DNA of 64,000 nucleotides from assembly GCF_018304825.1 (NCBI RefSeq), contig NZ_CP072648.1:789501-853500 (forward strand), read 5' to 3'. The translations under genes and the position numbers were made by a program. The DNA comes from Chloracidobacterium validum (GTDB taxonomy: Bacteria; Acidobacteriota; Blastocatellia; Chloracidobacteriales; Chloracidobacteriaceae). The notes beneath the pieces were generated by a model, which saw only the letters and a program-made list of their open reading frames with translations, made no database searches and was not told the DNA's origin. This document shows positions 1-64,000 of the stretch, one piece after another (position 1 is the stretch's first letter; each line of letters opens with the position of its first letter).

Positions 1-158
1 TGGCAGTTGAGCCTATGGTTAACATGGGCTTGCCAGATGTGAAAATTGAAAGTGATGGATGGACAGTTGTTACTTGTGACGGTCTGCCTTCGGCTCACTT
101 CGAGCATACGATTGCAATAACTCCAAATGGTCCGTTGGTGCTTACTGATTTATCCTAG
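1..158 (+). CDS. map: Methionine aminopeptidase, C-terminal end (cut by window edge)
   Basis: The reading frame enters at base 3 and ends at TAG 156-158, giving the last 51 residues of a type I methionine aminopeptidase. The conserved end of the fold is visible: the EPMVNMG segment, whose Glu is a metal ligand in this family, then [18 protein letters not shown] (second ligand Glu) and NGPLVLT. The enzyme removes the initiator Met from nascent proteins in the cytoplasm. It precedes infA by 38 bases, the common map-infA-rpmJ order at the front of alpha operons. Only the 3' end is in the window, so nothing can be said about its start. Confidence 0.93.
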
Positions 159-196
159 TAACACATTGAGATTTATGGCTTGCTAGGGGAGGGGTT

Positions 197-415
197 GTGC
201 CTAAGGAAGATTCAATTGAGGCCTCAGCTTTCGTTTTAGAGGCTCTTCCAAATGCTACTTTTCGTGTTGAGCTTGAGAATAAACACGTAGTTCTTGCTCG
301 AATTTCAGGCAAAATGCGGAAAAACTTTATTAAGATATTGCCTGGTGATAAAGTTTTAGTTGAGCTTTCGCCTTATGACTTGACAAGAGGGAGAATTGTT
401 TACCGTTATAAGTAA
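197..415 (+). CDS. infA: Translation initiation factor IF-1
   Basis: A 72-residue protein, the standard IF-1 length, forming one OB-fold (S1-like) domain. Recognisable segments are [19 protein letters not shown] near the start, [17 protein letters not shown] in the middle and [11 protein letters not shown] at the end. IF-1 binds the 30S A site and assists initiator tRNA selection. The start is GTG at 197, chosen because a purine-rich ribosome binding site (AGGGGAGGGG, 185-194) lies just upstream. It is followed by rpmJ after 35 bases. Confidence 0.97.
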
Positions 416-450
416 GTTTAGCGATATACTAGCTGAAAGGTTTAACTATC

Positions 451-564
451 ATGAAGGTTAGAGCATCTGTTAAGAAAATATGCAAATCTTGTAAGATTAT
501 TACGAGATTTGGTGTCGTCAGAGTCATATGTATTAACCCTAAACACAAACAAAGACAAGGTTGA
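451..564 (+). CDS. rpmJ: 50S ribosomal protein L36
   Basis: A very short gene of 37 codons, beginning [15 protein letters not shown] and ending NPKHKQRQG, which is the L36 consensus almost unchanged. The zinc ribbon ligands Cys11, Cys14, Cys27 and His32 are all present, so this is the zinc-binding (C+) form. It lies between infA and rpsM, its normal place. The GGTTGATAA end leaves 33 bases before rpsM. L36 sits in the peptidyl-transferase half of the large subunit. Confidence 0.96.
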
Positions 565-597
565 TAAACTTACACGTAATTATTTTGGAGTAGTTTT

Positions 598-981
598 ATG
601 GCACGCGTTGCTGGTGTAGATCTTCCAGAAGACAAAAGAGTTGAGATTGCCCTAACCTATATATATGGCATAGGTAGGTCTTTGTCATCTAAAATACTTG
701 AAAAGGCCAATGTCGATCCAGGTATAAAAATGCATAACCTGTCTGAGGATGAACTAGGCCGTATAAGAGCTGTTATTGACACCTCTATTGTTGTGGAGGG
801 TGATCTAAGAAAACAAATCCAGTTGGATATAAAGCGGCTAATGGAGATTCAGTCTTATCGGGGTTTGAGACACAGAAGAAGTCTTCCCGTACGTGGGCAA
901 AGAACGCATACAAATGCAAGAACGCGTAAAGGTCCTCGAAGAGCAACAATTGCTAAGAAGAAGGCTCCTGGGAAGAAGTAA
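598..981 (+). CDS. rpsM: 30S ribosomal protein S13
   Basis: A 127-residue S13 of normal length. It starts [21 protein letters not shown] and includes [14 protein letters not shown] (helix-two-turn-helix region), [18 protein letters not shown], and a lysine-rich tail [18 protein letters not shown]13 lies in the head of the 30S subunit and contacts the P-site tRNA and bridge B1 to the large subunit. A GGAG ribosome binding site (585-588) precedes the ATG. Third codon positions are AT-rich, unlike genes in the right half of the window. Confidence 0.98.
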
Positions 982-1013
982 TCTAAATTAAACCCGAAAC
1001 AAGGTTCACTACT

Positions 1014-1430
1014 ATGGCGAAAAAGAATAGTCAGTCTAAACCTTCTTTGAAGAAAAAGACGTTCAAGAAAAAAGAAAAGAAGAATATCCCACAAGGAATA
1101 GTCCACATTCAAGCTTCTTTCAATAATACTCTAGTAAGCATAACGGATCTGAATGGTAATCTATTAGCTGCTAGTAGCTCTGGTGCGCTTGGCTTCAAGG
1201 GATCAAGGAAAGGTACTCCGTTTGCAGCACAGCAGGCAGCTGCTAAAGCAACGGCAGTTGCAAAAGAATCAGGTTTGCAATCTTGCGAGGTTCGTATCAG
1301 TGGACCTGGTTCTGGTCGAGAGTCTGCGATAAGAGCTATTCAAGCTAATGGCGTGGAGGTTCGTCTCATTCGTGATGTTACTCCTATCCCACACAATGGT
1401 TGTCGTCCGCGCAAGAAGCGAAGGGTTTAA
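1014..1430 (+). CDS. rpsK: 30S ribosomal protein S11
   Basis: A 138-residue S11. The N-terminus is a lysine-rich extension; the conserved core follows with [53 protein letters not shown] and the terminal [19 protein letters not shown]11 lies on the 30S platform near the E site and helps select mRNA-tRNA pairing. It sits 32 bases after rpsM and 51 bases before rpsD in the alpha operon. Confidence 0.98.
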
Positions 1431-1481
1431 CTCTCCGACTTAGGGTACTTTGAGTATTGAAATAAGATAGGAAGGTGTACT

Positions 1482-2120
1482 TTGGCAAGATATCGTGATG
1501 CTGTTTGTCGTCTTTGTCGTCGTGAGGGGGCTAAGCTCTTTTTGAAAGGGAATAGATGCTATAAACCCTCTTGTCCAATAGAAAAGAGAGGGACATATCC
1601 ACCTGGTCAGCATGGTAAAGACTCTAAGCGAGGAAAGCTGACGGGATATGGTGAACAATTACGAGAAAAGCAAAAAGTGAAGCGTATATATGGGATGCTG
1701 GAAGGTCAGTTCAGGAGTTATTTTGAGAAGGCATCTCGTCAGCGTGGTATTGTTGGAGAGAATCTACTAGTTTTACTTGAAAAACGACTCGACAATGTTG
1801 TTTACAGGATTGGTTTTGCAACCTCTAGAGCACAGGCCCGCCAGTTAGTAAATCATGGACATGTGAGAGTGAATGGCAAAAAAGTAGATATCCCCTCTTT
1901 TCAGGTAAAAGTTGGAGATATTATATCAATAAAGGATGAAAGTGCGAAAAACCCTCACATACTGCATGCATTTGAAACGGCTGTCGGGCGAGGCCGTCCA
2001 AATTGGATAGAAGTTGAGAATAAGACAATACTATCTGGCCGCGTAGTTTCATTGCCAAGACGAGAGGATATTACTCAATCCATCAGTGAGCAGATGATTA
2101 TTGAGTTGTACTCTAAGTAG
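1482..2120 (+). CDS. rpsD: 30S ribosomal protein S4
   Basis: A 212-residue S4 read from a TTG start at 1482, with GGAAGG (1470-1475) upstream. Next come [15 protein letters not shown] and [20 protein letters not shown]; these four cysteines form the zinc-finger (C+) type S4. The S4 RNA-binding domain includes [20 protein letters not shown] and [18 protein letters not shown]4 is a primary 16S rRNA binder at the 5' domain and in several bacteria represses its own operon; no leader that would show this here was identified. Confidence 0.97.
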
Positions 2121-2161
2121 ACTTTGAAGGTAACTTACTGCCTAAGCGATGGGAGCGATTT

Positions 2162-3154
2162 ATGTGGGCATCTTTTCAGCGTCCTAAAAAGCTAGACTGT
2201 GATTTGGAAACACTCACTGACACTTATGGCTGCTTTCAAGCTCAACCCTTTGAGAGAGGTTTTGGGACTACTGTTGGTAATAGTATTCGCCGGGCTCTAT
2301 ACTCTTCAATGGAAGGGGCCGCAATAACAGCCGTGAAAATCGAGGGCGCGCTGCATGAATTTTCTTCAATCCCTGGTATTGTCGAGGACGCAACGGATAT
2401 TATCCTGAATTTGAAAAGAATTCCCTTTAAGATGTTACACAATCAGTCAGTTTCTACATTGCGACTCAGAGCTACTGAACCAGGTGGAATTTATTCACGC
2501 GATATTGAAACTGAAGGTGATGTAGAAATTCTAGACAAAAACCTCTACATTGCAACTGTCAGTGAGGGAGGATCTCTATCTGTCGAAATGCGTCTAAAAA
2601 TGGGACGGGGATACGTTTCTGCCGACAGAAACTTCGATGAAGATTTAGCGATTGGATATATACCGATCGACTCGGTTCACTCGCCTATAAAACGTGTCCG
2701 TTGTAATGTTGAGTCAGCTCGTCTTGGTCAGGATACAGATTACGAAAAGCTCATACTAGAAGTCTGGACCAATGGGAGTATAAAACCTACTGACTCAATT
2801 GGCTTAGCCGCTAAGTTAGTCAAAGACCATATGTCAATATTCATAAATTTTGAAGAAACAGAGGTAGGTGTAGAGCCAGTTGAAGTTCAGCATCCAAAAC
2901 GAGTTAATAACGAAAATTTAGACCGTTCAGTTGAAGAGCTCGAATTAAGTGTCAGATCCTACAACTGTTTGAAGAATGCAGATATAAGAACAATTAGAGA
3001 ACTCGTCCAGAAAAACGAGCAAGAGATGCTTAAGACTAAAAATTTCGGACGTAAGTCGCTCAATGAAATAAAAGAGATACTAGCTGCTATGGGTCTTGGA
3101 TTAGGTGCAATTTTTGACGAGAATGGTAATATAGTTGGTTACAGGAATGACTAG
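2162..3154 (+). CDS. rpoA: RNA polymerase alpha subunit
   Basis: A 330-residue alpha subunit. The N-terminal dimerisation domain carries [20 protein letters not shown]-like sequence (here [17 protein letters not shown]), the [19 protein letters not shown] segment and the [12 protein letters not shown] loop. After a linker near residues 235-255 the C-terminal domain reads [19 protein letters not shown] and [15 protein letters not shown], the helix-hairpin-helix fold that contacts UP elements and activators. It is 41 bases after rpsD and 31 bases before rplQ. Length and motifs are normal. Confidence 0.98.
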
Positions 3155-3194
3155 CCAAAACTGATTTCAGTTTGCGAGAGGTAGCTTGGAAACG

Positions 3195-3623
3195 ATGAGA
3201 CATCTAAATGCACATAGGAAATTAGGGAGGACTTCGGCACATAGGAAGTCTTTATTGAGAAATCTTGCAACATCCTTAGTATTAAATGAAAAGTTAGTCA
3301 CGACTCTGCAAAAAGCAAAGGAGCTTCGCCCATTCGTAGAACGAGCTGTGACATTAGGTAAGCGTGGCGACTTACATGCTCGACGACTAGCAGCCGGTTA
3401 TTTCCATGCTGGAAATCAGAAATGGAACTCAAACCCAAAGCGCCTGCAAACAGGGACGCAGAGGACGGCTGGTGTGGCTGCTCTATCGAAGCTCTTTGAT
3501 GTTCTCTCTGCGCGTTTTTCAGACAGAAAGGGTGGTTATACTCGAATATTAAAACTTGGAACGCGTCGAGGTGACGGTGCCGAGCTGGCAATAATTGAAT
3601 TTGTCGGACCAGAGGACAATTGA
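3195..3623 (+). CDS. rplQ: 50S ribosomal protein L17
   Basis: Read from ATG 3195 this is a 142-residue L17 beginning MRHLNAHRKLGRTSAHRK, the family consensus start. An in-frame TTG at 3186 would add three residues, but the consensus N-terminus favours the ATG. GAGAGG at 3176-3181 is a possible ribosome binding site. Other family segments are NLATSLVLNEKLVTTLQKAKELRPFVER and GGYTRILKLGTRRGDGAELAIIEFV. It is the last ribosomal gene of the alpha operon and is followed by a stem-loop. Confidence 0.96.
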   Translation: MRHLNAHRKLGRTSAHRKSLLRNLATSLVLNEKLVTTLQKAKELRPFVERAVTLGKRGDLHARRLAAGYFHAGNQKWNSNPKRLQTGTQRTAGVAALSKLFDVLSARFSDRKGGYTRILKLGTRRGDGAELAIIEFVGPEDN

Positions 3624-3656
3624 TATCTAACTCTGACAAATCGGATGAAAATGCTC

Positions 3657-3705
3657 TAGCTTCGATACTTGATGCTATATCATTGTGTCGAAGCTAAAAC
3701 TTTTT
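3657..3705 (+). terminator. Stem-loop with T run after rplQ
   Basis: TAGCTTCGA (3657-3665) is perfectly complementary to TCGAAGCTA (3688-3696). Inside the loop TGAT and ATCA can pair around GCTAT. AAAC and then five T residues (3701-3705) follow. This resembles an intrinsic terminator or attenuator between rplQ and accB. The ribosome binding site of accB (GGAGAGAAG, 3711-3719) lies straight after it, so read-through would also give translation of accB. Confidence 0.6.
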
Positions 3706-3721
3706 AGTACGGAGAGAAGAT

Positions 3722-4180
3722 ATGAACTTAAAAGAAATAAAAGAGCTCATAGAATTTGTAAGTGAAAAACAAATAGCTGAATTAGAAATTGATAAAGCTG
3801 GACTAAAACTTCGGATTAGAACAACTCAATCTGTCGAAACTACCAGTTCTCATCTGCCTACTCTATCGCCAACGAGTATCTCGCTGCCTTCTGGGGGCAC
3901 TCATATTGAAACCCAGGCTCCAGAAAAGCAAGAAGAGGACTTATATATAGTTCGCTCTCCTATTGTTGGCACTTTTTACAGGGCACCGGGTCCAGATGCG
4001 AAACCCTTTGTTGAGGTGGGTACACAAGTGTCGTCCGGTACTGTGCTGTGTATTATTGAGGCAATGAAATTGATGAATGAGGTTGAGTCTGATGTGTCAG
4101 GTGAGATTGTTAAGATACATCAAGAAAATGGTAAGCCTGTTGAATTTGGTCAACCCTTGTTCTCTGTGAAAAGGAATTAG
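3722..4180 (+). CDS. accB: Biotin carboxyl carrier protein of acetyl-CoA carboxylase
   Basis: A 152-residue BCCP. An N-terminal segment ([23 protein letters not shown]) precedes a Ser/Thr/Pro-rich linker at about 36-70. The biotinyl domain then holds [23 protein letters not shown] and the biotinylation motif EAMKLMNEV, with the modified lysine at 116. It carries carboxybiotin from AccC to the carboxyltransferase in the first step of fatty acid synthesis. It is separated from accC by two bases. The pair directly follows the ribosomal genes, with a probable terminator between. Confidence 0.97.
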
Positions 4181-4182
4181 CT

Positions 4183-5529
4183 GTGCCTTTATTCAAGAAA
4201 GTCCTTATTGCAAATCGAGGTGAAATAGCCTGTCGCATCATCTGGGCGTGTCGTGAGCTAGGATTGAAAACTGTTGCTGTTTATTCCCAGGCAGATGCTG
4301 ACTCCTTACATGTTCGTTTTGCTGACGAGGCAGTTTGCATTGGTCCTGCATCATCAAAGCAGAGTTATCTCAACATACCATCTGTGATCAGTGCCGCTGA
4401 GGTTACAAATGCTGATGCTATTCACCCAGGATACGGCTTTTTATCTGAGAATGCTCGTTTTGCAGAGGTTTGTGAGGCTTGTAATATAACGTTTATAGGC
4501 CCATCACCTAGTGCAATTAGGATGATGGGGGACAAAGCTACAGCTAAGGCCACGATGAAGGCATCTGGAGTTCCCGTTGTGCCTGGGAGTGATGGCGTGA
4601 TTGATTCATTCGAGGTTGCAGCGTCGGTTGCTTCCGAAATTGGTTTTCCAGTAATGATCAAGGCTACAGCTGGTGGTGGTGGACGAGGAATGCGAGTTGT
4701 GCATTCTATAAATGACCTCCAATCTAACTTTGATTCTGCTCAATCCGAAGCTGCTGCTGCTTTTGGTAATCCAAGTGTTTATATAGAGAAGTATATAGAA
4801 AACCCACGCCACATTGAAATACAGGTTCTAGCTGATAAACACGGAAATGCTGTTCATTTCGGTGAACGTGATTGCTCAATTCAACGTAGAAATCAAAAAC
4901 TTGTTGAGGAATCACCAAGTCCGGTCGTTTCAGCTGAAATGCGATCTCAAATAGGCCGGGCAGCACTCAATGCATGTGCTGGGGCTAATTATTTTAGTGC
5001 TGGAACAGTTGAGTTTATTGTTGACGAAAAATTGAATTTTTACTTCATGGAGATGAATACTCGAATACAAGTTGAACATCCAGTAACAGAGTATGTAGCT
5101 AATGTAGATTTGGTTCGTGAGCAAATACTTGTGGCGGCGGGGGAAAAACTTGATCATTCACAGCAGGACATTGTACTCAATGGACACGCAATTGAATGTA
5201 GGATAAACGCTGAAGACCCTCAAACATTTACCCCTTCACCTGGTTGTATTACCTCTCTAAACTTACCTGGTGGCCCTGGCGTGCGTGTTGATACCCATGC
5301 TTATCCTGGCTACCACGTACCACCTTACTATGATTCACTTATAGCTAAGCTCATTGTCCATGCGCCAACTCGCGACCAGGCAGTAGCCCGCATGAGAAGG
5401 GCGCTAGATACTTTTGTTATCGAGGGTATAAAGACAACAATACCTCTCCATCAACGTATTATGGATAGTGAAATTTTTAAGTCTGGTCACTTTTCAACTC
5501 GATTTCTTGAAGAGTTTTTAGCAAGGTAG
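4183..5529 (+). CDS. accC: Acetyl-CoA carboxylase, biotin carboxylase subunit
   Basis: A 448-residue biotin carboxylase from a GTG start at 4183, two bases after accB. It begins [18 protein letters not shown]. The ATP-grasp domain shows [15 protein letters not shown], the glycine-rich loop [33 protein letters not shown] and the metal-binding [14 protein letters not shown]. The C-terminal domain carries [13 protein letters not shown]. It carboxylates the biotin on AccB using ATP and bicarbonate. Length is the family norm. The accA and accD partners are not in the window. Confidence 0.98.
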
Positions 5530-5539
5530 TAATATGAAA

Positions 5540-6871
5540 CTATTCACTAATTCTTTTTTTATACAGAGTTTTTGCTAACAACTTTGCATCCTCTAGATTA
5601 ATGACTTTCCCATCAATTTCGAGTTCATGGATTTGATTGATAATGCTTTTTATGTGTGGACCTGGGGGGATACCTACCTCTAAGATATGCCGCCCCTTAA
5701 GTAGATCCTGAAAGGGATTTTGTAATAAGCTAAACATTTTCACTTTCTCCTCAGCCCAGGACAGATATTCACTTTCAGGAGTGTGGAAAATAGATTTCAG
5801 AAAACAAATTAATAGTTTTATATCTATGATTCTTGCCAATCTTTTCAAATATGAAAATTCGAAGTTCTGTTTTTTTGATTGATAGAATATCTTGTAAGCA
5901 GGCAGATGTGTAGATATTATAACTAAAACTTGATTCCTTATATTGTGTCCCTTATAAGTGTATATACCTAAGCTATCAAGTAAGTCAATAAGTCTTGTTG
6001 TGCTCAATCCCAGACCTAAAATAGATAGTAATACTGAAAGTTTTTCTGGTTCACTTAATTCTTTTGTATTCTTTTTCCCTCGATCAATTGAAATTAATGT
6101 ATAATCCCAGAAAGCTTCTTTTGTATAAGGATTTTCAGAAATCATCGAGCTATGCAAATCCCAGAGCATAGGTAAGACTTGGCTAATTATTCCAAGTTTG
6201 AGACAATAATCGAGTCCTATAGATGGTTTTGGGGATAGTAAGAGTAATTTTTCAATTTCCTTACGCACTCTCTCCTTAGGGATATCCCCCAAGGAAGTTT
6301 GTTGGCACATAGCTATGGTTTCAGGCGATATACTTAGTTGATAGCGAGATGCTAGCTGTGCCGCGCGTAAAACTCTCAGTGAATCGTCCCTAAATGTGCT
6401 GTGATTAACTGCCTGAAGCCTTTTGTTGGCTAAGTCTTCCACTCCTCGGAAAGGATCTAAGATAGTCTGTGTAAAAGGGTCCTGTAGAATTGCATTGATT
6501 GTAAAATCACGACGACTAGCTGCTTCGTGAAATGGCATCCAAGGATTGCCCTCAATAAGAAATCCACGATGGCCTGGTCTGAGTTTCGACTCATGTCGCG
6601 GAAGTGATACGTCAATTTCTATCGAGGCATTGGCTTTAGGCCGTAACTTATAGACAGCAAAGTGTTCTCCGACTGTATTAACACTACCATGCCGCTCTAG
6701 TAATTCCCTTAGTTGACCACTAGGTAGTCCGTAAACTTCAATATCGTAATCCTTTACTGGGTAGTTGAGCAATCTATCGCGTACACAGCCTCCGACAAGA
6801 AATCCTTTCCCTCCTGATGACTCAATAGTTTTACAAACTGCAATAAGCCATTCTGGGATAGATTGCACCAT
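5540..6871 (-). CDS. cca: CCA tRNA nucleotidyltransferase / poly(A) polymerase family
   Basis: A 443-residue class II nucleotidyltransferase. Near the N-terminus are FLVGGCVRDRLL and DYDIEVYG, whose acidic pair binds the catalytic metals. Then come SRRDFTINAIL with DPF, and LRVLRAAQLASRYQLSIS, the head and neck regions of CCA-adding enzymes. The rest is helical and less conserved. Poly(A) polymerases share this fold, so the substrate is not certain. I chose ATG 6871; a TTG at 6883 directly abutting the upstream stop would add four residues. It is probably co-transcribed with the HAD gene. It converges on accC with a 10-base gap. Confidence 0.88.
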   Translation of the reverse strand: MVQSIPEWLIAVCKTIESSGGKGFLVGGCVRDRLLNYPVKDYDIEVYGLPSGQLRELLERHGSVNTVGEHFAVYKLRPKANASIEIDVSLPRHESKLRPGHRGFLIEGNPWMPFHEAASRRDFTINAILQDPFTQTILDPFRGVEDLANKRLQAVNHSTFRDDSLRVLRAAQLASRYQLSISPETIAMCQQTSLGDIPKERVRKEIEKLLLLSPKPSIGLDYCLKLGIISQVLPMLWDLHSSMISENPYTKEAFWDYTLISIDRGKKNTKELSEPEKLSVLLSILGLGLSTTRLIDLLDSLGIYTYKGHNIRNQVLVIISTHLPAYKIFYQSKKQNFEFSYLKRLARIIDIKLLICFLKSIFHTPESEYLSWAEEKVKMFSLLQNPFQDLLKGRHILEVGIPPGPHIKSIINQIHELEIDGKVINLEDAKLLAKTLYKKRISE

Positions 6872-6883
6872 TTTGATTTGCAA

Positions 6884-7576
6884 TCAGCTTTTTTGCACAC
6901 TTAGGTAATTTTGAATAGACTCGAGGTTGAGCTGACTTATGGATTCAAAGATGAAGTCAGCTTTGTATAATTTTTCTCTGGCATAAGAATTAGTGATAGC
7001 GACACAGTGCATACCAGCTGCTTTAGCCGCTTCAACTCCAGCTACTGAATCTTCGATAACTAAGCATTCAGATGCAGAAATTTCCTCTTTTGCCATATTT
7101 TTTTTATTTAAGTGATTAAGCGCAAGCAAATATCCTTCTGGAGACGGCTTTCCATGTTGTACATCGTCTGCGCTGATGATCAGACTAAAATGTTCTAGTA
7201 AGGAATGAAGTGAAAGTAAAGTAGTGATTTCTTGCCTCAAGGCTCCTGAGCAGATAGCCAACTGGACAAGTGGTGAGTACTTTTTTATCCAATCACTTAC
7301 CCCGTGAAAGAGTTTGGCTTGGGGTAGTAACATTTCTAATTTTGAAGTTTTATAGTGGATAAGCTGTGCAAGTTTTTCTAACGAAAGTTCAACACCAACC
7401 TCTAAAAAGAATTTCCTAAAGCAACCTTTGTCGTCTAATGCCAAGAAGTGTTGATCATATGTTTGACGATTAATATCTAGCCCTTCTTGTAAGAGTGTGT
7501 CTCTTAGTCCAGTGAAATGAATTTCTTCACTGTCCACAATAACGCCATCGAAATCGAAAATTACGGCTTTTATCAT
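6884..7576 (-). CDS. HAD superfamily hydrolase, beta-phosphoglucomutase/phosphatase-like
   Basis: A 230-residue HAD protein from ATG 7576 (a TTG two codons upstream is possible). The four HAD motifs are visible: IFDFDGVIVDSEE (nucleophile Asp and acid Asp), the Ser/Thr motif around LAICSGAL, Lys in HGKPSPEGY, and the acidic CLVIEDSVAGVEAAKAAG. A helical cap lies between motifs 1 and 2, as in subfamily I. Such enzymes hydrolyse or transfer phosphate on small sugars or phosphoglycolate; the substrate cannot be read from the sequence. It is the first gene of a two-gene unit with cca. Confidence 0.9.
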   Translation of the reverse strand: MIKAVIFDFDGVIVDSEEIHFTGLRDTLLQEGLDINRQTYDQHFLALDDKGCFRKFFLEVGVELSLEKLAQLIHYKTSKLEMLLPQAKLFHGVSDWIKKYSPLVQLAICSGALRQEITTLLSLHSLLEHFSLIISADDVQHGKPSPEGYLLALNHLNKKNMAKEEISASECLVIEDSVAGVEAAKAAGMHCVAITNSYAREKLYKADFIFESISQLNLESIQNYLSVQKS

Positions 7577-7632
7577 AGTCAAACTTGAGGTAATCTACTC
7601 TATTCCAATCTGGTATCCTGGGGAGGGTAGTT

Positions 7633-8022
7633 ATGAGGGCTTCTGTTCTTGTGTCGATTTGGTTGCTTTTGTGCGGCTCCTTGCTTGACAGTACATTTGC
7701 TCAAGGCAGCGTTGGCATAGGAAGGGCTCCACGTACGGCCAGTGAGATAAAGCGAAACCTAAAAACAATTCTAGTTGTAAAGTCAATAAACTCAGATCTT
7801 TACACTATTGAAGCCACCGATGAAATTACTGGTGATGAGTTAACTTATCGTGTCTCCCGTAATGCCAAAATCACAACTGAAAAAGGATTTCCAATAGTTG
7901 GTCGTGGTAAAGAAGTTAAATTAAGCGACATCCAGCCTGGGCAGCGATTAGAAGTTGTATATCGGGAATCTTTACCTACGCAGTTAACAAGAGTAACGTT
8001 GTTGAAAGACAAGGCTAACTAA
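7633..8022 (+). CDS. Small exported protein, unknown function
   Basis: A 129-residue protein with a clear signal peptide: MRAS, then VLVSIWLLLCGSLLDSTFA, with cleavage likely after the Ala of TFAQG. The mature part is short and beta-rich: ILVVKSINSDLYTIEATDE, ELTYRVSRNAKITTEKG, VKLSDIQPGQRLEVVY. This resembles small OB-like domains of the DUF5666 kind, in which a metal-dependent or adhesive role is only supposed. I do not recognise a specific family. A good ribosome binding site (GGGGAGGG, 7620-7627) precedes the ATG. It is transcribed divergently from the HAD gene. Confidence 0.75.
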   Translation: MRASVLVSIWLLLCGSLLDSTFAQGSVGIGRAPRTASEIKRNLKTILVVKSINSDLYTIEATDEITGDELTYRVSRNAKITTEKGFPIVGRGKEVKLSDIQPGQRLEVVYRESLPTQLTRVTLLKDKAN

Positions 8023-8026
8023 ATTA

Positions 8027-8719
8027 TCAATACTGGAACAGTCCCTTTTCATCACACACAATGGCGACGCTGTTGCTCGTCCCAAGACGGGTGGCACCAG
8101 CCGCGATTAATTGTTCTGCCATTTCTCGGCTACGGATGCCACCGGATGCTTTGATTTGGATTTTTCCTTGTGCAGTTTGATAGAGTAGCTTGACATCACC
8201 TATGGTTGCGCCAGGCTGGTTGAACCCGGTGGACGTTTTGACAAAGTCTGCTCCAGAGGACTGGATAATTTGGCAAGCCTTGACTTTTTCGTTGTCAGTT
8301 AGTAGTGATGTTTCAATAATTACTTTACAGATTGCGTTGTACCTTTGCACTGTCTTAACAACAGCTAAGATATCCGCTTCAACTAGTGAAAAATCACCCT
8401 CTTTGAGCTTGCCGATTCTCATAACCATGTCTATTTCACGGGCTCCATTTTCAAGGGCTTGCTGGGCTTCAAAGACCTTAACTTCAGTCGTTGTCGCGCC
8501 AAGCGGAAACCCAACAACTGTGCAGACGGTTGTTGCTTGACCAGATAGCTCATGAGCTGCTTGAGAAACCCATGCTGGATTTACGCACACGGATGCGAAC
8601 CTGTACCGTTTGGCCTCATCACAGCAGCGTGTAATATCGGCACTGGTTGCTTCTGGCTTCAAAAGTGTATGGTCAATGTATGCAGCAAGTGATGATGGTT
8701 GTCTGACTATTTCTGACAT
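8027..8719 (-). CDS. deoC: Deoxyribose-phosphate aldolase
   Basis: A 230-residue class I aldolase that splits 2-deoxyribose 5-phosphate into acetaldehyde and glyceraldehyde 3-phosphate during deoxynucleoside breakdown. Family motifs: AAYIDHTLLKPEAT, ASVCVNPAWV, VCTVVGFPLGATTTEVKVFEA, EIDMVMRIGKL, and GADFVKTSTGFNQPGATIGDV, in which the Lys forms the Schiff base; then IKASGGIRSREMAEQLIAAGATRLGTS. Length is normal. It starts 15 bases after the stop of the HEAT-repeat gene, so the two are likely co-transcribed, although no functional link is evident. Confidence 0.96.
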   Translation of the reverse strand: MSEIVRQPSSLAAYIDHTLLKPEATSADITRCCDEAKRYRFASVCVNPAWVSQAAHELSGQATTVCTVVGFPLGATTTEVKVFEAQQALENGAREIDMVMRIGKLKEGDFSLVEADILAVVKTVQRYNAICKVIIETSLLTDNEKVKACQIIQSSGADFVKTSTGFNQPGATIGDVKLLYQTAQGKIQIKASGGIRSREMAEQLIAAGATRLGTSNSVAIVCDEKGLFQY

Positions 8720-8734
8720 GGTTACTTGAACGCC

Positions 8735-9841
8735 CTAATTGCTCTGTAGAACTTGAGTGACGGTTTCACGGGCAAAGCGGTCTTCACTTTGCAGAAGTTG
8801 AAGAAGTATCGACTCTCCAGCGTCACCGAGTTTCTTGAGGGACTGAGCTGCATTGTGCCGTACCCACCACGCCTTGTCACTTACGGCGTCCTGGAGTGCT
8901 GATAGTCCAGCCGTGAGCTGTAAGTCTCCAATTGCTCGTGCGGCGACGGCACGAACTTCCCAGTTTTTGTCGCCTAGTGCCCGGAGGATACTGCCAATTT
9001 CCTGAGATGATTCCACGCCAAGTGCTGTCAAAGCACGAATTGCGCGGGTGCGCAGATTAACTGAATCGCTTTCTAGCAGACGAATTGCAGCTTGTCGTCC
9101 AGTGACTGGGTTAATGTAGCTCCGTGCGTGTGATCCGAAATCGGTGATCAAGTCGAGAACAGTGGCCATAATGCGCTCACGGCGCTCCCGTACACCACCG
9201 GCCGAGTCTAACAACTCCATGAGTGGAAGCGTCAGGTCAAGCCGCATGTCAAGTAAGCGATTTGCGGCCTGCATCAGTTGCCATCCGTTGGCTTCCGAGA
9301 GCGCAAGCACAACCGGTTTGATGCCGCGCGCGTCAGCTAGTTCCGTGAGCGCCCAGACGGCGACCAGCCGTAACTCAGCCGAGCTATGCCTGCTAGCGCG
9401 TTCAAGGGTATCGAGTGCGGGGAGGTGGCGTAGCCGACCAAGTCGAAAGGTGGCGCGTGACTGTTCTTCTAGTGTTCCATTACGAACGGTTTGAATGTCA
9501 TCGGCGATCAGCCCAAGTGTTTCATAGAGCAGCGCCAACGACTTCCGTACGGTGTCAGAGGCTTCTTCTCCGTAAGCCTCAATAATCACGTGCTTGAGCG
9601 CCTCAACCTCATCACGGGTCGTTGCTTGCAGAGACTGTGCTATGGTCATCAAGTCTTCAGGTGACTTTGCTTGAGCAATGGCATCCTGTAGCTTACGGAG
9701 CTGGCTGCGATAACGTTCATAGTGTCGCCTTTGCTGTTCAATCCAGCGAGCCTGCAAAGCTCGGTAAGACAGCACAAATCCAAGCCCCCCCACCGGCACT
9801 ATCACTAACAAGCTAGAAATCAGTAATAACCAGTCAGACAT
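8735..9841 (-). CDS. HEAT-repeat protein with N-terminal membrane anchor
   Basis: A 368-residue protein read from ATG 9841, which has an AAGGA site nine bases upstream. An in-frame start at 9988 would add 49 residues, but that segment runs into a terminator-like hairpin. One N-terminal membrane helix (WLLLISSLLVIVPVGGLGFVL) is followed by a charged coiled segment (residues about 30-70). The C-terminal half has several HEAT-type helical repeats, such as RLRHLPALDTLERASRHSSA, AVRAIGDLQLTAGLSALQDA and WWVRHNAAQSLKKLGDAGE. Such repeats usually bind proteins. No enzymatic motif is visible and the partner is unknown. Confidence 0.8.
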   Translation of the reverse strand: MSDWLLLISSLLVIVPVGGLGFVLSYRALQARWIEQQRRHYERYRSQLRKLQDAIAQAKSPEDLMTIAQSLQATTRDEVEALKHVIIEAYGEEASDTVRKSLALLYETLGLIADDIQTVRNGTLEEQSRATFRLGRLRHLPALDTLERASRHSSAELRLVAVWALTELADARGIKPVVLALSEANGWQLMQAANRLLDMRLDLTLPLMELLDSAGGVRERRERIMATVLDLITDFGSHARSYINPVTGRQAAIRLLESDSVNLRTRAIRALTALGVESSQEIGSILRALGDKNWEVRAVAARAIGDLQLTAGLSALQDAVSDKAWWVRHNAAQSLKKLGDAGESILLQLLQSEDRFARETVTQVLQSN

Positions 9842-9976
9842 TGCGCCTGTCCTTGAGAAATATTGGTCTAGCTCGACCGTGAGAACGGTCAGGCTGAGAC
9901 GAGCGCCCGCCAGAAACGTTAGGGGAAGTACCCTGTCTCGGCAATTCAAAATTTCCTGACTAGTGATAATTGAGAA

Positions 9977-10005
9977 GCGCGGGAGCAATCATATTGCTCC
10001 CGCGC
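9977..10005 (-). terminator. Strong hairpin closing the fad operon
   Basis: A perfect 13-base stem pairs GCGCGGGAGCAAT (9977-9989) with ATTGCTCCCGCGC (9993-10005) around a three-base loop. It lies 57 bases beyond the fadE stop codon. On the minus strand it is followed by the T-rich TTCTCAATTATC. It is the best terminator in the left part of the window and separates the fad operon from the HEAT-repeat/deoC pair. Confidence 0.75.
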
Positions 10006-10061
10006 ACGACACGCTCCGCGAAGGATTGCGCTGGCGGCCGGGCCTGAACCGCCTACCCTAC

Positions 10062-11882
10062 TCAGATAGAAAAGACCGGATACCCCTGTACTTCGAAGGC
10101 GCGGTCGGCCAAGCGCCGACGTAGCCCAACCGTATCAATCGGCTCATACTTGCTAAAGCGTTTGACGGCTGCAAGTTGCATGCGGAGATTATCTCCTTCT
10201 GACAATGTCGGGAGAATCCGTCGGGCCGTCAGTTCAATTCGCCCGACCGCGTCATTGATGAATACCTGCGTTGCGGCTAGGGCATCCTGAGTCGCCACTT
10301 CGTCTGGTCGTGACTGGTGAAGCTTCAGTGCTCTGAGGTAACTACTTTCCATGGCAAACACATCCATGGCGATGTCGCTAAAAGCGATGAGCACTTCTTG
10401 TTCCTCAGTCAGTTTTTGTCCGTACTTCTGAACGGCAATTCCTGCAATGAGCAGGGCTATTTTCTTGCAGTCAGCAATCGCTTTGCGTTCCTTGGCTAGT
10501 GGCGCGTCGTCCTCCTCATCAAAGGAAGGCCCAGCCAGCAATTCTTCAAGGATGCGCTGCGTCGCCTGCATAATCGGCAGTTCACCACGCATGCCCCGCT
10601 TGAGCAGCATGCCAGGAATGAGCAGCCGGTTGATTTCATTTGTCCCTTCAAAAATGCGGTTGATGCGCGCGTCACGGTAGGCCCGGGCCACCGGATACTC
10701 CTCTGAGTACCCATAGCCGCCGAAGGTTTGAACGGCCTCATCCGCCACATAACCCAGCATTTCGCTGCCATAGACCTTCATAATCGAGCATTCGATGGCA
10801 TATTCCTCGATGCCCTTGAGAATCCGATCAGCGTCGTCCGCGTCAACGTCGGCAAGAATGTTATGAATGAGACCAGCCGTCCGGTAAGACATGCTCTCCG
10901 TGGCGTAAATACGCGCCACCATTTCTCCGATTTTGTGCTTGATAGCACCAAACGAGCCAATCGGGCGATCAAACTGCTTGCGTTCCATGGCGTACTTGGT
11001 GGTGTGCTCAAGGATGGACTTTGCCCCGCCAACGACGCCGCCGCCAAGTTTGTAACGCCCCAAGTTCAGGCAGTTGAAAGCAATAAGGTGTCCCTTGCCG
11101 ACTTCCCCAAGCAGGTTTTCCTTTGGAACTGGGACATTTTCGAGGATGAGCTGGCGCGTCGATGAGCTGTGAATGCCCATCTTGTCCTCTTCCTTGCCGG
11201 TCGAAACGCCCGGATAGTCCCGGTGTACAATAAAGGCTGAGAATTTCTCACCATCCACTTTGCAAAATACAATGAAAATATCGGCAAAGCCGGCGTTGGA
11301 AATCCACATTTTCGTGCCGTTGAGTATGTAATGCGTGCCTTCTTCGTTGAGCACAGCTTTAGCCCGCGCGCCAAGCGCGTCTGAACCACTCCCTGGCTCT
11401 GAGAGCGCATAAGCTGCCAACCACTCCCCAGTTCCAAGTTTAGGCAAGTAGTGCGCCTTCTGCTCCGGTGTGCCAAAGTAGGTAATTGGCCAAGTTCCAA
11501 TACCTGTATGTCCGCCAAGTGAAACCGAAAAGCCACCAGATCGTGAGATAAATTCAGAGACCAGCATTTGGCATACTTTGTCAAGTTCTAGTCCGTCATA
11601 CTTAGCCGGAATATCACCTGCCAATAAGCCAATGTCTGCCGCCTTGCGGAGCAAGCTGACGGTCAAGCTGAAGTCACCGGTTTTATATTGCTTTTCAAGC
11701 TTCTCCATGTTTGGGAGTACTTCATTATTGACAAAATCAGCCGTGGTTTTAGCAATCATGCGCTGTTCGTCATTGAAGTCTTCTGGCGTGAAGACGTCCT
11801 GGGGCGAAACCATTTCAATGAGAAAGCTTCCGCCTTTGGGGTAGGCAGATCGGGTCTCAGGAGCGGGTTTTGGGGCTGACAT
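10062..11882 (-). CDS. fadE: Acyl-CoA dehydrogenase, FadE/very-long-chain type
   Basis: A 606-residue acyl-CoA dehydrogenase, longer than the 380-residue short- and medium-chain type because of a C-terminal helical extension after about residue 430. It catalyses the first, FAD-dependent dehydrogenation of beta-oxidation. Visible motifs: AYALSEPGSGSDALG (FAD and substrate loop), GTKMWISNAGFADIF, YAMERKQFDRPIGSFGAIKH, QTFGGYGYSEEYP, and RIFEGTNEINRLLI, whose Glu is the usual catalytic base. Size and order match Bacillus FadE (about 594 residues) in fadNAE operons. It is the last gene before the strong hairpin. A 122-base gap with an inverted repeat lies upstream. Confidence 0.95.
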   Translation of the reverse strand: MSAPKPAPETRSAYPKGGSFLIEMVSPQDVFTPEDFNDEQRMIAKTTADFVNNEVLPNMEKLEKQYKTGDFSLTVSLLRKAADIGLLAGDIPAKYDGLELDKVCQMLVSEFISRSGGFSVSLGGHTGIGTWPITYFGTPEQKAHYLPKLGTGEWLAAYALSEPGSGSDALGARAKAVLNEEGTHYILNGTKMWISNAGFADIFIVFCKVDGEKFSAFIVHRDYPGVSTGKEEDKMGIHSSSTRQLILENVPVPKENLLGEVGKGHLIAFNCLNLGRYKLGGGVVGGAKSILEHTTKYAMERKQFDRPIGSFGAIKHKIGEMVARIYATESMSYRTAGLIHNILADVDADDADRILKGIEEYAIECSIMKVYGSEMLGYVADEAVQTFGGYGYSEEYPVARAYRDARINRIFEGTNEINRLLIPGMLLKRGMRGELPIMQATQRILEELLAGPSFDEEDDAPLAKERKAIADCKKIALLIAGIAVQKYGQKLTEEQEVLIAFSDIAMDVFAMESSYLRALKLHQSRPDEVATQDALAATQVFINDAVGRIELTARRILPTLSEGDNLRMQLAAVKRFSKYEPIDTVGLRRRLADRAFEVQGYPVFSI

Positions 11883-11899
11883 GGGTGAACATCCTTTCT

Positions 11900-11930
11900 A
11901 TACCAGCCTGGGGCTATTGCAGACTGGTAT
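11900..11930. promoter_or_regulatory. Inverted repeat upstream of fadE
   Basis: ATACCAG (11900-11906) and CTGGTAT (11924-11930) form a perfect seven-base inverted repeat with a 17-base spacer. It lies 18-48 bases upstream of the fadE start codon in a 122-base gap. It could be a protein-binding site, or an mRNA hairpin near the ribosome binding site. It does not resemble the palindrome found upstream of fadR. No function can be assigned. Confidence 0.35.
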
Positions 11931-12004
11931 CGTGAGCAAAGTTGGATGGCTAGCGTCGAGGGAGGAGCAACGCCTATGTTACGCGCTCATTGGCTTTCTA
12001 TGGC

Positions 12005-12637
12005 TCATTTGCGCGACGAAGATTTGAGGAATGCAAAGCTTTTGAATGATCGCTCAAACATGGCAGCACCCTCTGGGCGTTCCCAGAGCGCGCTTGGCGC
12101 CGCAGCTTGAATAATGTAGAGGTTATTTTGGTGAACAATACCGTATTCAACCGTGCGATAGGTTTTTTCCCCGTCTATTTCATAAATGAAAAGTACAGCT
12201 TCTCTTCCGGCCAGCGAAGCTTTTTCAAACTTGAGAATACGGAGTTGAGAAGCTGAGATCTCCGAAGTGTCTTGAGATTGGGCCGCGCGACGGTTATCGG
12301 CGTAGCTGATTTTCACTTGGCGCAGCCGCGCTTCCATGCCATTCGGCATGATGACGCTTGGAAGGGCAATGACCGCAAAGCGCGGCGACCACATGTCAGA
12401 CTCTTCGGCCAAGCAGGCAAGCTTGGGCAGGCCTGAATCCTCTTCATTGACGATGGTCCACAGCCGATCCGGCTTGACGAAGCGAATCCCCATGGACTCA
12501 CTGACGACTTCAGGACTCGCCGCCACGCGCGCGTTATCGTCCGATTTCTCTTGCCCGATGGTCAGCGTATAGAGGGTGACTAGGGTCACAAGCCCTAGCA
12601 CAACACCATGCCCCCAGCGTTTGGTACGACCTAACAT
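12005..12637 (-). CDS. Exported protein of unknown function inside the fad operon
   Basis: A 210-residue protein. After a basic start (MLGRTKRWGHG) there is a hydrophobic stretch VVLGLVTLVTLYTLTIG, so it is exported or membrane-anchored. The mature part (about 45-205) has ESMGIRFVKPDRLWTIV, EARLRQVKISYADNR, AGREAVLFIYEIDGEKTYRTVEYGI, NNLYIIQAAAP and a terminal MFERSFKSFAFL. This pattern of a lipid- or ligand-binding sandwich ending in a FxxSFxSF helix recalls PsbP/DcrB-like proteins; that is a resemblance, not a firm assignment. It starts only 11 bases after fadA, so it is co-transcribed with beta-oxidation genes. It may handle substrate at the envelope. Confidence 0.75.
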   Translation of the reverse strand: MLGRTKRWGHGVVLGLVTLVTLYTLTIGQEKSDDNARVAASPEVVSESMGIRFVKPDRLWTIVNEEDSGLPKLACLAEESDMWSPRFAVIALPSVIMPNGMEARLRQVKISYADNRRAAQSQDTSEISASQLRILKFEKASLAGREAVLFIYEIDGEKTYRTVEYGIVHQNNLYIIQAAAPSALWERPEGAAMFERSFKSFAFLKSSSRK

Positions 12638-12648
12638 GATCTGGCCTC

Positions 12649-13842
12649 CTATGCTGCTTCGTCAGCAAAAACCTCGAAAATGCCAGCCGCGCCCATGCCG
12701 CCTCCAACGCACATCGTTACCATGCCGTAGCCGCCGCCACGGCGACGCAACTCATAAATCAACGATGCAGTGAGCTTGGCTCCGGTGCAGCCTAGAGGAT
12801 GCCCAAGCGCAATTGCCCCACCGTTGACATTGACCCGTTCTGGATCAAGTTCCAGTGCCTTGATGACGGCCAGTGATTGCGCGGCGAAGGCTTCGTTGAG
12901 TTCGATGAGCTTGATGGCATCGAGCGTCAAGCTAGCTCGCTTCAATGCTTTAGGTATGGCTTCAACCGGACCGATCCCCATGATCTCAGGGGCGACACCC
13001 CCGGTGGCAAATGCCACAAAGCGGGCCAGCGGCTTGAGGCCCAGCTCCCGGGCCTTGGCATCTGACATAACAACCGCAGCAGCAGCCCCGTCGCTAGTCT
13101 GTGAGGAGTTGCCGGCGGTTACTTGTCCTGCGATGTGGAAAGCTGGCTTGAGTTTTGCCAATGCCTCAAGAGTTGTATCGCTCCGTGGGCCTTCGTCCAC
13201 CTCGAAAATTTGCTCAGTTGTGACTGTTTTCCCACGCGCGTCACGATGCTTGTGCGTTACGGTGACCGGAGCGATTTCTTCACGAAACTTGCCCTCCGCA
13301 AGCGCTGCCAACGCGCGCTGATGGCTACGGTATGAGAACTCATCCGCTGCCTCGCGGGAAATATCGTATTTACGGGCCACCATCTCAGCGGTTAGTCCCA
13401 TGCCGAGGTAAACATCTGGATAGGTTTCAACCAGCGTTGGGTTAGGGGATAGCTTGTTGCCGGTCATTGGAATGAGCGACATGCTCTCCGTCCCCCCCGC
13501 CACGATCACATCCGCGCCGCCAGCCCGAATCCGTTCGGCTGCAAACGCAATCGTTTGCAGCCCAGACGCGCAAAAGCGATTGACCGTCACCGCACTGACC
13601 GATACCGGTAATCCGGCGCGCAGGGCAGCAATCCGAGCCACGTTCATGCCTTGTTCGGCCTCTGGCATGGCGCAGCCCATCATCACATCGTCAATCGCAA
13701 CCGGATCAAGGGGGGACGCGCGCTCGACAGCCGCACGGATGGCTACGGATCCAAAATCATCGGGGCGGACGTGCGCAAGTGCGCCTTTCTTGGCTTTCCC
13801 AACCGCCGTGCGGACGGCAGAGACAATGACGGCTTCGTTCAT
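12649..13842 (-). CDS. fadA: Acetyl-CoA acyltransferase (3-ketoacyl-CoA thiolase)
   Basis: A 397-residue thiolase from ATG 13842, with GAGG nine bases upstream (a TTG at 13848 would add two residues). It cleaves 3-ketoacyl-CoA to acetyl-CoA and a shortened acyl-CoA. The catalytic residues are visible: the nucleophile Cys in [12 protein letters not shown], His in [13 protein letters not shown], and the second Cys in [12 protein letters not shown]. Also present are [13 protein letters not shown] and [12 protein letters not shown]. Length is the norm. It follows the small orf66 by 40 bases and is followed closely by the exported protein gene. Confidence 0.96.
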
Positions 13843-13882
13843 GAACAAATACCTCGGTCAAAAAACAGGTCAGTCGGGTGGT

Positions 13883-14083
13883 TCAGCTCTCGCCGAGAAT
13901 TTTCAGGGCGGACCGGTAAGGTTCTTCAAGAGCGGCAATTTCTTGGACACGCTCTTCGTAGTACTGCGTGAACATCTCACGTTGTTCGTCGTCCTTGGCC
14001 AGGCCAATTTGCTGTTTCCAGTGACGGAGCCAGATATTGGCTTCCTTGTAGCGTTTGACGATTTCTTCAGGGGTGCGAGCCAT
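13883..14083 (-). CDS. Small conserved-looking protein between fadN and fadA
   Basis: A 66-residue protein, MARTPEEIVKRYKEANIW onwards, rich in Glu, Arg, Lys and aromatic residues and predicted to be wholly helical, with no signal peptide or membrane segment. A strong ribosome binding site (GGAGGG) lies five bases before the ATG, and the gene fits the 280-base space between fadN and fadA with 41- and 40-base gaps. These facts make it a real gene. It has no recognisable motif. Its place suggests a cofactor-free helper of the beta-oxidation enzymes, for example a complex-stabilising subunit; this is inference. Confidence 0.7.
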   Translation of the reverse strand: MARTPEEIVKRYKEANIWLRHWKQQIGLAKDDEQREMFTQYYEERVQEIAALEEPYRSALKILGES

Positions 14084-14124
14084 AAACCCTCCACAGAGTC
14101 AGCAGATAAGGTCTTGCCGCTTGC

Positions 14125-16506
14125 CTAGTTGCGCAGCGGTTTGCCAGTCTTGAGTGTGTGCTGGATGCGTTCCTGGGTTTTTCGTTCACCCAGCAGGCTC
14201 AGGAAGCCCTCCCGCTCCAGATCAAGCAAGTCTTGTTCAGAAACTGTGCTGGGATGGTTGAGGTCACCGCCGGTCAGTACTTTGGCGACCTTGCTCCCGA
14301 TTAGAACATCATGTTCGGTGGCGTAACCGGCCCGGAACATCTGGTGTAACCCAAGCTTGAGCGCGGCCAACCCGGATTCACCAAGGGCCGGAATATCGCT
14401 CCGCATGGTCGGTTGTCGGTAACCTTCCAGGGCCAGCGCGAGAACCGTTTGTTTGGCATCGGCAATCAGTCGGTCGCGGTTCATGGTCACGCCATCCGTC
14501 GGCCGCAGGTAGCCCAATTCACGGGCTTCTTCGGCGCTGGTCGAAGTTTTGGCCAGCATGATGTTCTGGAACACTTCCTTGACAAAGGCCAGTAGGTCGG
14601 CGTCCGTCCCACGGGCGCGGTCGGCGCAGCGAATGAGCATTTCCTTTGTCCCGCCACCGGCCGGAAGCAGTCCGACGCCAACTTCGACCAATCCGATATA
14701 GCTTTCCGCCGCTGCGCGCACCCGGTCGGCATGGAGCGTCATCTCACAGCCACCACCCAGCGTCAGCCCAAACGGCGCAACCACGGTCGGCTTGGGTGAG
14801 TATCGCAGCGACATCACCGTGTTCTGGAAGGTCCGAATGGCGTGGTTGAGTTCATCCCACTCACCCTCCTGCGCACCCATCAGCATCATCATCAAGTTGG
14901 CCCCAGCACTGAAGTTCTCACCCTGATTTCCAACGACCAACCCGACGAAGTTTTGCGCTACTTCCTTGACGGCGAACTGGATCATGCTGATGGTGTCCGC
15001 GCCAAGCGCATTCATCTTGGTATGGAACTCGAGGCAGGCCACGCCATCGCCCAGGTCAATCAACGAAGCTCCAGCGTTTTTCTTGATAACACCCGTCCGC
15101 TCCTTGACCGACTTGAGCGCAATGACCCCCACCCGATCTCCGACTGGTTCATGGGTTTTCCGCGCTGGCACAAAAACTGTTGGCTTGGTGTCACTGGCCG
15201 CATAGAAACTGGTTTTGCCAGTTGCAAGCAGGTCGGTAACCAGTGCCGGGATTGGCTTGCCATCCGCTTCCAGCCGCTTGACCGTATCGGTCACACCGAG
15301 CGCATCCCAGGTTTCAAAGGGGCCAAGCTCCCAGTTGTAGCCCCATTTCATGGCGCGGTCCACCTGCACGAGGTCATCGGTGATTTCGGGAATGCGGTTG
15401 GCGGTGTAAACCAGGGCGTCGCCAATCACTGACCACAAAAATTGCCCGACTTTGTCTTTGCCATTGACGAGAAAGCGCAAGCGTTCGCGTCCGTCACTGA
15501 TGCGTTTGGCTTCTTCGAGGGAAGGGAAGCTGACCTTGGGTTGTGGGCGGTACGTCAGGGTACGGTAGTCCAGCTCGTGGATTTCACGCCCGGCTTCCGT
15601 CTGAATCCGTTTGTAAAAGCCCTGTCCGGCCTTGTCGCCAATCCAGCGTCGTTCAACCATCTGGGAAATGAAGTCCGGCGGCACGAACACCCCCCGGCAC
15701 TCATCTTCGGGAATGGTCTCATAAACGGTTTTGGCAACGGCAACGGTAGTGTCCAGACCCGACAGGTCTCCGGTGCGGAACGTGGCGCTGTTCGGACGCC
15801 CGATGGCAGGGCCGGTCATCTTGTCCACTTCGGTAATGGAAAGCCCCATGTCCATCATGACTTGGATCGTCCGCATGAAGCCATAAATGCCAATGCGGTT
15901 GGCGATGAAGTTCGGCCGGTCGTTGGCATAAACAATGCCCTTGCCAAGCAACTCGTCGCAGAGCTTGGAAGCAAAGCAGGCGGCTTCAGGATCGGTGTCC
16001 GGTGTGCGAATCAGCTCGACCAAGTACATGTAGCGCGGCGGATTGAAGAAGTGGGTTCCCAGAAAGTTCCGCCGGAAATCTTCCGACCGACCGGCAGCCA
16101 GCGACGTGATGGGAATACCGGACGTGTTGGAGGTGATCAGGCTGCCTGGCTTGCGGAAGGGTTCAATCTTCTCGTAGAGCGCCTGCTTGATGGCGAGGTT
16201 TTCGGTCACGGCCTCAATAATCCAGTCAGCATCTTTCAGCCATTCGAGGTGATCCTCAAGGTTGCCAGCCCGAATCCGGGCAGCATGGCTCGCCAGGAAA
16301 AACGGGGCCGGCTTCAGCTTGTGCATCTTTTCAAGCGCTGAAAGCGCAAAGCGGCTGCGGGCTTTCGCATCGGCATCAGGCGGGGTATCAGGCGGAACGA
16401 TGTCGAGCAACACCACGGGAATTCCAGCATTGGCAAGGTGAGCTGCAATCTGCGCGCCCATCACACCCGCGCCAAGCACGGCCGCCTTTTCCATTCTACG
16501 AGCCAT
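14125..16506 (-). CDS. fadN: 3-hydroxyacyl-CoA dehydrogenase / enoyl-CoA hydratase fusion (FadN type)
   Basis: A 793-residue bifunctional enzyme from ATG 16506 (AAGGA nine bases upstream; a GTG at 16512 is the alternative). The NAD-binding domain comes first: AAVLGAGVMGAQIAAHLANAG, SNTSGIPITSLA, then catalytic His in GTHFFNPPRYMYLVEL. The helical dehydrogenase C-domains follow to about residue 430. A crotonase fold lies at the C-terminus, with GNQGENFSAGANL, GLTLGGGCEM and GLVEVGVGLLPAGGG, which supply the two catalytic glutamates. This dehydrogenase-first order and size match Bacillus FadN (about 789 residues), not E. coli FadB, in which the hydratase comes first. Confidence 0.95.
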   Translation of the reverse strand: MARRMEKAAVLGAGVMGAQIAAHLANAGIPVVLLDIVPPDTPPDADAKARSRFALSALEKMHKLKPAPFFLASHAARIRAGNLEDHLEWLKDADWIIEAVTENLAIKQALYEKIEPFRKPGSLITSNTSGIPITSLAAGRSEDFRRNFLGTHFFNPPRYMYLVELIRTPDTDPEAACFASKLCDELLGKGIVYANDRPNFIANRIGIYGFMRTIQVMMDMGLSITEVDKMTGPAIGRPNSATFRTGDLSGLDTTVAVAKTVYETIPEDECRGVFVPPDFISQMVERRWIGDKAGQGFYKRIQTEAGREIHELDYRTLTYRPQPKVSFPSLEEAKRISDGRERLRFLVNGKDKVGQFLWSVIGDALVYTANRIPEITDDLVQVDRAMKWGYNWELGPFETWDALGVTDTVKRLEADGKPIPALVTDLLATGKTSFYAASDTKPTVFVPARKTHEPVGDRVGVIALKSVKERTGVIKKNAGASLIDLGDGVACLEFHTKMNALGADTISMIQFAVKEVAQNFVGLVVGNQGENFSAGANLMMMLMGAQEGEWDELNHAIRTFQNTVMSLRYSPKPTVVAPFGLTLGGGCEMTLHADRVRAAAESYIGLVEVGVGLLPAGGGTKEMLIRCADRARGTDADLLAFVKEVFQNIMLAKTSTSAEEARELGYLRPTDGVTMNRDRLIADAKQTVLALALEGYRQPTMRSDIPALGESGLAALKLGLHQMFRAGYATEHDVLIGSKVAKVLTGGDLNHPSTVSEQDLLDLEREGFLSLLGERKTQERIQHTLKTGKPLRN

Positions 16507-16586
16507 AGTCACAAATCCTTTTGGGTTATGAGATCAAGCCAACTCACCTAAGCTGAGTCGGATGCTTGAGGCCTATCCTGTTTGTC

Positions 16587-16607
16587 ACCACGTTGCTGTC
16601 ACGTGGT
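16587..16607 (-). other. Hairpin at the fadD-fadN junction
   Basis: ACCACGT (16587-16593) and ACGTGGT (16601-16607) pair perfectly around a seven-base loop. The hairpin overlaps the fadD stop codon. It lacks a T run, so it is more likely an mRNA stabilising or processing element, in the 92-base gap before fadN, than a terminator. Confidence 0.35.
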
Positions 16608-18446
16608 AGCTGCGCGCTCCTGTCCATAGATCGCGTCAATTTTGTCCTTGTATTTTTCATCCACGACACGGCGTTTGACCTTGAGCGTTGGTGTCAGCTC
16701 GCCGTTTTCAATCGTGAGTTCGTTTTCGAGCAAAGCAATGTTTTTGATTTTTTCCCACTGGGCGAGATGGGGGGTTAGGCGTTCGACTTCCTGCCGATAA
16801 AAGTCGAGCACTTTGGGATGTTCGAGTTGTTGCGCCAGACTGGCCGACGTGATGCCAGCTTCACGCGCTAGATTCTCAAGCGTGGACGGCGTCGGTACGA
16901 TGAGCGCCCCTGGAAACTTTCGTCCATTGCCGACCACGACCGCCTGCACGATGTGTGGGGAAGTCTTCAAAATGTTCTCAATTGGTTGAGGCGCGATGTA
17001 TTTGCCGCCAGACGTCTTGAAGAGGTCTTTCTTGCGGTCGGTGATCCGTAAGAAGCCATCGGCATCCAACTCGCCAATGTCGCCGGTACAAAACCATCCA
17101 TCCGCCGTTAGGACTTCGGCAGTTTTGTCGGGCTTGTTGTAATAGCCCCGCATGACGTGCCGGCCACGGGTCAGGATTTCGCCATCGGGCGCGATTTTGA
17201 TTTCCACCCCGCGAAGTGGCTTTCCAACCGTGCCGGGGCGGTTTTCAGCTTTCGTGTTGGACGTGATGACCGGGGAGGTTTCCGTCAGGCCATAACCCTC
17301 CAGGATGGACAACCCCATGGCCGAAAAGACGTGCGCGATGTCTTCAGCGAGAGCCGCTCCGCCAGACGAAAAGAACTTGATGCGGGGCGCGATCTTGTTC
17401 TTGATCTTGGACAACACGAGCGCGTGTGCAATGTCATACTGAAGGGAAAGCAAGGGCGGCACCTCACCGCGGCACTTGGCCCGTGAATACTCGCGTCCAG
17501 TCTGAAGGGCCCAGGTAAAAAGCTTTGTTTTCAGCCCACCGGCCTTGCGACCCTCGTCTTCAATTTTGGCCAGGATTTTCTCGAAGATGCGTGGCACGCT
17601 CGTCATGACTGTGGGCTGAATCTCCATGAGGTTCTGTGCCACGGTGTCCACGCTTTCCGCAAAGTACATCGAGACGCCTGAGTAAACAAAAACGTTCATG
17701 ACCGTTCGCTCATAGACGTGCGAAAGCGGCAGGTATGACAGCGCGATGTCTTCGGGGCCGAGGTCAGTCAGGCGCTCGACGTTAGCCACCAGATTGAACG
17801 TCAAGTTGTCGTGCGTGAGCATAACCCCTTTGGGGTCACCCGTCGTGCCCGAGGTGTAGATGAGCGTCGCCAAGTCGTCCGGCGTGGCCGCGCGAACCAT
17901 TTCATCGAGAAAATCACTCGGCACACCCCGGTCGCCCATTTGCGCCAGCTCCTCAAAGGTCATGACCTTGACCCGTGACGGGAGTGGCTTCGTGATCGTG
18001 ACCGGATCAAAGGTCACGATGAACTTCAGTTGGGGCATCTCGCCAATCGCGTTAGCGGCTTTATCGAACTGCTTTTGATTAGAAAGGACGAGCGTTTCCG
18101 CACCGGCATCGTTGATGATGTAGGCAATCTGCGCACCGGTGGACGTCCCATAGATCGGGACGTCCACGGCTCCACAGCTCAGGAGCGCTACATCGGTAAT
18201 CGTCCATTCAAGGCGATTTTCAGAGAGTAATCCCACCCGGTCGCCGCGCTGAATGCCAAGGGCAAGGAATCCTGACCGGGCCTTGCGTACCCGTTCAGCA
18301 AAGGCTGCATGCGAAACTTTGACCCACTGCCCAGCTTCTTTGTAAGCAAAGGCATCTTCCTTGGCATGATTGCGGATGGCAGCCGCATATGCTTCACAGA
18401 GGGTGGTCGGGAGTTTGGCGACCGATGGGGACGTACCGTATGCCAT
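16599..18446 (-). CDS. fadD: Long-chain fatty acid-CoA ligase (AMP-forming)
   Basis: A 615-residue member of the ANL superfamily that activates fatty acids with ATP and CoA before beta-oxidation. Key motifs in order: ALIYTSGTTGDPKGVMLTH (AMP-binding P-loop), SYLPLSHVYERT, LSILEGYGLTETSPVIT (adenine/acyl pocket), GWFCTGDIGELDADGFLRITDRKKDLFKTSGGKY (hinge and C-domain), and a late ENGELTPTLKVKRRVV carrying the catalytic lysine. It follows fadR after only three bases. No transmembrane or signal segment is seen. The long C-terminal region is typical of the bacterial FAA1-like class. Confidence 0.95.
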   Translation of the reverse strand: MAYGTSPSVAKLPTTLCEAYAAAIRNHAKEDAFAYKEAGQWVKVSHAAFAERVRKARSGFLALGIQRGDRVGLLSENRLEWTITDVALLSCGAVDVPIYGTSTGAQIAYIINDAGAETLVLSNQKQFDKAANAIGEMPQLKFIVTFDPVTITKPLPSRVKVMTFEELAQMGDRGVPSDFLDEMVRAATPDDLATLIYTSGTTGDPKGVMLTHDNLTFNLVANVERLTDLGPEDIALSYLPLSHVYERTVMNVFVYSGVSMYFAESVDTVAQNLMEIQPTVMTSVPRIFEKILAKIEDEGRKAGGLKTKLFTWALQTGREYSRAKCRGEVPPLLSLQYDIAHALVLSKIKNKIAPRIKFFSSGGAALAEDIAHVFSAMGLSILEGYGLTETSPVITSNTKAENRPGTVGKPLRGVEIKIAPDGEILTRGRHVMRGYYNKPDKTAEVLTADGWFCTGDIGELDADGFLRITDRKKDLFKTSGGKYIAPQPIENILKTSPHIVQAVVVGNGRKFPGALIVPTPSTLENLAREAGITSASLAQQLEHPKVLDFYRQEVERLTPHLAQWEKIKNIALLENELTIENGELTPTLKVKRRVVDEKYKDKIDAIYGQERAATT

Positions 18447-18449
18447 ACC

Positions 18450-19121
18450 TTATGCCTCGTTGAGTTGGGGCGCTGAATGCCGCGCCTGGGGTGCCAGACC
18501 GTGCAAGAGAAGGTCGAGCACTGGCTCGACGGCGCCTGCCAGCGGTTTGCCACGCCGACTCAGAATCCAGTTGGTAGCCATTTCGTCGAGCGCGCCAAAA
18601 AACACTTTGGTGGCGATTCGCGCATTGATTTCCGCCCGAAACTCACCAACACGCTGTCCGTCCTCGATGACCTGCTGAATCAGGTCAAGGTACTCACTGA
18701 GTTTTTTCGTCGAGAACTCTTCCATGAACTTCGTTGAATGCCGAATCTCGACCTCAAACACCACCGCCAAGTCACGGTCGCGGCCGAGCATTTCCAAGTG
18801 TAGCCGCGCAATTTCACGGAGCTGGGCAAGCGGACTCGTCAACGGGGCAATCGCCGCCCGAACGTGCGCAATGAAGGAATCCAGCATTTCCGTGATGATG
18901 GAAAAAAGCAGGTCATCCTTGTTTTTGAAATATAAATAGACTGTCCCATCAGCCACGCCGGCTTCCCGCGCCACATCGGAAACTTTGGAATTAAAATAGC
19001 CGTTCCGCGCAAAAACCTTTATTGCCGCGCGGAGAATAGTGTCGTGCTTGCCATTCTCACCTTTGGAAGTTGAGGTCGGCAGCTTATCGGCGGTGCGGGT
19101 AGTGGCCGCGAGTCGCGCCAT
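18450..19121 (-). CDS. fadR: TetR-family repressor of fatty acid degradation (FadR type)
   Basis: A 223-residue TetR protein from ATG 19121, which has AGAGGG 11 bases upstream. An in-frame ATG at 19175 lacks a ribosome binding site and sits next to the operator. The DNA-binding domain reads HDTILRAAIKVFARNGYFNSK, then VSDVAREAGVADGTVYLYF with KNKDDLLFSI. This recognition helix is very like those of the Bacillus and Thermus TetR-type FadR proteins, which release DNA on binding long-chain acyl-CoA. The rest is a helical ligand-binding and dimer domain. It heads the fad operon and is probably autoregulated through the palindrome at 19188-19207. Confidence 0.88.
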   Translation of the reverse strand: MARLAATTRTADKLPTSTSKGENGKHDTILRAAIKVFARNGYFNSKVSDVAREAGVADGTVYLYFKNKDDLLFSIITEMLDSFIAHVRAAIAPLTSPLAQLREIARLHLEMLGRDRDLAVVFEVEIRHSTKFMEEFSTKKLSEYLDLIQQVIEDGQRVGEFRAEINARIATKVFFGALDEMATNWILSRRGKPLAGAVEPVLDLLLHGLAPQARHSAPQLNEA

Positions 19122-19187
19122 CGTGAACGAGCCCTCTAAAAGACTAGATTGAACTGTCGGGACGCCGGTGCGCATCGAAATCGTGCG

Positions 19188-19207
19188 CTGAATGAATCAC
19201 CATTCAG
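19188..19207. promoter_or_regulatory. FadR-type operator palindrome
   Basis: CTGAATG (19188-19194) and CATTCAG (19201-19207) form a perfect seven-base inverted repeat with a six-base spacer. The inner 18 bases match 16 of 18 positions of the FadR (YsiA) box described in Bacillus subtilis, TGAATGAMTANTCATTCA as I recall it. On the minus strand it lies just downstream of a promoter, where bound repressor would block transcription start. That agrees with its position in front of a TetR gene and a beta-oxidation operon. Confidence 0.7.
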
Positions 19208-19208
19208 A

Positions 19209-19237
19209 AGCTTAGACGGAACCAGGCTTGGATGCAA
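19209..19237 (-). promoter_or_regulatory. Sigma-70-like promoter of the fad operon
   Basis: On the minus strand TTGCAT (19232-19237) is followed after 17 bases by TAAGCT (19209-19214). Each box matches four of six consensus positions, with ideal spacing. The expected start point, 6-8 bases further on, falls in the palindrome at 19188-19207. The transcript would carry a leader of about 80 bases before the fadR ATG at 19121. Confidence 0.5.
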
Positions 19238-19378
19238 CGGAAAAATCAGGCGGCAAGGCGTAGCCCGAGGCGCTACCAAGCCAACCGGTCACCGGGAAAG
19301 CTGGGTTGCGCAGGTGCGTTCGACTGGTGAAGATGACGTCGCCCTCCTTGCGCCATCCTGTCACGCTTTCGATCAAAT

Positions 19379-20467
19379 ATGGTGAATCGGACGGTTTTGC
19401 TGACGGCGGGACGCGCCTATCAGGATTTTCGCCTCTGGAGTGGCATTGGCTCGATTGGCTGGAATCTCCTGTTCTTTACCGTCTTCCTGTTGGCTGGCTT
19501 GCATGTTGTTCTCTTTCAGGGCTTGGGGATTGAGCGCCAATCATCACCGTTGATGGTGGCGCTCGGGTTTGGAGCCTTTTACGCACTTCATGCGGCCGTG
19601 AATTTCCCGCTTGAACTACTTGCTGGGTGGGCGTCTGAACGTAGTTTTGGCATGACACGCCGAACGCTCTGGCGCTGGTTAGGGGCTTACCTGATCGGCG
19701 TCATCGGTCAGGGGGTGTTGTTCGTTCTGGGTCTTACCGCACTTTGGCAACTGCGTGAATCCCTCCCGACCGGGTGGTGGTTGGCTGCTGCCGGTGGCAG
19801 CTTGGTCATCGTGCTCCTCATGGCTTGTTTACAGCCCTTCCTGCTGCCACCGGTCGTGCGGCTGAAGCCTTTAGCTGCTCCACAGGTGCTGGACCTGATT
19901 CCCGCGCCGCTCAGGACCGCGTTGCCGAAAGTAGTTGTGTTCACTGGCGATGATGATGAGGCCGTCAATGGTGGCTTGGTCGGATGGGGGCCGGCAACCC
20001 AAATCTGGCTCAGTCAAACCACCCTCGACAAACTCCAAGCCGAGCAAGTCGCGTGTTTACTCATACGCGAGCTTGGGCATCTCAAGGCTGGCCACCGCAC
20101 GCTTGGTATCGTTGTTTCTGGCCTCTGGCTGGCGGTCGGGGTGGCGGTCGCCGCCAGCTTAACGGACTACGTTGGAACCGGAAGCCCGGCGGACTTGCTC
20201 ATCCTGGCCGTTGGGATGACGTGGTGGAGCTTTGCCGGATTATTTGTGTTGCCCGCGCTTGGACGGCGCAGTGTGCTAGCGGCTGACCGCTTCTACCTGA
20301 CCCACGGTGGCAACGCGCAGACCCTGCGGGACACTTTGCTCCGGTTGGCGGAAATCAACCGCGCCCAACCCGATATTGCTGGGGGCAAGCAGCAGGTCTT
20401 TCATCCACTACCGAGCCTCGATGCGCGTTTAGCCCACATCGAGCAATACTGTTCGGGAGGTCAGTAA
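19379..20467 (+). CDS. M48 (Ste24/HtpX-like) membrane protein lacking zinc ligands
   Basis: A 362-residue membrane protein with hydrophobic segments at about 25-50, 58-80, 100-122, 133-158, 240-262 and 270-293. SFGMTRRTLWRWLGAYL and the KLQAEQVACLLIRELGHLKAGH stretch match CAAX-protease Ste24. However, the HEXXH zinc motif reads R230-E-L-G-H234, and the distal Glu of FEFQAD is Val299 (SVLAAD). Two of three zinc ligands are therefore lost; each change needs one base (CAC to CGC, GAG to GTG). This suggests a catalytically dead homologue. It is transcribed divergently from fadR. The ATG at 19379 is followed by GTG as a second option. Confidence 0.8.
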   Translation: MVNRTVLLTAGRAYQDFRLWSGIGSIGWNLLFFTVFLLAGLHVVLFQGLGIERQSSPLMVALGFGAFYALHAAVNFPLELLAGWASERSFGMTRRTLWRWLGAYLIGVIGQGVLFVLGLTALWQLRESLPTGWWLAAAGGSLVIVLLMACLQPFLLPPVVRLKPLAAPQVLDLIPAPLRTALPKVVVFTGDDDEAVNGGLVGWGPATQIWLSQTTLDKLQAEQVACLLIRELGHLKAGHRTLGIVVSGLWLAVGVAVAASLTDYVGTGSPADLLILAVGMTWWSFAGLFVLPALGRRSVLAADRFYLTHGGNAQTLRDTLLRLAEINRAQPDIAGGKQQVFHPLPSLDARLAHIEQYCSGGQ

Positions 20468-20609
20468 CAGCATGTTGCCATTGCCACGTCTCACGTTTTG
20501 GCTTTCGATGCCGTGGGGAAACCTCATTGCGCGCGCGCTGCATTGCCATGTCGGGAAGCCTCACCTGTGGTTTCTCCCGCCGTCCTGGATGTAGCCCACT
20601 GCCGACCTG

Positions 20610-21977
20610 TTATTTGATTTCGGGACGACAGACCGCTCCTTCAGGACAGACGACAAATCCGCCAACATAGAACGTCGCGTCTGCGAGTGAGGCGAAACCG
20701 GCGGCTCCATAGGGAAAAAGCTTGTCCCGGTCTTGAAAAAGGGCGACTGAAATTTCATCCGGGCTGTCGCTGGGCGTGATGAGGTGGCTGATTTTGTTGT
20801 CGCGCGCCACGATGCGAATGCGGTTCCACTGGCGCGCCTCGAACCGTAGCGGCAGCGGATCGCTCTGGACGGGTATCCCCAGGACGCCGTCTCGGTAGAG
20901 ATATGTGTCAATCCGGCTGGTGGTTGGGGTCGGCGATTCCAGGATAAACACATAGCCATTGCGCTCGTCGCGGCCACGAACGACCCACGCGGCCCGCTGC
21001 CCCTGGGCAATCCGCAAGTCAAAATTAATCTCACAGCCGCGAAAGCCGACTTCCTTGGGAAGCCCGACGGCAAAGTTCGTCCCGCCGACGCGCAGAAGTT
21101 GCTGCTCAACGGCCCAACCGGGTGGGGCGTCCCATTTGTAGAGATTGGTGAAGTTGTCGGCAAACTCGATGATGGCTTCCAAGCGTGCCCGCAGCAGTGT
21201 TGGTTGCTCTGTCGTAAGCGTCAGGTCGGTTTCAAACGTTCGGTAGCGCTCCGCCTCAATCCGCAGCCGGTGCGTTTCATCCGGCGAGAGTTGCTCGATG
21301 ACCAGCGAGCCGTCGGCCGAGACGTCGCCGCAGTAGACATCATCGGCGTAAACACGGGCGGTTGGTAGGGAATCAATGCGCAAGATGGCCTTGGGCGGTT
21401 CGGCAACTTCAACCTTTGCCGTGGCCGCTTCAAGTTTCAGCGTCGCGTTATAGACTGCGCGCGCGCCCTGTCGAATCTGGATTTTACGTGTTCCTGGCGG
21501 GCTAATCCGCGCTTCCAACCGCTGGCCGTCCAAACGCCACCGGGCTTCATCGAGCAACTGCCCATCCACGAAAACAGCCGGTTTGGGGGTTGGGCGCAGG
21601 CGCAAGTTGGGAATCGAAAGCGTGGCAAAGTTTGGCTTGAGTTCAGCAATGATGGCTTCCGACCGTCCGGCCGTGATTGTGATGTCGCAGGTAAAGTTCT
21701 CGTAATCAGCCGCGCGCACTTCGAGCCGGTAGCGCCCTGGGTTGAGCTTTTTTGTGAACTTCCCGTTGATGAGTTGGCCGCTGGGTTGGCTGTTGACCAA
21801 CACCTCACCGGTCGGCGTATTGCTCGCCACGACCAGCGTACCGGCCGACGGCGGGCGATACGTGGCGGTCTTGATTTTTTTCTCGATGATGACACTGGCT
21901 TCTTTCTGCGCCAGGATACTGGCGCTTGGCGCGCCAATAAACAAGACAATGAGAAACAGTGCGGCGGTTATCCTCAT
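20610..21977 (-). CDS. PEGA-domain exported protein with C-terminal sugar-hydrolase-like fold
   Basis: A 455-residue protein starting at ATG 21977, overlapping the kinase gene stop by four bases (ATGA). It starts MRITAALFLIVLFIGAPSASILA, a signal peptide. Next come PEGA-type beta repeats: PTGEVLVNSQPSGQLINGKF with KLNPGRYRLEVRAADYENFT, and a second at LRIDSLPTARVYADDVYCG with HRLRIEAERYRTFETD. The C-terminal 180 residues (NFTNLYKWDAPPGWAV, WVVRGRDERNGYVF, ARQWNRIRIVARDNKI, GFASLADATFYVGGFVV) resemble the LamG/DUF1080 concanavalin-like fold. It probably acts in the periplasm or on the cell surface; the ligand is unknown. Confidence 0.85.
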   Translation of the reverse strand: MRITAALFLIVLFIGAPSASILAQKEASVIIEKKIKTATYRPPSAGTLVVASNTPTGEVLVNSQPSGQLINGKFTKKLNPGRYRLEVRAADYENFTCDITITAGRSEAIIAELKPNFATLSIPNLRLRPTPKPAVFVDGQLLDEARWRLDGQRLEARISPPGTRKIQIRQGARAVYNATLKLEAATAKVEVAEPPKAILRIDSLPTARVYADDVYCGDVSADGSLVIEQLSPDETHRLRIEAERYRTFETDLTLTTEQPTLLRARLEAIIEFADNFTNLYKWDAPPGWAVEQQLLRVGGTNFAVGLPKEVGFRGCEINFDLRIAQGQRAAWVVRGRDERNGYVFILESPTPTTSRIDTYLYRDGVLGIPVQSDPLPLRFEARQWNRIRIVARDNKISHLITPSDSPDEISVALFQDRDKLFPYGAAGFASLADATFYVGGFVVCPEGAVCRPEIK

Positions 21978-24127
21978 GGCTGGGGCGGGTCGGCTGCAAC
22001 ACGGAAGCCCAGAAAAGCTTGTTTCTTGTCGGGGAGCGTCCATTTGCGACTGGTGGTACGGGCGTCCAACAAAAGTGACGCGAAATGGCCGCCACGGTAA
22101 ACCTTACAGGTCAGGTCACGTTCGGTCGCGCGATAGCCGCTACCCGGATAAACCGTGAAATCAGACGCCGTCCATTCACAGACGTTGCCTCCCATGCCAA
22201 AAACCCCGAAAGCACTTCGGTCGCGGGTGTTGTTTGGTTCAACATTGACCGGCAGCACAAGCATTTGGGGGGTGTTGATCGCCTGGCGCGTGTTGGCCGT
22301 CCCATCGCGCCAGAAGTCGCCCCATGGGAAGAGCCGCTTGTCCGTTCCACGCGCAGCATATTCCCACTCGTCCTCGGTCGGGAGTCGAAACACAACGCCA
22401 TCGGGATTGGATTTGGTCAGCCAGGCGCAGTAGGCTTGCGCATCGCGCCACGAAACCTCGGTCACTGGGAAGTCATCCTGCCCGGCCGGGTAAGTGCCTT
22501 GTTTCCAGCTTGGCGGCAGAGGGTGTCCGGTTGCTTCAGCAAATCGCTTGTATTCGGCGTTCGTGGTTTCGTATTTGGCAATGTAAAAAGCTTTCACCGT
22601 GACAGCGTGAGCCGGTGTTTCATCAATCGGCACGCGCTTGTCACTGGTGAGGTCGTCGGGGCCGGGGTCACGCCCCATGGTAAACGTTCCGGCGGGAACC
22701 AGGACGAAACTCTCCAGGGATTTTGGCGCTGCCGTTTGAGTGGGTGTCGGTGCCACACCCACTGGCACTGGCGTGGGCGTAAGCCAGCGGTTGAGCGCCA
22801 GTGCGCCAAACACAAGGCTTGGCACAACAACGGCAATTGCTGCGTAGAGCCACCAGTTCCGGGACTTGGTGGCTGGTTCGTCAAGCGGTAACCCGCTGCC
22901 ATAGGGGCGCGTGTCACTGCTGGAGGCTGGTCGTTTCAGGGTAGCCGCGAAGGTATCTGGGTCGCTATCGGGCAAGGGTGCCAGGATGCGTCCTGGCGCG
23001 GATGTTTTGGGCGCAAGCTTTGCCGCCGCAAGCAATGCCTGTGAAAATTCCTGCGCGGTGCGGAAGCGGTCGCTGGGGGACTTCTCCAGAGCGCGATGAA
23101 TCACCGCCGCGATTTCTTCCGAAATGTTGGGGTTGAATTGCCGAAGCGGCGGCGGTGGCTCGTTCACATGCTTGAGGGCAACCGTAAGTGGGCTGTCACC
23201 GTCAAAGGGTGGCTGTCCTGCGCACATTTCATACAGCACAACCCCCAGGGAATAGAGGTCAGCGCGTCCGTCAATGGCGCCGCCACGGCACTGTTCGGGC
23301 GACATGTAGCGTGGCGTTCCCATCATGGTGCCTTCCGTGGTCATGTTGACCACGGTCGAGGTTTGAATCTTGGCAATCCCAAAATCCAGCACCTTGACGA
23401 CTTCTTCACCCCCGGCTTCGGGACTCGTGAGAAAGATATTGTCCGGCTTGAGGTCGCGGTGCGTAATGTTTTGCCGGTGCATAAACTCAAGCACGGCAAA
23501 AACCTGTTCGGCGTAACGCACAATCGTTTCAAGTGGCAACCAGCCAACGCGGGCTAGTCGTTCCCGCAGGGTTTCACCCTTGAGAAGTTCCATAATCAGG
23601 TAGCAATCACCTTGCTCGACGCCGGAATCAAGGACGCGCACCGCGTTCGGATGCTGAACTCGCGCCATGGCCTTGGCCTCACGCTTGAAGCGCTCGACGG
23701 CTTCAGCGTTGCTCGATAGGCTGCTTGCCATGATCTTGATGGCAACCGACGTCTCGAGTTCACAGTGCCGAGCTTCATAGACGCGCCCCATGCCCCCTAC
23801 GCCAAGCAGTCGCACGATTTCATACTTGTTCTGAAACCGTTGTCCGATGGCGAGACCCTCGACGGGACGTTGTTTGGGGGGGGAAGTCTCAATGGCGACG
23901 GGCTGGGTGGCCGGGGCTCCGACCCGGATGGTCTCTCCGCCGGGGGCTGGTTTCAGACGCGCGCCGGTGCCAAGGTTCATCGTCTGCTCAACGGTCAAGT
24001 CCTGATCGGTACCGGCCGGAAGCGGGTTTTCCGTTAGTCCGTCCGTCAAAGCAGGCGCTGCCGCTGATGATGCCAGATGGGTGGTTTGGTCCGGCGCGCT
24101 TGGTCTGCCGTCAGATGGGTTAGCCAT
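21974..24127 (-). CDS. Membrane Ser/Thr protein kinase fused to an FGE-sulfatase-like domain
   Basis: A 717-residue protein. After a 100-residue low-complexity tail comes a Hanks-type kinase: LLGVGGMGRVYEA, Lys131 in VAIKIM, ITHRDLKPDN, DFGIAK and GTPRYMSPEQ, all catalytic residues intact. One transmembrane helix (WWLYAAIAVVVPSLVFGALAL) near residue 435 is followed by an extracytoplasmic FGE-sulfatase/SUMF1 fold: SFVLVPAGTFTMGRDPG, FYIAKYETTNAEYKRF, FPVTEVSWRDAQAYC, RLPTEDEWEYAARGT and GNVCEWTAS. The cysteines that true formylglycine-generating enzymes carry in their final GGS-C motif are absent (RGGHFASLLL). The domain is therefore probably a sensor or a different enzyme. Confidence 0.93.
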   Translation of the reverse strand: MANPSDGRPSAPDQTTHLASSAAAPALTDGLTENPLPAGTDQDLTVEQTMNLGTGARLKPAPGGETIRVGAPATQPVAIETSPPKQRPVEGLAIGQRFQNKYEIVRLLGVGGMGRVYEARHCELETSVAIKIMASSLSSNAEAVERFKREAKAMARVQHPNAVRVLDSGVEQGDCYLIMELLKGETLRERLARVGWLPLETIVRYAEQVFAVLEFMHRQNITHRDLKPDNIFLTSPEAGGEEVVKVLDFGIAKIQTSTVVNMTTEGTMMGTPRYMSPEQCRGGAIDGRADLYSLGVVLYEMCAGQPPFDGDSPLTVALKHVNEPPPPLRQFNPNISEEIAAVIHRALEKSPSDRFRTAQEFSQALLAAAKLAPKTSAPGRILAPLPDSDPDTFAATLKRPASSSDTRPYGSGLPLDEPATKSRNWWLYAAIAVVVPSLVFGALALNRWLTPTPVPVGVAPTPTQTAAPKSLESFVLVPAGTFTMGRDPGPDDLTSDKRVPIDETPAHAVTVKAFYIAKYETTNAEYKRFAEATGHPLPPSWKQGTYPAGQDDFPVTEVSWRDAQAYCAWLTKSNPDGVVFRLPTEDEWEYAARGTDKRLFPWGDFWRDGTANTRQAINTPQMLVLPVNVEPNNTRDRSAFGVFGMGGNVCEWTASDFTVYPGSGYRATERDLTCKVYRGGHFASLLLDARTTSRKWTLPDKKQAFLGFRVAADPPQP

Positions 24128-24154
24128 GACGTTTGGTAAACGTTGTCACTTGGG

Positions 24155-24808
24155 TTATTTGGCTTTGAACTTGACTTTGCCGTCAACAATGTCCACGGTG
24201 AAGTTGACCTGGGTCGTATTCCGCTCGGAACACAGCTTCTGTGTGTTCTGAACGATAATTTGGCGGAACTGCTCATAGCTTGTGTTGGTGGCTTCCCCAA
24301 CCGTTCGTTTCGCCTGTTGTAGGCTCTCATAGAGTTTTCGGATACTTGATTCCTGCTGCTCCTGGGACGTGTTACGGCCAATCTGCACGGTCGTGGGTTC
24401 AAATCGTGGCGGCAATGGGTTGCGTTGGAAGTCGCCAAACACAGCGTCCACATCCAGCTCATCAATTGCCTCACCAAATTCCTCGCGCCGCTTTTCTTCA
24501 CTTTCGCGGAAGTTGGCAAGGTATTGGGCGCGCAAGTCGCGTCCTTCTTCACGGTCTTTGAGTGTGCGGTCCCACAGCCGCCGGAACGCCACGAAGCGGG
24601 CGACGATCTGATTGAAACGGAATCGCTGCTGAAACCGCAGTGAGCGATTTTCCTCGATCTTTTTGATGAGCGCTTCGACCCGCCACTTCGTGTCGTAGGG
24701 GGGGCGGTCGCGTCCACCGTTGAAGTACATGTCAAACTCGATTTTGAGCCGACGAATTTCCTCATCGAGTAGGCTGATCTGCTCGTCGAGTGACTTAGGT
24801 TCGCTCAT
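24155..24808 (-). CDS. Soluble helical protein, MXAN_5187 C-terminal-domain-like
   Basis: A 217-residue soluble protein. The N-terminal half is coiled coil (DEQISLLDEEIRRLKIEFDMY). It is followed by FNGGRDRPPYDTKWRVEALI and RSLRFQQRFRFNQIVARF, which I associate with the MXAN_5187 C-terminal domain of myxobacteria and acidobacteria; that family has no known activity. The end (FRQIIVQNTQKL and VNFTVDIVDGKVKFKAK) is also as in that family. The gene lies three bases after the M1 aminopeptidase and 27 bases before the kinase, in one operon. It could bind the kinase or be its substrate; that is a guess from position. Confidence 0.75.
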   Translation of the reverse strand: MSEPKSLDEQISLLDEEIRRLKIEFDMYFNGGRDRPPYDTKWRVEALIKKIEENRSLRFQQRFRFNQIVARFVAFRRLWDRTLKDREEGRDLRAQYLANFRESEEKRREEFGEAIDELDVDAVFGDFQRNPLPPRFEPTTVQIGRNTSQEQQESSIRKLYESLQQAKRTVGEATNTSYEQFRQIIVQNTQKLCSERNTTQVNFTVDIVDGKVKFKAK

Positions 24809-24811
24809 ACC

Positions 24812-26746
24812 CTAATCCTCACGATGCCGGTGATTCGTTTGGGAAAAGACTACACGACTCGGCGCCAGATTGCATCGCGCATGTGAAGGCACAGGTGAAT
24901 GGGTTGCTGAAAGAGGCGCGCTCGTCGTTGCCGGATGCCAGGGGGCTTGGCGGTGGCACTGGCACAGCCGCCAGCCTGCCTGGTCAAGTGACCGCTCGGC
25001 AAGAACCGGCTCACCGCTGATTTCCCGGATGAGCCGATGATTCGGATCAAAGCGGACAGCGCGCGGCGCAGCTTCAAGCGGCAGTGAGAATGCCTGTTCG
25101 GCTTGCGCTTCGATAAACCAGCGCACGGTCTGGCGTTGGCCTTTGGGCAGTTCGATGTCAACCTCAACCGGCGTGCGAACGTAATCGTTTTGAGGATAGG
25201 CGCTCCGTGGGTCTTGTTTCTGTGTTTGGCGTACCGTCACGTGGAGCTGTTTCTGGGCAGGGTGGTAGCGATGCGTGACTTCAAACACCGGATGCCCCAT
25301 GCGATACACCCACTGCTCGAAAAACCAGTCCAGTCCCATGCCGGCGGCGGCTTCCATGGCCCGCCGAAAGTCATGGGTTTCGACATTCTGGAACTGGTGG
25401 CGGGTCAGGTAGTCGGTGATGCCGCGTCGCCAGGCCTCTTCGCCCACGACGAACCGCAGCATGTCGAGCGTCAATGCCCCCCGCGAGTAGGCATAGGCGT
25501 CAAAGAGGGCGTCCGGGTGGGTGAAGCGGCGCGTCACCAGCGGACGCCGCAGCCCTTCCCGCCAAGCTCGGTGGTAAGCCGCCCGGTGCTCCTCCATGAC
25601 CGCCTGAAACCGCTGCTCTCCAAACCGGTGCCGGATGTAGAGGGCTTCAAAATAGGTCGCAAACCCTTCACTCAACCAGAGTTCCGACCAGTCCCGGCAG
25701 GTGACGAGATTGCCAAACCACTGGTGGGCTAGTTCATGCGCCTGGAGCGCTTCGATGCTTTCAAGTGACTCATGACTGCGCGGCAGCGTGGTGTCGGCGA
25801 GGTGGGTCGTGGTGACGTTTTCCATGCCACCCCCGAACTCGGCAACCATCGTTTGGGCGTACTTGGCATAGGGGTAGCGCACGCCGGTTTCCGTTGAAAG
25901 AAACGCCATCATGCGGGGCAGGTTGGCAAAGGCGCGTTTGGCGTCGGCATACCGATCCGGGTACACGTAGGACTGCACCGGAATGTCGTCATAGCTGGAT
26001 TCAATCAAGCGATACCGACCGACCGCGATAGCCAGCAAATAACTGGCATGGGGCTGTTCCATGCGCCAGTGGACGGTGCGCGTGCCATCGCCGTTGTCCG
26101 TGTCGGCGACCAACCGTCCGTTGCTGACGACCGTGTAGGGCGTTTCGACCGTGGCGCGCAGCTCGGAGGTGAATTTGTCGTTGGGGGCATCAAAGCAGGG
26201 AAACCAGTTCCGGTTGTATTCGGTCTCGCCCTGCGACCAGATTTGGCGCGGTCGCTTGGGTAAGTCTGGGGTCGGCTGAATGAAGGTGAGTCCCGTGCCA
26301 AACATCCCGAAAATCCCACCGGTCGGAGGCGTGGCCTGCGCCTCGTACGTGATGACCAGGGTCAGTGTGTCGGCGAGCGTGTAGCTGCGTTCGAGCGTGA
26401 TATGAAGTTTTTCAGCCGACTTGTCGTGCTTGAAAGCGAGTTGCGCGCCCGTTTCGGTCGTGACACCGGCAACGGTCATCGTCTGTCCAGCGTCGAGTGT
26501 CACTTGGCGAAAGTCAGACTGGGTGGGCTTGAGTGTCAGCCGTGCCGTGCCAAAAGTCTTTTGGGCCTGCCAATCAAACCGCAGGTCAAGGGCGATGTGC
26601 TGGGTATCGAAGTTGTTGATCCGCACCCACTGGGCCGGAGGCAGTTCCGGCGCTGCCCGCTGGGCCGGCGTCACTGCCCAATCTCGGCAGAGCACGCCGA
26701 TGAGCAAAATGCCGATGATGCGGAAGACCAAACGCGAGGTAGTCAT
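24812..26746 (-). CDS. M1-family zinc aminopeptidase, exported
   Basis: A 644-residue protein read from ATG 26746, MTTSRLVFRIIGILLIGVL, a signal peptide. The M1 exopeptidase motif GGGMENVTTT and the zinc site HELAHQWFGNLVTCRDW with SELWLSEGFATYFEALY are intact (two His and the distal Glu). So are the N-terminal beta-saddle and the Tyr-containing AYSRGALTLDML. It trims N-terminal residues from peptides outside the cytoplasm. Longer starts (26854) have no signal sequence. The last 50 residues after EPVLAERSLDQ are rich in Ser, Pro and His and look unlike an M1 tail. It is the first gene of a four-gene operon, divergent from the permease. Confidence 0.92.
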   Translation of the reverse strand: MTTSRLVFRIIGILLIGVLCRDWAVTPAQRAAPELPPAQWVRINNFDTQHIALDLRFDWQAQKTFGTARLTLKPTQSDFRQVTLDAGQTMTVAGVTTETGAQLAFKHDKSAEKLHITLERSYTLADTLTLVITYEAQATPPTGGIFGMFGTGLTFIQPTPDLPKRPRQIWSQGETEYNRNWFPCFDAPNDKFTSELRATVETPYTVVSNGRLVADTDNGDGTRTVHWRMEQPHASYLLAIAVGRYRLIESSYDDIPVQSYVYPDRYADAKRAFANLPRMMAFLSTETGVRYPYAKYAQTMVAEFGGGMENVTTTHLADTTLPRSHESLESIEALQAHELAHQWFGNLVTCRDWSELWLSEGFATYFEALYIRHRFGEQRFQAVMEEHRAAYHRAWREGLRRPLVTRRFTHPDALFDAYAYSRGALTLDMLRFVVGEEAWRRGITDYLTRHQFQNVETHDFRRAMEAAAGMGLDWFFEQWVYRMGHPVFEVTHRYHPAQKQLHVTVRQTQKQDPRSAYPQNDYVRTPVEVDIELPKGQRQTVRWFIEAQAEQAFSLPLEAAPRAVRFDPNHRLIREISGEPVLAERSLDQAGWRLCQCHRQAPWHPATTSAPLSATHSPVPSHARCNLAPSRVVFSQTNHRHRED

Positions 26747-26878
26747 CTTGGCGCTTGATTCAGGCTGAGATAAGAGTACCCTGACTCGCACCCCAGCTTT
26801 GTAATCTTTATCCACAACCGGCACAACCGTTGGTTTCAAGCCGCGCTGAACCACACTCGTCGCCCAGGTCTTGACGGT

Positions 26879-28270
26879 ATGGCCGATAACCTACAACTCC
26901 GGCGCGGGCTGACGTTCACCGACGCGCTGGCATTGACGGTTGGAACAATTATCGGCACCGGCGTTTTCCTGAAAACGGCCGCCATGGGGCAGTCCCTTGG
27001 CTCGCCATCGGCTGTGTTGGCGGCTTGGGCGGCGGCCGGACTGCTCTCACTGGCCGGCGCACTGACTTATGCCGAATTGGGCGCGATGCTGCCCCGCGCC
27101 GGCGGAGAATATGTGTTCTTGCGGGCTGCCTATGGCGACGTGCCGGCCTTTCTCTACGGCTGGATGCGGTTCGCGGTTGCCGCTGCCGGCTCTATCGCCA
27201 TTTATGGCGTTGGATTTTCAATTTTTCTCGCTGGCATCGTGGATTATGGGCCGCCGTGGTACGAGCCGACCGTTCACATCTTTGGGACGTCTGTTCGATG
27301 GCAGTTTGGGGCGCGGCAACTCGTGGCGGTCGGGGCGATTGGGTTCTTTTCCGTGCTCAATTGTTTGGGCGTTGTGGTCGGCGGAAGGTTGCAGTCGTTG
27401 CTGACGGCGGTCAAGGTTGCGGCCATCGTGGTTATCGTCGTTGGCGTGTTGTTCGGCTCACGAACCGGCACCTGGGCGCATCTCTGGACGTCTGACCACC
27501 CGGCAACCGGCGGCATGGCTGCCTTCGGCGCGGCCATGCTGGCTGCGCTGTGGGCCTTTGATGGCTGGAATAACCTGCCGATGGCCGCCGGTGAAGTGCA
27601 CGATCCGGGACGAAATGTGCCGCGCGCGCTCATCATAGGCATGCTGGTGGTGCTGGTCGTGTATGGGCTGGCGAACCTGGCGTATTGCTATGCTTTGCCC
27701 ATGAGCGCCATCGTCACGGCGAACTCAACCGCCTACCCGGACGCGCCGCCGGTGGCTACCAAAGCCGTCCAGACCGTGCTGGGCGACGGGGGCGCCAGAC
27801 TCGTTTCAGTGGCGTTCGTGCTGTCGAGCTTGGGCGCACTCAATGGGTCAATTCTGACCAATGCGCGTGTGCCATACGCCATGGCCCGCGATGGCTTGTT
27901 CTTTGCCGGCTTCGGACGCCTCAACCGCGCGGCCACACCGGCCCGGGCCATGCTGGCGCAAGCGGCGTGGGCCTGCCTGTTGGCGGTGTCGGGAACTTTC
28001 GATCAACTGACGGATTATGTCGTGTTTGCCTCCTGGGTTTTCTACGGACTGGCAACCGCCGGCGTGTTCGTGCTGCGCCGGACGCAGCCCCATGCCGAGC
28101 GCCCCTACCGAACGCTCGGCTACCCGGTTGTGCCGTTGGTGTTTCTGGCCGTTGCCGGCTGGCTTGTCGTCAACACATTACTGACCAATCCGGTTTCGTC
28201 CGGGATTGGGTTGGGCATCATCGCGCTTGGGCTGCCCCTGTACTGGCTCAACCGCCGGCGCGCTTCGTGA
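26879..28270 (+). CDS. APC-superfamily amino acid permease
   Basis: A 463-residue integral membrane protein with about 12 hydrophobic helices. The APC signature near the N-terminus reads TFTDALALTVGTIIGTGVFLK, and helix 3 has LAGALTYAELGAMLPRAGGEYVFL. Helix 6 has LWAFDGWNNLPMAAGEVHDPGRNVPRAL, typical of the LAT/amino-acid-polyamine branch. It moves amino acids across the inner membrane, probably by proton symport or exchange; the substrate cannot be read from the sequence. It is divergent from the aminopeptidase gene with 132 bases between the start codons, which suggests joint use of peptides and amino acids. Confidence 0.92.
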   Translation: MADNLQLRRGLTFTDALALTVGTIIGTGVFLKTAAMGQSLGSPSAVLAAWAAAGLLSLAGALTYAELGAMLPRAGGEYVFLRAAYGDVPAFLYGWMRFAVAAAGSIAIYGVGFSIFLAGIVDYGPPWYEPTVHIFGTSVRWQFGARQLVAVGAIGFFSVLNCLGVVVGGRLQSLLTAVKVAAIVVIVVGVLFGSRTGTWAHLWTSDHPATGGMAAFGAAMLAALWAFDGWNNLPMAAGEVHDPGRNVPRALIIGMLVVLVVYGLANLAYCYALPMSAIVTANSTAYPDAPPVATKAVQTVLGDGGARLVSVAFVLSSLGALNGSILTNARVPYAMARDGLFFAGFGRLNRAATPARAMLAQAAWACLLAVSGTFDQLTDYVVFASWVFYGLATAGVFVLRRTQPHAERPYRTLGYPVVPLVFLAVAGWLVVNTLLTNPVSSGIGLGIIALGLPLYWLNRRRAS

Positions 28271-28332
28271 GGACAGGGGCCTGACGATTCACCTAGGTCT
28301 TGATGTGGGGCGGCGCTTGTCGCAGGGGGCGA

Positions 28333-28355
28333 CGTGGAAAACCAAACTTTCCACG
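28333..28355 (+). terminator. Hairpin after the permease gene
   Basis: CGTGGAAA (28333-28340) and TTTCCACG (28348-28355) pair perfectly around a seven-base loop in the 147-base gap between the permease and the beta-lactamase-like gene. No T run follows, so termination would be weak or Rho-assisted. Confidence 0.4.
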
Positions 28356-28417
28356 GTCATGCAGACTCAGATTGCAAGCGAATGACCAATCTTGCGCAGT
28401 GACGGAGCCTATACATC

Positions 28418-30229
28418 ATGCCTGTTCAGCTTCAGCGCAACCGCCTTCGATACTGGCTTGGATGGATGCTCGTGCTTGGGCTATGCCTTCCACCGCGCAT
28501 GAGTACGGCGCACTCGACAACGAGTGGCTATGACTTCAGTCTGGTCCGCAATCAGCTCCAGGGTGCCGTTGCCGCCAACCAACCACCGGGGCTATCGCTC
28601 ATGGTACGCCACCGCAACCAAACGATTTTTCGTGAAGCCTACGGGCGACTTGGCTTCGGCGTACCGTTTACGACGGAATCACGGGTGTTCCTTGCGTCTT
28701 CCACCAAGCTGGTCTCCATGGCGGCGGTGATGATTTGTGTTGACCGCGGCTTGATCCGACTGGATGACCCAGTCGGGAATTATCTCCCGGCTTTTCGAGA
28801 TATGCCCGTTGCCGGCTCGACGCGGCGCGGTTGGCCAACCATCCGGCAGTGCATGTCACATACGGCCGGGATGTATGGCACTTCCACGGCCCTCGCCAAT
28901 GATGCCATCTCACTTGAGCAAGCCGTGGCGCAAATCGCGGCTGAAAACACGCCTCTTCGCGCGCTACCCGGAACAGACTTTTTTTATGGTGGCGTTTCGA
29001 TGCACGTCGTCGGGCGTGTGGTCGAAGTCGTCACCGGCGTGCCGTTCGATAGTTTCGTGCGCCAGAATATTTTCACGCCGTGCCGCATGACGCACTCGGC
29101 CTTTACCGAATCGGGGGCTATGACCGCTAACCCACGGATTGCGGGTGGTATGTGGTCAACACTCGATGATTACATGAACTTTCTGAGGATGCTTTACGCG
29201 GATGGGGTTTTCGAGGGGCGGCGCGTCTTGTCGGTAGCATCCTGCCTGGAGATGCGCCGCGATCAAACCCGTGGCGTCCCAATTACGTCGTCTCCCTATA
29301 TCAACTACGGCCAGCCTGACACGCGCTATGGATTCGGCTGGTGGCTCAATACGGTTGATGCCAACGGGGTAGGGATCAATGTGAGCGACGGCGGAGCCTT
29401 TGGTACGCTCCCCTGGATTGACTACCGAACCGGTGCGCTGGGCGTCTTTTTTTCTCAGACACCGCTCAGCAATGTTTTCCTGCTGACCGAGCAGACCAGG
29501 GCTGCGGTCAATCAAACTATTCTGTCGGCAAGACTGCCCCGCGCCCGACCCAAGGCGGTCGGCGTGTATCGGCCGGTGGATGGGAACGTCTATCTGAAGT
29601 TTGAAAACTCTTCTGGCTTTGCTGATCTGAATTTTCTCTATGGCCAAGCGCAGGACTTGCCAGTTGCAGGTGACTGGGACGGAGATGGACTGCAATCAGT
29701 CGGTATCTTTCGCCAGGGACAGTTTTTCCTGAAAAACACGAATGGGCCGGGTTTTGCTGACATCTCGTTCGACTTCGGTGAACCGGGTGACATCCCCGTA
29801 GCCGGCGACTGGAACGGCGACGGACAAGATACCATCGGGGTTTATCGGCAGGGTGTTTTTCTCTTGCGCAACACCAATGACGCTGGACCGCCGGACTATG
29901 TCATCAACTATGGTCAGCCCGGCGATTTGCCGGTGGTTGGCGACTGGGATGGCGACCTCACGACGACCGTCGGTTGCTTTCGTCCAGCGGATGGTTTTGC
30001 CTACCTCCGTAACTCGAATACCAGTGGCTTTGCCGACCTGTCCTTTTTTTACGGCTCGGCCGGCGACCTTCCACTGGCCGGTGACTGGACCGGACAGGGC
30101 TTTGACAGCCTCGGTATCTATCGCCAGGGAACGTTTTTCCTGCGCAATACGAACACGCCCGGCTTTGCTGACTTGGCATTTCAGCTCGGCCTGCCAGGGG
30201 ATCGCCCCCTCGCCGGACGCTGGCGATAG
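28418..30229 (+). CDS. Exported serine beta-lactamase-like hydrolase with C-terminal repeat domain
   Basis: A 603-residue exported protein. A signal peptide (residues about 10-32) precedes a class C beta-lactamase/D-aminopeptidase fold. The nucleophile motif S94-S-T-K97 is present; the second motif is YGGV instead of the usual YxN, so activity may differ. From residue about 385 to the end there are five repeats of 43-48 residues of the pattern VGVYR-(12)-NTN-GFADL-FxxG-PGDLPVAGDWDGDG, with DxDxDG calcium-binding loops like FG-GAP/VCBS propeller blades. The repeats probably bind carbohydrate or the cell surface. The 3' end overlaps the convergent PIG-L gene by 49 bases. Confidence 0.88.
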   Translation: MPVQLQRNRLRYWLGWMLVLGLCLPPRMSTAHSTTSGYDFSLVRNQLQGAVAANQPPGLSLMVRHRNQTIFREAYGRLGFGVPFTTESRVFLASSTKLVSMAAVMICVDRGLIRLDDPVGNYLPAFRDMPVAGSTRRGWPTIRQCMSHTAGMYGTSTALANDAISLEQAVAQIAAENTPLRALPGTDFFYGGVSMHVVGRVVEVVTGVPFDSFVRQNIFTPCRMTHSAFTESGAMTANPRIAGGMWSTLDDYMNFLRMLYADGVFEGRRVLSVASCLEMRRDQTRGVPITSSPYINYGQPDTRYGFGWWLNTVDANGVGINVSDGGAFGTLPWIDYRTGALGVFFSQTPLSNVFLLTEQTRAAVNQTILSARLPRARPKAVGVYRPVDGNVYLKFENSSGFADLNFLYGQAQDLPVAGDWDGDGLQSVGIFRQGQFFLKNTNGPGFADISFDFGEPGDIPVAGDWNGDGQDTIGVYRQGVFLLRNTNDAGPPDYVINYGQPGDLPVVGDWDGDLTTTVGCFRPADGFAYLRNSNTSGFADLSFFYGSAGDLPLAGDWTGQGFDSLGIYRQGTFFLRNTNTPGFADLAFQLGLPGDRPLAGRWR

Positions 30230-32805
30230 TCAGGAGCGTCCAGGCTGGAGTGCCGACTTTTCGGCAGGCTCAACAGGTTGGCAAAAACTCGGTATGCGCC
30301 CGGAACGCCGGCCGGCAACTGCCGAAACCAGGCACAACCGGTATAAACATACGTTCCCCGTCCAAGCTCGGCGACAACCAAGCCACCAGCGTTGGGCACT
30401 TCGCCTTCATCGTGGCTTTCAATCAACGGCGTGTAGCGGGGATCGTACTGGCTGAAGTCATACAGCGAACGTTCCTGCACCCACCCATTCCAATCGGCAT
30501 CGGTGATCCGATTAGGTCGGGTCAACACCGGATGATCGGGCTGTAAAACCGTGACCTTGGCCGTTTCATCGGTCGTACGGCGTGTCATCCCACCGACCGG
30601 GAAGGGCGGCAGTCCCCGCGCAGCGTAGTCAGGGCGCTGGTACTGGACAATGAGCGTTCCGCCTTGCTCGACATAGGCAAGCAGGCGAGCGTGTTCAGCC
30701 GCAAAGTCAGGACGGGTCTGCGACGCCCGCACGCCGACGACAATCACATCAAACCGTTGGAGGTCTCCGGTCGCCAGCGCGTCAGCGTCAAGCAGCGTCA
30801 CCGGCAAGCCAAGTTGCTCGATGGACTGCGGCACGCGGTCGCCACTGCCCATGACGTACCCGACGGTGACCGGCGCAACGTTGACATCGGCGATCACGAT
30901 CAGTCCCTGTGCGCGTGGATAAAGCCGGCGCGTCTGAATGTGGGGGTAAGTCAGGGTTTGGACGTCGTGCTCGTAGGCGCTGCCACCACTGGCAACCGTC
31001 GCCGTCAGCGGGTAGCGTCCATCCTCAACCGCAACAGGTGGGGAGACTTGAAAGACAGCGTACTGGCGGCTTTTGGACGGCAGTTTCAGGGTCACAGTCG
31101 CGGGCTGGACGCGCCACCCGTCGGGCGCGGTCAGGGTGAGTGTCCCGTCCCGCATCTGCGACGTGTGATTGGTCACGGCTACCGAAACGCGCAGCGCGCG
31201 CCGTCCAGACGCCCGTGATACCAGCCGCAGCGCTTCTGTCAAGCGCACCGAGAGCGCTGGTGTCAGGCTTACTTCAGAAGAAACCTCACCGTGAATGGGG
31301 TCAGCGTAGCGATATTCGACTGGGAGCGCGAGCCGGTAGGATTGCCCCCGAATCCGTAGGTGAGCAATCGGTGTTACCCACTGCCCAGTCGCCAGGTCCG
31401 CCACTGGGGTTGACGGCAGCGTAATCCGGGCGCTCTGCCAGTAGCCATCGGCAGTCAGACGCGGTTCGACGACAGCCTGGCAAGCATTAATCACTTCAGA
31501 TACACCCCCGACAACGAGCGGTGGCCCCTCGCCGCCAGGCGCCTCCACCTTGATCGGACGGCTGAACGTGAGCGTGACAACCTGCCCTTCGGTGACGGTT
31601 GCCGCGTCTGAAACCGCAGCCGGATAGAAGCCGGCCGCTACCATGACGGCCCGAGCCACTTGCGCTTGTTTGACCTTGAGCTGGTCGGCCGTCGGCTGCC
31701 CGTTCAGTGCCTGGCAGCACAGCGCAAGCCGTTCGTAGGCAGTCGCCAGTGGCCCGATGGCTTCAGACGTTGCGCAAGCGGTTTCCGCCAGGCGCTTGGT
31801 TGTCACTTCAACGGACTGCATCAACTGCCGTAGTTCATCTGGGGCGTCAGGTGGCAAGAGCGGTTGTAAACTCGTATCCAGCCCATCGAACAAGGAGATT
31901 TCGGCTCGTGGATCGGTCGGCACACGGCTTTCCACCAGCTTGACACTCGAAAAACGTTCATCATCCGGCTCCAGCGCCCCCATTTCCTGTGATTTGTGCT
32001 GGCTTCGCCCACGCATGGCGATCTGGAAATAGGTGCGCCCCAACAGTGGATCATAGACGCCAGTGGGAATGCTGAGTACCGGGTTGGTGTTTTCCGGTGG
32101 CGCAACGTCGGCGCTGACGTAGAGCTTTTGGGCCTGCCAGGCCGGGCCGAGTTCGGGATGCCAGTCGGGGTCGCCGGCCTTGGTGAACGCCTGTGGTGTC
32201 AGGAAACCACAGTACTGGTGGTGACCGTGGCCGTCGCGGGGCGTCCCTCCCCAGCGGGACACGATGACGAGTGGCTTGAAATCACGGATCACGCGCACCA
32301 TGTCCATCAAGATGGCATCCGGGCCGTGAAGCGCCGTCCACTTGGCTTCGGTTTCTTTGAGGGTTTTGCTGAAGCCGAAATCGAAGGCGCGGGTAAAGAA
32401 CTGCTCGCCGCCGTCAATGGCCCGGGCCTGGTGTAACTCTTCGGTTCGGATCACGCCCAGCGCCGTACCTTGCTCTGTCCCCAGAATGTTTTGCCCGCCT
32501 TCGCCGCGGGTTAGCGACAAGTAAGCCACCCGCGCCCCGTCGCCTCGCGCCAGGCGGGCAATCAACGCCGAATCTTCATCGTCAGGGTGCGCCCCGATGT
32601 GGAGAACACTGGCCGTAGTCGGCAACTTCCGAAGCTGGAGCTTTAGCCCAACCAGTCCCCGGTCAATGTGCTTGCCGGTCGGTGTCGGTTGTGTAGGCAC
32701 ACGCCCGGCCGCCTTCGGCAAGCTTGCCACCGTCAACAGTCCGAGTAAGAAAACGACTGCCAAGCGCCGCCATGAACCGGCGCCGGGCGACTGCCGGTAC
32801 TTCAT
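30181..32805 (-). CDS. PIG-L (LmbE) family deacetylase, exported
   Basis: An 874-residue protein from ATG 32805, overlapping the recO stop codon (ATGA). A signal peptide (RRLAVVFLLGLLTVASLPKAAG) is followed by the PIG-L metal-binding motif LHIGAHPDDEDSALIARLARG, and VSRWGGTPRDGHGHHQYCG supplies later ligands. This N-terminal domain of about 300 residues deacetylates N-acetylglucosamine derivatives in known members. The remaining 570 residues hold beta domains and a ThuA/GATase-like end (FDVIVVGVRASQTRPDF, GGTLIVQYQRPDYAARGLP, RGTYVYTGCAWFRQLPAGVPG). The final residues after ANLLSLPKS are basic and unconserved in style and lie opposite the beta-lactamase-like gene. Confidence 0.88.
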   Translation of the reverse strand: MKYRQSPGAGSWRRLAVVFLLGLLTVASLPKAAGRVPTQPTPTGKHIDRGLVGLKLQLRKLPTTASVLHIGAHPDDEDSALIARLARGDGARVAYLSLTRGEGGQNILGTEQGTALGVIRTEELHQARAIDGGEQFFTRAFDFGFSKTLKETEAKWTALHGPDAILMDMVRVIRDFKPLVIVSRWGGTPRDGHGHHQYCGFLTPQAFTKAGDPDWHPELGPAWQAQKLYVSADVAPPENTNPVLSIPTGVYDPLLGRTYFQIAMRGRSQHKSQEMGALEPDDERFSSVKLVESRVPTDPRAEISLFDGLDTSLQPLLPPDAPDELRQLMQSVEVTTKRLAETACATSEAIGPLATAYERLALCCQALNGQPTADQLKVKQAQVARAVMVAAGFYPAAVSDAATVTEGQVVTLTFSRPIKVEAPGGEGPPLVVGGVSEVINACQAVVEPRLTADGYWQSARITLPSTPVADLATGQWVTPIAHLRIRGQSYRLALPVEYRYADPIHGEVSSEVSLTPALSVRLTEALRLVSRASGRRALRVSVAVTNHTSQMRDGTLTLTAPDGWRVQPATVTLKLPSKSRQYAVFQVSPPVAVEDGRYPLTATVASGGSAYEHDVQTLTYPHIQTRRLYPRAQGLIVIADVNVAPVTVGYVMGSGDRVPQSIEQLGLPVTLLDADALATGDLQRFDVIVVGVRASQTRPDFAAEHARLLAYVEQGGTLIVQYQRPDYAARGLPPFPVGGMTRRTTDETAKVTVLQPDHPVLTRPNRITDADWNGWVQERSLYDFSQYDPRYTPLIESHDEGEVPNAGGLVVAELGRGTYVYTGCAWFRQLPAGVPGAYRVFANLLSLPKSRHSSLDAPDYRQRPARGRSPGRPS

Positions 32806-33593
32806 TCGAGCGTCTCCGCGCGCAACCGCTGCCAAACCGCGTAACTTTTCAGCGGCCGCTCGACGACCGCCTGCATGAGGCGGCTGTTGACTTCAGCTAC
32901 ATCGGCTACGACGTGGGTTGGCACAGCCTGTCCCAGAAACTCGTCCGGCCCAAATCGCTGAATTGCTGCATAAGCGCGGCGGGTCAGTGGGCCGATGTCG
33001 CGTCCCGCGGACACGCAACTGCGACAGGCCGGCGTCCCATCTGATGCCAGCCGCGCCGGTTGCTCGGCATCAAAGAAAGCACCGCACCGAGCGCATTGCC
33101 GCCAGGATGGAAGAAAACCGGCCAACCGCAGCAACCAAGTTTCAACATAAGCCGCCAGGGCCGGCTGTGCCTGCCGGGCTTCATCGAGTCCGGTGGACAG
33201 ACGGCGCTCAATCGCTTCACAACCGACAGAAAGCAGCCGATAGACCGGGTCGTTGGCTTGATGTGGCGGGAACAGTTCGGAGACGAGTTCCGCCCAGTAC
33301 GCCAACATGGCCAGCGTCGCCGGGTCGGCCGCCGCGCTGAAGCGGGTTCGCTTCACATCGCACGTCACGAGCTGCGCCAAGTCGCGCCCCTCCCGTTCCC
33401 GGTAGGTAATGGCGACCTCCGAAAGCAGTTCGAGCGCCGCACCGTACTTGTTTTTTGAGCTGCGCGCCCCATGCGCCACCGCCCGAATCAAGCCATCCAA
33501 TCGCGTGAAGAGGACGACAATCTTGTGGCCTTCGCCGTAGTCGTACGTACGTAAGACAAAGGCATCGCTGGTGTGGAGTACGGCAAGGGGCAT
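32802..33593 (-). CDS. recO: DNA repair protein RecO
   Basis: A 263-residue RecO from ATG 33593; longer in-frame starts lack conservation. The OB-fold comes first (PLAVLHTSDAFVLRTYDYGEG, KIVVLFTRLDGLIRAVAHGARSSKNKYG). A helical domain follows and a four-cysteine zinc finger near residues 160-190: CARCGAFF and ACRSC. RecO loads RecA on SSB-coated DNA together with RecR in gap repair. It is the first gene of a translationally coupled pair with the PIG-L gene; the link is probably positional only. It diverges from the MDR oxidoreductase, with 103 bases between them. Confidence 0.92.
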   Translation of the reverse strand: MPLAVLHTSDAFVLRTYDYGEGHKIVVLFTRLDGLIRAVAHGARSSKNKYGAALELLSEVAITYREREGRDLAQLVTCDVKRTRFSAAADPATLAMLAYWAELVSELFPPHQANDPVYRLLSVGCEAIERRLSTGLDEARQAQPALAAYVETWLLRLAGFLPSWRQCARCGAFFDAEQPARLASDGTPACRSCVSAGRDIGPLTRRAYAAIQRFGPDEFLGQAVPTHVVADVAEVNSRLMQAVVERPLKSYAVWQRLRAETLE

Positions 33594-33696
33594 GACAGGG
33601 TTGCAGTTCGGGTGAAATCTAGCATGCTTGGGCGCGCACGGCGATGCGTGGTATCGCCGTGGAGCATTTCTCGTGTGAAAGGACCTTTCCAAACTC

Positions 33697-34716
33697 ATGA
33701 CCGAACTCATCAACCGCCAGTGGCGACTGGCTGCCCGCCCGGTGGGCAACTTCAAGGATACCGACTTCACTTGGCACGAAGAACCCGTGCCAGCACTCGC
33801 CGCCGGACAAGTCCGGGTTCGCAACATCTATCTTTCGCTCGACCCGACCAACCGTATTTGGGCCGCGCAGGATTCCTACCTGCCGGCCGTCCCGCTTGGC
33901 GACGTGATGCGGGGTGTCGCCATTGGCGTCGTCGAAGCGTCAACCCATGACGCACTTCCGGAAGGGACCTTCGTTCAAGGCTTGCTCGGCTGGCAGCTTT
34001 ACTATGTTGGTGATGGAAAAGGGCTGACGCCGATTACGAAAATTCCGGGACAGTCTTTGCTTCTGTACCACGGCGTTCTTGGGGCGATTGGCTTGACGGC
34101 CTACTTCGGGCTTCTCGATATCGGCAAGCCCAAGGCCGGTGAAACCTTGGTTGTTTCGGCCGCGGCCGGCGCCGTCGGCTCACTCGTCGGACAAATTGGA
34201 AAAATTATCGGGTGTCGGGTCGTTGGCATTGCCGGTGGGCCGGAAAAATGCCGCTGGATCGTCGAAGAACTCGGATTTGACGCTGCCATTGACTACAAGC
34301 ACGAAAACGTTGCTGCGGCACTGGCCAGCCACTGTCCGCAGGGCATTGACGTGTACTTCGACAATGTCGGTGGTGACATCCTCGATGCGGCACTGGCCCG
34401 CATGAACAATTTCGGACGTGTCGTTGCCTGCGGTGCCATTTCACAGTACACCGCCGACCGCCCGCCGGTCGGTCCGTCCAACTTCCTGCTGGTCGTGAGC
34501 AAGCGGTTGCGCATCGAAGGCTTCATCGTCCTCGACTATCTGCCCCGCGCCCAGGAAGCCATCCCGCAACTGCTCGGCTGGATTGCCAGCGGTCAGCTCA
34601 AGTATCGGCTCGATGTGGTGGATGGCCTCGAACAAGCCCCCCAAGCCGTACGCAAGCTGTTTGATGGCTCAAACCTGGGTAAGCTTGTCGTCAAGGTTTC
34701 AGAAGAACCCTCATGA
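33697..34716 (+). CDS. Zinc-independent MDR oxidoreductase (NADP-dependent, CurA/LTB4DH-like)
   Basis: A 339-residue medium-chain dehydrogenase/reductase. It lacks the zinc-binding cysteines and has the CurA/leukotriene-B4 12-hydroxydehydrogenase features: NIYLSLDPTNRIWA, LGDVMRGVAIG, YHGVLGAIGLTAYFGLLD, the cofactor loop VVSAAAGAVGSLVGQI, GIAGGPEKCRW, YFDNVGGDILDAAL and GRVVACGAISQY. Such enzymes reduce the double bond of alpha,beta-unsaturated ketones or aldehydes with NADPH, often to detoxify lipid peroxidation products. The substrate is not defined here. The lpxB start follows its stop by seven bases. Confidence 0.93.
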   Translation: MTELINRQWRLAARPVGNFKDTDFTWHEEPVPALAAGQVRVRNIYLSLDPTNRIWAAQDSYLPAVPLGDVMRGVAIGVVEASTHDALPEGTFVQGLLGWQLYYVGDGKGLTPITKIPGQSLLLYHGVLGAIGLTAYFGLLDIGKPKAGETLVVSAAAGAVGSLVGQIGKIIGCRVVGIAGGPEKCRWIVEELGFDAAIDYKHENVAAALASHCPQGIDVYFDNVGGDILDAALARMNNFGRVVACGAISQYTADRPPVGPSNFLLVVSKRLRIEGFIVLDYLPRAQEAIPQLLGWIASGQLKYRLDVVDGLEQAPQAVRKLFDGSNLGKLVVKVSEEPS

Positions 34717-34723
34717 CGCGCCA

Positions 34724-35923
34724 ATGACGGCCAGAGTCTTCATTGTTGCCGGCGAGGCTTCAGGCGATGCGCATGCCGCCGAATTGATTCACTGCCTCCA
34801 GACTCAGGCAGAAGTGGAAGGCGTGCCGCGCCTACACTGTTACGGCATGGGTGGCGACGGCCTGGCGGCGGCCGGCGTCGCCCCACTGGTGCGCATGGAA
34901 GCCGTCAGCGTCATCGGCATCGCCGAGGTGCTCCGCCACTTGCCGACGATCTGGCGGACGTTTCGCCAACTCATTGCTACCGTTGACCAACACCGTCCCG
35001 ACCTGGCCGTTCTGGTGGACTTCCCGGACTTCAACCTGCGTCTGGCGCGTCAGCTCAGGCGACGGGGCATTCCCATTGTGTGGTACATCAGTCCGCAGGT
35101 CTGGGCGTGGCGACGCGGCCGCATCCCGGCGCTCAAGCAACTCGTCACGGAAATGCTGGTCTTGTTTCCGTTCGAGGTGACGTTCTATGCCCAGCACGGC
35201 ATGGACGTGACATTCGTCGGGCACCCACTCCTGGACCGCGTGCCGCGCTTTTCGGCGGAGGAACAACAGCGAATCCGGGAACGTTTCGGAATAGCGCCGG
35301 ACAAGCGCATCGTCGCGCTGCTGCCGGGCAGTCGGCGCTCCGAACTCCGGCATTACCTTCAACCGATGCTCCTGGCCGCCGAACGGTTAGCGCGGCAGGA
35401 CGCGCGCGTGGCCTACGTGCTGCCCTGCGCGCCGTCGCTGGACGCGGCCGAGCTTGCCGAGCGCCTGCGTCAGACGAACGCCCCGGTTACCCTGACCTCC
35501 CATGCCTTTTACGAAAGCCTGGCCATTGCCGATGCGGCCGTGGTGGCGTCCGGCACCGCCACACTGGAAACGGCGCTGGTTGGGACGCCGATGGTCATTG
35601 TCGGCAAGGTTGCGCCGTTGACCGCGGCCTATCTGCGGCGTTTCGCGCCCCTGCCTTATGTCGGACTCGTCAACTACGTAATGGGTGACGTTGCCGTTCC
35701 AGAGCTGCTGCAAGAGCAAGTGACCGGCGAGAACATCGCCCATGCCCTTGGGCGTCTCCTTGCCGACCCAGCCGAACGGGAACGCTTGCAGTCCGTTTAC
35801 CAGGCGCTTCGCACCCGACTTGGTGAGCAAGGCGCTTCGGCGCGGGCCGCGCAAGCCGTCTGGCGACACTTGACGACCGTCTCACGGATGTCCCAGACAA
35901 CTGTGACGAGCGCGACCGGATAG
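34724..35923 (+). CDS. lpxB: Lipid-A-disaccharide synthase
   Basis: A 399-residue glycosyltransferase starting MTARVFIVAGEASGDAHAAEL at ATG 34724, the normal LpxB start. Other family segments: YGMGGDGLAAAGV, VSVIGIAEVLRHLP, DFPDFNLRLARQLRRRGIP, YISPQVWAWRRGRI, LLPGSRRSELRHYLQPML, ASGTATLETALVGTPMVI and VNYVMGDVAVPELLQEQVT. It joins UDP-diacylglucosamine and lipid X on the way to lipid A, so the cell makes LPS. Other lpx genes are not in the window. It probably forms a unit with the upstream oxidoreductase. Confidence 0.96.
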   Translation: MTARVFIVAGEASGDAHAAELIHCLQTQAEVEGVPRLHCYGMGGDGLAAAGVAPLVRMEAVSVIGIAEVLRHLPTIWRTFRQLIATVDQHRPDLAVLVDFPDFNLRLARQLRRRGIPIVWYISPQVWAWRRGRIPALKQLVTEMLVLFPFEVTFYAQHGMDVTFVGHPLLDRVPRFSAEEQQRIRERFGIAPDKRIVALLPGSRRSELRHYLQPMLLAAERLARQDARVAYVLPCAPSLDAAELAERLRQTNAPVTLTSHAFYESLAIADAAVVASGTATLETALVGTPMVIVGKVAPLTAAYLRRFAPLPYVGLVNYVMGDVAVPELLQEQVTGENIAHALGRLLADPAERERLQSVYQALRTRLGEQGASARAAQAVWRHLTTVSRMSQTTVTSATG

Positions 35924-35933
35924 GTTTTACAAC

Positions 35934-36722
35934 TTAGGGTTCAAGTCCCAGCGCCCGGAGTTTTTCCTTCAGCCGCTCCACTTCAGCCAAGGCGGCTTCC
36001 TTGGCGGCTCGTTCGCGTTCTTTAGCGGCTCGTTCGCGTTCTTTGGCGGCTCGTTCGCGTTCTTTGGCTGCCCGCTCTTGCTCGGCAGCGGCGCGAACTT
36101 CGGCCAGCGATTGAAACGGCGTTCCGTCGGGATAGAACAACCGCAACTCACCGTTGACCATTCGGAAGCTGATCCCCAGCCGCGGACTCCGCCAGCCATC
36201 CATGTCATCAATCGCAACCAGCGTTTTCCCCTGGCGCTGCCACCCCTGCAAGTCACCGGTCGGCACGTCATAGGCGTAGTACTCTTCCACGCCGTATCGC
36301 TCGTAAAAATCAAACTTTCGCGCTTCTTCATCGGGTTTGTTTGAGATTGACCAAAACTCAAACACGACTTGGGGCGGGATGTTATCTTCCTTCCACTGCA
36401 AGTAGCTCTGCCGCCGAAACCCACGCACCGACGGCGGTCGCCCAAAGGCCACCAGCACGTCCGGGGCGTGACAAATCCTGGGTTTTCCCTTGACCGGATA
36501 CCAGAGGATGTCACTTCCAACGAAGTCGTTCGGGAACAGCACTTCCAGATTGCTGCGGGTCTGCATGATGTAGATCGCATGCAGGTCAGAGTTCGACATG
36601 GGTTCACCATCTTCGGCCGGGTAGTACACCCCTTCGTCATACTCTGAAAAGGGATTGTCTCGTTCTCGAGCCAACTTGGGCAGCTTGGGCGCTGCGGATA
36701 GCAAGGTTGAGGACGTCGGCAT
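35934..36722 (-). CDS. Uma2-family (DUF820) PD-(D/E)XK-like protein with repeat tail
   Basis: A 262-residue protein of the Uma2/DUF820 group, common in cyanobacteria and acidobacteria. The putative nuclease core shows HAPDVLVAFGRPPSVRG, QVVFEFWSISNKPDEEARK (Glu and Lys-like positions), FYERYGVEEYYAYDVPTGDL and MDGWRSPRLGISF. The C-terminus is a charged coiled coil built from a seven-residue unit (AAKERER) repeated four times, ending EVERLKEKLRALGL, as in many family members. No activity has been proved for most of this family. It converges on lpxB with a 10-base gap. Confidence 0.85.
   Translation of the reverse strand: MPTSSTLLSAAPKLPKLARERDNPFSEYDEGVYYPAEDGEPMSNSDLHAIYIMQTRSNLEVLFPNDFVGSDILWYPVKGKPRICHAPDVLVAFGRPPSVRGFRRQSYLQWKEDNIPPQVVFEFWSISNKPDEEARKFDFYERYGVEEYYAYDVPTGDLQGWQRQGKTLVAIDDMDGWRSPRLGISFRMVNGELRLFYPDGTPFQSLAEVRAAAEQERAAKERERAAKERERAAKERERAAKEAALAEVERLKEKLRALGLEP
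36001..36068. repeat. Tandem 21-base repeats in the Uma2 tail
   Basis: The unit GGCGGCTCGTTCGCGTTCTTT is repeated three times almost exactly, and a fourth, diverged copy (GGCTGCCCGCTCTTGCTC) follows. It encodes the AAKERER heptad on the minus strand. Copy number probably varies between strains by slippage. Confidence 0.85.
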
Positions 36723-36822
36723 CGGGGAACCTCCCGCTCGGCACGTTGGGCCGTGCAGTGGCGCGGCCCGATCTTTCTGTTCGTGATTCTAACAGCCTGA
36801 CGCAACCCAGCGGCGCGATGCC

Positions 36823-37773
<951 letters not shown>

Positions 37774-37983
37774 GCCATCACCATTCTCTGGTAGAGAGCA
37801 TCGTAAGCCATCAGCGTGATTGAGTGTGCCCGCCGCCTACTATCTTGAACCCACGGCAACGTGTCAACGGCGGCCGGTTTGACTTGCGCCAGCCATCCGG
37901 GTGTGCTTTTCCATTGGCGACAAGCTGGTTCGATCCAGCGCCCAAAGTTACCAAGAATCTTTGCTTACGAAAGGTTTGACGCC

Positions 37984-40095
37984 GTGCGTTACCTCGCCTG
38001 CACACTTACCGCCGTGGTCGTCACGGTTTCTCTATCGGTCATGGCCCAAACAACTCACCCAACCCCGCCGACAGCCAAAAAAGAACCGCGCGTTTTTGAA
38101 CTGCATGGCGACAAGCGCGTGGATGAATACTTCTGGTTGCGCGATGACAAGCGCCAAAACCCCGAAGTCATCGCCTACCTCGAAGCCGAAAATGCTTACA
38201 CCGAAAGCGTCATGGCGCCGCACAAGGCGCTGGAGGAAAAGCTCTACCAGGAAATGCTCGGACGAATCAAGGAAACCGACTTGAGCGTTCCCTACAAGTA
38301 CGGCGGTTTTTTCTATTACTCCCGAACCGAGCAGGGCAAGCAGTACCCGATCTACTGCCGCAAAAAAGGCTCACTCGAAGCTTCAGAAGAAATGTTGATT
38401 GACCTCAATCAACTGGCCGAAGGCAAGGCGTTTATGGCGCTCGGCGCATTTGCGGTGAGTGACGATGGCCGCCTGCTCGCCTACACGACGGATGACTCCG
38501 GCTATCGGCAATACCGGCTGCACGTCAAGGACCTGACCACCGGTCAACTCCTGCCCGATACGGCCGAGCGCGTGACGAGCGTTGAGTGGGCGGCTGACAA
38601 CCGCACATTGTTTTTGGTGGTGGAAGACCCGGTGACCAAGCGCTCCAACAAACTCCTGCGGCACACGTTGGGCGGCGCTACCGTCGAAATTTTTGAAGAA
38701 AAGGACGAGCTTTACAACCTCGGCCTGGGTCGCACCAATGACCGGCAGTACCTCATTGCGCTCTCCATAAGCGCCACGACGAGTGAAGCTCGCTACTTGC
38801 CCAGCCGCCAACCCGATGGTGAGTTTCGGGTGCTGTTTCCGCGGGTTGATGGTATTCGCTATTTCGTTGAGCACCGCCGGGATGAGTGGTTCATCACCAC
38901 CCAGGATGGCGGCAAAAACTTCCGGGTCGTCCGCGCGCCGGTCGCCAATCCGGCGAAGGAAAACTGGCGTGAGTTCGTGCCGCATAGTCCCAGGGTGAAG
39001 ATTGACGCGCTCAACCTGTTTGCCAAGCACGCTGTTTTGGAAACCCGCGAAGACGGACTCGAAAGGTTGACGGTTTTTGACCTAGAGAGTGGCAAGTCAC
39101 ACCGCATCACGTTTCCCGAAGCCGCCTACACGGTTGGTGGCGCGACCAATGCGGAGTTTGACACGACGAAATTTCGTTATGCTTACGAGTCGCCAATCAC
39201 ACCACGCTCGGTCTATGAGTACGACCTCGATACCCGCGCCCAAACCTTGCTCAAGCAAAATGAAGTCGTGGGGGGCTATGACAAAGGGCAATACGTCACG
39301 AAACGGTTGTTTGCCACGGCAGCGGATGGCACAAAGATTCCCCTGACCGTTACCTACAAGAAGGGCCTGAAACGAACGGGCAAAAATCCAACGCTGCTGT
39401 ATGGCTACGGCAGCTACGGCATCTCGATTCCTGACGGGTTTTCATCCAACCGGTTGTCGTTGCTCAACCGCGGCATGATCTTCGCCGTTGCCCACATCCG
39501 GGGTGGTGGTGAAATGGGTGAGGAATGGCATGAGCAGGGCAAGATGATGCGGAAGAAAAACACGTTCACCGACTTCATCGCCTGCGCCGAGTTTCTGATC
39601 AAGGAAAAGTACACATCGCCCGACCGACTCGCCATTCAAGGCGGAAGCGCCGGGGGACTGCTGATGGGGGCAGTCACCAACCTGCGGCCTGACCTCTTTC
39701 GGGTGGTCATCTCGCAAGTTCCCTTTGTGGACGTGATGAATACCATGCTCGATGCGACCCTGCCGCTGACGACCGGCGAATATATCGAGTGGGGCAACCC
39801 CAATGAGAAGGCCGCTTATGACTACATGCGTTCCTATTCACCCTATGACAACCTCAAGTCTGGGGACTATCCATCCATGCTGGTCATAACGGCGCTCAAT
39901 GACAGCCAGGTGGCTTATTGGGAACCAGCCAAGTACGTGGCTCGCCTGCGCACGCTCAAGCGTGACCAGAACGTTCTGTTGCTCAAAACCAATTTGAGCG
40001 CCGGCCATGGCGGGGCATCGGGGCGCTATGATGCCTTGCGTGAAACGGCCTTTTACTACACGTTTCTACTCACGCAATTGGGCGTTGAGAAATAA
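37984..40095 (+). CDS. Prolyl oligopeptidase (S9A), exported
   Basis: A 703-residue S9A peptidase from a GTG at 37984, chosen because it opens a signal peptide ([20 protein letters not shown]) with AAAGG upstream; an ATG at 37861 would add 41 unsuitable residues. After [19 protein letters not shown] comes a seven-blade propeller (about 80-420) and the hydrolase domain. The catalytic Ser is in [15 protein letters not shown], Asp in [17 protein letters not shown] and His in [14 protein letters not shown]. Conserved [19 protein letters not shown] and [18 protein letters not shown] are present. It cuts short proline-containing peptides in the periplasm. Confidence 0.93.
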
Positions 40096-40115
40096 ACCAA
40101 GGACACCCTGCGTCT

Positions 40116-41108
40116 ATGCTCATCAAACGGCCCGCCGACATCAAAAGCTCGGAAATTACCCCGGAGCAGGTGTATATCCACCGGCGGGCCTTCCTGCGGC
40201 AAGCCCTGGCGCAGGGGGCACTGACCGTCGGTTCGCTCGCGGCAACGACCGGGTTGTACTACCTGTTTGCCGGAGCGAACCGGCGGCCGCCGGCCGGTCT
40301 AGGTCCGGCCAAGTTGTCTGCCACACCGGTGCGCGACCCAGCCCTGACGGCCGACGAAGCCCTGACCGACTACGACGACATCACGCACTACAACAACTTT
40401 TATGAGTTTTCGACCGCCAAGCATGATGTCGCCTACGAGGCGCGGGCCCTGGTGACGCGCCCGTGGACAGTCGCGGTTGAAGGGGATGTCCACCGGCCGC
40501 GCGCGTTTGACCTTGACGAACTCACGCGCCTGTTTCCACTCGAAGAACGTGTTTACCGGCTGCGGTGCGTGGAAGGGTGGTCCATGGTGATTCCGTGGGT
40601 TGGGTTTCCGCTCGCAGACTTGCTCAAGCTGGTCGAGCCACTGGGGAAGGCCCAGTTTGTCGCCTTCGAGACCCTGCATGACCCGAAGCAGTTTCCGCTT
40701 CAGCGTGGGCGGCTGCTCGACTGGCCCTATCGGGAAGGGCTGCGCCTCGATGAAGCCTTCCATCCCCTGACGTTGCTGGCGGTTGGGCTTTACGGCAAAA
40801 CGCTCCCGAATCAAAACGGCGCGCCGCTGCGGCTGGTCGTGCCGTGGAAATACGGCTTCAAGAGCATCAAGTCCATCGTGCGCATCGTCGTCATGGACCA
40901 CATGCCACGCACCACCTGGCGGGAAGCCGTGCCACGCGAGTATGGGTTTTATGCCAATGTCAATCCCCAGGTGAGCCATCCCCGGTGGAGCCAGGCAACG
41001 GAACGGCGGATTGGCGAATTCACCCGGCGACCAACCCTGCTTTTCAACGGCTATGCCGACCAAGTGGCGTCGCTTTACGCCGGGATGGACCTGCGGAAGT
41101 ACTACTGA
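40116..41108 (+). CDS. msrP: Protein-methionine-sulfoxide reductase, molybdenum subunit
   Basis: A 330-residue sulfite-oxidase-fold protein of the MsrP/YedY type. A twin-arginine signal (HRRAFLRQ, then [17 protein letters not shown]) shows Tat export. Molybdopterin ligand Cys lies in [25 protein letters not shown]. Family segments [50 protein letters not shown] and [17 protein letters not shown] are present. It repairs oxidised methionine in periplasmic proteins with electrons from MsrQ. The msrQ gene, often next door, is not adjacent here. It follows the oligopeptidase by 20 bases, so both may be co-transcribed. Confidence 0.95.
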
Positions 41109-41126
41109 TCTCCGGCAGGTGAAACG

Positions 41127-41144
41127 CCGCCCGTCTTTGGGCGG
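41127..41144. terminator. Hairpin between convergent msrP and glycosyltransferase genes
   Basis: CCGCCC (41127-41132) pairs with GGGCGG (41139-41144) around GTCTTT. It sits in the 69-base gap between two converging genes, where a bidirectional terminator is expected. No strong T run is present on either side. Confidence 0.45.
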
Positions 41145-41177
41145 GATGGCGGGTTGGGTGGCGTCCCCTTTGGTGGT

Positions 41178-42347
41178 TCAAACCCGATTGGCTTTGAGGT
41201 CAGCCAGCGGGTAGTACGTGCCGCGCCAGGTGATACCGCCGGTGATGAGTGTCCGCAGCGTCGCGTTCCAAACGATGAACGCAAAGAGCCCAATCGTCGC
41301 CGGAAACAGTGGGACATGCCACCACTTGACGCCATGCCGCAGTGAGTTGTCGGCATAGAGCGCCAGCCCAAGCAGTCCGTTGAGCAAGTTGAGCTGCCAC
41401 ACCCAGCCGGTCGTCAGGAGCAGCGCCACCCACGGCCACCCAAACAAGACAAAGAGCGTCAGCGGTCCGGCAATGGCCAGCGTTAGGCTGTAATCCATCC
41501 CGGCAAAAACATTTTTCTCAAGACCTTTGATGAGTTCCCAAAGGGAGCGATACCACGTCACGGCTAGTAATCCACGTCCCGCGACCAGTTCTTGTCGTCC
41601 GCCGCTGCATTTGATGATTTTGCCGAGCTTCATGTCGTCATCGGGACGCAGGCAAATGACGGCATGGGTGCCGGCCCGGTCATAGGCCACGCGACGAACC
41701 AAGTTGAACGCTCCAATCCCAACGAAAACGCGGCTTTTGGGGTCACGCGCCCGCCAGGGGCGGACAAACATCGAGAAACACATCGTGAAGGTTCCGAAAA
41801 AGGCCGTCAGCCACACCCCAGGCATCTGAACATCCGGCCCAACCGCGACATGATCCAGTCCCTCGGTGACTGCAAATGCGACAGCACGGCGAACGACGCT
41901 CGGATGCATCACGATGTCGGCATCCGTGAAAAGCAAGAAATCGCCCTGCGCCGCCTGCGCGCCAACCCAGTGGGCGTGGTTTTTCCCCAACCAACCAGGT
42001 GGCAAGGTCGTTATGGTCACAACCTTGAGCGTCGGATGCTCGCGCTGGATTTGGGCGAGTATCGAACCCGTGGCATCCGTCGAGCGGTCATTGACGACGA
42101 TGATTTCGAGCGCTGGATACTCTTGCGCCAGTAGCGAGCGCAGCGCTGGCGCGATGGTTTCCGCTTCGTTACGAGCCGCGACGATCACGCTCACAGTCGC
42201 ATCGGTGCGGGCTTCCGGGGCTGTCACGTCCGCCAAAAACCGAATGGCCCGATTCCCGCGCCCAAGCGCAACGAGCGATATAGCCAGCACGGTGCCGGTG
42301 ATGATCGCCAGCCATTGCATAACAGATTCAATCAGGATGAGTGACAT
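41178..42347 (-). CDS. Membrane glycosyltransferase family 2 (HpnB/CrtQ-like)
   Basis: A 389-residue protein from ATG 42347 with AAGGAGA upstream. An N-terminal membrane helix (MQWLAIITGTVLAISLVAL) is followed by a GT-A domain with VSVIVAARNEAETIAPAL, IIVVNDRSTDATG, PPGWLGKNHAHWVGA, FLLFTDADIVM (DxD) and AVICLRPDDDMKLGK. About four C-terminal membrane helices follow. The GWLGKNHA motif is typical of hopanoid (HpnB) and carotenoid (CrtQ) glycosyltransferases. The acceptor is probably a lipid or terpenoid but is not certain. It converges on msrP. Confidence 0.88.
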   Translation of the reverse strand: MSLILIESVMQWLAIITGTVLAISLVALGRGNRAIRFLADVTAPEARTDATVSVIVAARNEAETIAPALRSLLAQEYPALEIIVVNDRSTDATGSILAQIQREHPTLKVVTITTLPPGWLGKNHAHWVGAQAAQGDFLLFTDADIVMHPSVVRRAVAFAVTEGLDHVAVGPDVQMPGVWLTAFFGTFTMCFSMFVRPWRARDPKSRVFVGIGAFNLVRRVAYDRAGTHAVICLRPDDDMKLGKIIKCSGGRQELVAGRGLLAVTWYRSLWELIKGLEKNVFAGMDYSLTLAIAGPLTLFVLFGWPWVALLLTTGWVWQLNLLNGLLGLALYADNSLRHGVKWWHVPLFPATIGLFAFIVWNATLRTLITGGITWRGTYYPLADLKANRV

Positions 42348-42589
42348 AACAGTCTCCTTGGCGGCTGTCACACCGGCAGTCCCAGGCCGGGACAGTATCG
42401 AGGAAAAGCACCTCGGTATCCAGTCGGCTGGCGGCCAGGTGCCGCCACGCTCGGGCCTCCCACGGCACAGTCCTCGCCAATTTGTGGAGCGCAACGACTG
42501 TGTGTTGTCGGACTGGGCCGGCCGTGCGATATAACGTAGCCTCAGCTGTGCCGAGGCCTTAGACAGAAAGCGAGTGACGAAACGTTGTG

Positions 42590-43579
42590 ATGCCTTCACC
42601 CTCAACCGTGCGGTCAAACCCGCCTAGCCTTGCTCTCCGTGGCGTCGCCGAGCAGTTGCAGGCGCTCGAAGCCGCCATTGAAACGGTCGTCCGTGGTAAG
42701 CACAGTGTTGTCCGGCTGGCGCTGGTCACGCTCGTGGCCGACGGTCACTTGCTCATCGAAGACGTGCCCGGCGTCGGCAAAACAACGCTTGCCCGAACGC
42801 TCGCCCGCACCCTGGATTGTTCGTTTCAGCGCATTCAATTCACCAGCGATCTGCTGCCGAGTGACGTGTTGGGACTGAGCGTCTATGACCAGCCAACCGG
42901 CCGCTTCGAATTCCGTCAGGGGCCGATTTTTGCCAATGTCGTCTTGGCGGATGAGATCAACCGGACGACACCCAAAACCCAGAGCTGTCTGCTCGAAGCC
43001 ATGGCCGAAGGGCGCGTGACGATTGAAAATCAGACCTTTGACTTACCTAAGCCGTTTATCGTCCTGGCGACGCAAAATCCGGTCGAGCATCACGGCACGT
43101 ACCCGCTGCCGGAATCCCAACTTGATCGCTTCACCATGCGGTTGAGCATGGGCTATCCCGCCGCTGAAGATGAGCGTCAAATCCTGCTTGGCAAGTCCCA
43201 GCGTGACCCACTGCTGGAACTCACGCCGGTGCTGGCGGCCACGGATGTGCTCGACCTGCAAGAGCGCGCCCGCGCCGTCCGGGTAGATGACGCACTGGTG
43301 GATTACTTGCTCCGTATCGTCAATGCCACGCGGACGTCGGAGTTGCTCGAAATGGGCGTCAGCCCACGGGGCAGCCTGGCGCTCTTTCGCGCGGCGCAGG
43401 CACAAGCGCTTTTTGATGGACGCGACTACTGTGTGCCGGACGACATCAAGGGGCTGGCTGTTCCGGTGCTGTCCCACCGCATCATGGTCAACCCCCGCTA
43501 CGCCAGCGGCTCACGCCAAACCGACGACGCCCAATCGGCGCTCGATGACATCCTCAAGACGGTGGCCGTTCCGGTCTAA
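42590..43579 (+). CDS. MoxR-family AAA+ ATPase
   Basis: A 329-residue MoxR ATPase starting at ATG 42590 (a GTG just before it is equally possible). Motifs: LLIEDVPGVGKTTLARTLART (Walker A), QFTSDLLPSDVLGLSVYD, VVLADEINRTTPKTQSCLLEAM (Walker B), TQNPVEHHGTYPLPESQLDRF and the lid GVSPRGSLALFRAAQAQAL. MoxR proteins act as chaperones, commonly with DUF58 and VWA proteins encoded nearby. None of those is adjacent, so its partner is elsewhere. The 242-base gap upstream contains a weak promoter-like TATAAC (42530-42535). Confidence 0.94.
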   Translation: MPSPSTVRSNPPSLALRGVAEQLQALEAAIETVVRGKHSVVRLALVTLVADGHLLIEDVPGVGKTTLARTLARTLDCSFQRIQFTSDLLPSDVLGLSVYDQPTGRFEFRQGPIFANVVLADEINRTTPKTQSCLLEAMAEGRVTIENQTFDLPKPFIVLATQNPVEHHGTYPLPESQLDRFTMRLSMGYPAAEDERQILLGKSQRDPLLELTPVLAATDVLDLQERARAVRVDDALVDYLLRIVNATRTSELLEMGVSPRGSLALFRAAQAQALFDGRDYCVPDDIKGLAVPVLSHRIMVNPRYASGSRQTDDAQSALDDILKTVAVPV

Positions 43580-43604
43580 GCGGAATCTGGTCTAAGCGGA
43601 ATTT
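43573..43604. repeat. Tandem 16-base duplication across the moxR stop codon
   Basis: GGTCTAAGCGGAATCT (43573-43588) is repeated as GGTCTAAGCGGAATTT (43589-43604) with one mismatch. The first copy contains the moxR stop codon TAA at 43577-43579; the second lies in the 43-base gap before the convergent lytic transglycosylase gene. Confidence 0.8.
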
Positions 43605-43622
43605 GGATGCGCATCCCCAAGC

Positions 43623-44582
43623 CTAACGATTGGTCAGCAAGGGAACCCCATCGCGGATGATAACCCGCAATGGCTCCGGCGTCGGTTCATCTGGTGGAGT
43701 CGTCGCTGTGGGTTTGGGTGATGCTGGCTTGGTGGTGTGGTGGGATGGCCGCCCATAACGTGCCAGGATAGCTTTGACATAGTGCTTCGTTTCAGCAATG
43801 TTTGGCACTTGGTAGCCATTGCGGATGACCCGGTGCTCGCCAGCGTTGTAGCCGGCTAGGGCCAACGACACGTCACCATTGAACATGTCAAGCAGCAACC
43901 GAAGGTACTTGACGCCGCCTTCGATATTTTGACGCGCGTCAAAAACATTCCGCGTTCCCATGCGTGCGGCTGTGCCGTCAATCAACTGCATCAACCCTTT
44001 GGCACCGGCCGTTGATACGGCGTACGGGTTGAAGCCTGACTCCTGGCGTATGACTTCGACGATGAGTTTCGGATCAACGCCATATTTGGTTGCCATTTCC
44101 ATAATGATGGCGTCCAGGTCTGGCTTACCGGTTGAAATCGGCGCCAGTGGCGCAGCCGGGAGGACATCGCCTTTGGGTGGCGGGGGAAGGGCGCGGCTCA
44201 CCAGCACCCAGTTGCCATTCGCGTCCTGACGCGCAATTAGTTCCGCAAATGGCGTTTCGTCGGCGGAGGGCGCATCGGTTGGCGGCTTGGTTTCAGCCTG
44301 CGCCGCGCCGGAAAGCGGAGGGGCCGCGGCCCCTGTGACCGGGGGCGCATCGCTCTGCGCGGGCGCATCCTGAGCTGGCGTCACGGGAAGCGTTCGCGGT
44401 ACGCGGAAGTCGTCATTGGTATGCGTCCGTTGGTAAGGCGCAGTCTCCTGGGCCACAGTGTCAACGCTCAACATCAACACACTGACCGCAACCAGAGCCG
44501 AAAACGGCCAGGACGGCAACCAAATCAAGCCAAGTGCTACCGACGCAGCGCGCGCCGCCTGCTGGATAATTCGATTCATCAT
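43623..44582 (-). CDS. Soluble lytic murein transglycosylase, exported
   Basis: A 319-residue protein from ATG 44582 or the ATG next to it. A basic and hydrophobic start (AARAASVALGLIWLPSWPF, then ALVAVSVLMLSVDTVAQ) is a signal peptide. A Pro/Ala-rich linker (about 50-140) follows. The SLT domain has KYGVDPKLIVEVIRQESGFNP (catalytic Glu in QES), TAGAKGLMQLIDGTAARMG, NIEGGVKYLRLLLDMFNGD and LALAGYNAGEHRV, all conserved. It cleaves the glycan strand of peptidoglycan in the periplasm with 1,6-anhydro-MurNAc products. A Pro-rich tail ends with a basic patch. No LysM domain is seen. Confidence 0.9.
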   Translation of the reverse strand: MMNRIIQQAARAASVALGLIWLPSWPFSALVAVSVLMLSVDTVAQETAPYQRTHTNDDFRVPRTLPVTPAQDAPAQSDAPPVTGAAAPPLSGAAQAETKPPTDAPSADETPFAELIARQDANGNWVLVSRALPPPPKGDVLPAAPLAPISTGKPDLDAIIMEMATKYGVDPKLIVEVIRQESGFNPYAVSTAGAKGLMQLIDGTAARMGTRNVFDARQNIEGGVKYLRLLLDMFNGDVSLALAGYNAGEHRVIRNGYQVPNIAETKHYVKAILARYGRPSHHTTKPASPKPTATTPPDEPTPEPLRVIIRDGVPLLTNR

Positions 44583-44677
44583 AAGCCAAAACCATTCGGT
44601 GCTGGCTAGCTTAAGATGGACTTTCCAGGCTGTCAACGCGCTGGATGGTGCGCTGGTGTGCCGCGGCCACCGCCTGC

Positions 44678-45151
44678 CTATGCCGTGTCTGGATCGTCGT
44701 GAATGGTCCGCAGGCTCAGGATTTCAAAATGGCGCACGCCCTGCGGCGTTTGGACCTCAACTTCATCGCCAGCTTTTTTGCCCATGAAGCCGCGCCCAAG
44801 CGGCGAGGAGGTCGAAATCATCCCCTTTGAAACATCCGCTTCTTCCGGCATGACGAGCCGGTACGTTGCTTCGACATCTTTATCCAGGTCAAGGACGTGC
44901 AAGGTTGAGCCGTAGGCCGCCCGGTCACGTGGTAGGGAGTCCAGGTTGATGGTCGCCAGCGCCGCCAACCGCTGGTGGAGTTCTGCCACACGCGCGCCCA
45001 CCAGGCGGACGCGCTCCCGCGCTGCTTGATACTCGCCGTTTTCGCGTAGGTCGCCATGGGCCGCGGCCCGCTGGAGTTCCCGCGGCAAGTCCACTTTCAG
45101 TTCCTGTTCGAGCTGTCGCAATTCGGCTTCTAGCTTTTCTCTCACGGTCAT
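44678..45151 (-). CDS. greA: Transcription elongation factor GreA/GreB family
   Basis: A 157-residue protein from ATG 45151 (MTVREKLEAELRQLEQEL). The N-terminal coiled-coil finger holds the acidic tip HGDLRENGEYQAARER, whose Asp and Glu enter the RNA polymerase secondary channel. The C-terminal FKBP-like domain has YRLVMPEEAD, ISTSSPLGRGFMGKKAGDEVEVQTPQGVRHFEIL. It stimulates transcript cleavage in backtracked polymerase. Length is the family norm. It is divergent from the PAS protein gene, with 336 bases of AT-richer sequence between. Confidence 0.94.
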   Translation of the reverse strand: MTVREKLEAELRQLEQELKVDLPRELQRAAAHGDLRENGEYQAARERVRLVGARVAELHQRLAALATINLDSLPRDRAAYGSTLHVLDLDKDVEATYRLVMPEEADVSKGMISTSSPLGRGFMGKKAGDEVEVQTPQGVRHFEILSLRTIHDDPDTA

Positions 45152-45487
45152 GGTCTCTGCTCCGAAAAATCCTTGGGCATCAAGACGTTGCCCTAGCATG
45201 TCGGACTGCTCTGGTGCTACATGTCAACCAGCCAACCAAGTTGACTTTCCCCGACTGGATAAATCTCACGCCAAGGCTTGTGGGGTGAATACTGGTCATT
45301 TATACTCGTGGCGTATATCAACTTCGGCAATACGCTCTATAAGCACGATCTTACCGATTTGGCGAACGCCTGATTGCCACAAGCGTCAAGCGCACCAGTT
45401 GAAGATGGATGAAATAGCGGAGTTGGATAATAACACAGTTTGTATTCTCACTGAGTAAAGCCTTCACCCGACGGGACCTATCACGAG
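45152..45487. other. Intergenic stretch, AT-richer, possible gene remnant
   Basis: This 336-base gap separates greA and the PAS protein gene. GC is about 42% in the line at 45301-45360, well below the flanks. It holds a short GTG-started reading frame (45308-45373, MAYINFGNTLYKHDLTDLANA-like, 21 codons) and a protein-like tail MDEIAELDNNTVCILTE near 45404-45457. Neither has a good ribosome binding site. They may be remnants of a lost gene or simply chance. Nothing else with clear structure is seen. Confidence 0.35.
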
Positions 45488-47074
45488 GTGTTACCTCAGA
45501 CCAAAACCCCTGACCCGGCTAGCGCACCAGCGACTGAGACCCTGATGGACTTCAGCAAGCTCCTCAATGCGATTCGCGGCAACAAGGCTGCCGACGCATC
45601 GGCAGCGCCCAAAGACCGCCCGGAGTCTGAGACAGTTATTCCGGTCGAGGTCTCTCCGACCGTGGCTGCGGCGGACCACCCCCCACCGCTACGCCCCTCT
45701 GGCGGTGTCGTGCAATCGCTGCTAGGACCGTTCACAGGTGGCAACCGTGAACCGGCCTCGGTGTCCTCCCAGCCACCCCAAGTCGCCAACGGGCCGCAAG
45801 CCGCCAACGGTTATGATGATGATCTGGCATCCGTGCTTCCGTCATCGCCTCTTTCATCGGCTCCGTCCATAACGGACAGTCCACTACCCATAAGCCAGCC
45901 AACCTCACTGCCTGGGTTGAGCGCATCCTCGCCACTTGACGGCGATTGGTTCGATGTGCCGTTTGGCCACGAACCACGTCCTGCTGCGACTGGTTCTGAA
46001 GTGTCTGTTCTGGACCTGCCGCCGGAGGCGGCAGCCCCTACTCCGGTCAACGCGCAAGCCCTTGAAGACCTGCTGATGACGGCGCCCTCGGTGGCTCCTC
46101 CAGCCGATCCGTTTGAAGTTTCCGGGAAAATCGATCTGAGCTGGACGCCCACTGAGACATCCCCACCGGAGACTGGTGTGCTTGATTCGTCCACCAGCTT
46201 GGGCGCTGGAATGGAGTCACCACCCTTGCCGTCGTCCGCGGTGGGGACGCCGACGGCGCTCTCTCCGCCTTCGATACCGCCGCCACCCATCATCAACCCC
46301 TTGGCTGACTTTGAAGTAGGTGGCTACACTGCGCCTCCACTGCCGACTGGGATTTTATCTTCAGGCGAAGCTCACACTGATTCAGGCGAAGCTCAGGCTG
46401 ACCACCTGCCGGTCGAGGCAGCCGCGCCGCCAGCTCCATCTGACTTGGACCCGGCCGTGGAAGGTATGGCCCCGCCGCTGGGTCCTGCACAGGCGACCTA
46501 TGCCGACTGGATCATTGAATATCTTGACGAAGCACTGATCGTTCTTGATGCCCAAAGCGTGATCTGCCAGCTCAACCCCATGGCCGAATACCTGCTCGGT
46601 GGGTCCCGGACTGACCTGTGCGGACGGACGCTACTTGACGTCAGCCAGCAGGCCGGCGACAACGCGCCCCTGTGGGAGCATCTGGCGGTAACCTCCGAGG
46701 CGCAGCAGTTTTCCACAACCGTCACCCTCCCAGACGGTCAGCCCATGATGGCATCGTTCGTCGTTTGTGACCTTCCGCCCCAATCCAACTGGACCGGGGG
46801 ACGGGTCATTGCCATTCGTGATGAGACGCGCATCCGGGCGGAAGTTGCCCAAATGATGGAAACGTTGACACCTCCTCCACAAGCATCCGCCCTCAACGTC
46901 ACACCGGAACAATTGGCCGCTATGCACACCTCGCTTCAGATGGTGCTAGGGTTCGCCGAACTGTTACATCGCGGCGAGTATGGCCCGATGAACCCCCAGC
47001 AGTTCGAGATGTTTCGCAATATCGAACACCACGCGAAACAGCTCGCCGGGTGGCTTGGGCTTCCGCAAGGGTAA
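45488..47074 (+). CDS. PAS-domain protein with a degenerate histidine-kinase-like end
   Basis: A 528-residue protein; the start is uncertain between GTG 45488 and ATG 45545 (MDFSKLLNAIRGNK). Residues about 20-330 are a long low-complexity Pro/Ser/Ala region with many acidic patches. A PAS domain lies at about 340-450 (WIIEYLDEALIVLDAQSVI, NPMAEYLLGGSRTDLCGRTLL, GGRVIAIRDETRI). The end (LQMVLGFAELLHRGEYGPM with FEMFRNIEHHAKQLAGWL) looks like the dimerisation helices of a kinase but lacks the phospho-acceptor His and any ATPase domain. It is probably a sensor or scaffold. It is followed by murE after 58 bases and may lead the dcw operon. Confidence 0.75.
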   Translation: MLPQTKTPDPASAPATETLMDFSKLLNAIRGNKAADASAAPKDRPESETVIPVEVSPTVAAADHPPPLRPSGGVVQSLLGPFTGGNREPASVSSQPPQVANGPQAANGYDDDLASVLPSSPLSSAPSITDSPLPISQPTSLPGLSASSPLDGDWFDVPFGHEPRPAATGSEVSVLDLPPEAAAPTPVNAQALEDLLMTAPSVAPPADPFEVSGKIDLSWTPTETSPPETGVLDSSTSLGAGMESPPLPSSAVGTPTALSPPSIPPPPIINPLADFEVGGYTAPPLPTGILSSGEAHTDSGEAQADHLPVEAAAPPAPSDLDPAVEGMAPPLGPAQATYADWIIEYLDEALIVLDAQSVICQLNPMAEYLLGGSRTDLCGRTLLDVSQQAGDNAPLWEHLAVTSEAQQFSTTVTLPDGQPMMASFVVCDLPPQSNWTGGRVIAIRDETRIRAEVAQMMETLTPPPQASALNVTPEQLAAMHTSLQMVLGFAELLHRGEYGPMNPQQFEMFRNIEHHAKQLAGWLGLPQG

Positions 47075-47132
47075 ATCGTGAGTATATTGCCGCGTCCGAT
47101 GATGTTTGAGCCGCGAATGGAGACTGGAGTTC

Positions 47133-48635
47133 ATGTCTGACTTGCGCGCCGTTGCAGAAGCGGTGGCTGGTCACGTCAGTGGTCAGACGTTCGAGGTCCG
47201 CCAGATCACCCATGTCGCCGGCGACTGCGAACCTGATGCCGTGTTTGCCGCGCTGCCTGGTGTCCGGGTGGATGGCCACGACTTCATCCCCGAAGCGCTC
47301 GCGCGGGGGGCGCGCGCTGTCCTTTCGGAGCGTCCGGCCCCACCGGACTTCCCAGCCGCCTGGCTGCAAGTTGCCGACGCACGGCGGGCCATGGCGCAGA
47401 TTGCCGCCCTGCTGCACGGCCATCCCAGCCGCCACCTACGACTGGTCGGCGTGACCGGAACGAACGGTAAGACCACGACGACCTACGTGCTCTATGAAAT
47501 CTTTCGCGCTGCCCATGGGCATGCCGCCCTCCTCGGCACGATTGAACAGCGCATTGACGACGACACCCGCCCGGCGCGTCTCACAACCCCTGAAGCTCCA
47601 GAGACGCAAGCCTTTCTCAGTCGCGCTTATGCCCGTGGTTGCCGCCATGCGGCAATGGAGGTGTCTTCCATTGGGCTGGATCGCCAGCGTGTTGCCGATG
47701 TGCGCTTTGCCGCCGCGATTTTCACCAATCTGACGCAAGACCACCTGGATTACCACGGCACGATGGAGCGGTATTTCGATGCCAAGCTCCGGCTCTTCGA
47801 CGGCCGCAACGGTGAAGTTCCCGGCGTTGCCGTGCTCAACACCGACGACCCCCGGACGAGCGATATTATTGCCGCCCTGCGCCAGCGCGCACCGGTGATG
47901 ACGTACGCCGTTCGGGACTCCGTCGCGGCCGTCCGCCTTGAACGGCTGACGATGCAACCGCGCGGCATGGCGCTGCGTGTCCAGACGCCGCAGGGCCCCG
48001 TTGAGTTGACGACCAAGCTGGTCGGGACGCCGCACGTGTACAACATTCTCGCCGCCACGGCGACGGCGCTGGCGCTGGACACCCCGGTGGATGCCATCGT
48101 TGCCGGCGCTGCCAGGGCCGTCGTTCCCGGTCGGTTTGAAATTGTCGAAGGCAGTGATGACGACCTGCTGGTAGCTGTGGACTATGCTCACACGCCGGAT
48201 GCGTTGGCCAATGTCACAGCGACGGCGCGCGAGCTGGCCGCCATCCGCGGGGGACGGGTCGTGACCCTCTTTGGCTGTGGCGGCGACCGCGACCGCACCA
48301 AGCGCCCCCTGATGGCCGAAGCCGCGGCACGTGGCAGCGATGTGGTCATCCTGACTTCTGACAATCCACGCCGGGAATCACCAGAGCGGATCCTCGATGA
48401 TGCCGAAGTCGGATTGCGCGCCGTGGGCAAACCTTTCCACCGGATTCTGGACCGACGCGAAGCCATTGCCTTTGCGATTCGGACGGCGCAGCCAAGGGAT
48501 GTCGTGGTGCTGGCGGGCAAGGGCCATGAGACCTATCAAATTCTCAGCAATCTGACCATTCACTTTGATGACCGGGAGGAAGCCCGCCAGGCCCTGCGCG
48601 CACTTCGGGCGGACAACGGGACGAAGTTGAACTAG
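47133..48635 (+). CDS. murE: UDP-N-acetylmuramoyl-tripeptide synthetase (meso-DAP type)
   Basis: A 500-residue Mur ligase from ATG 47133 with GGAG upstream; an in-frame start at 47106 lacks one. Motifs: VGVTGTNGKTTTTYVLYEIF (ATP site), LTTPEAPETQAFLS, AAMEVSSIGLDRQRVADV, FTNLTQDHLDYHGTMERYFDAK with the carbamylated Lys, and ADVALITSDNPR-like VVILTSDNPRRESPERI. The DNPR motif is that of meso-diaminopimelate-adding enzymes, so the peptidoglycan is the DAP type. It adds the third residue to UDP-MurNAc-dipeptide in the cytoplasm. First enzyme of the dcw run. Confidence 0.96.
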   Translation: MSDLRAVAEAVAGHVSGQTFEVRQITHVAGDCEPDAVFAALPGVRVDGHDFIPEALARGARAVLSERPAPPDFPAAWLQVADARRAMAQIAALLHGHPSRHLRLVGVTGTNGKTTTTYVLYEIFRAAHGHAALLGTIEQRIDDDTRPARLTTPEAPETQAFLSRAYARGCRHAAMEVSSIGLDRQRVADVRFAAAIFTNLTQDHLDYHGTMERYFDAKLRLFDGRNGEVPGVAVLNTDDPRTSDIIAALRQRAPVMTYAVRDSVAAVRLERLTMQPRGMALRVQTPQGPVELTTKLVGTPHVYNILAATATALALDTPVDAIVAGAARAVVPGRFEIVEGSDDDLLVAVDYAHTPDALANVTATARELAAIRGGRVVTLFGCGGDRDRTKRPLMAEAAARGSDVVILTSDNPRRESPERILDDAEVGLRAVGKPFHRILDRREAIAFAIRTAQPRDVVVLAGKGHETYQILSNLTIHFDDREEARQALRALRADNGTKLN

Positions 48636-48679
48636 AGTGCGGCGCAAAAACCACCAGACATTGTCTTGGAGTGTACGCT

Positions 48680-50110
48680 GTGACCATTGCTGAACTTGCC
48701 GCGTTGCTGGGTATTCCGTGCCCTGAAGAACTGCGCGTGCTGAAACCCAGCGGGTTTTCGATTGACTCACGCACCGTTCGTCCCGGCGACCTGTTCTTTG
48801 CCATTCACGGAAAACGCTTCGACGCCCATGCGTTTGTGCCGGAAGTTCTCGCCCGTGGCGCATGCGCGGCCGTTATCCATCGGGACCTACCAGAACTGGG
48901 GGAGCAGGCTGCCACCCGCTGCCTGCGGGTCACGGACACGCTGCGCGCCATGCAGGACCTCGCCCAAGCCCTGCTGCGGCAGTGGGGGCGTCCGATTGTG
49001 GGCATCACCGGCAGCATGGGCAAAACGACGGCCAAAGACCTGACCGAACTGGCTCTGGCGCCCTTCGGACGCATCTACGCCTCGGTGGGCAACCTCAACA
49101 ACGAGTACGGGCTTCCCCTGGCCGTCTTCAACATGCTTTCCGACGGGCGGCGCATGGACGACTACGACCTGGCCATCCTTGAAATGGGGATGAATGAAAA
49201 GGGCGAGATTGCCCGCCTGTGCGAGATTGCCCCGCCGGATGTGAGTGTTGTCCTCAACGTCGCGCCCGTTCACATCGAGAACTTCCCCGATGGACTGGAA
49301 GGCATTGCGGCTGCCAAGGCTGAAATCGTCCATGGCTTGAAGCCGGAGGGCACTGCCATCCTCAATGCCGATGACCCACGGGTTGCCCGGATGGCAGCGA
49401 TTGTCCTGGGCCGGCGACAAGATCATGCCGGCGCACAGGTGATGTACTTTGGTCGCTGCGAAGCGGCGCATGTCACGGCGCTCGATGTTGAGCCGCGCGG
49501 CCTGTTGGGAACGACCTTCACGCTTTCGACCCTCAAGGGGACGGCCGTCGTCGAGTTCCCGCTGGCCGGCGAACACCATGTCAGCAATGCCCTCGCGGCG
49601 GCGGCCGTGGCGACGCACTTTGGCGTCAGCCCGGAAGCCATTGCCCGGCAACTCAAGCAGGCGCGCCCAGGCCCGCACCGGGGCGTCGTGCGGCACTATC
49701 CGGGCGGTGTGACTGTGGTGGACGACACCTATAACTCGAATCCGGCGGCGCTGGTGGAAGCCGTCCGGCTGCTTGGGCAGGTGCCGGATGCCACGCGCCG
49801 GATCGTCATTGCCGGTGAAATGCGCGAGCTTGGCGGGCATGCCGTAGAGATGCACCTTGCCTGCGGCGTTGCCATTGCCCAGTCCGGTGTGGATATTCTG
49901 CTCGGCGTCGCCGGCCATGCCCGTGACTTGGTCGAAGCCGCACGCGCCGAAAACGCGCGCCGGGACGGACGGCTCGTGACGGCGTTTGTTGAAACCGCCG
50001 CCGATGCGGGCGATTGGCTCGTCAAGCAGGCGCAAGCGGGGGATGTCATTCTCATCAAGGGATCACGGGGGGTACGGTTGGAGACTTGTCTGGAGGCACT
50101 GCCGGTTTAG
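48680..50110 (+). CDS. murF: UDP-N-acetylmuramoyl-tripeptide--D-Ala-D-Ala ligase
   Basis: A 476-residue Mur ligase. GTG 48680 is chosen because TTGGAG lies nine bases upstream; a GTG at 48671 would add three residues. It reads TIAELAALLGIPC, then FSIDSRTVRPGDLFFAI, VGITGSMGKTTAKDLTE (ATP site), GNLNNEYGLPLAVFNM, ILEMGMNEKGEIARL, AEIVHGLKPEGTAILNADDP, DTYNSNPAALVEAVRLL and VIAGEMRELG. It adds D-Ala-D-Ala to complete the pentapeptide. No ddl gene is in the cluster to supply the dipeptide. mraY begins nine bases after its stop. Confidence 0.96.
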   Translation: MTIAELAALLGIPCPEELRVLKPSGFSIDSRTVRPGDLFFAIHGKRFDAHAFVPEVLARGACAAVIHRDLPELGEQAATRCLRVTDTLRAMQDLAQALLRQWGRPIVGITGSMGKTTAKDLTELALAPFGRIYASVGNLNNEYGLPLAVFNMLSDGRRMDDYDLAILEMGMNEKGEIARLCEIAPPDVSVVLNVAPVHIENFPDGLEGIAAAKAEIVHGLKPEGTAILNADDPRVARMAAIVLGRRQDHAGAQVMYFGRCEAAHVTALDVEPRGLLGTTFTLSTLKGTAVVEFPLAGEHHVSNALAAAAVATHFGVSPEAIARQLKQARPGPHRGVVRHYPGGVTVVDDTYNSNPAALVEAVRLLGQVPDATRRIVIAGEMRELGGHAVEMHLACGVAIAQSGVDILLGVAGHARDLVEAARAENARRDGRLVTAFVETAADAGDWLVKQAQAGDVILIKGSRGVRLETCLEALPV

Positions 50111-50119
50111 GCGACGACG

Positions 50120-51232
50120 ATGCTCTACTACGTGCTGTACCAGGTTCTTTACCTCAAGTACCAGGTGTTTGGCCCGCTGCGTGTCTTCGGCTATCCATCC
50201 TTTCGCGCTCTGCTGGCAGCTATGACGGCGACACTGATGTGTTTGCTGCTCGGCAAGCCCATGATTGCCTGGCTGCGCCGTCTCAAGTACGGGCAGGAAA
50301 TCCGCGAGGAAGGCGTCAAGGCCCACCAGGCCAAAAAAGGAACGCCCACGATGGGCGGCATCCTCATCATCACCGGCATTGTTGTCGGCACCGCGCTGTG
50401 GGCGGACTTGAGCAGTTTGTTTGTCTGGGTGGTGCTGGTTGCCCTGCTGGCCCACGGCGCGATTGGCTTTGTGGATGATTACCTGAAAATTGCCAAGCGG
50501 CAGAACCTCGGCCTACAGGGCCGGTGGAAACTGCTGGGACAAGTAACCACGGCGCTGCTGATTGGCGGCGTCCTCATCGGCTTCGGGGACTATTCCACGC
50601 AGTTGAGCGTTCCGTTCTTCAAGGACTTCCAGCCCGACCTCACGCCGTGGCTCTACGTTCCGTTCATGCTACTGGTGATGACAGGCAGCTCCAATGCCGT
50701 CAATCTCACCGACGGCCTCGACGGGCTGGCGATCAGCACGACTTTTGTCGTGGCATTCACGCTGACGCTGCTGTGTTACGTCACCGGGCTGTCGGAGCTG
50801 GCGCTGTATCTCAACTTGCCGCCGACGCCCGGCGCACTCGAAGTGACGGTGTTCTGCGCGGCGCTTGCTGGTGCCAGTCTGGGCTTTCTGTGGTTCAACG
50901 CGCCGCCGGCGGAGGTCTTCATGGGCGATGTCGGAAGCCTCGCTATTGGTGGCTGTATTGGCTGCGTGGCAATTGTCATCAAACAGGAGTTTCTGCTGGT
51001 GATTCTGGGTGGCGTGTTTGTCATTGAAACGCTTTCGGTGATTTTGCAAGTCAGCTATTACAAGCTGACCAAGGACCCACAGACCGGCATTGGAAAGCGA
51101 ATTTTCAAGATGTCGCCGCTCCATCATCACTTCGAGCTGACGGGCTGGAAGGAATCGAAAATCGTCTTCCGGTTTTTGATCGTGCAGATTTTCTTTGCTT
51201 TGCTGGCGCTAGCAACGCTCAAGCTCAGGTGA
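50120..51232 (+). CDS. mraY: Phospho-N-acetylmuramoyl-pentapeptide transferase
   Basis: A 370-residue polytopic membrane enzyme with about ten helices. MraY signatures: [40 protein letters not shown] (catalytic Asp pair), [33 protein letters not shown] and [19 protein letters not shown] with the HHH motif. It moves phospho-MurNAc-pentapeptide to undecaprenyl phosphate to make lipid I at the inner membrane. It ends in GTGA overlap with murD. Length is normal. Confidence 0.97.
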
Positions 51233-52632
51233 ACGGCATGGCGTGTGACGACCAAAACCGCCGAATGGTCGTGATGGGGGCCGGTGTGAGCGGGCTGGCC
51301 GCGGCGCGATTTCTGCTGGCGCGCGGTGCGCAGGTCACGGTTGTTGACCGCCGTCCACTTGACCAACTGCCCGAAGCCGCCCGGTCGCTATGCGCGCAGG
51401 GCGCGGTCATCGAATGCGGTGACGGCTCGGATGCGACGCTTCTGGCGGCAGACGAAATCGTGCTCAGCCCAGGTGTGCCGCCCACCTTGCCAGGCCTTGA
51501 GCGGGCCAGGCAAGCCGGTGTTTCCATCATCGGCGAAATCGAACTGGCATTTCGTCACCTGCGTGGACGCATCGTCGCCATCACCGGCAGTAACGGCAAA
51601 AGCACGACCACGACGCTGGTCGGCCAGCTCCTGGCAGAAGGCGGACTCCCGACCCAAGTAGGCGGCAACATCGGCGTGGCGGCCGTGTCATTGGTCGAGA
51701 CTTCACGCGAGGATGGCTGGACGGTGCTCGAATGCAGCAGCTTCCAACTTGAAACCGTCGTCACGTTTCGTCCGCAGGTGGGCGTGTTGCTCAACATCAC
51801 CCCCGATCACCTGGACCGGCACGGCACCTTTGAACGCTACGTTGCGGCCAAGCTGAACCTGTTTCGCTGCTTTGACCGGGAGACGCTGGCCGTTCTCAAC
51901 GCCGACGATCCGACGACGCCGCGCGCCCAGGCCCTGCTGGCCGCGCGTGGCGCGCCGGTTACGCTGTTTTCAGCCCAGCGTGAACTCGCAGAAGGCTTGT
52001 TCCTGCGTGGCAATCAAGTGATTTGCCGCACCCGTGAAGCCGAGCGGATTCTCCTCGACCGGGCTGACATTCCACTACCTGGGCAGCACAACCTTGAAAA
52101 CGCGCTGGCCAGCCTGGCGGTGGCGCTGGCCGCCGGCGTTGCGCCGGAAGATGCCCGAACGACCATCTGCCGCTTTCGCGGCCTGGAACACCGGATGGAA
52201 TTCGTTGCCGAAATCAACGGCGTCCGGTATTTCAATGATTCCAAGGCCACCAACATCGCAGCGGCGCAAGTCGCCATCGCATCCTTTCCGGCAGGACTCC
52301 ACGTGATTCTGGGCGGACTCGACAAGGGCAGTGACTTTGCGCCGCTGGTGGAGGTGCTGGCCCCACGGGCCGCATCGGTTGCGCTCATCGGCAAGGCGGC
52401 TGAAAAGCTTGAGGCGACGCTGGCCGGACGCCTGCCCCAACCGGTCACGCGCCATCCAAGCCTGGCGGACGCCGTCGCCGCCCTTGCGGCGCGCGCGCGG
52501 CCTGGCGACACTGTCTTACTTGCGCCGGCCTGCGCAAGCTTCGACATGTTTGATAACTTTGAACACCGGGGGCAGGTATTCAAGAACATCGTCAAGGGGG
52601 AAATTGCGAATGCGCGGAGCAAGCCATCATGA
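51229..52632 (+). CDS. murD: UDP-N-acetylmuramoylalanine--D-glutamate ligase
   Basis: A 467-residue Mur ligase. GTG 51229 overlaps the mraY stop; ATG 51238 is an alternative. [20 protein letters not shown] is the N-terminal Rossmann part; [37 protein letters not shown] (ATP site), [46 protein letters not shown] and [19 protein letters not shown] with [13 protein letters not shown] follow. It adds D-Glu to UDP-MurNAc-L-Ala. Its last codons overlap the ftsW start (ATGA). Confidence 0.96.
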
Positions 52633-53777
52633 AGCCGACCTTGACTGTTCCGAAGACGGTTCCAATCTCACGCAACTTTGCGACCTTCGTTGATCCCTGG
52701 CTGTTTGCGGCCACCATCGCGCTCGTCCTCTGTGGACTCGTCATGGTTTACAGCGCATCGGCGACCCTGGGGCGCGAAAACTACCAGTCACAGTTTCACT
52801 TTTTGGTACGTCAGGTGGTGGCGGCGCTCATCGGCGGCGGACTGCTGCTCGGTAGTCTCTGGCTGGGCTATTCGCGCCTCGAACGGCCCTGGGTCGTCTA
52901 TGGGCTGCTTGGCGTAACGGCTGGGTTGTTGGTCTTGGCGCTGTGCCTGCCGCCGGTGCGCGGCACGCACCGCTTCATCCGGCTGCCGGGCGTGATGTTT
53001 CAGCCGTCAGAGCTGGCCAAGTTGGCCCTGGTGCTCTTTCTGGCGTTTTTTCTCAGCCGGAAGGATGTGCTGGCGCGCCGCGATCCGTTCAGGGCGCTGC
53101 TGCCGGTTGCGGTCGTTGGCGGGCTGTTGATGGGGCTGGTGTTTTTGGGCCGCGACCTGGGAACGATTTTGATGATGGGCGGCACTGCGTTTGCCATGTT
53201 GGTCGTGGCCGGCGTGCCACTGCGCTACCCGGCCGTAGCCGGTGCGCTGTGTTCGCCTTTGCTGCTGTATGCCCTCCTCAAGGAGCCGTACCGCCGCGCG
53301 CGGCTGCTGGCCTTCCTCGATCCCTGGAAAGCCCCACGCGAAGAAGGTTTCCAGATCGTGCAATCGCTGATGGCCGTTGGCAGCGGTGGGGTTTCTGGTG
53401 TCGGCTTTGCCCAGAGTCGGCAGAAGTTGTTTTACTTGCCGGAAGCCCATACGGATTTCATCTTTTCCGTCATCGCGGAAGAAATCGGCCTCATCGGCAG
53501 CCTCATGCTCATCACCCTGTTCGGTGTCATTGCTGTTCGCGGACTGCGGGCCGCGTACCTGGCGCCGGACGACTTTGGCAAGCTGCTGGCAGTGGGCGTC
53601 ACCGTCTTGCTCGTCGGACAGGCATTGTTCAACTTGAGCGTGGTGCTGAGTCTGGTGCCGGCCAAGGGGATTCCGTTACCATTCATCAGCTATGGCGGAA
53701 GTTCGCTCATGATGAGTCTGCTGGCGGCGGGTTGGCTGCTCAGTGTCTCGCAGCGCAACTTGAGCGCGCGGCCATAG
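52629..53777 (+). CDS. ftsW: SEDS-family peptidoglycan polymerase FtsW
   Basis: A 382-residue SEDS protein with ten hydrophobic segments. Features: MVYSASATLGRENYQSQFHFLVRQ, HRFIRLPGVMFQPSELAKLALVLF, GRDLGTILMMGGTAFAML, GFQIVQSLMAVGSGG, LPEAHTDFIFSVIAEEIGLIGS and the last KGIPLPFISYGGSSLM, all family hallmarks. It polymerises lipid II at the septum together with FtsI. The ftsI gene is not in this cluster. It is translationally coupled to murD. The frame closes with TAG 53775-53777, 38 bases before murG. Confidence 0.95.
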   Translation: MKPTLTVPKTVPISRNFATFVDPWLFAATIALVLCGLVMVYSASATLGRENYQSQFHFLVRQVVAALIGGGLLLGSLWLGYSRLERPWVVYGLLGVTAGLLVLALCLPPVRGTHRFIRLPGVMFQPSELAKLALVLFLAFFLSRKDVLARRDPFRALLPVAVVGGLLMGLVFLGRDLGTILMMGGTAFAMLVVAGVPLRYPAVAGALCSPLLLYALLKEPYRRARLLAFLDPWKAPREEGFQIVQSLMAVGSGGVSGVGFAQSRQKLFYLPEAHTDFIFSVIAEEIGLIGSLMLITLFGVIAVRGLRAAYLAPDDFGKLLAVGVTVLLVGQALFNLSVVLSLVPAKGIPLPFISYGGSSLMMSLLAAGWLLSVSQRNLSARP

Positions 53778-53815
53778 CGGCAAGTAACCGAGCCTTTTTG
53801 AAAGCGAGTCTAGGT

Positions 53816-54892
53816 GTGCGCGTCCTCGTGGCGGCCGGCGGAACCGGCGGACATATCTTTCCCGGCATTGCCATTGCCCAGGCGTTGCTCAAGCGCGATC
53901 CGACGACCGAGGTGCGCTTTGTCGGCACGGAACGCGGGCTTGAAAAAAAGCTGGTGCCGGCGGCCGGTTTCGACCTGACATTCATTCCGTCGGGGGCGCT
54001 CAACAACGTTTCCTGGCGACAGCGGCTGAAAACCCTGGCGGCCCTGCCGGTTGGCTTTTGGCAAGCCTGGCGGCTGGTCGGGCAGTTCAAGCCCGACTTG
54101 GCCATCGGCGTTGGAGGTTATGCGTCGGGCCTGGCGATGCTGGCGGCGATGCTGCGCGGGGTGCCGACCCTGGCCGTCGAAGTCAATGTCCTGCCGGGAC
54201 TCACCAACCGCCTCCTGGCGCGCTTCGTGACGGGCGCGGCGGTGGCTTACCGTGAGACGGCCGCCTACTTTGGCGCGAAAGCCATCCTCACCGGCACGCC
54301 GGTGCGCGCTGAGTTCACGCATATTCCGCCGAAACCGGATACCGTGCCCCGGCAGCAAGTACTGGTTTTTGGCGGTAGCCAGGGAGCGCAGGCCATCAAC
54401 CGTGCCATGGTCGAAGCCGCGCCCCGGTTGGCGACGCACCCGGGCCTGCGTCTCGTCCACCAAACCGGCGAGCGGGATGCCGACATGGTCCGCGCAGCCT
54501 ATGCCGCCACCGGATTACAAGCTGAAGTTCACCCATTCATTCACGCCATGGCAGACGCCATCAGCGCCGCGGATGTCGTCGTTTGCCGGGCCGGCGCGGC
54601 AACGATTGCCGAAATTGCGGCTGCCGGGCGGGCGGCAATTTTTATTCCGTTTCCGCAAGCCGCCGACGATCACCAGCGGAAAAACGCTGAGGCGTTTGTC
54701 CGCGCCGGCGCGGGCGAAATGATTCTGCAAGCCGAACTCAGCGGCGAGAAACTCGCCCAAACCCTCCTGAACCTGCTTGCCAACCCGGCACGACTATCCA
54801 CCATGGAAGCCGCCAGTCGCGCCCTGGCCAGGCCGGATGCGGCCGAACACACCGTAGATGTTGCGTTCCAACTTCTACATCGCCCAAGATGA
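53816..54892 (+). CDS. murG: UDP-GlcNAc--undecaprenyl-pyrophosphoryl-MurNAc-pentapeptide transferase
   Basis: A 358-residue GT-B glycosyltransferase. GTG 53816 gives the family start RVLVAAGGTGGHIFPGIAIAQAL; a longer in-frame reading runs back through ftsW in another frame and is not real. Other motifs: VGTERGLEKKLVPAAGFDLTF, AIGVGGYASGLAMLAAML, EVNVLPGLTNRLLARF, VFGGSQGAQAINRAM, FIHAMADAISAADVVVCRAGAATIAEIA and PFPQAADDHQRKNAEAF. It adds GlcNAc to lipid I to make lipid II on the inner face of the membrane. murC starts eight bases after its stop. Confidence 0.95.
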   Translation: MRVLVAAGGTGGHIFPGIAIAQALLKRDPTTEVRFVGTERGLEKKLVPAAGFDLTFIPSGALNNVSWRQRLKTLAALPVGFWQAWRLVGQFKPDLAIGVGGYASGLAMLAAMLRGVPTLAVEVNVLPGLTNRLLARFVTGAAVAYRETAAYFGAKAILTGTPVRAEFTHIPPKPDTVPRQQVLVFGGSQGAQAINRAMVEAAPRLATHPGLRLVHQTGERDADMVRAAYAATGLQAEVHPFIHAMADAISAADVVVCRAGAATIAEIAAAGRAAIFIPFPQAADDHQRKNAEAFVRAGAGEMILQAELSGEKLAQTLLNLLANPARLSTMEAASRALARPDAAEHTVDVAFQLLHRPR

Positions 54893-54899
54893 GGTAGTC

Positions 54900-56264
54900 A
54901 TGACCGAACATGTTCACTTCATCGGGATTGGCGGAAGCGGGATGAGCGGAATTGCCGAAGTTGCCCTGCGGCGGGGATGGCAGGTCTCTGGGTCAGACCT
55001 GCTGGCCACGGCGACGACTGAGCGCCTCCAGGCACTCGGCGCGGACGTTTTTATCGGCCATGATCCGGCGCACCTTCAGGGGGCGCAGCGCGTGGTGGTC
55101 TCGGCTGCTGTCAAAGCTGACAATCCAGAGCGTCTGGCCGCCCAGTCGCAGGGGATTCCGGTGCTGCACCGGGCAGCGATGTTGGCGGAACTGATGCAAG
55201 GTCACATCGCCATCACTGTTGCCGGCACGCACGGCAAAACCACGACCAGCGCGATGATTGCGACGGTGCTCCGCGCGGCCGGCTGCGATCCAACGGTCGT
55301 CATCGGATCCGCCCTGGACGGCGTCGGCGGTGGCGCGTTGGTTGGGCATGGGCCACACTTTGTCGCCGAAGCCGATGAAAGCGACGGCTCATTTCTGATG
55401 CTGCCCCGCACCTTGGCCGTCGTCACCAACATTGACCGCGACCATCTGGACTTCTACCGCGACTTGGAGGACATCACCGAGCACTTCGCCCGCTTTGCCG
55501 AGGGGGTTTCGGAAAGCGGCGCGGTCATCGCCTGTGCCGATGACCCCGGCGTGCGGGCGTGGCTTCCGCGCCTGACCAGACGATGCATAACCTACGGACT
55601 CACGACCCCTGAGGCGCACCTACGCGCTACCGAGCCGGTTGCGCAACCGCCCTTTGGGTGGACGTTCAAGGTCTGGCACGATGACGTTTGCCTGGGAACG
55701 GTGCGACTGTCCGTCCCCGGACGCCACGCCATCCGCAACGCGCTGGCGGCTGTCGCCACCGGGCTTGAACTCGGATTAGACTTCCGAGACATACAAATCG
55801 GGCTGGAAACGTTTAAAAATGTTTCCAGACGGTTCCAAATTCGCGGAGAACGGGATAATGTGCTGGTGATTGACGATTACGGCCACCACCCGGTCGAAAT
55901 TGCCGCCGTTCTCGACGCGGCGCGCAGTGCCGGGCGGCGCATTGTGCTGGTGTTTCAGCCGCACCGCTACTCCCGAACACAATGCCTGTTTGGGGAGTTT
56001 GTCACGGCGCTCTGCGGCGCGGATGTGGTTTGTATCGTGGAGGTGTACGCCGCGGGCGAAGCGCCGATAACCGGTGTGACGGGGTCCGCCCTGGCGGCGG
56101 CCGTGCAAGCGGCGGGACACAGGGCGGCGTATGATGTCGGGGCGCTCGACGAGGCACTGCCGGCCGTGGCGGCGCTCCTGCGCCCCGGCGATGTCTTGCT
56201 GACGGTGGGTGCCGGCAACGTCTGGCAGATCGGTAAGAGGTTTTTGGAGCATGCCGAAGTCTAG
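54900..56264 (+). CDS. murC: UDP-N-acetylmuramate--L-alanine ligase
   Basis: A 454-residue Mur ligase from ATG 54900 with GAGG upstream; an in-frame ATG at 54858 lies inside murG. MTEHVHFIGIGGSGMSGIAEV is the normal N-terminus, then VAGTHGKTTTSAMIATVL (ATP site), EADESDGSFLMLPRTLAVVTNIDRDHLDFY and a late VIDDYGHHPVEIAAVLDAAR and VFQPHRYSRTQCLFGEF. It adds L-Ala to UDP-MurNAc, the first peptide step. The stop overlaps the start of murB by 14 bases. Confidence 0.96.
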   Translation: MTEHVHFIGIGGSGMSGIAEVALRRGWQVSGSDLLATATTERLQALGADVFIGHDPAHLQGAQRVVVSAAVKADNPERLAAQSQGIPVLHRAAMLAELMQGHIAITVAGTHGKTTTSAMIATVLRAAGCDPTVVIGSALDGVGGGALVGHGPHFVAEADESDGSFLMLPRTLAVVTNIDRDHLDFYRDLEDITEHFARFAEGVSESGAVIACADDPGVRAWLPRLTRRCITYGLTTPEAHLRATEPVAQPPFGWTFKVWHDDVCLGTVRLSVPGRHAIRNALAAVATGLELGLDFRDIQIGLETFKNVSRRFQIRGERDNVLVIDDYGHHPVEIAAVLDAARSAGRRIVLVFQPHRYSRTQCLFGEFVTALCGADVVCIVEVYAAGEAPITGVTGSALAAAVQAAGHRAAYDVGALDEALPAVAALLRPGDVLLTVGAGNVWQIGKRFLEHAEV

Positions 56265-57147
56265 TGAGCAAATTTGCGCGGAACTTGCCGTTGACGCCCG
56301 CTTTCACCAGCCGATGCGCCGCCTGACCTCGCTGCGCACCGGCGGCGAGATTGCCTGCGTCGCGTTTCCAGACACGCCGGAAAAAGCGGCCAGGTTGGTT
56401 CAGATGCTTGACGCCAACGGGATTCGCTGGAGTCCGTTGGGCTACGGCACGAACCTTCTCGTGGCGGATGGCACACTTGACCGCGTTGCGGTGAGCCTGC
56501 GCGCATTGAAGACTCCGGTGACCTTCGATGGACTGCGCGTCCGAGTCCCGGCCGGTTACAGCCTGCCGCGTCTGGTCAACCAGTGCGCCGACCGGGGATT
56601 GTCCGGGATTGAGGGGCTGGCCCCCATTCCGGGTAGCCTCGGCGGCGCCGTCAAGATGAATGCCGGCTCGCACGGCTACGAGATTGCCGACGTCATCGAA
56701 TCGGTGGACATCGTCCGTGACGGACGAATCCTGACCCTCCCGCGTGACGAGATTGCCTTTGCTTACCGCCACTCTCCGTTCACGGCGCAGGACCTGATTC
56801 TGGGAACGACGTTGCGGCTGCGTCCGGGCAATCCCGAAGCCAGCCGGGCTGAAATTGCCGAGTATCGCCGTCACCGCGCGGCGACGCAGCCGGTCAACGC
56901 CAACAGCGCTGGGTGTATGTTCAAAAACCCAGCGACTGGACCGACTACCGGGCGTATGATTGACGAACTTGGACTCAAGGGGAAAAGCATTGGCGGGGCC
57001 ACCATTTCTCCGCTTCATGCCAACTTTATCGTCACGGATGGTGCCGCGCGGGCGGCCGATGTCTTTGCGCTCATCGAGCACATCCGGTCGCAGGTGCGCA
57101 AAACGCATGGCATCGAACTTGAAATGGAAGTCGAAGTCTGGGATTGA
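56251..57147 (+). CDS. murB: UDP-N-acetylenolpyruvoylglucosamine reductase
   Basis: A 298-residue FAD enzyme from ATG 56251, 14 bases inside murC. It has NTSLRTGG-like TSLRTGGEIA, the FAD site PLGYGTNLLVADGTLD, GLEGLAPIPGS-like GIEGLAPIPGSLGGAVKMNAG, FAYRHSPF and NANSAGCMFKNP, whose Ser donates a proton, as in the type II (Bacillus/Thermotoga-like) enzyme. It reduces the enolpyruvyl group to lactyl and so makes UDP-MurNAc. murA, which acts before it, is not in the window. ftsQ follows by 17 bases. Confidence 0.95.
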   Translation: MPKSSEQICAELAVDARFHQPMRRLTSLRTGGEIACVAFPDTPEKAARLVQMLDANGIRWSPLGYGTNLLVADGTLDRVAVSLRALKTPVTFDGLRVRVPAGYSLPRLVNQCADRGLSGIEGLAPIPGSLGGAVKMNAGSHGYEIADVIESVDIVRDGRILTLPRDEIAFAYRHSPFTAQDLILGTTLRLRPGNPEASRAEIAEYRRHRAATQPVNANSAGCMFKNPATGPTTGRMIDELGLKGKSIGGATISPLHANFIVTDGAARAADVFALIEHIRSQVRKTHGIELEMEVEVWD

Positions 57148-57164
57148 GCAGGTAGGAGTGGAGC

Positions 57165-58205
57165 GTGTCTGTCGCCCGTGAACGAACAACTCGGCAAGTC
57201 GTGCCGTCGCGCCGTGAACAAACGCGCGAAGCCGCCGCCGTGCGTCGGCCGCGGGTTATGGCCGGTCCACTCTGGGATACGCTCCGACCTTGGCAACCGT
57301 GGCTGATGTGGGGCGCGCTACTCATCGGACTCAGCGGATTTGGCTTTGCCATGACCCAGTCAGATTTATTCAACCTGCGCCATGTGGAAGTGGTCGGTTG
57401 TCAGCCGCCGCTGGCGGAAGACATTGAACGCGCCACGCGCCAGCAGGCAACCGGCTCACTGTTGGTGGTATCGCTGACGGCGTTGCGGCAGAACCTGGAA
57501 AGCCTAGCGCGGGTTCGGCGCGCGCGCGTCGTCCGTATTCTGCCGGACACCCTGCGCATCATCGTCGAAGAGCGCAAACCCGTTGTCCTGGCGCAAATGG
57601 CTGAGCGCAGCGGCCTGGTCTGGCTTGACGAAGAAGGGGTGGTGCTGTCGGTTTATGACCCGGATACCGACGGCGAGCCGCCAAGCATTGCGGTTGGGTT
57701 CGTCTCTGACCGAGAGCCAAACGGGCAGCGCGAGAACCGCGCGCGCTTGCAGCTTTACCGTAATTTGATGTGGGCGCTCGATGCCGCCACACCGCGCCTT
57801 TCTGAGCGCGTTGAGTCGGTTGATGTCTCCCACCCGGATGACGTGCGCATCCAACTCCGGGACACGCGCATCACCATTGGCCTTGGCAAGGAGGACTTTC
57901 GGGTGCGCTTGCTTCACGCTTGTGAGATTGTGGATGCGCTTCAGCGGCGTGACATGGCCATTCTTGAACGCTTGCAGTTTTCTGACCCACGTATTTTCGA
58001 GCGGGCGCCGTACCTTCGGGCGGTCAACATGGTCAACCCAAAGCAGGTGAATCTGGAGTTCGATGAGCGCCTGACGGCTGGCGCGCCGCGCGCCGCTGCC
58101 GGCGCGAGCCGTCCGACGCCTCCGACGTCCGTTACCAGGAAAACAACCGACAAAAAGCCACCAGAAGCGAGACCCCGCGCGACGGGGCCGGTGCCGCGGA
58201 GGTAG
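57165..58205 (+). CDS. ftsQ: Cell division protein FtsQ/DivIB
   Basis: A 346-residue bitopic protein from GTG 57165 with GGAGTGGAG upstream. About 45 basic cytoplasmic residues precede one membrane helix (WLMWGALLIGLSGFGFAM). A POTRA domain follows (FNLRHVEVVGCQPPLAEDIE and ARVRRARVVRILPDTLRIIVEERKPV), then the FtsQ beta domain (RSGLVWLDEEGVVLSVYD, EDFRVRLLHACEIVDAL). The tail is Pro/Arg-rich. It links early and late divisome parts in the periplasm. ddl, often before it, is absent. ftsA starts two bases after its stop. Confidence 0.92.
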   Translation: MSVARERTTRQVVPSRREQTREAAAVRRPRVMAGPLWDTLRPWQPWLMWGALLIGLSGFGFAMTQSDLFNLRHVEVVGCQPPLAEDIERATRQQATGSLLVVSLTALRQNLESLARVRRARVVRILPDTLRIIVEERKPVVLAQMAERSGLVWLDEEGVVLSVYDPDTDGEPPSIAVGFVSDREPNGQRENRARLQLYRNLMWALDAATPRLSERVESVDVSHPDDVRIQLRDTRITIGLGKEDFRVRLLHACEIVDALQRRDMAILERLQFSDPRIFERAPYLRAVNMVNPKQVNLEFDERLTAGAPRAAAGASRPTPPTSVTRKTTDKKPPEARPRATGPVPRR

Positions 58206-58207
58206 CC

Positions 58208-59458
58208 ATGGCTCGGGGCACTCCCTATACGGCGAGCCTGGACCTTGGCTCGACCCGAACCCGCATCGTGATTGCGACCCCAGTTCCTGACCGTGACCGC
58301 TGGACGGTGGCCGGTTATGCCGATGTTCCATCCAAAGGCATGCGCAAGGGCGTCGTCGTGAATATCGAACTGGTTGAAGAGACGATTCGCCAGGCGCTCA
58401 CCGAAGCCGAAAAGATGGCCGGAATCGAGGTTTCTTCAGTTCATGCGAGCTTGTCCGGCATGCATGTTCGGGGGCTGAATGGTCACGGTGTCGTGGCGGT
58501 CTCGCACCGCAATCGGCAGATTACGGCGGCGGATGTCCAGCGGGTGATTGAGCAGGCGAGCGCCATCAGCCTGCCGTCCGACCGCGGAATTGTCGAGGTT
58601 CTTCCGCAAGAATTCGTCGTGGATGAGCAGGATGGCATTGGCGACCCCCTCGGTATGTTGGGGATGCGGCTCGAAGTTACCATACATATAGTGACTTCGC
58701 CGGTGACTGCCTCACAAAACATCGTGACAAGCGCAAACCGGCTGGGTATGATTGTCGAAGACCTCACCCTCGGTTCCCTTGCTGCGGCAACGGCTACGCT
58801 CACTGACGAAGAACGTGAATACGGTACGGCCATCGTTGACATTGGTGGTGAAATCACCAGCCTTGCAGTGTTTCAGCGTGGCGCGGTCCGCCACACGGCC
58901 ATGTTTGGAATCGGGGGAACATCTTTCACGAATGATATTGCGGTGGGGCTTCGGTCGTCCGTGCCGGAAGCTGAACGCATCAAGCAAGCTTTTGGATGCG
59001 CTTTCGCGCCCCTATTGCACCCTGATGAGCGCCAGGAACAGTTGGAATTCGCTGCTTCCGGTGGCCGTCCCCGCCTGCTTTCACGGCACGTCTTGTGTGA
59101 CATGCTCCAGCCGCGGGCCGAAGAGATTTTCAAGCAACTTCAGGAGAATATTCGAGAAGCAGGATTGGAGCGAAAACTGTCAAGCGGCTTGGTTCTGACG
59201 GGTGGTGGCAGCCTTTTATCAGGCATTCCCGAACTCGCGGAGCGCATGCTCGACGTTCCGGTGCGAATTGGCACGCCGACCGGACTTGACGGGCTAAACG
59301 AAGAACTTCGGCGCGCCGAGTGGGCAACCTCGATTGGATTGATTCTTTCGAGCATTCGTCCACGGGCAAATCATCATTTGCGGCAACGTGAGACGGGTTG
59401 GCGAGATTGGTTGACGGGTATAAAAAATTTCTTTTCTTCGCCGAATTCGGCGCGCTGA
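58208..59458 (+). CDS. ftsA: Cell division protein FtsA
   Basis: A 416-residue actin-fold ATPase. ASLDLGSTRTRIVIATPVPD is the phosphate 1 loop, the SHU/1C subdomain lies at about 85-165, and AIVDIGGEITSLAVFQRG and LTGGGSLLSGIPELAERML are the second phosphate loop and adenosine motifs. The C-terminus (GWRDWLTGIKNFFSS) is the amphipathic membrane-targeting helix. It tethers FtsZ to the inner membrane. A 66-base gap separates it from ftsZ and contains a GGCAGGAGG ribosome binding site (59506-59514). Confidence 0.96.
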   Translation: MARGTPYTASLDLGSTRTRIVIATPVPDRDRWTVAGYADVPSKGMRKGVVVNIELVEETIRQALTEAEKMAGIEVSSVHASLSGMHVRGLNGHGVVAVSHRNRQITAADVQRVIEQASAISLPSDRGIVEVLPQEFVVDEQDGIGDPLGMLGMRLEVTIHIVTSPVTASQNIVTSANRLGMIVEDLTLGSLAAATATLTDEEREYGTAIVDIGGEITSLAVFQRGAVRHTAMFGIGGTSFTNDIAVGLRSSVPEAERIKQAFGCAFAPLLHPDERQEQLEFAASGGRPRLLSRHVLCDMLQPRAEEIFKQLQENIREAGLERKLSSGLVLTGGGSLLSGIPELAERMLDVPVRIGTPTGLDGLNEELRRAEWATSIGLILSSIRPRANHHLRQRETGWRDWLTGIKNFFSSPNSAR

Positions 59459-59524
59459 GCATACTATTTTTTTCATAGCGCAGACGGGTCCCGATCAAGG
59501 TTACGGGCAGGAGGCATTTATCCC

Positions 59525-60676
59525 ATGGGAGCAGACAACAAGCGGTCACCGAATCCACCACCAGTGAGGTTTGAATTTGTGGAAAACACAATCTCGAAAG
59601 GTGCAAACATCAAGGTTATCGGCGTCGGCGGGGGCGGTGGCAATGCTGTCAATCGCATGATTGAGTCAGGCATCGAAGGTATCTCCTTCCTGGTGGTCAA
59701 TACCGACATGCAGGCGCTCAGCATGTCAAAGGCGCAGGTCAAGATTCAGATTGGCAGCAAAAAGACACGTGGGTTGGGGGCGGGGGCCGACCCCAAAACA
59801 GGACGCGAAGCTGCCCTTGAAGACACCGATAAGATCATAGACGCTCTGGAAGGTGCGGACATGGTCTTCATCACGGCCGGGATGGGTGGTGGAACCGGAA
59901 CTGGCGCCGCACCGATTGTCGCCGGACTCGCCAGTGAAATGGAAATCCTGACCGTGGCCGTCGTCACCAAGCCCTTCGGATTTGAAGGGCGGCGGCGCAT
60001 GACGAATGCCGAGAATGGTATCAAGGAGCTTCACCAGTGCGTGGACACCATCATCACCATTCCTAACGACCGCCTTCTGACCACCGTGGATCGCAACACG
60101 TCGCTGGCAGATTCATTCCGCATGGCGGACGATGTCCTGCGGCAGGCCGTACAGGGCATTTCAGACCTCATCACTGTTCCCGGCATGATCAACCTCGACT
60201 TTGCCGACGTGCGCACGATTATGCGCGGCTCCGGTATCGCGCTCATGGGAACCGGTCAAGCCTCTGGTGAAAACCGGGCCATCCAGGCCACCAACGCGGC
60301 GATTGCCAGCCCGCTCCTGGAAGAAGCCTCGATTGAAGGGGCAAGGGGGGTTCTCGTCAACGTGACCGGCGGCAGCAACCTGACGCTGCACGAGGTCAAC
60401 GAAGCGACTTCCATCATTCAGAAAGCCGCGCACCCAGAAGCCAATATCATCTTTGGCGCGGTCATTGATGAACGGATGCAGGAGGACATGAAAATCACGG
60501 TCATTGCAACCGGTTTTGACCAGGTCGCCCAAGCCGCCAATCACCCACCGGCGACGACAACGACGGCGGTGGCCGGCAACGTCGTCACCGCACCATCCTT
60601 TGGGCGAGTGGCAAGCTCCAATCCCGAATCTGATCTGTTGGAGACCCCAGCCTTCCTCCGGCGCAAAGCCGAATAG
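59525..60676 (+). CDS. ftsZ: Cell division GTPase FtsZ
   Basis: A 383-residue tubulin homologue. Motifs: [48 protein letters not shown] (G-box), [29 protein letters not shown] (T7 loop) and [11 protein letters not shown]. The disordered tail is short and ends with [12 protein letters not shown], the conserved peptide that binds FtsA. It polymerises into the Z ring. It is the last gene of the cluster. A compound hairpin lies about 50 bases after its stop. Confidence 0.98.
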
Positions 60677-60727
60677 CCTGGCGATGACGCTGCGCGTCAT
60701 GTTGCCCCGGGTTCCCGCGTCCGTGGG

Positions 60728-60775
60728 CGCGTTTCAAAGGCCGCTCAGAACGTGTCTGAAAAAGCTTGAAACGCG
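60728..60775 (+). terminator. Compound hairpin downstream of ftsZ
   Basis: CGCGTTTCAA (60728-60737) pairs perfectly with TTGAAACGCG (60766-60775). Inside, TCAGA (60745-60749) pairs with TCTGA (60755-60759). The two stems form a long bulged hairpin 52 bases after the ftsZ stop. No T run follows, so it may end the dcw transcript with Rho or protect its 3' end. Confidence 0.5.
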
Positions 60776-61118
60776 ACACGGCATCCTGCCTGTGAACAGC
60801 CGCGCCTTGGGGAGGCGGTTCTGCCGTGGCGCGAACGCGCCGGCGGTGACGCGAGCACTACCGCATCAGGCAAGCACCATCCAGTAACGGCAAACACACA
60901 ACCCACGAAATTCCCCGACAAGCCACCGTCTTGGAGACGCCGTCACACCGGTTGAAGCACTGGTAGATAGGCGTCACTGTCCCTGAATCCCCCTGTTTTC
61001 CGGGGTGCTCGACGCGCTTGCCTGCCGAAACTGCGTGGGGCGGCTTGCCGTCGGCTCGGCAGCCAATCTCGAAAAAGGCCTTGACAGCCAGTGGCTGGAT
61101 GCTAGATGTTTACAGCAC

Positions 61119-61133
61119 TGAAAATCATTTTCA
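61119..61133. promoter_or_regulatory. Fur-box-like palindrome at the receptor promoter
   Basis: TGAAAATCATTTTCA is a perfect 7-1-7 inverted repeat and differs from the classical Fur core (TGATAATNATTATCA) at two symmetric positions. A perfect -35 TTGACA (61081-61086) lies upstream and a weak -10 TAGATG (61103-61108) follows after 16 bases. The palindrome would then start just after the transcription start point, a usual repression site. It implies iron control of the TonB-dependent receptor 200 bases further on. Confidence 0.6.
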
Positions 61134-61177
61134 TTTACAGAAAGCGATGCCACCCTAAGTTTTTCATGCATGCTAAC

Positions 61178-61209
61178 GAAGCCTTCCGTGCGGCAACACG
61201 GAAGGCTTC
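61178..61209 (+). other. 13-base-stem hairpin in the receptor leader
   Basis: GAAGCCTTCCGTG (61178-61190) and CACGGAAGGCTTC (61197-61209) pair perfectly around CGGCAA. It lies between the Fur-like box and the receptor start at 61337, so it would be in the 5' leader of the mRNA. No T run follows, which argues against simple intrinsic termination. Confidence 0.6.
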
Positions 61210-61336
61210 CACCGTACGTTCCACCCAGTAGGCAATTGCGGATGGCGCGCACCCCGACACTCTACCCGATGCGTCATCTGGAATGAAGTGACAGTTGGCG
61301 TTCTTGCGCCAGCGCAACGATTGGAGTGTTTGTCAG

Positions 61337-63913
61337 ATGACTACCAGCCGTGTCTCCCTTGTATGGCGATCCGTTCGCCTGGTGGTTTGGATGCTTGGAT
61401 TAGTTCTGGTCGGCGTTGCTGCGCGAGCCGAGGAGCGCGGAACGTTGGTCGGTCAGGTGCGGGAGTCACAGGGCGCGCCGGTTGCCGAAGCTAGTGTGCT
61501 CGCGCGCAACCTTGCGACCGGCGTTGTCCGTTCTACGCTGACCGCCGCCGATGGGACGTTCACTGTGAGCGACTTACCCTTTGGACGCTACCAAGTACGA
61601 ATAACGCGGGATGGGTTTTCAGATGCGCTGGTTGAAGCGCAACTCAGGACCACGAGCGTCACGCTCGATCCGGTGATACTGGTTCCCGGCACCATTCGGG
61701 AAGTTGTGACGGTAACGGCAAGTCGCGCCAGCCGCGACACGATGACCACCCCGGAAGTGGTTTCGGTAGTCACGGAGCGACAGCTCCAAGAGCGGCTGCC
61801 GGGCACCGCCGCCGATATTCTGCGTGACTTGCCGGGTACATCCACCCAGTCGCAAAGTTTCCTGACACGCCCCATCATTCGTGGCCTGGAAGGGAATCGC
61901 GTCCTGGTGCTGGTGGACGGTGAGCGACTCAACCACGGACGGACGCCAACCAGCCACGTTGGGAATGGGGTGGAAACCGGTTTGGTGGATGTCGGGACAC
62001 TGGAAGCCGTAGAAGTGATGCGTGGGGCTGGCTCGGTGCTCTACGGCACCGAGGCGCTGGGCGGCACCATCAACTTCAGGACTCGTCCCCCGGCGACCAC
62101 CGATGGTGGGATTCGGGTCAGCGGCGTCGTTGATCCCTTCTTTACCTCGAACGGTCCAGGTGGGCGCTATGGTGGCAGCCTGGGCTTTGCCACCCGGCGA
62201 TTGACCGTCCGCGCGCGGCAATCCTTCGAGAACTTCAGCGATTACACCTCCGGCGGTCCCGTCGAAACGGGCTACGCTTCGGTCACGCCCCAGTTCAACC
62301 CGGTGACGCGCGTGGTGACCGGTTCAACCTACCGAACCAATGCGACCCGCGTTGAAGGTCGCTTCTTCGTTACCGAGCAAATGTTCATTCGGTCGAGCTA
62401 TGAGCGGTTTCGGGCAGCGCCCTACCAGTACCCACTCCAGGGAACGTTCAACTTTTTGTTCAGCAACCGTGACAAGGTCAACGCTGGTTTGGTCGTGCGT
62501 GAACTGTCACCGGTTGTGGCCAGCATACAGGTCAGTGGCTATTACCAGTGGCAGCAGCGGCGTGACCAAGTGACGGTGCGCGCCCTCCCGGCGCTCTTTC
62601 AAGTGACCGACCGGCAAATCAACCCGACGACAGGCGGCTTTGATGGCCAGGTTGTGCTGACGCCCTGGCGCAATCACGTGATCACGGCCGGGGTCAGTTT
62701 TTACCGTGACACAAGCGCCGATGACCGCATCGTCCTGCGCGGAACCTTGCCGACGCCGCCCGGTGGACTCACGCCGGCGCAAGCCCAGGCCCAAGCGGCA
62801 CAAATCCGCACCGACCCAGCGGCTCTCCGCGCACTGCGCGCCGCCCAGCCACGGCGTGATGTGCCCAACGCCAACTTTCAGGATGTCGCTTTCTTCGCCC
62901 AGGATGAAGTCATCGTCAATCGCTATGTGCGGTTGATTGGTGGCTTGCGGATGGATCACTACCGTTCGCGGGCGCTCGATACGCCGAGCTACGACATCTT
63001 CAACCTCGTGCCGCCGGGGACGGCGGGCATCACCGGGCTGGCCTCGCTCCGCCACGCAAACACGGCCCTTACCGGGTCCGGCGGCATTGTCGTCAGCCCC
63101 ATCCAGAACATCAGCTTGGTGGCGCGGCTCGCGCGCAGTTACCGCGAACCAAACATCTTTGACCGATACAATGCCGGGGCATCGCATACGATCAGCCCGA
63201 CGACGCGCAGCGTGACAATTCCAAACCCAGACCTCAAACCTGAAACAGGTGTCAACCTGGATGTTGGTTGCAAGGTGCGTTTTACGCGATTTGCCGGCTC
63301 GTTGACCTACTTCCGAAATCGCTACAGCAACTTCATCAGTAACTTTGGTGCGCCGGTGCCAGGGTTGGCGCCAATTCCCAACCCGATTCCCGGCGGCGCG
63401 CCCCTGGCTGTGCTCCAGCGCCAAAATCTGGGACAGATTCGCATGCAGGGCATCGAAGCCGACGTTGAAGCGCCCTTCCGCTTGCCAGATGCCTTGCGGT
63501 CGTCGTTTGTGACCTTGCTCGGCAATATCAGCACGACGCGCGGGGACGATCTACAGACGAACCAGCCGGTTGATCCGTTCAACTTTCCTGTCGTGCCGGT
63601 CAAGGCCGTGGTGGGGATGCGCTGGAACTCGGCCACCAATCGCTACTGGCTGGAGTACCGGAGTCGTATCGTCACGACGCAGCGCCGACTCCCGCCGGGA
63701 AGCCTCTACGCACAGCCCGGCACGGCGCGGTTGGGCTTCACGGTTCACGACCTGCGGGGTGGCATCAACCTTGACCGTGAACGCTATGGCGTTGCAGTGA
63801 CGCTTGGCATCGAAAACCTAAGCAACCGCTTTTACCAGGACCTGTTTTCACTCTTTGACGCGCCGGCGCGCGGACGCGCTTTCGTCGCCGGGGTGCGGTT
63901 TCGATTTTTCTAA
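61337..63913 (+). CDS. TonB-dependent outer-membrane receptor
   Basis: An 858-residue receptor from ATG 61337 with GGAG 13-16 bases upstream. A signal peptide (RLVVWMLGLVLVGVAARA) is followed by a carboxypeptidase-regulatory-like beta sandwich (GTLVGQVRESQGAPVAEA, GTFTVSDLPFGRYQVRIT). The plug domain has VVTVTASRASRDTMTTPEV, DILRDLPGTSTQSQSF, IIRGLEGNRVLVLVDGERL and VEVMRGAGSVLYGTEALGGTIN. The beta barrel follows and ends in GVRFRFF, the terminal Phe needed by the Bam machinery. Its Fur-like promoter suggests an iron chelate or haem as substrate; the sequence alone does not say which. Confidence 0.93.
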   Translation: MTTSRVSLVWRSVRLVVWMLGLVLVGVAARAEERGTLVGQVRESQGAPVAEASVLARNLATGVVRSTLTAADGTFTVSDLPFGRYQVRITRDGFSDALVEAQLRTTSVTLDPVILVPGTIREVVTVTASRASRDTMTTPEVVSVVTERQLQERLPGTAADILRDLPGTSTQSQSFLTRPIIRGLEGNRVLVLVDGERLNHGRTPTSHVGNGVETGLVDVGTLEAVEVMRGAGSVLYGTEALGGTINFRTRPPATTDGGIRVSGVVDPFFTSNGPGGRYGGSLGFATRRLTVRARQSFENFSDYTSGGPVETGYASVTPQFNPVTRVVTGSTYRTNATRVEGRFFVTEQMFIRSSYERFRAAPYQYPLQGTFNFLFSNRDKVNAGLVVRELSPVVASIQVSGYYQWQQRRDQVTVRALPALFQVTDRQINPTTGGFDGQVVLTPWRNHVITAGVSFYRDTSADDRIVLRGTLPTPPGGLTPAQAQAQAAQIRTDPAALRALRAAQPRRDVPNANFQDVAFFAQDEVIVNRYVRLIGGLRMDHYRSRALDTPSYDIFNLVPPGTAGITGLASLRHANTALTGSGGIVVSPIQNISLVARLARSYREPNIFDRYNAGASHTISPTTRSVTIPNPDLKPETGVNLDVGCKVRFTRFAGSLTYFRNRYSNFISNFGAPVPGLAPIPNPIPGGAPLAVLQRQNLGQIRMQGIEADVEAPFRLPDALRSSFVTLLGNISTTRGDDLQTNQPVDPFNFPVVPVKAVVGMRWNSATNRYWLEYRSRIVTTQRRLPPGSLYAQPGTARLGFTVHDLRGGINLDRERYGVAVTLGIENLSNRFYQDLFSLFDAPARGRAFVAGVRFRFF

Positions 63914-63955
63914 CCATTTCGATTTGGGCTGAGCCAGTAAAGGAGCTTGCAACCC

Positions 63956-64000
63956 ATGGACATCGAGTCGCTCTTTCGCTTACCGGAAGACCCAGACCAA
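63956..64000 (+). CDS. Start of a gene cut by the window edge
   Basis: ATG 63956 has an ideal AAAGGAG ribosome binding site (63939-63945) and opens MDIESLFRLPEDPDQ. Only 15 codons are in the window, without a recognisable motif. It lies 42 bases after the receptor gene and may be co-transcribed with it, so it could be a transport-linked protein; this cannot be tested here. Confidence 0.5.
   Translation, partial: MDIESLFRLPEDPDQ

Follow-up and report, generated by a model that had tools for sequence, protein, structure and literature searches.

Four closely spaced genes of Chloracidobacterium validum encode an exported aminopeptidase, a small cytoplasmic protein, a transmembrane kinase and an exported lectin-like protein. 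This arrangement raises the question of whether the four genes form one envelope signalling pathway, as first predicted, or whether a smaller unit within them is conserved. We analyzed a window of 64,000 nucleotides (contig NZ_CP072648.1, positions 789,501 to 853,500), the whole stretch of DNA that contains the locus, from a genome made of two replicons of 2,659,040 and 1,000,103 bp.

Gene order and domain content of the locus

The four open reading frames were found at the predicted positions on the minus strand, in the order M1 peptidase, MXAN_5187_C protein, kinase-FGE and PEGA protein, with gaps of 3, 27 and -4 bases; the last is an overlap of the PEGA start with the kinase stop (ATGA). 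The proposed domains (Peptidase_M1, Pkinase, FGE-sulfatase and PEGA) were all recovered using Pfam and NCBIfam. The features, in coordinates of the window, are as follows.

20610..21977, minus strand, exported PEGA/lectin-like protein of 455 aa, signal peptide without lipobox (Pfam, AlphaFold2, sequence)
20643..21164, minus strand, C-terminal jelly roll of this protein, residues 272-445, predicted CBM66/ConA-like lectin fold (Foldseek, 4b1m CBM66)
21633..21842, minus strand, first of its three PEGA-type beta domains, residues 46-115 (Pfam PEGA 39.5 bits; model)
21974..24127, minus strand, transmembrane Ser/Thr kinase with outer FGE-type domain, 717 aa (Pfam and translation)
21995..22714, minus strand, FGE-type outer domain, residues 472-711, with Ser/Ala at the catalytic cysteine positions (Pfam, alignment)
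22790..22860, minus strand, single transmembrane segment WWLYAAIAVVVPSLVFGALAL, ends approximate (read from sequence)
23051..23824, minus strand, kinase domain, residues 102-359, with VAIK, HRDLKPDN and DFG (Pfam; motifs in translation)
24155..24808, minus strand, cytoplasmic protein of 217 aa, N-terminal helical domain and MXAN_5187 C-terminal domain (NF041621 55.9 bits; AlphaFold2 pLDDT 79)
24812..26746, minus strand, exported M1 aminopeptidase of 644 aa (Pfam Peptidase_M1 150 bits, motifs, linkage)
24812..24990, minus strand, fast-evolving C-terminal tail of the M1 protein (comparison across six genomes)
24846..24875, minus strand, conserved block ATGCAATC-N9-GTCGTGTAG-N-CTT, candidate internal promoter (six genus genomes)
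26797..26826, minus strand, candidate M1 promoter TTGTGC-N17-TACAAA, suggested by its being the best-conserved stretch of the upstream region in 6/6 genus members

The kinase domain scored 177.8 bits with Pkinase and carries the catalytic Lys, HRD and DFG motifs of Hanks-type Ser/Thr kinases, and the outer domain belongs to the FGE-sulfatase (SUMF1-like) family (174.8 bits against a Pfam cut-off of 23.3). The protein resembles PASTA-type kinases (PknB/Stk1) in having a cytoplasmic Hanks kinase (the kinase half matches at 338 bits), one transmembrane segment and an extracytoplasmic sensor. In contrast to these, it has no PASTA repeats, its ectodomain is of the FGE type and its lectin-like partner is a separate protein; with the PASTA kinase model NF033483 it reached 337.7 of the 450 bits required, in a match extending only to residue 455.

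The partner had been described as a PEGA/LamG-like protein. Its PEGA assignment stands (39.5 bits against 20.8, with all 34 aligned members matching at E 0.01), and the AlphaFold2 model (pLDDT 88.4) refines the remainder to three PEGA-like beta domains followed by a C-terminal jelly roll. In a Foldseek search, the predicted jelly roll matched CBM66 (4b1m) with a TM-score of 0.79 by target length and an rmsd of 2.7, and also legume-type lectins, a predicted common fold at an identity of only 14%. In family f3 of the class, three proteins (L162:4858-7590, L171:4027-6966 and L178:4341-7655) carry a caspase-like Peptidase_C14 domain joined to PEGA repeats and the same lectin-like C-terminal region, suggesting further use of the PEGA-lectin unit in combination with proteases. 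The PEGA-lectin protein was also weakly matched by a TIR-domain protein (L180:4487-5764).

Conservation of the kinase-FGE/PEGA pair

Across 48 related genomes, the gene immediately upstream of a full-length PEGA homologue was in nearly all cases an FGE-kinase, encoded on the same strand and usually no more than 100 bases away. Among PEGA homologues of similar size, 34 out of 39 follow an FGE open reading frame on the same strand, directly or nearly so; of the remaining ones, a contig end truncates two (with the FGE C-terminus still visible in one of them) and the weakest two have no FGE. The pair is thus present at 34 loci or more across the class, in families f1, f2, f3, f6 and f7, with up to four copies per genome and three or four in G007, G009 and G011. 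Its carriers include many bacteria of soil and hot springs. Pairwise distances in the kinase and PEGA gene trees were correlated (0.889 for 33 complete pairs). When partners were swapped within genomes, a shuffling confined to the seven genomes with several pairs, the mean correlation fell to 0.613 and the observed value was reached in 1 of 2000 shuffles. Since the gene trees match and within-genome swapping of partners destroys the match, the kinase-FGE/PEGA pair duplicates and evolves as a unit. Full-length matches to the PEGA protein were confined to this class among 396 Acidobacteriota genomes, matches elsewhere covering only the PEGA repeats or the C-terminal domain. Contigs of GTDB genomes were also scanned with a narrow motif, at a sensitivity that could miss distant members, and only Blastocatellia-type contigs were returned; one match is filed under Actinomycetota, but its scaffold is named WN_Acidobacteria.

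We also analyzed the genes adjoining the pair in these relatives. An Oar-like outer-membrane barrel (CarboxypepD_reg with OMP_b-brl_4) immediately follows PEGA at 7 of 31 loci and, counting the first two genes downstream, is present at 10 of 31. Each genome encodes at least 13-45 such barrels (first-look candidates reach 88), roughly 1% of genes, and the binomial chance of this adjacency is about 1e-6 to 1e-8, though the loci are related by descent and not independent. Directly upstream of the kinase, a double-FHA protein of about 260 residues was found at six loci, all in one family. These neighbours suggest an axis running from the outer membrane to the PEGA protein, the FGE domain, the kinase and a phosphothreonine reader. 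At the Chloracidobacterium locus, neither an FHA gene nor an outer-membrane gene adjoins the pair. Family f7 has a conserved operon comprising the double-FHA protein, the kinase-FGE, the PEGA protein and a 460-aa protein without Pfam match (L166, L168, L169, L172, L175 and L176), the latter being followed at some of the loci by a DUF1517-type protein. An FHA-GAF-guanylate cyclase protein (L160:8225-9907) is encoded two genes past another kinase-FGE/PEGA pair.

We favor, with moderate confidence, a two-gene envelope-sensing module as the functional core of the locus, consisting of a receptor kinase and a dedicated lectin-like partner, and the pair probably senses the cell surface. In such a module, the periplasmic FGE-type domain (a C-type-lectin fold) of the inner-membrane Ser/Thr receptor kinase would pair with the exported PEGA/jelly-roll protein. 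The ligand of the latter would most likely be a glycan, of the envelope or extracellular, or else a component of the outer membrane, and the protein would present its bound state to the FGE domain, which would alter kinase activity. An intracellular reader would then recognize the threonine phosphorylation; in some relatives this would be the double-FHA protein encoded beside the pair. That the outer FGE domain and the PEGA protein cooperate had been part of the original prediction, and the conserved, co-duplicating gene pair supports it well. Against a receptor with its partner, the two genes could share regulation without binding of their products, the related loci weaken the neighbour counts, and Chloracidobacterium itself lacks the FHA and barrel neighbours. 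Moreover, two other FGE-kinases of this genome have no PEGA partner, and FGE sensing is therefore not always PEGA-dependent.

The PEGA/lectin protein could instead be an output, a structural or adhesive protein of the surface or periplasm whose amount or assembly the co-transcribed kinase controls and which does not bind the FGE domain. It lacks any enzyme signature, envelope proteins often contain PEGA and CarboxypepD_reg domains, and the barrels beside its relatives would fit such a role. However, strict one-to-one pairing with co-duplication is seen more typically between a receptor and its partner than with a structural protein under regulation, and we consider an output role rather unlikely.

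The M1 aminopeptidase and MXAN_5187_C neighbours

The order of all four genes is kept in C. validum and in 5 of the 6 other Chloracidobacterium genomes, and is therefore not specific to this strain. The seventh, G003 (95% complete, 390 contigs), gave no close match to the four genes or to the amino-acid permease that is divergent from M1; with all five genes missing together, the region is lost, or absent from the assembly, as one block. Within the genus, the gaps are -26, +3, +10 or +33 bases between M1 and the MXAN-type gene (six genomes), 19-29 between the MXAN-type gene and the kinase, and -4 or +2 between kinase and PEGA. The 3-base gap first taken as a tie between M1 and the MXAN-type gene is present here, but it follows an M1 tail of about 60 residues that diverges quickly between species. 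Beyond the genus the linkage breaks down, and we rejected the four genes as one system; what is conserved is the pair formed by the last two.

The M1 protein has the intact motifs GGGMEN and HELAH-x18-E, in agreement with the M1 aminopeptidase signatures GxMEN and HExxH-x18-E. It was found beside the module in no other genus examined, and it is the divergent neighbour of the amino-acid permease in six genus members. C. thermophilum does not synthesize branched-chain amino acids or lysine and needs an exogenous supply (PMC4376005). Because of this requirement, amino-acid scavenging together with the permease would be the simpler and more probable role for M1, a separate neighbour of the other genes.

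The block ATGCAATC-N9-GTCGTGTAG-N-CTT sits inside the fast-evolving M1 tail (the last ~60 codons, with variable ends) and is invariant in 6/6 genus members, except for one base in one genome. Its -10-like end (TAGTCT/TAGGCT) falls 32-39 bases before the MXAN-type start. In a pattern search, it was seen once per genome, at the M1/MXAN-type junction, with one further match at 3 mismatches in G001. Within the block, codons such as CGT and GTA keep their third positions unchanged, for which constraint on the protein alone would not account. This conservation suggests an internal promoter, through which the MXAN-type, kinase and PEGA genes would have their own transcription start. A generic sigma-70 promoter scan found sites no more frequently than in shuffled sequences and did not flag the block. 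A likeness of the block to the region upstream in the sister genus G008 was not clearly above shuffles and is not claimed.

The second gene had been called MXAN_5187-like. This holds for its C-terminal domain (NF041621, MXAN_5187_C_dom, 55.9 bits against a cut-off of 30) but not for membership of the full family (NF041620, 13 bits against 200): the protein shares the C-terminal domain with MXAN_5187, lacks the rest and has a different N-terminal domain. Its AlphaFold2 model comprises helices and a strand-helix-helix-hairpin domain, with no PDB fold match below E 0.1; a lone weak sequence match to a solved chain was treated as chance. Adjacency of this gene to the kinase is confined to Chloracidobacterium and the sister genus G008, where the gap is 311; in G007 and G009 the gene lies on a contig other than that of the pair. 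Elsewhere it is found next to selA in several genomes of other families, and order-level relatives have a PALP enzyme or an NAD-kinase nearby. The MXAN-type and M1 genes joined the pair only recently, in one small branch. The MXAN_5187_C domain also ends a 740-residue response-regulator-like protein, and is therefore a signalling module but no dedicated partner of the present kinase. In Chloracidobacterium and the one sister genus, the small protein would probably be co-transcribed with the pair as a cytoplasmic partner.

With these results, the pathway originally proposed can be weighed as a whole: M1 would trim peptides for detection by the FGE domain, with the MXAN_5187-like protein as phosphorylation target of the kinase. 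The short gaps and an order kept in 6/7 genus members speak for it. However, M1 is linked only in Chloracidobacterium; the MXAN-type gene is linked only there and in one sister genus, with selA, PALP or other genes as its neighbours elsewhere; and the promoter-like block parts M1 from the other three genes. A single four-gene pathway is improbable on this evidence, and the trimming of peptide ligands by M1 is not supported either.

Several further observations concern the MXAN-type gene. The response-regulator-like protein, of 740 aa, belongs to this genome (L225:2977-5199; G000:C1 about 1091000) and carries its C-terminal MXAN_5187_C domain behind a long proline-rich linker. selA is a recurrent neighbour of the MXAN_5187_C-type gene in several families of the class (L144, L146, L147 and L148), and family f4 has a version of the protein with the N-terminal domain only. 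A search of the open-access literature found nothing on MXAN_5187.

Relation to known receptors and defence sensors

Kinases with an FGE domain occur in bacteria, and to our knowledge none has a defined ligand or partner. Fusions of bacterial kinases to an FGE domain without catalytic cysteines were already reported in a survey of the OCTIN superfamily (PMC5915273). That survey treats single proteins and, in the parts consulted, mentions neither a PEGA-lectin gene as dedicated partner nor a co-duplicating pair; the open-access literature yielded no paper on the kinase-FGE and PEGA-protein pair. More tentatively, the pair may represent an undescribed class of bipartite receptor kinase, in which a cysteine-less FGE ectodomain would be read out via a triple-PEGA lectin protein linking Oar-like barrels to the inner-membrane kinase, multiplied as separate channels across Blastocatellia; we hold this broader proposal as possible rather than probable. 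The co-duplicating lectin-like protein offers a concrete, testable input protein for an FGE-kinase receptor in a poorly studied phylum, and sets that receptor apart from two accidental-looking operon neighbours. The several pairs found per genome suggest parallel channels.

We also considered a conflict or defence sensor, comparable to the FGE/CLec-domain receptors of other bacteria, which have been described together with kinases, caspases and NTPases. FGE has been described elsewhere as a putative invasion sensor (PMC10907252), which counts for such a role, as do the PEGA-lectin units fused to caspase-like domains in some relatives. However, PADLOC returned only generic kinase-domain matches and none for the other three proteins, and the locus is stable within the genus; a defence system was rejected on the PADLOC result, and the reading is very improbable.

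As originally predicted, the FGE cysteines are missing from the outer domain: in the alignment, the two active-site cysteines of the formylglycine-generating enzyme are replaced by Ser and Ala, and both are also missing in the related kinase-FGE proteins. Despite the good Pfam FGE-sulfatase score, catalytic modification of the PEGA protein by the FGE domain is contradicted by this alignment, in which the pairs have no cysteine at either catalytic position, and we rejected it as barely tenable. The closest solved relative of the FGE domain is ToxD (PDB 7spq, labelled as a Ser/Thr kinase; E 4e-34), with a match that spans the FGE domain only.
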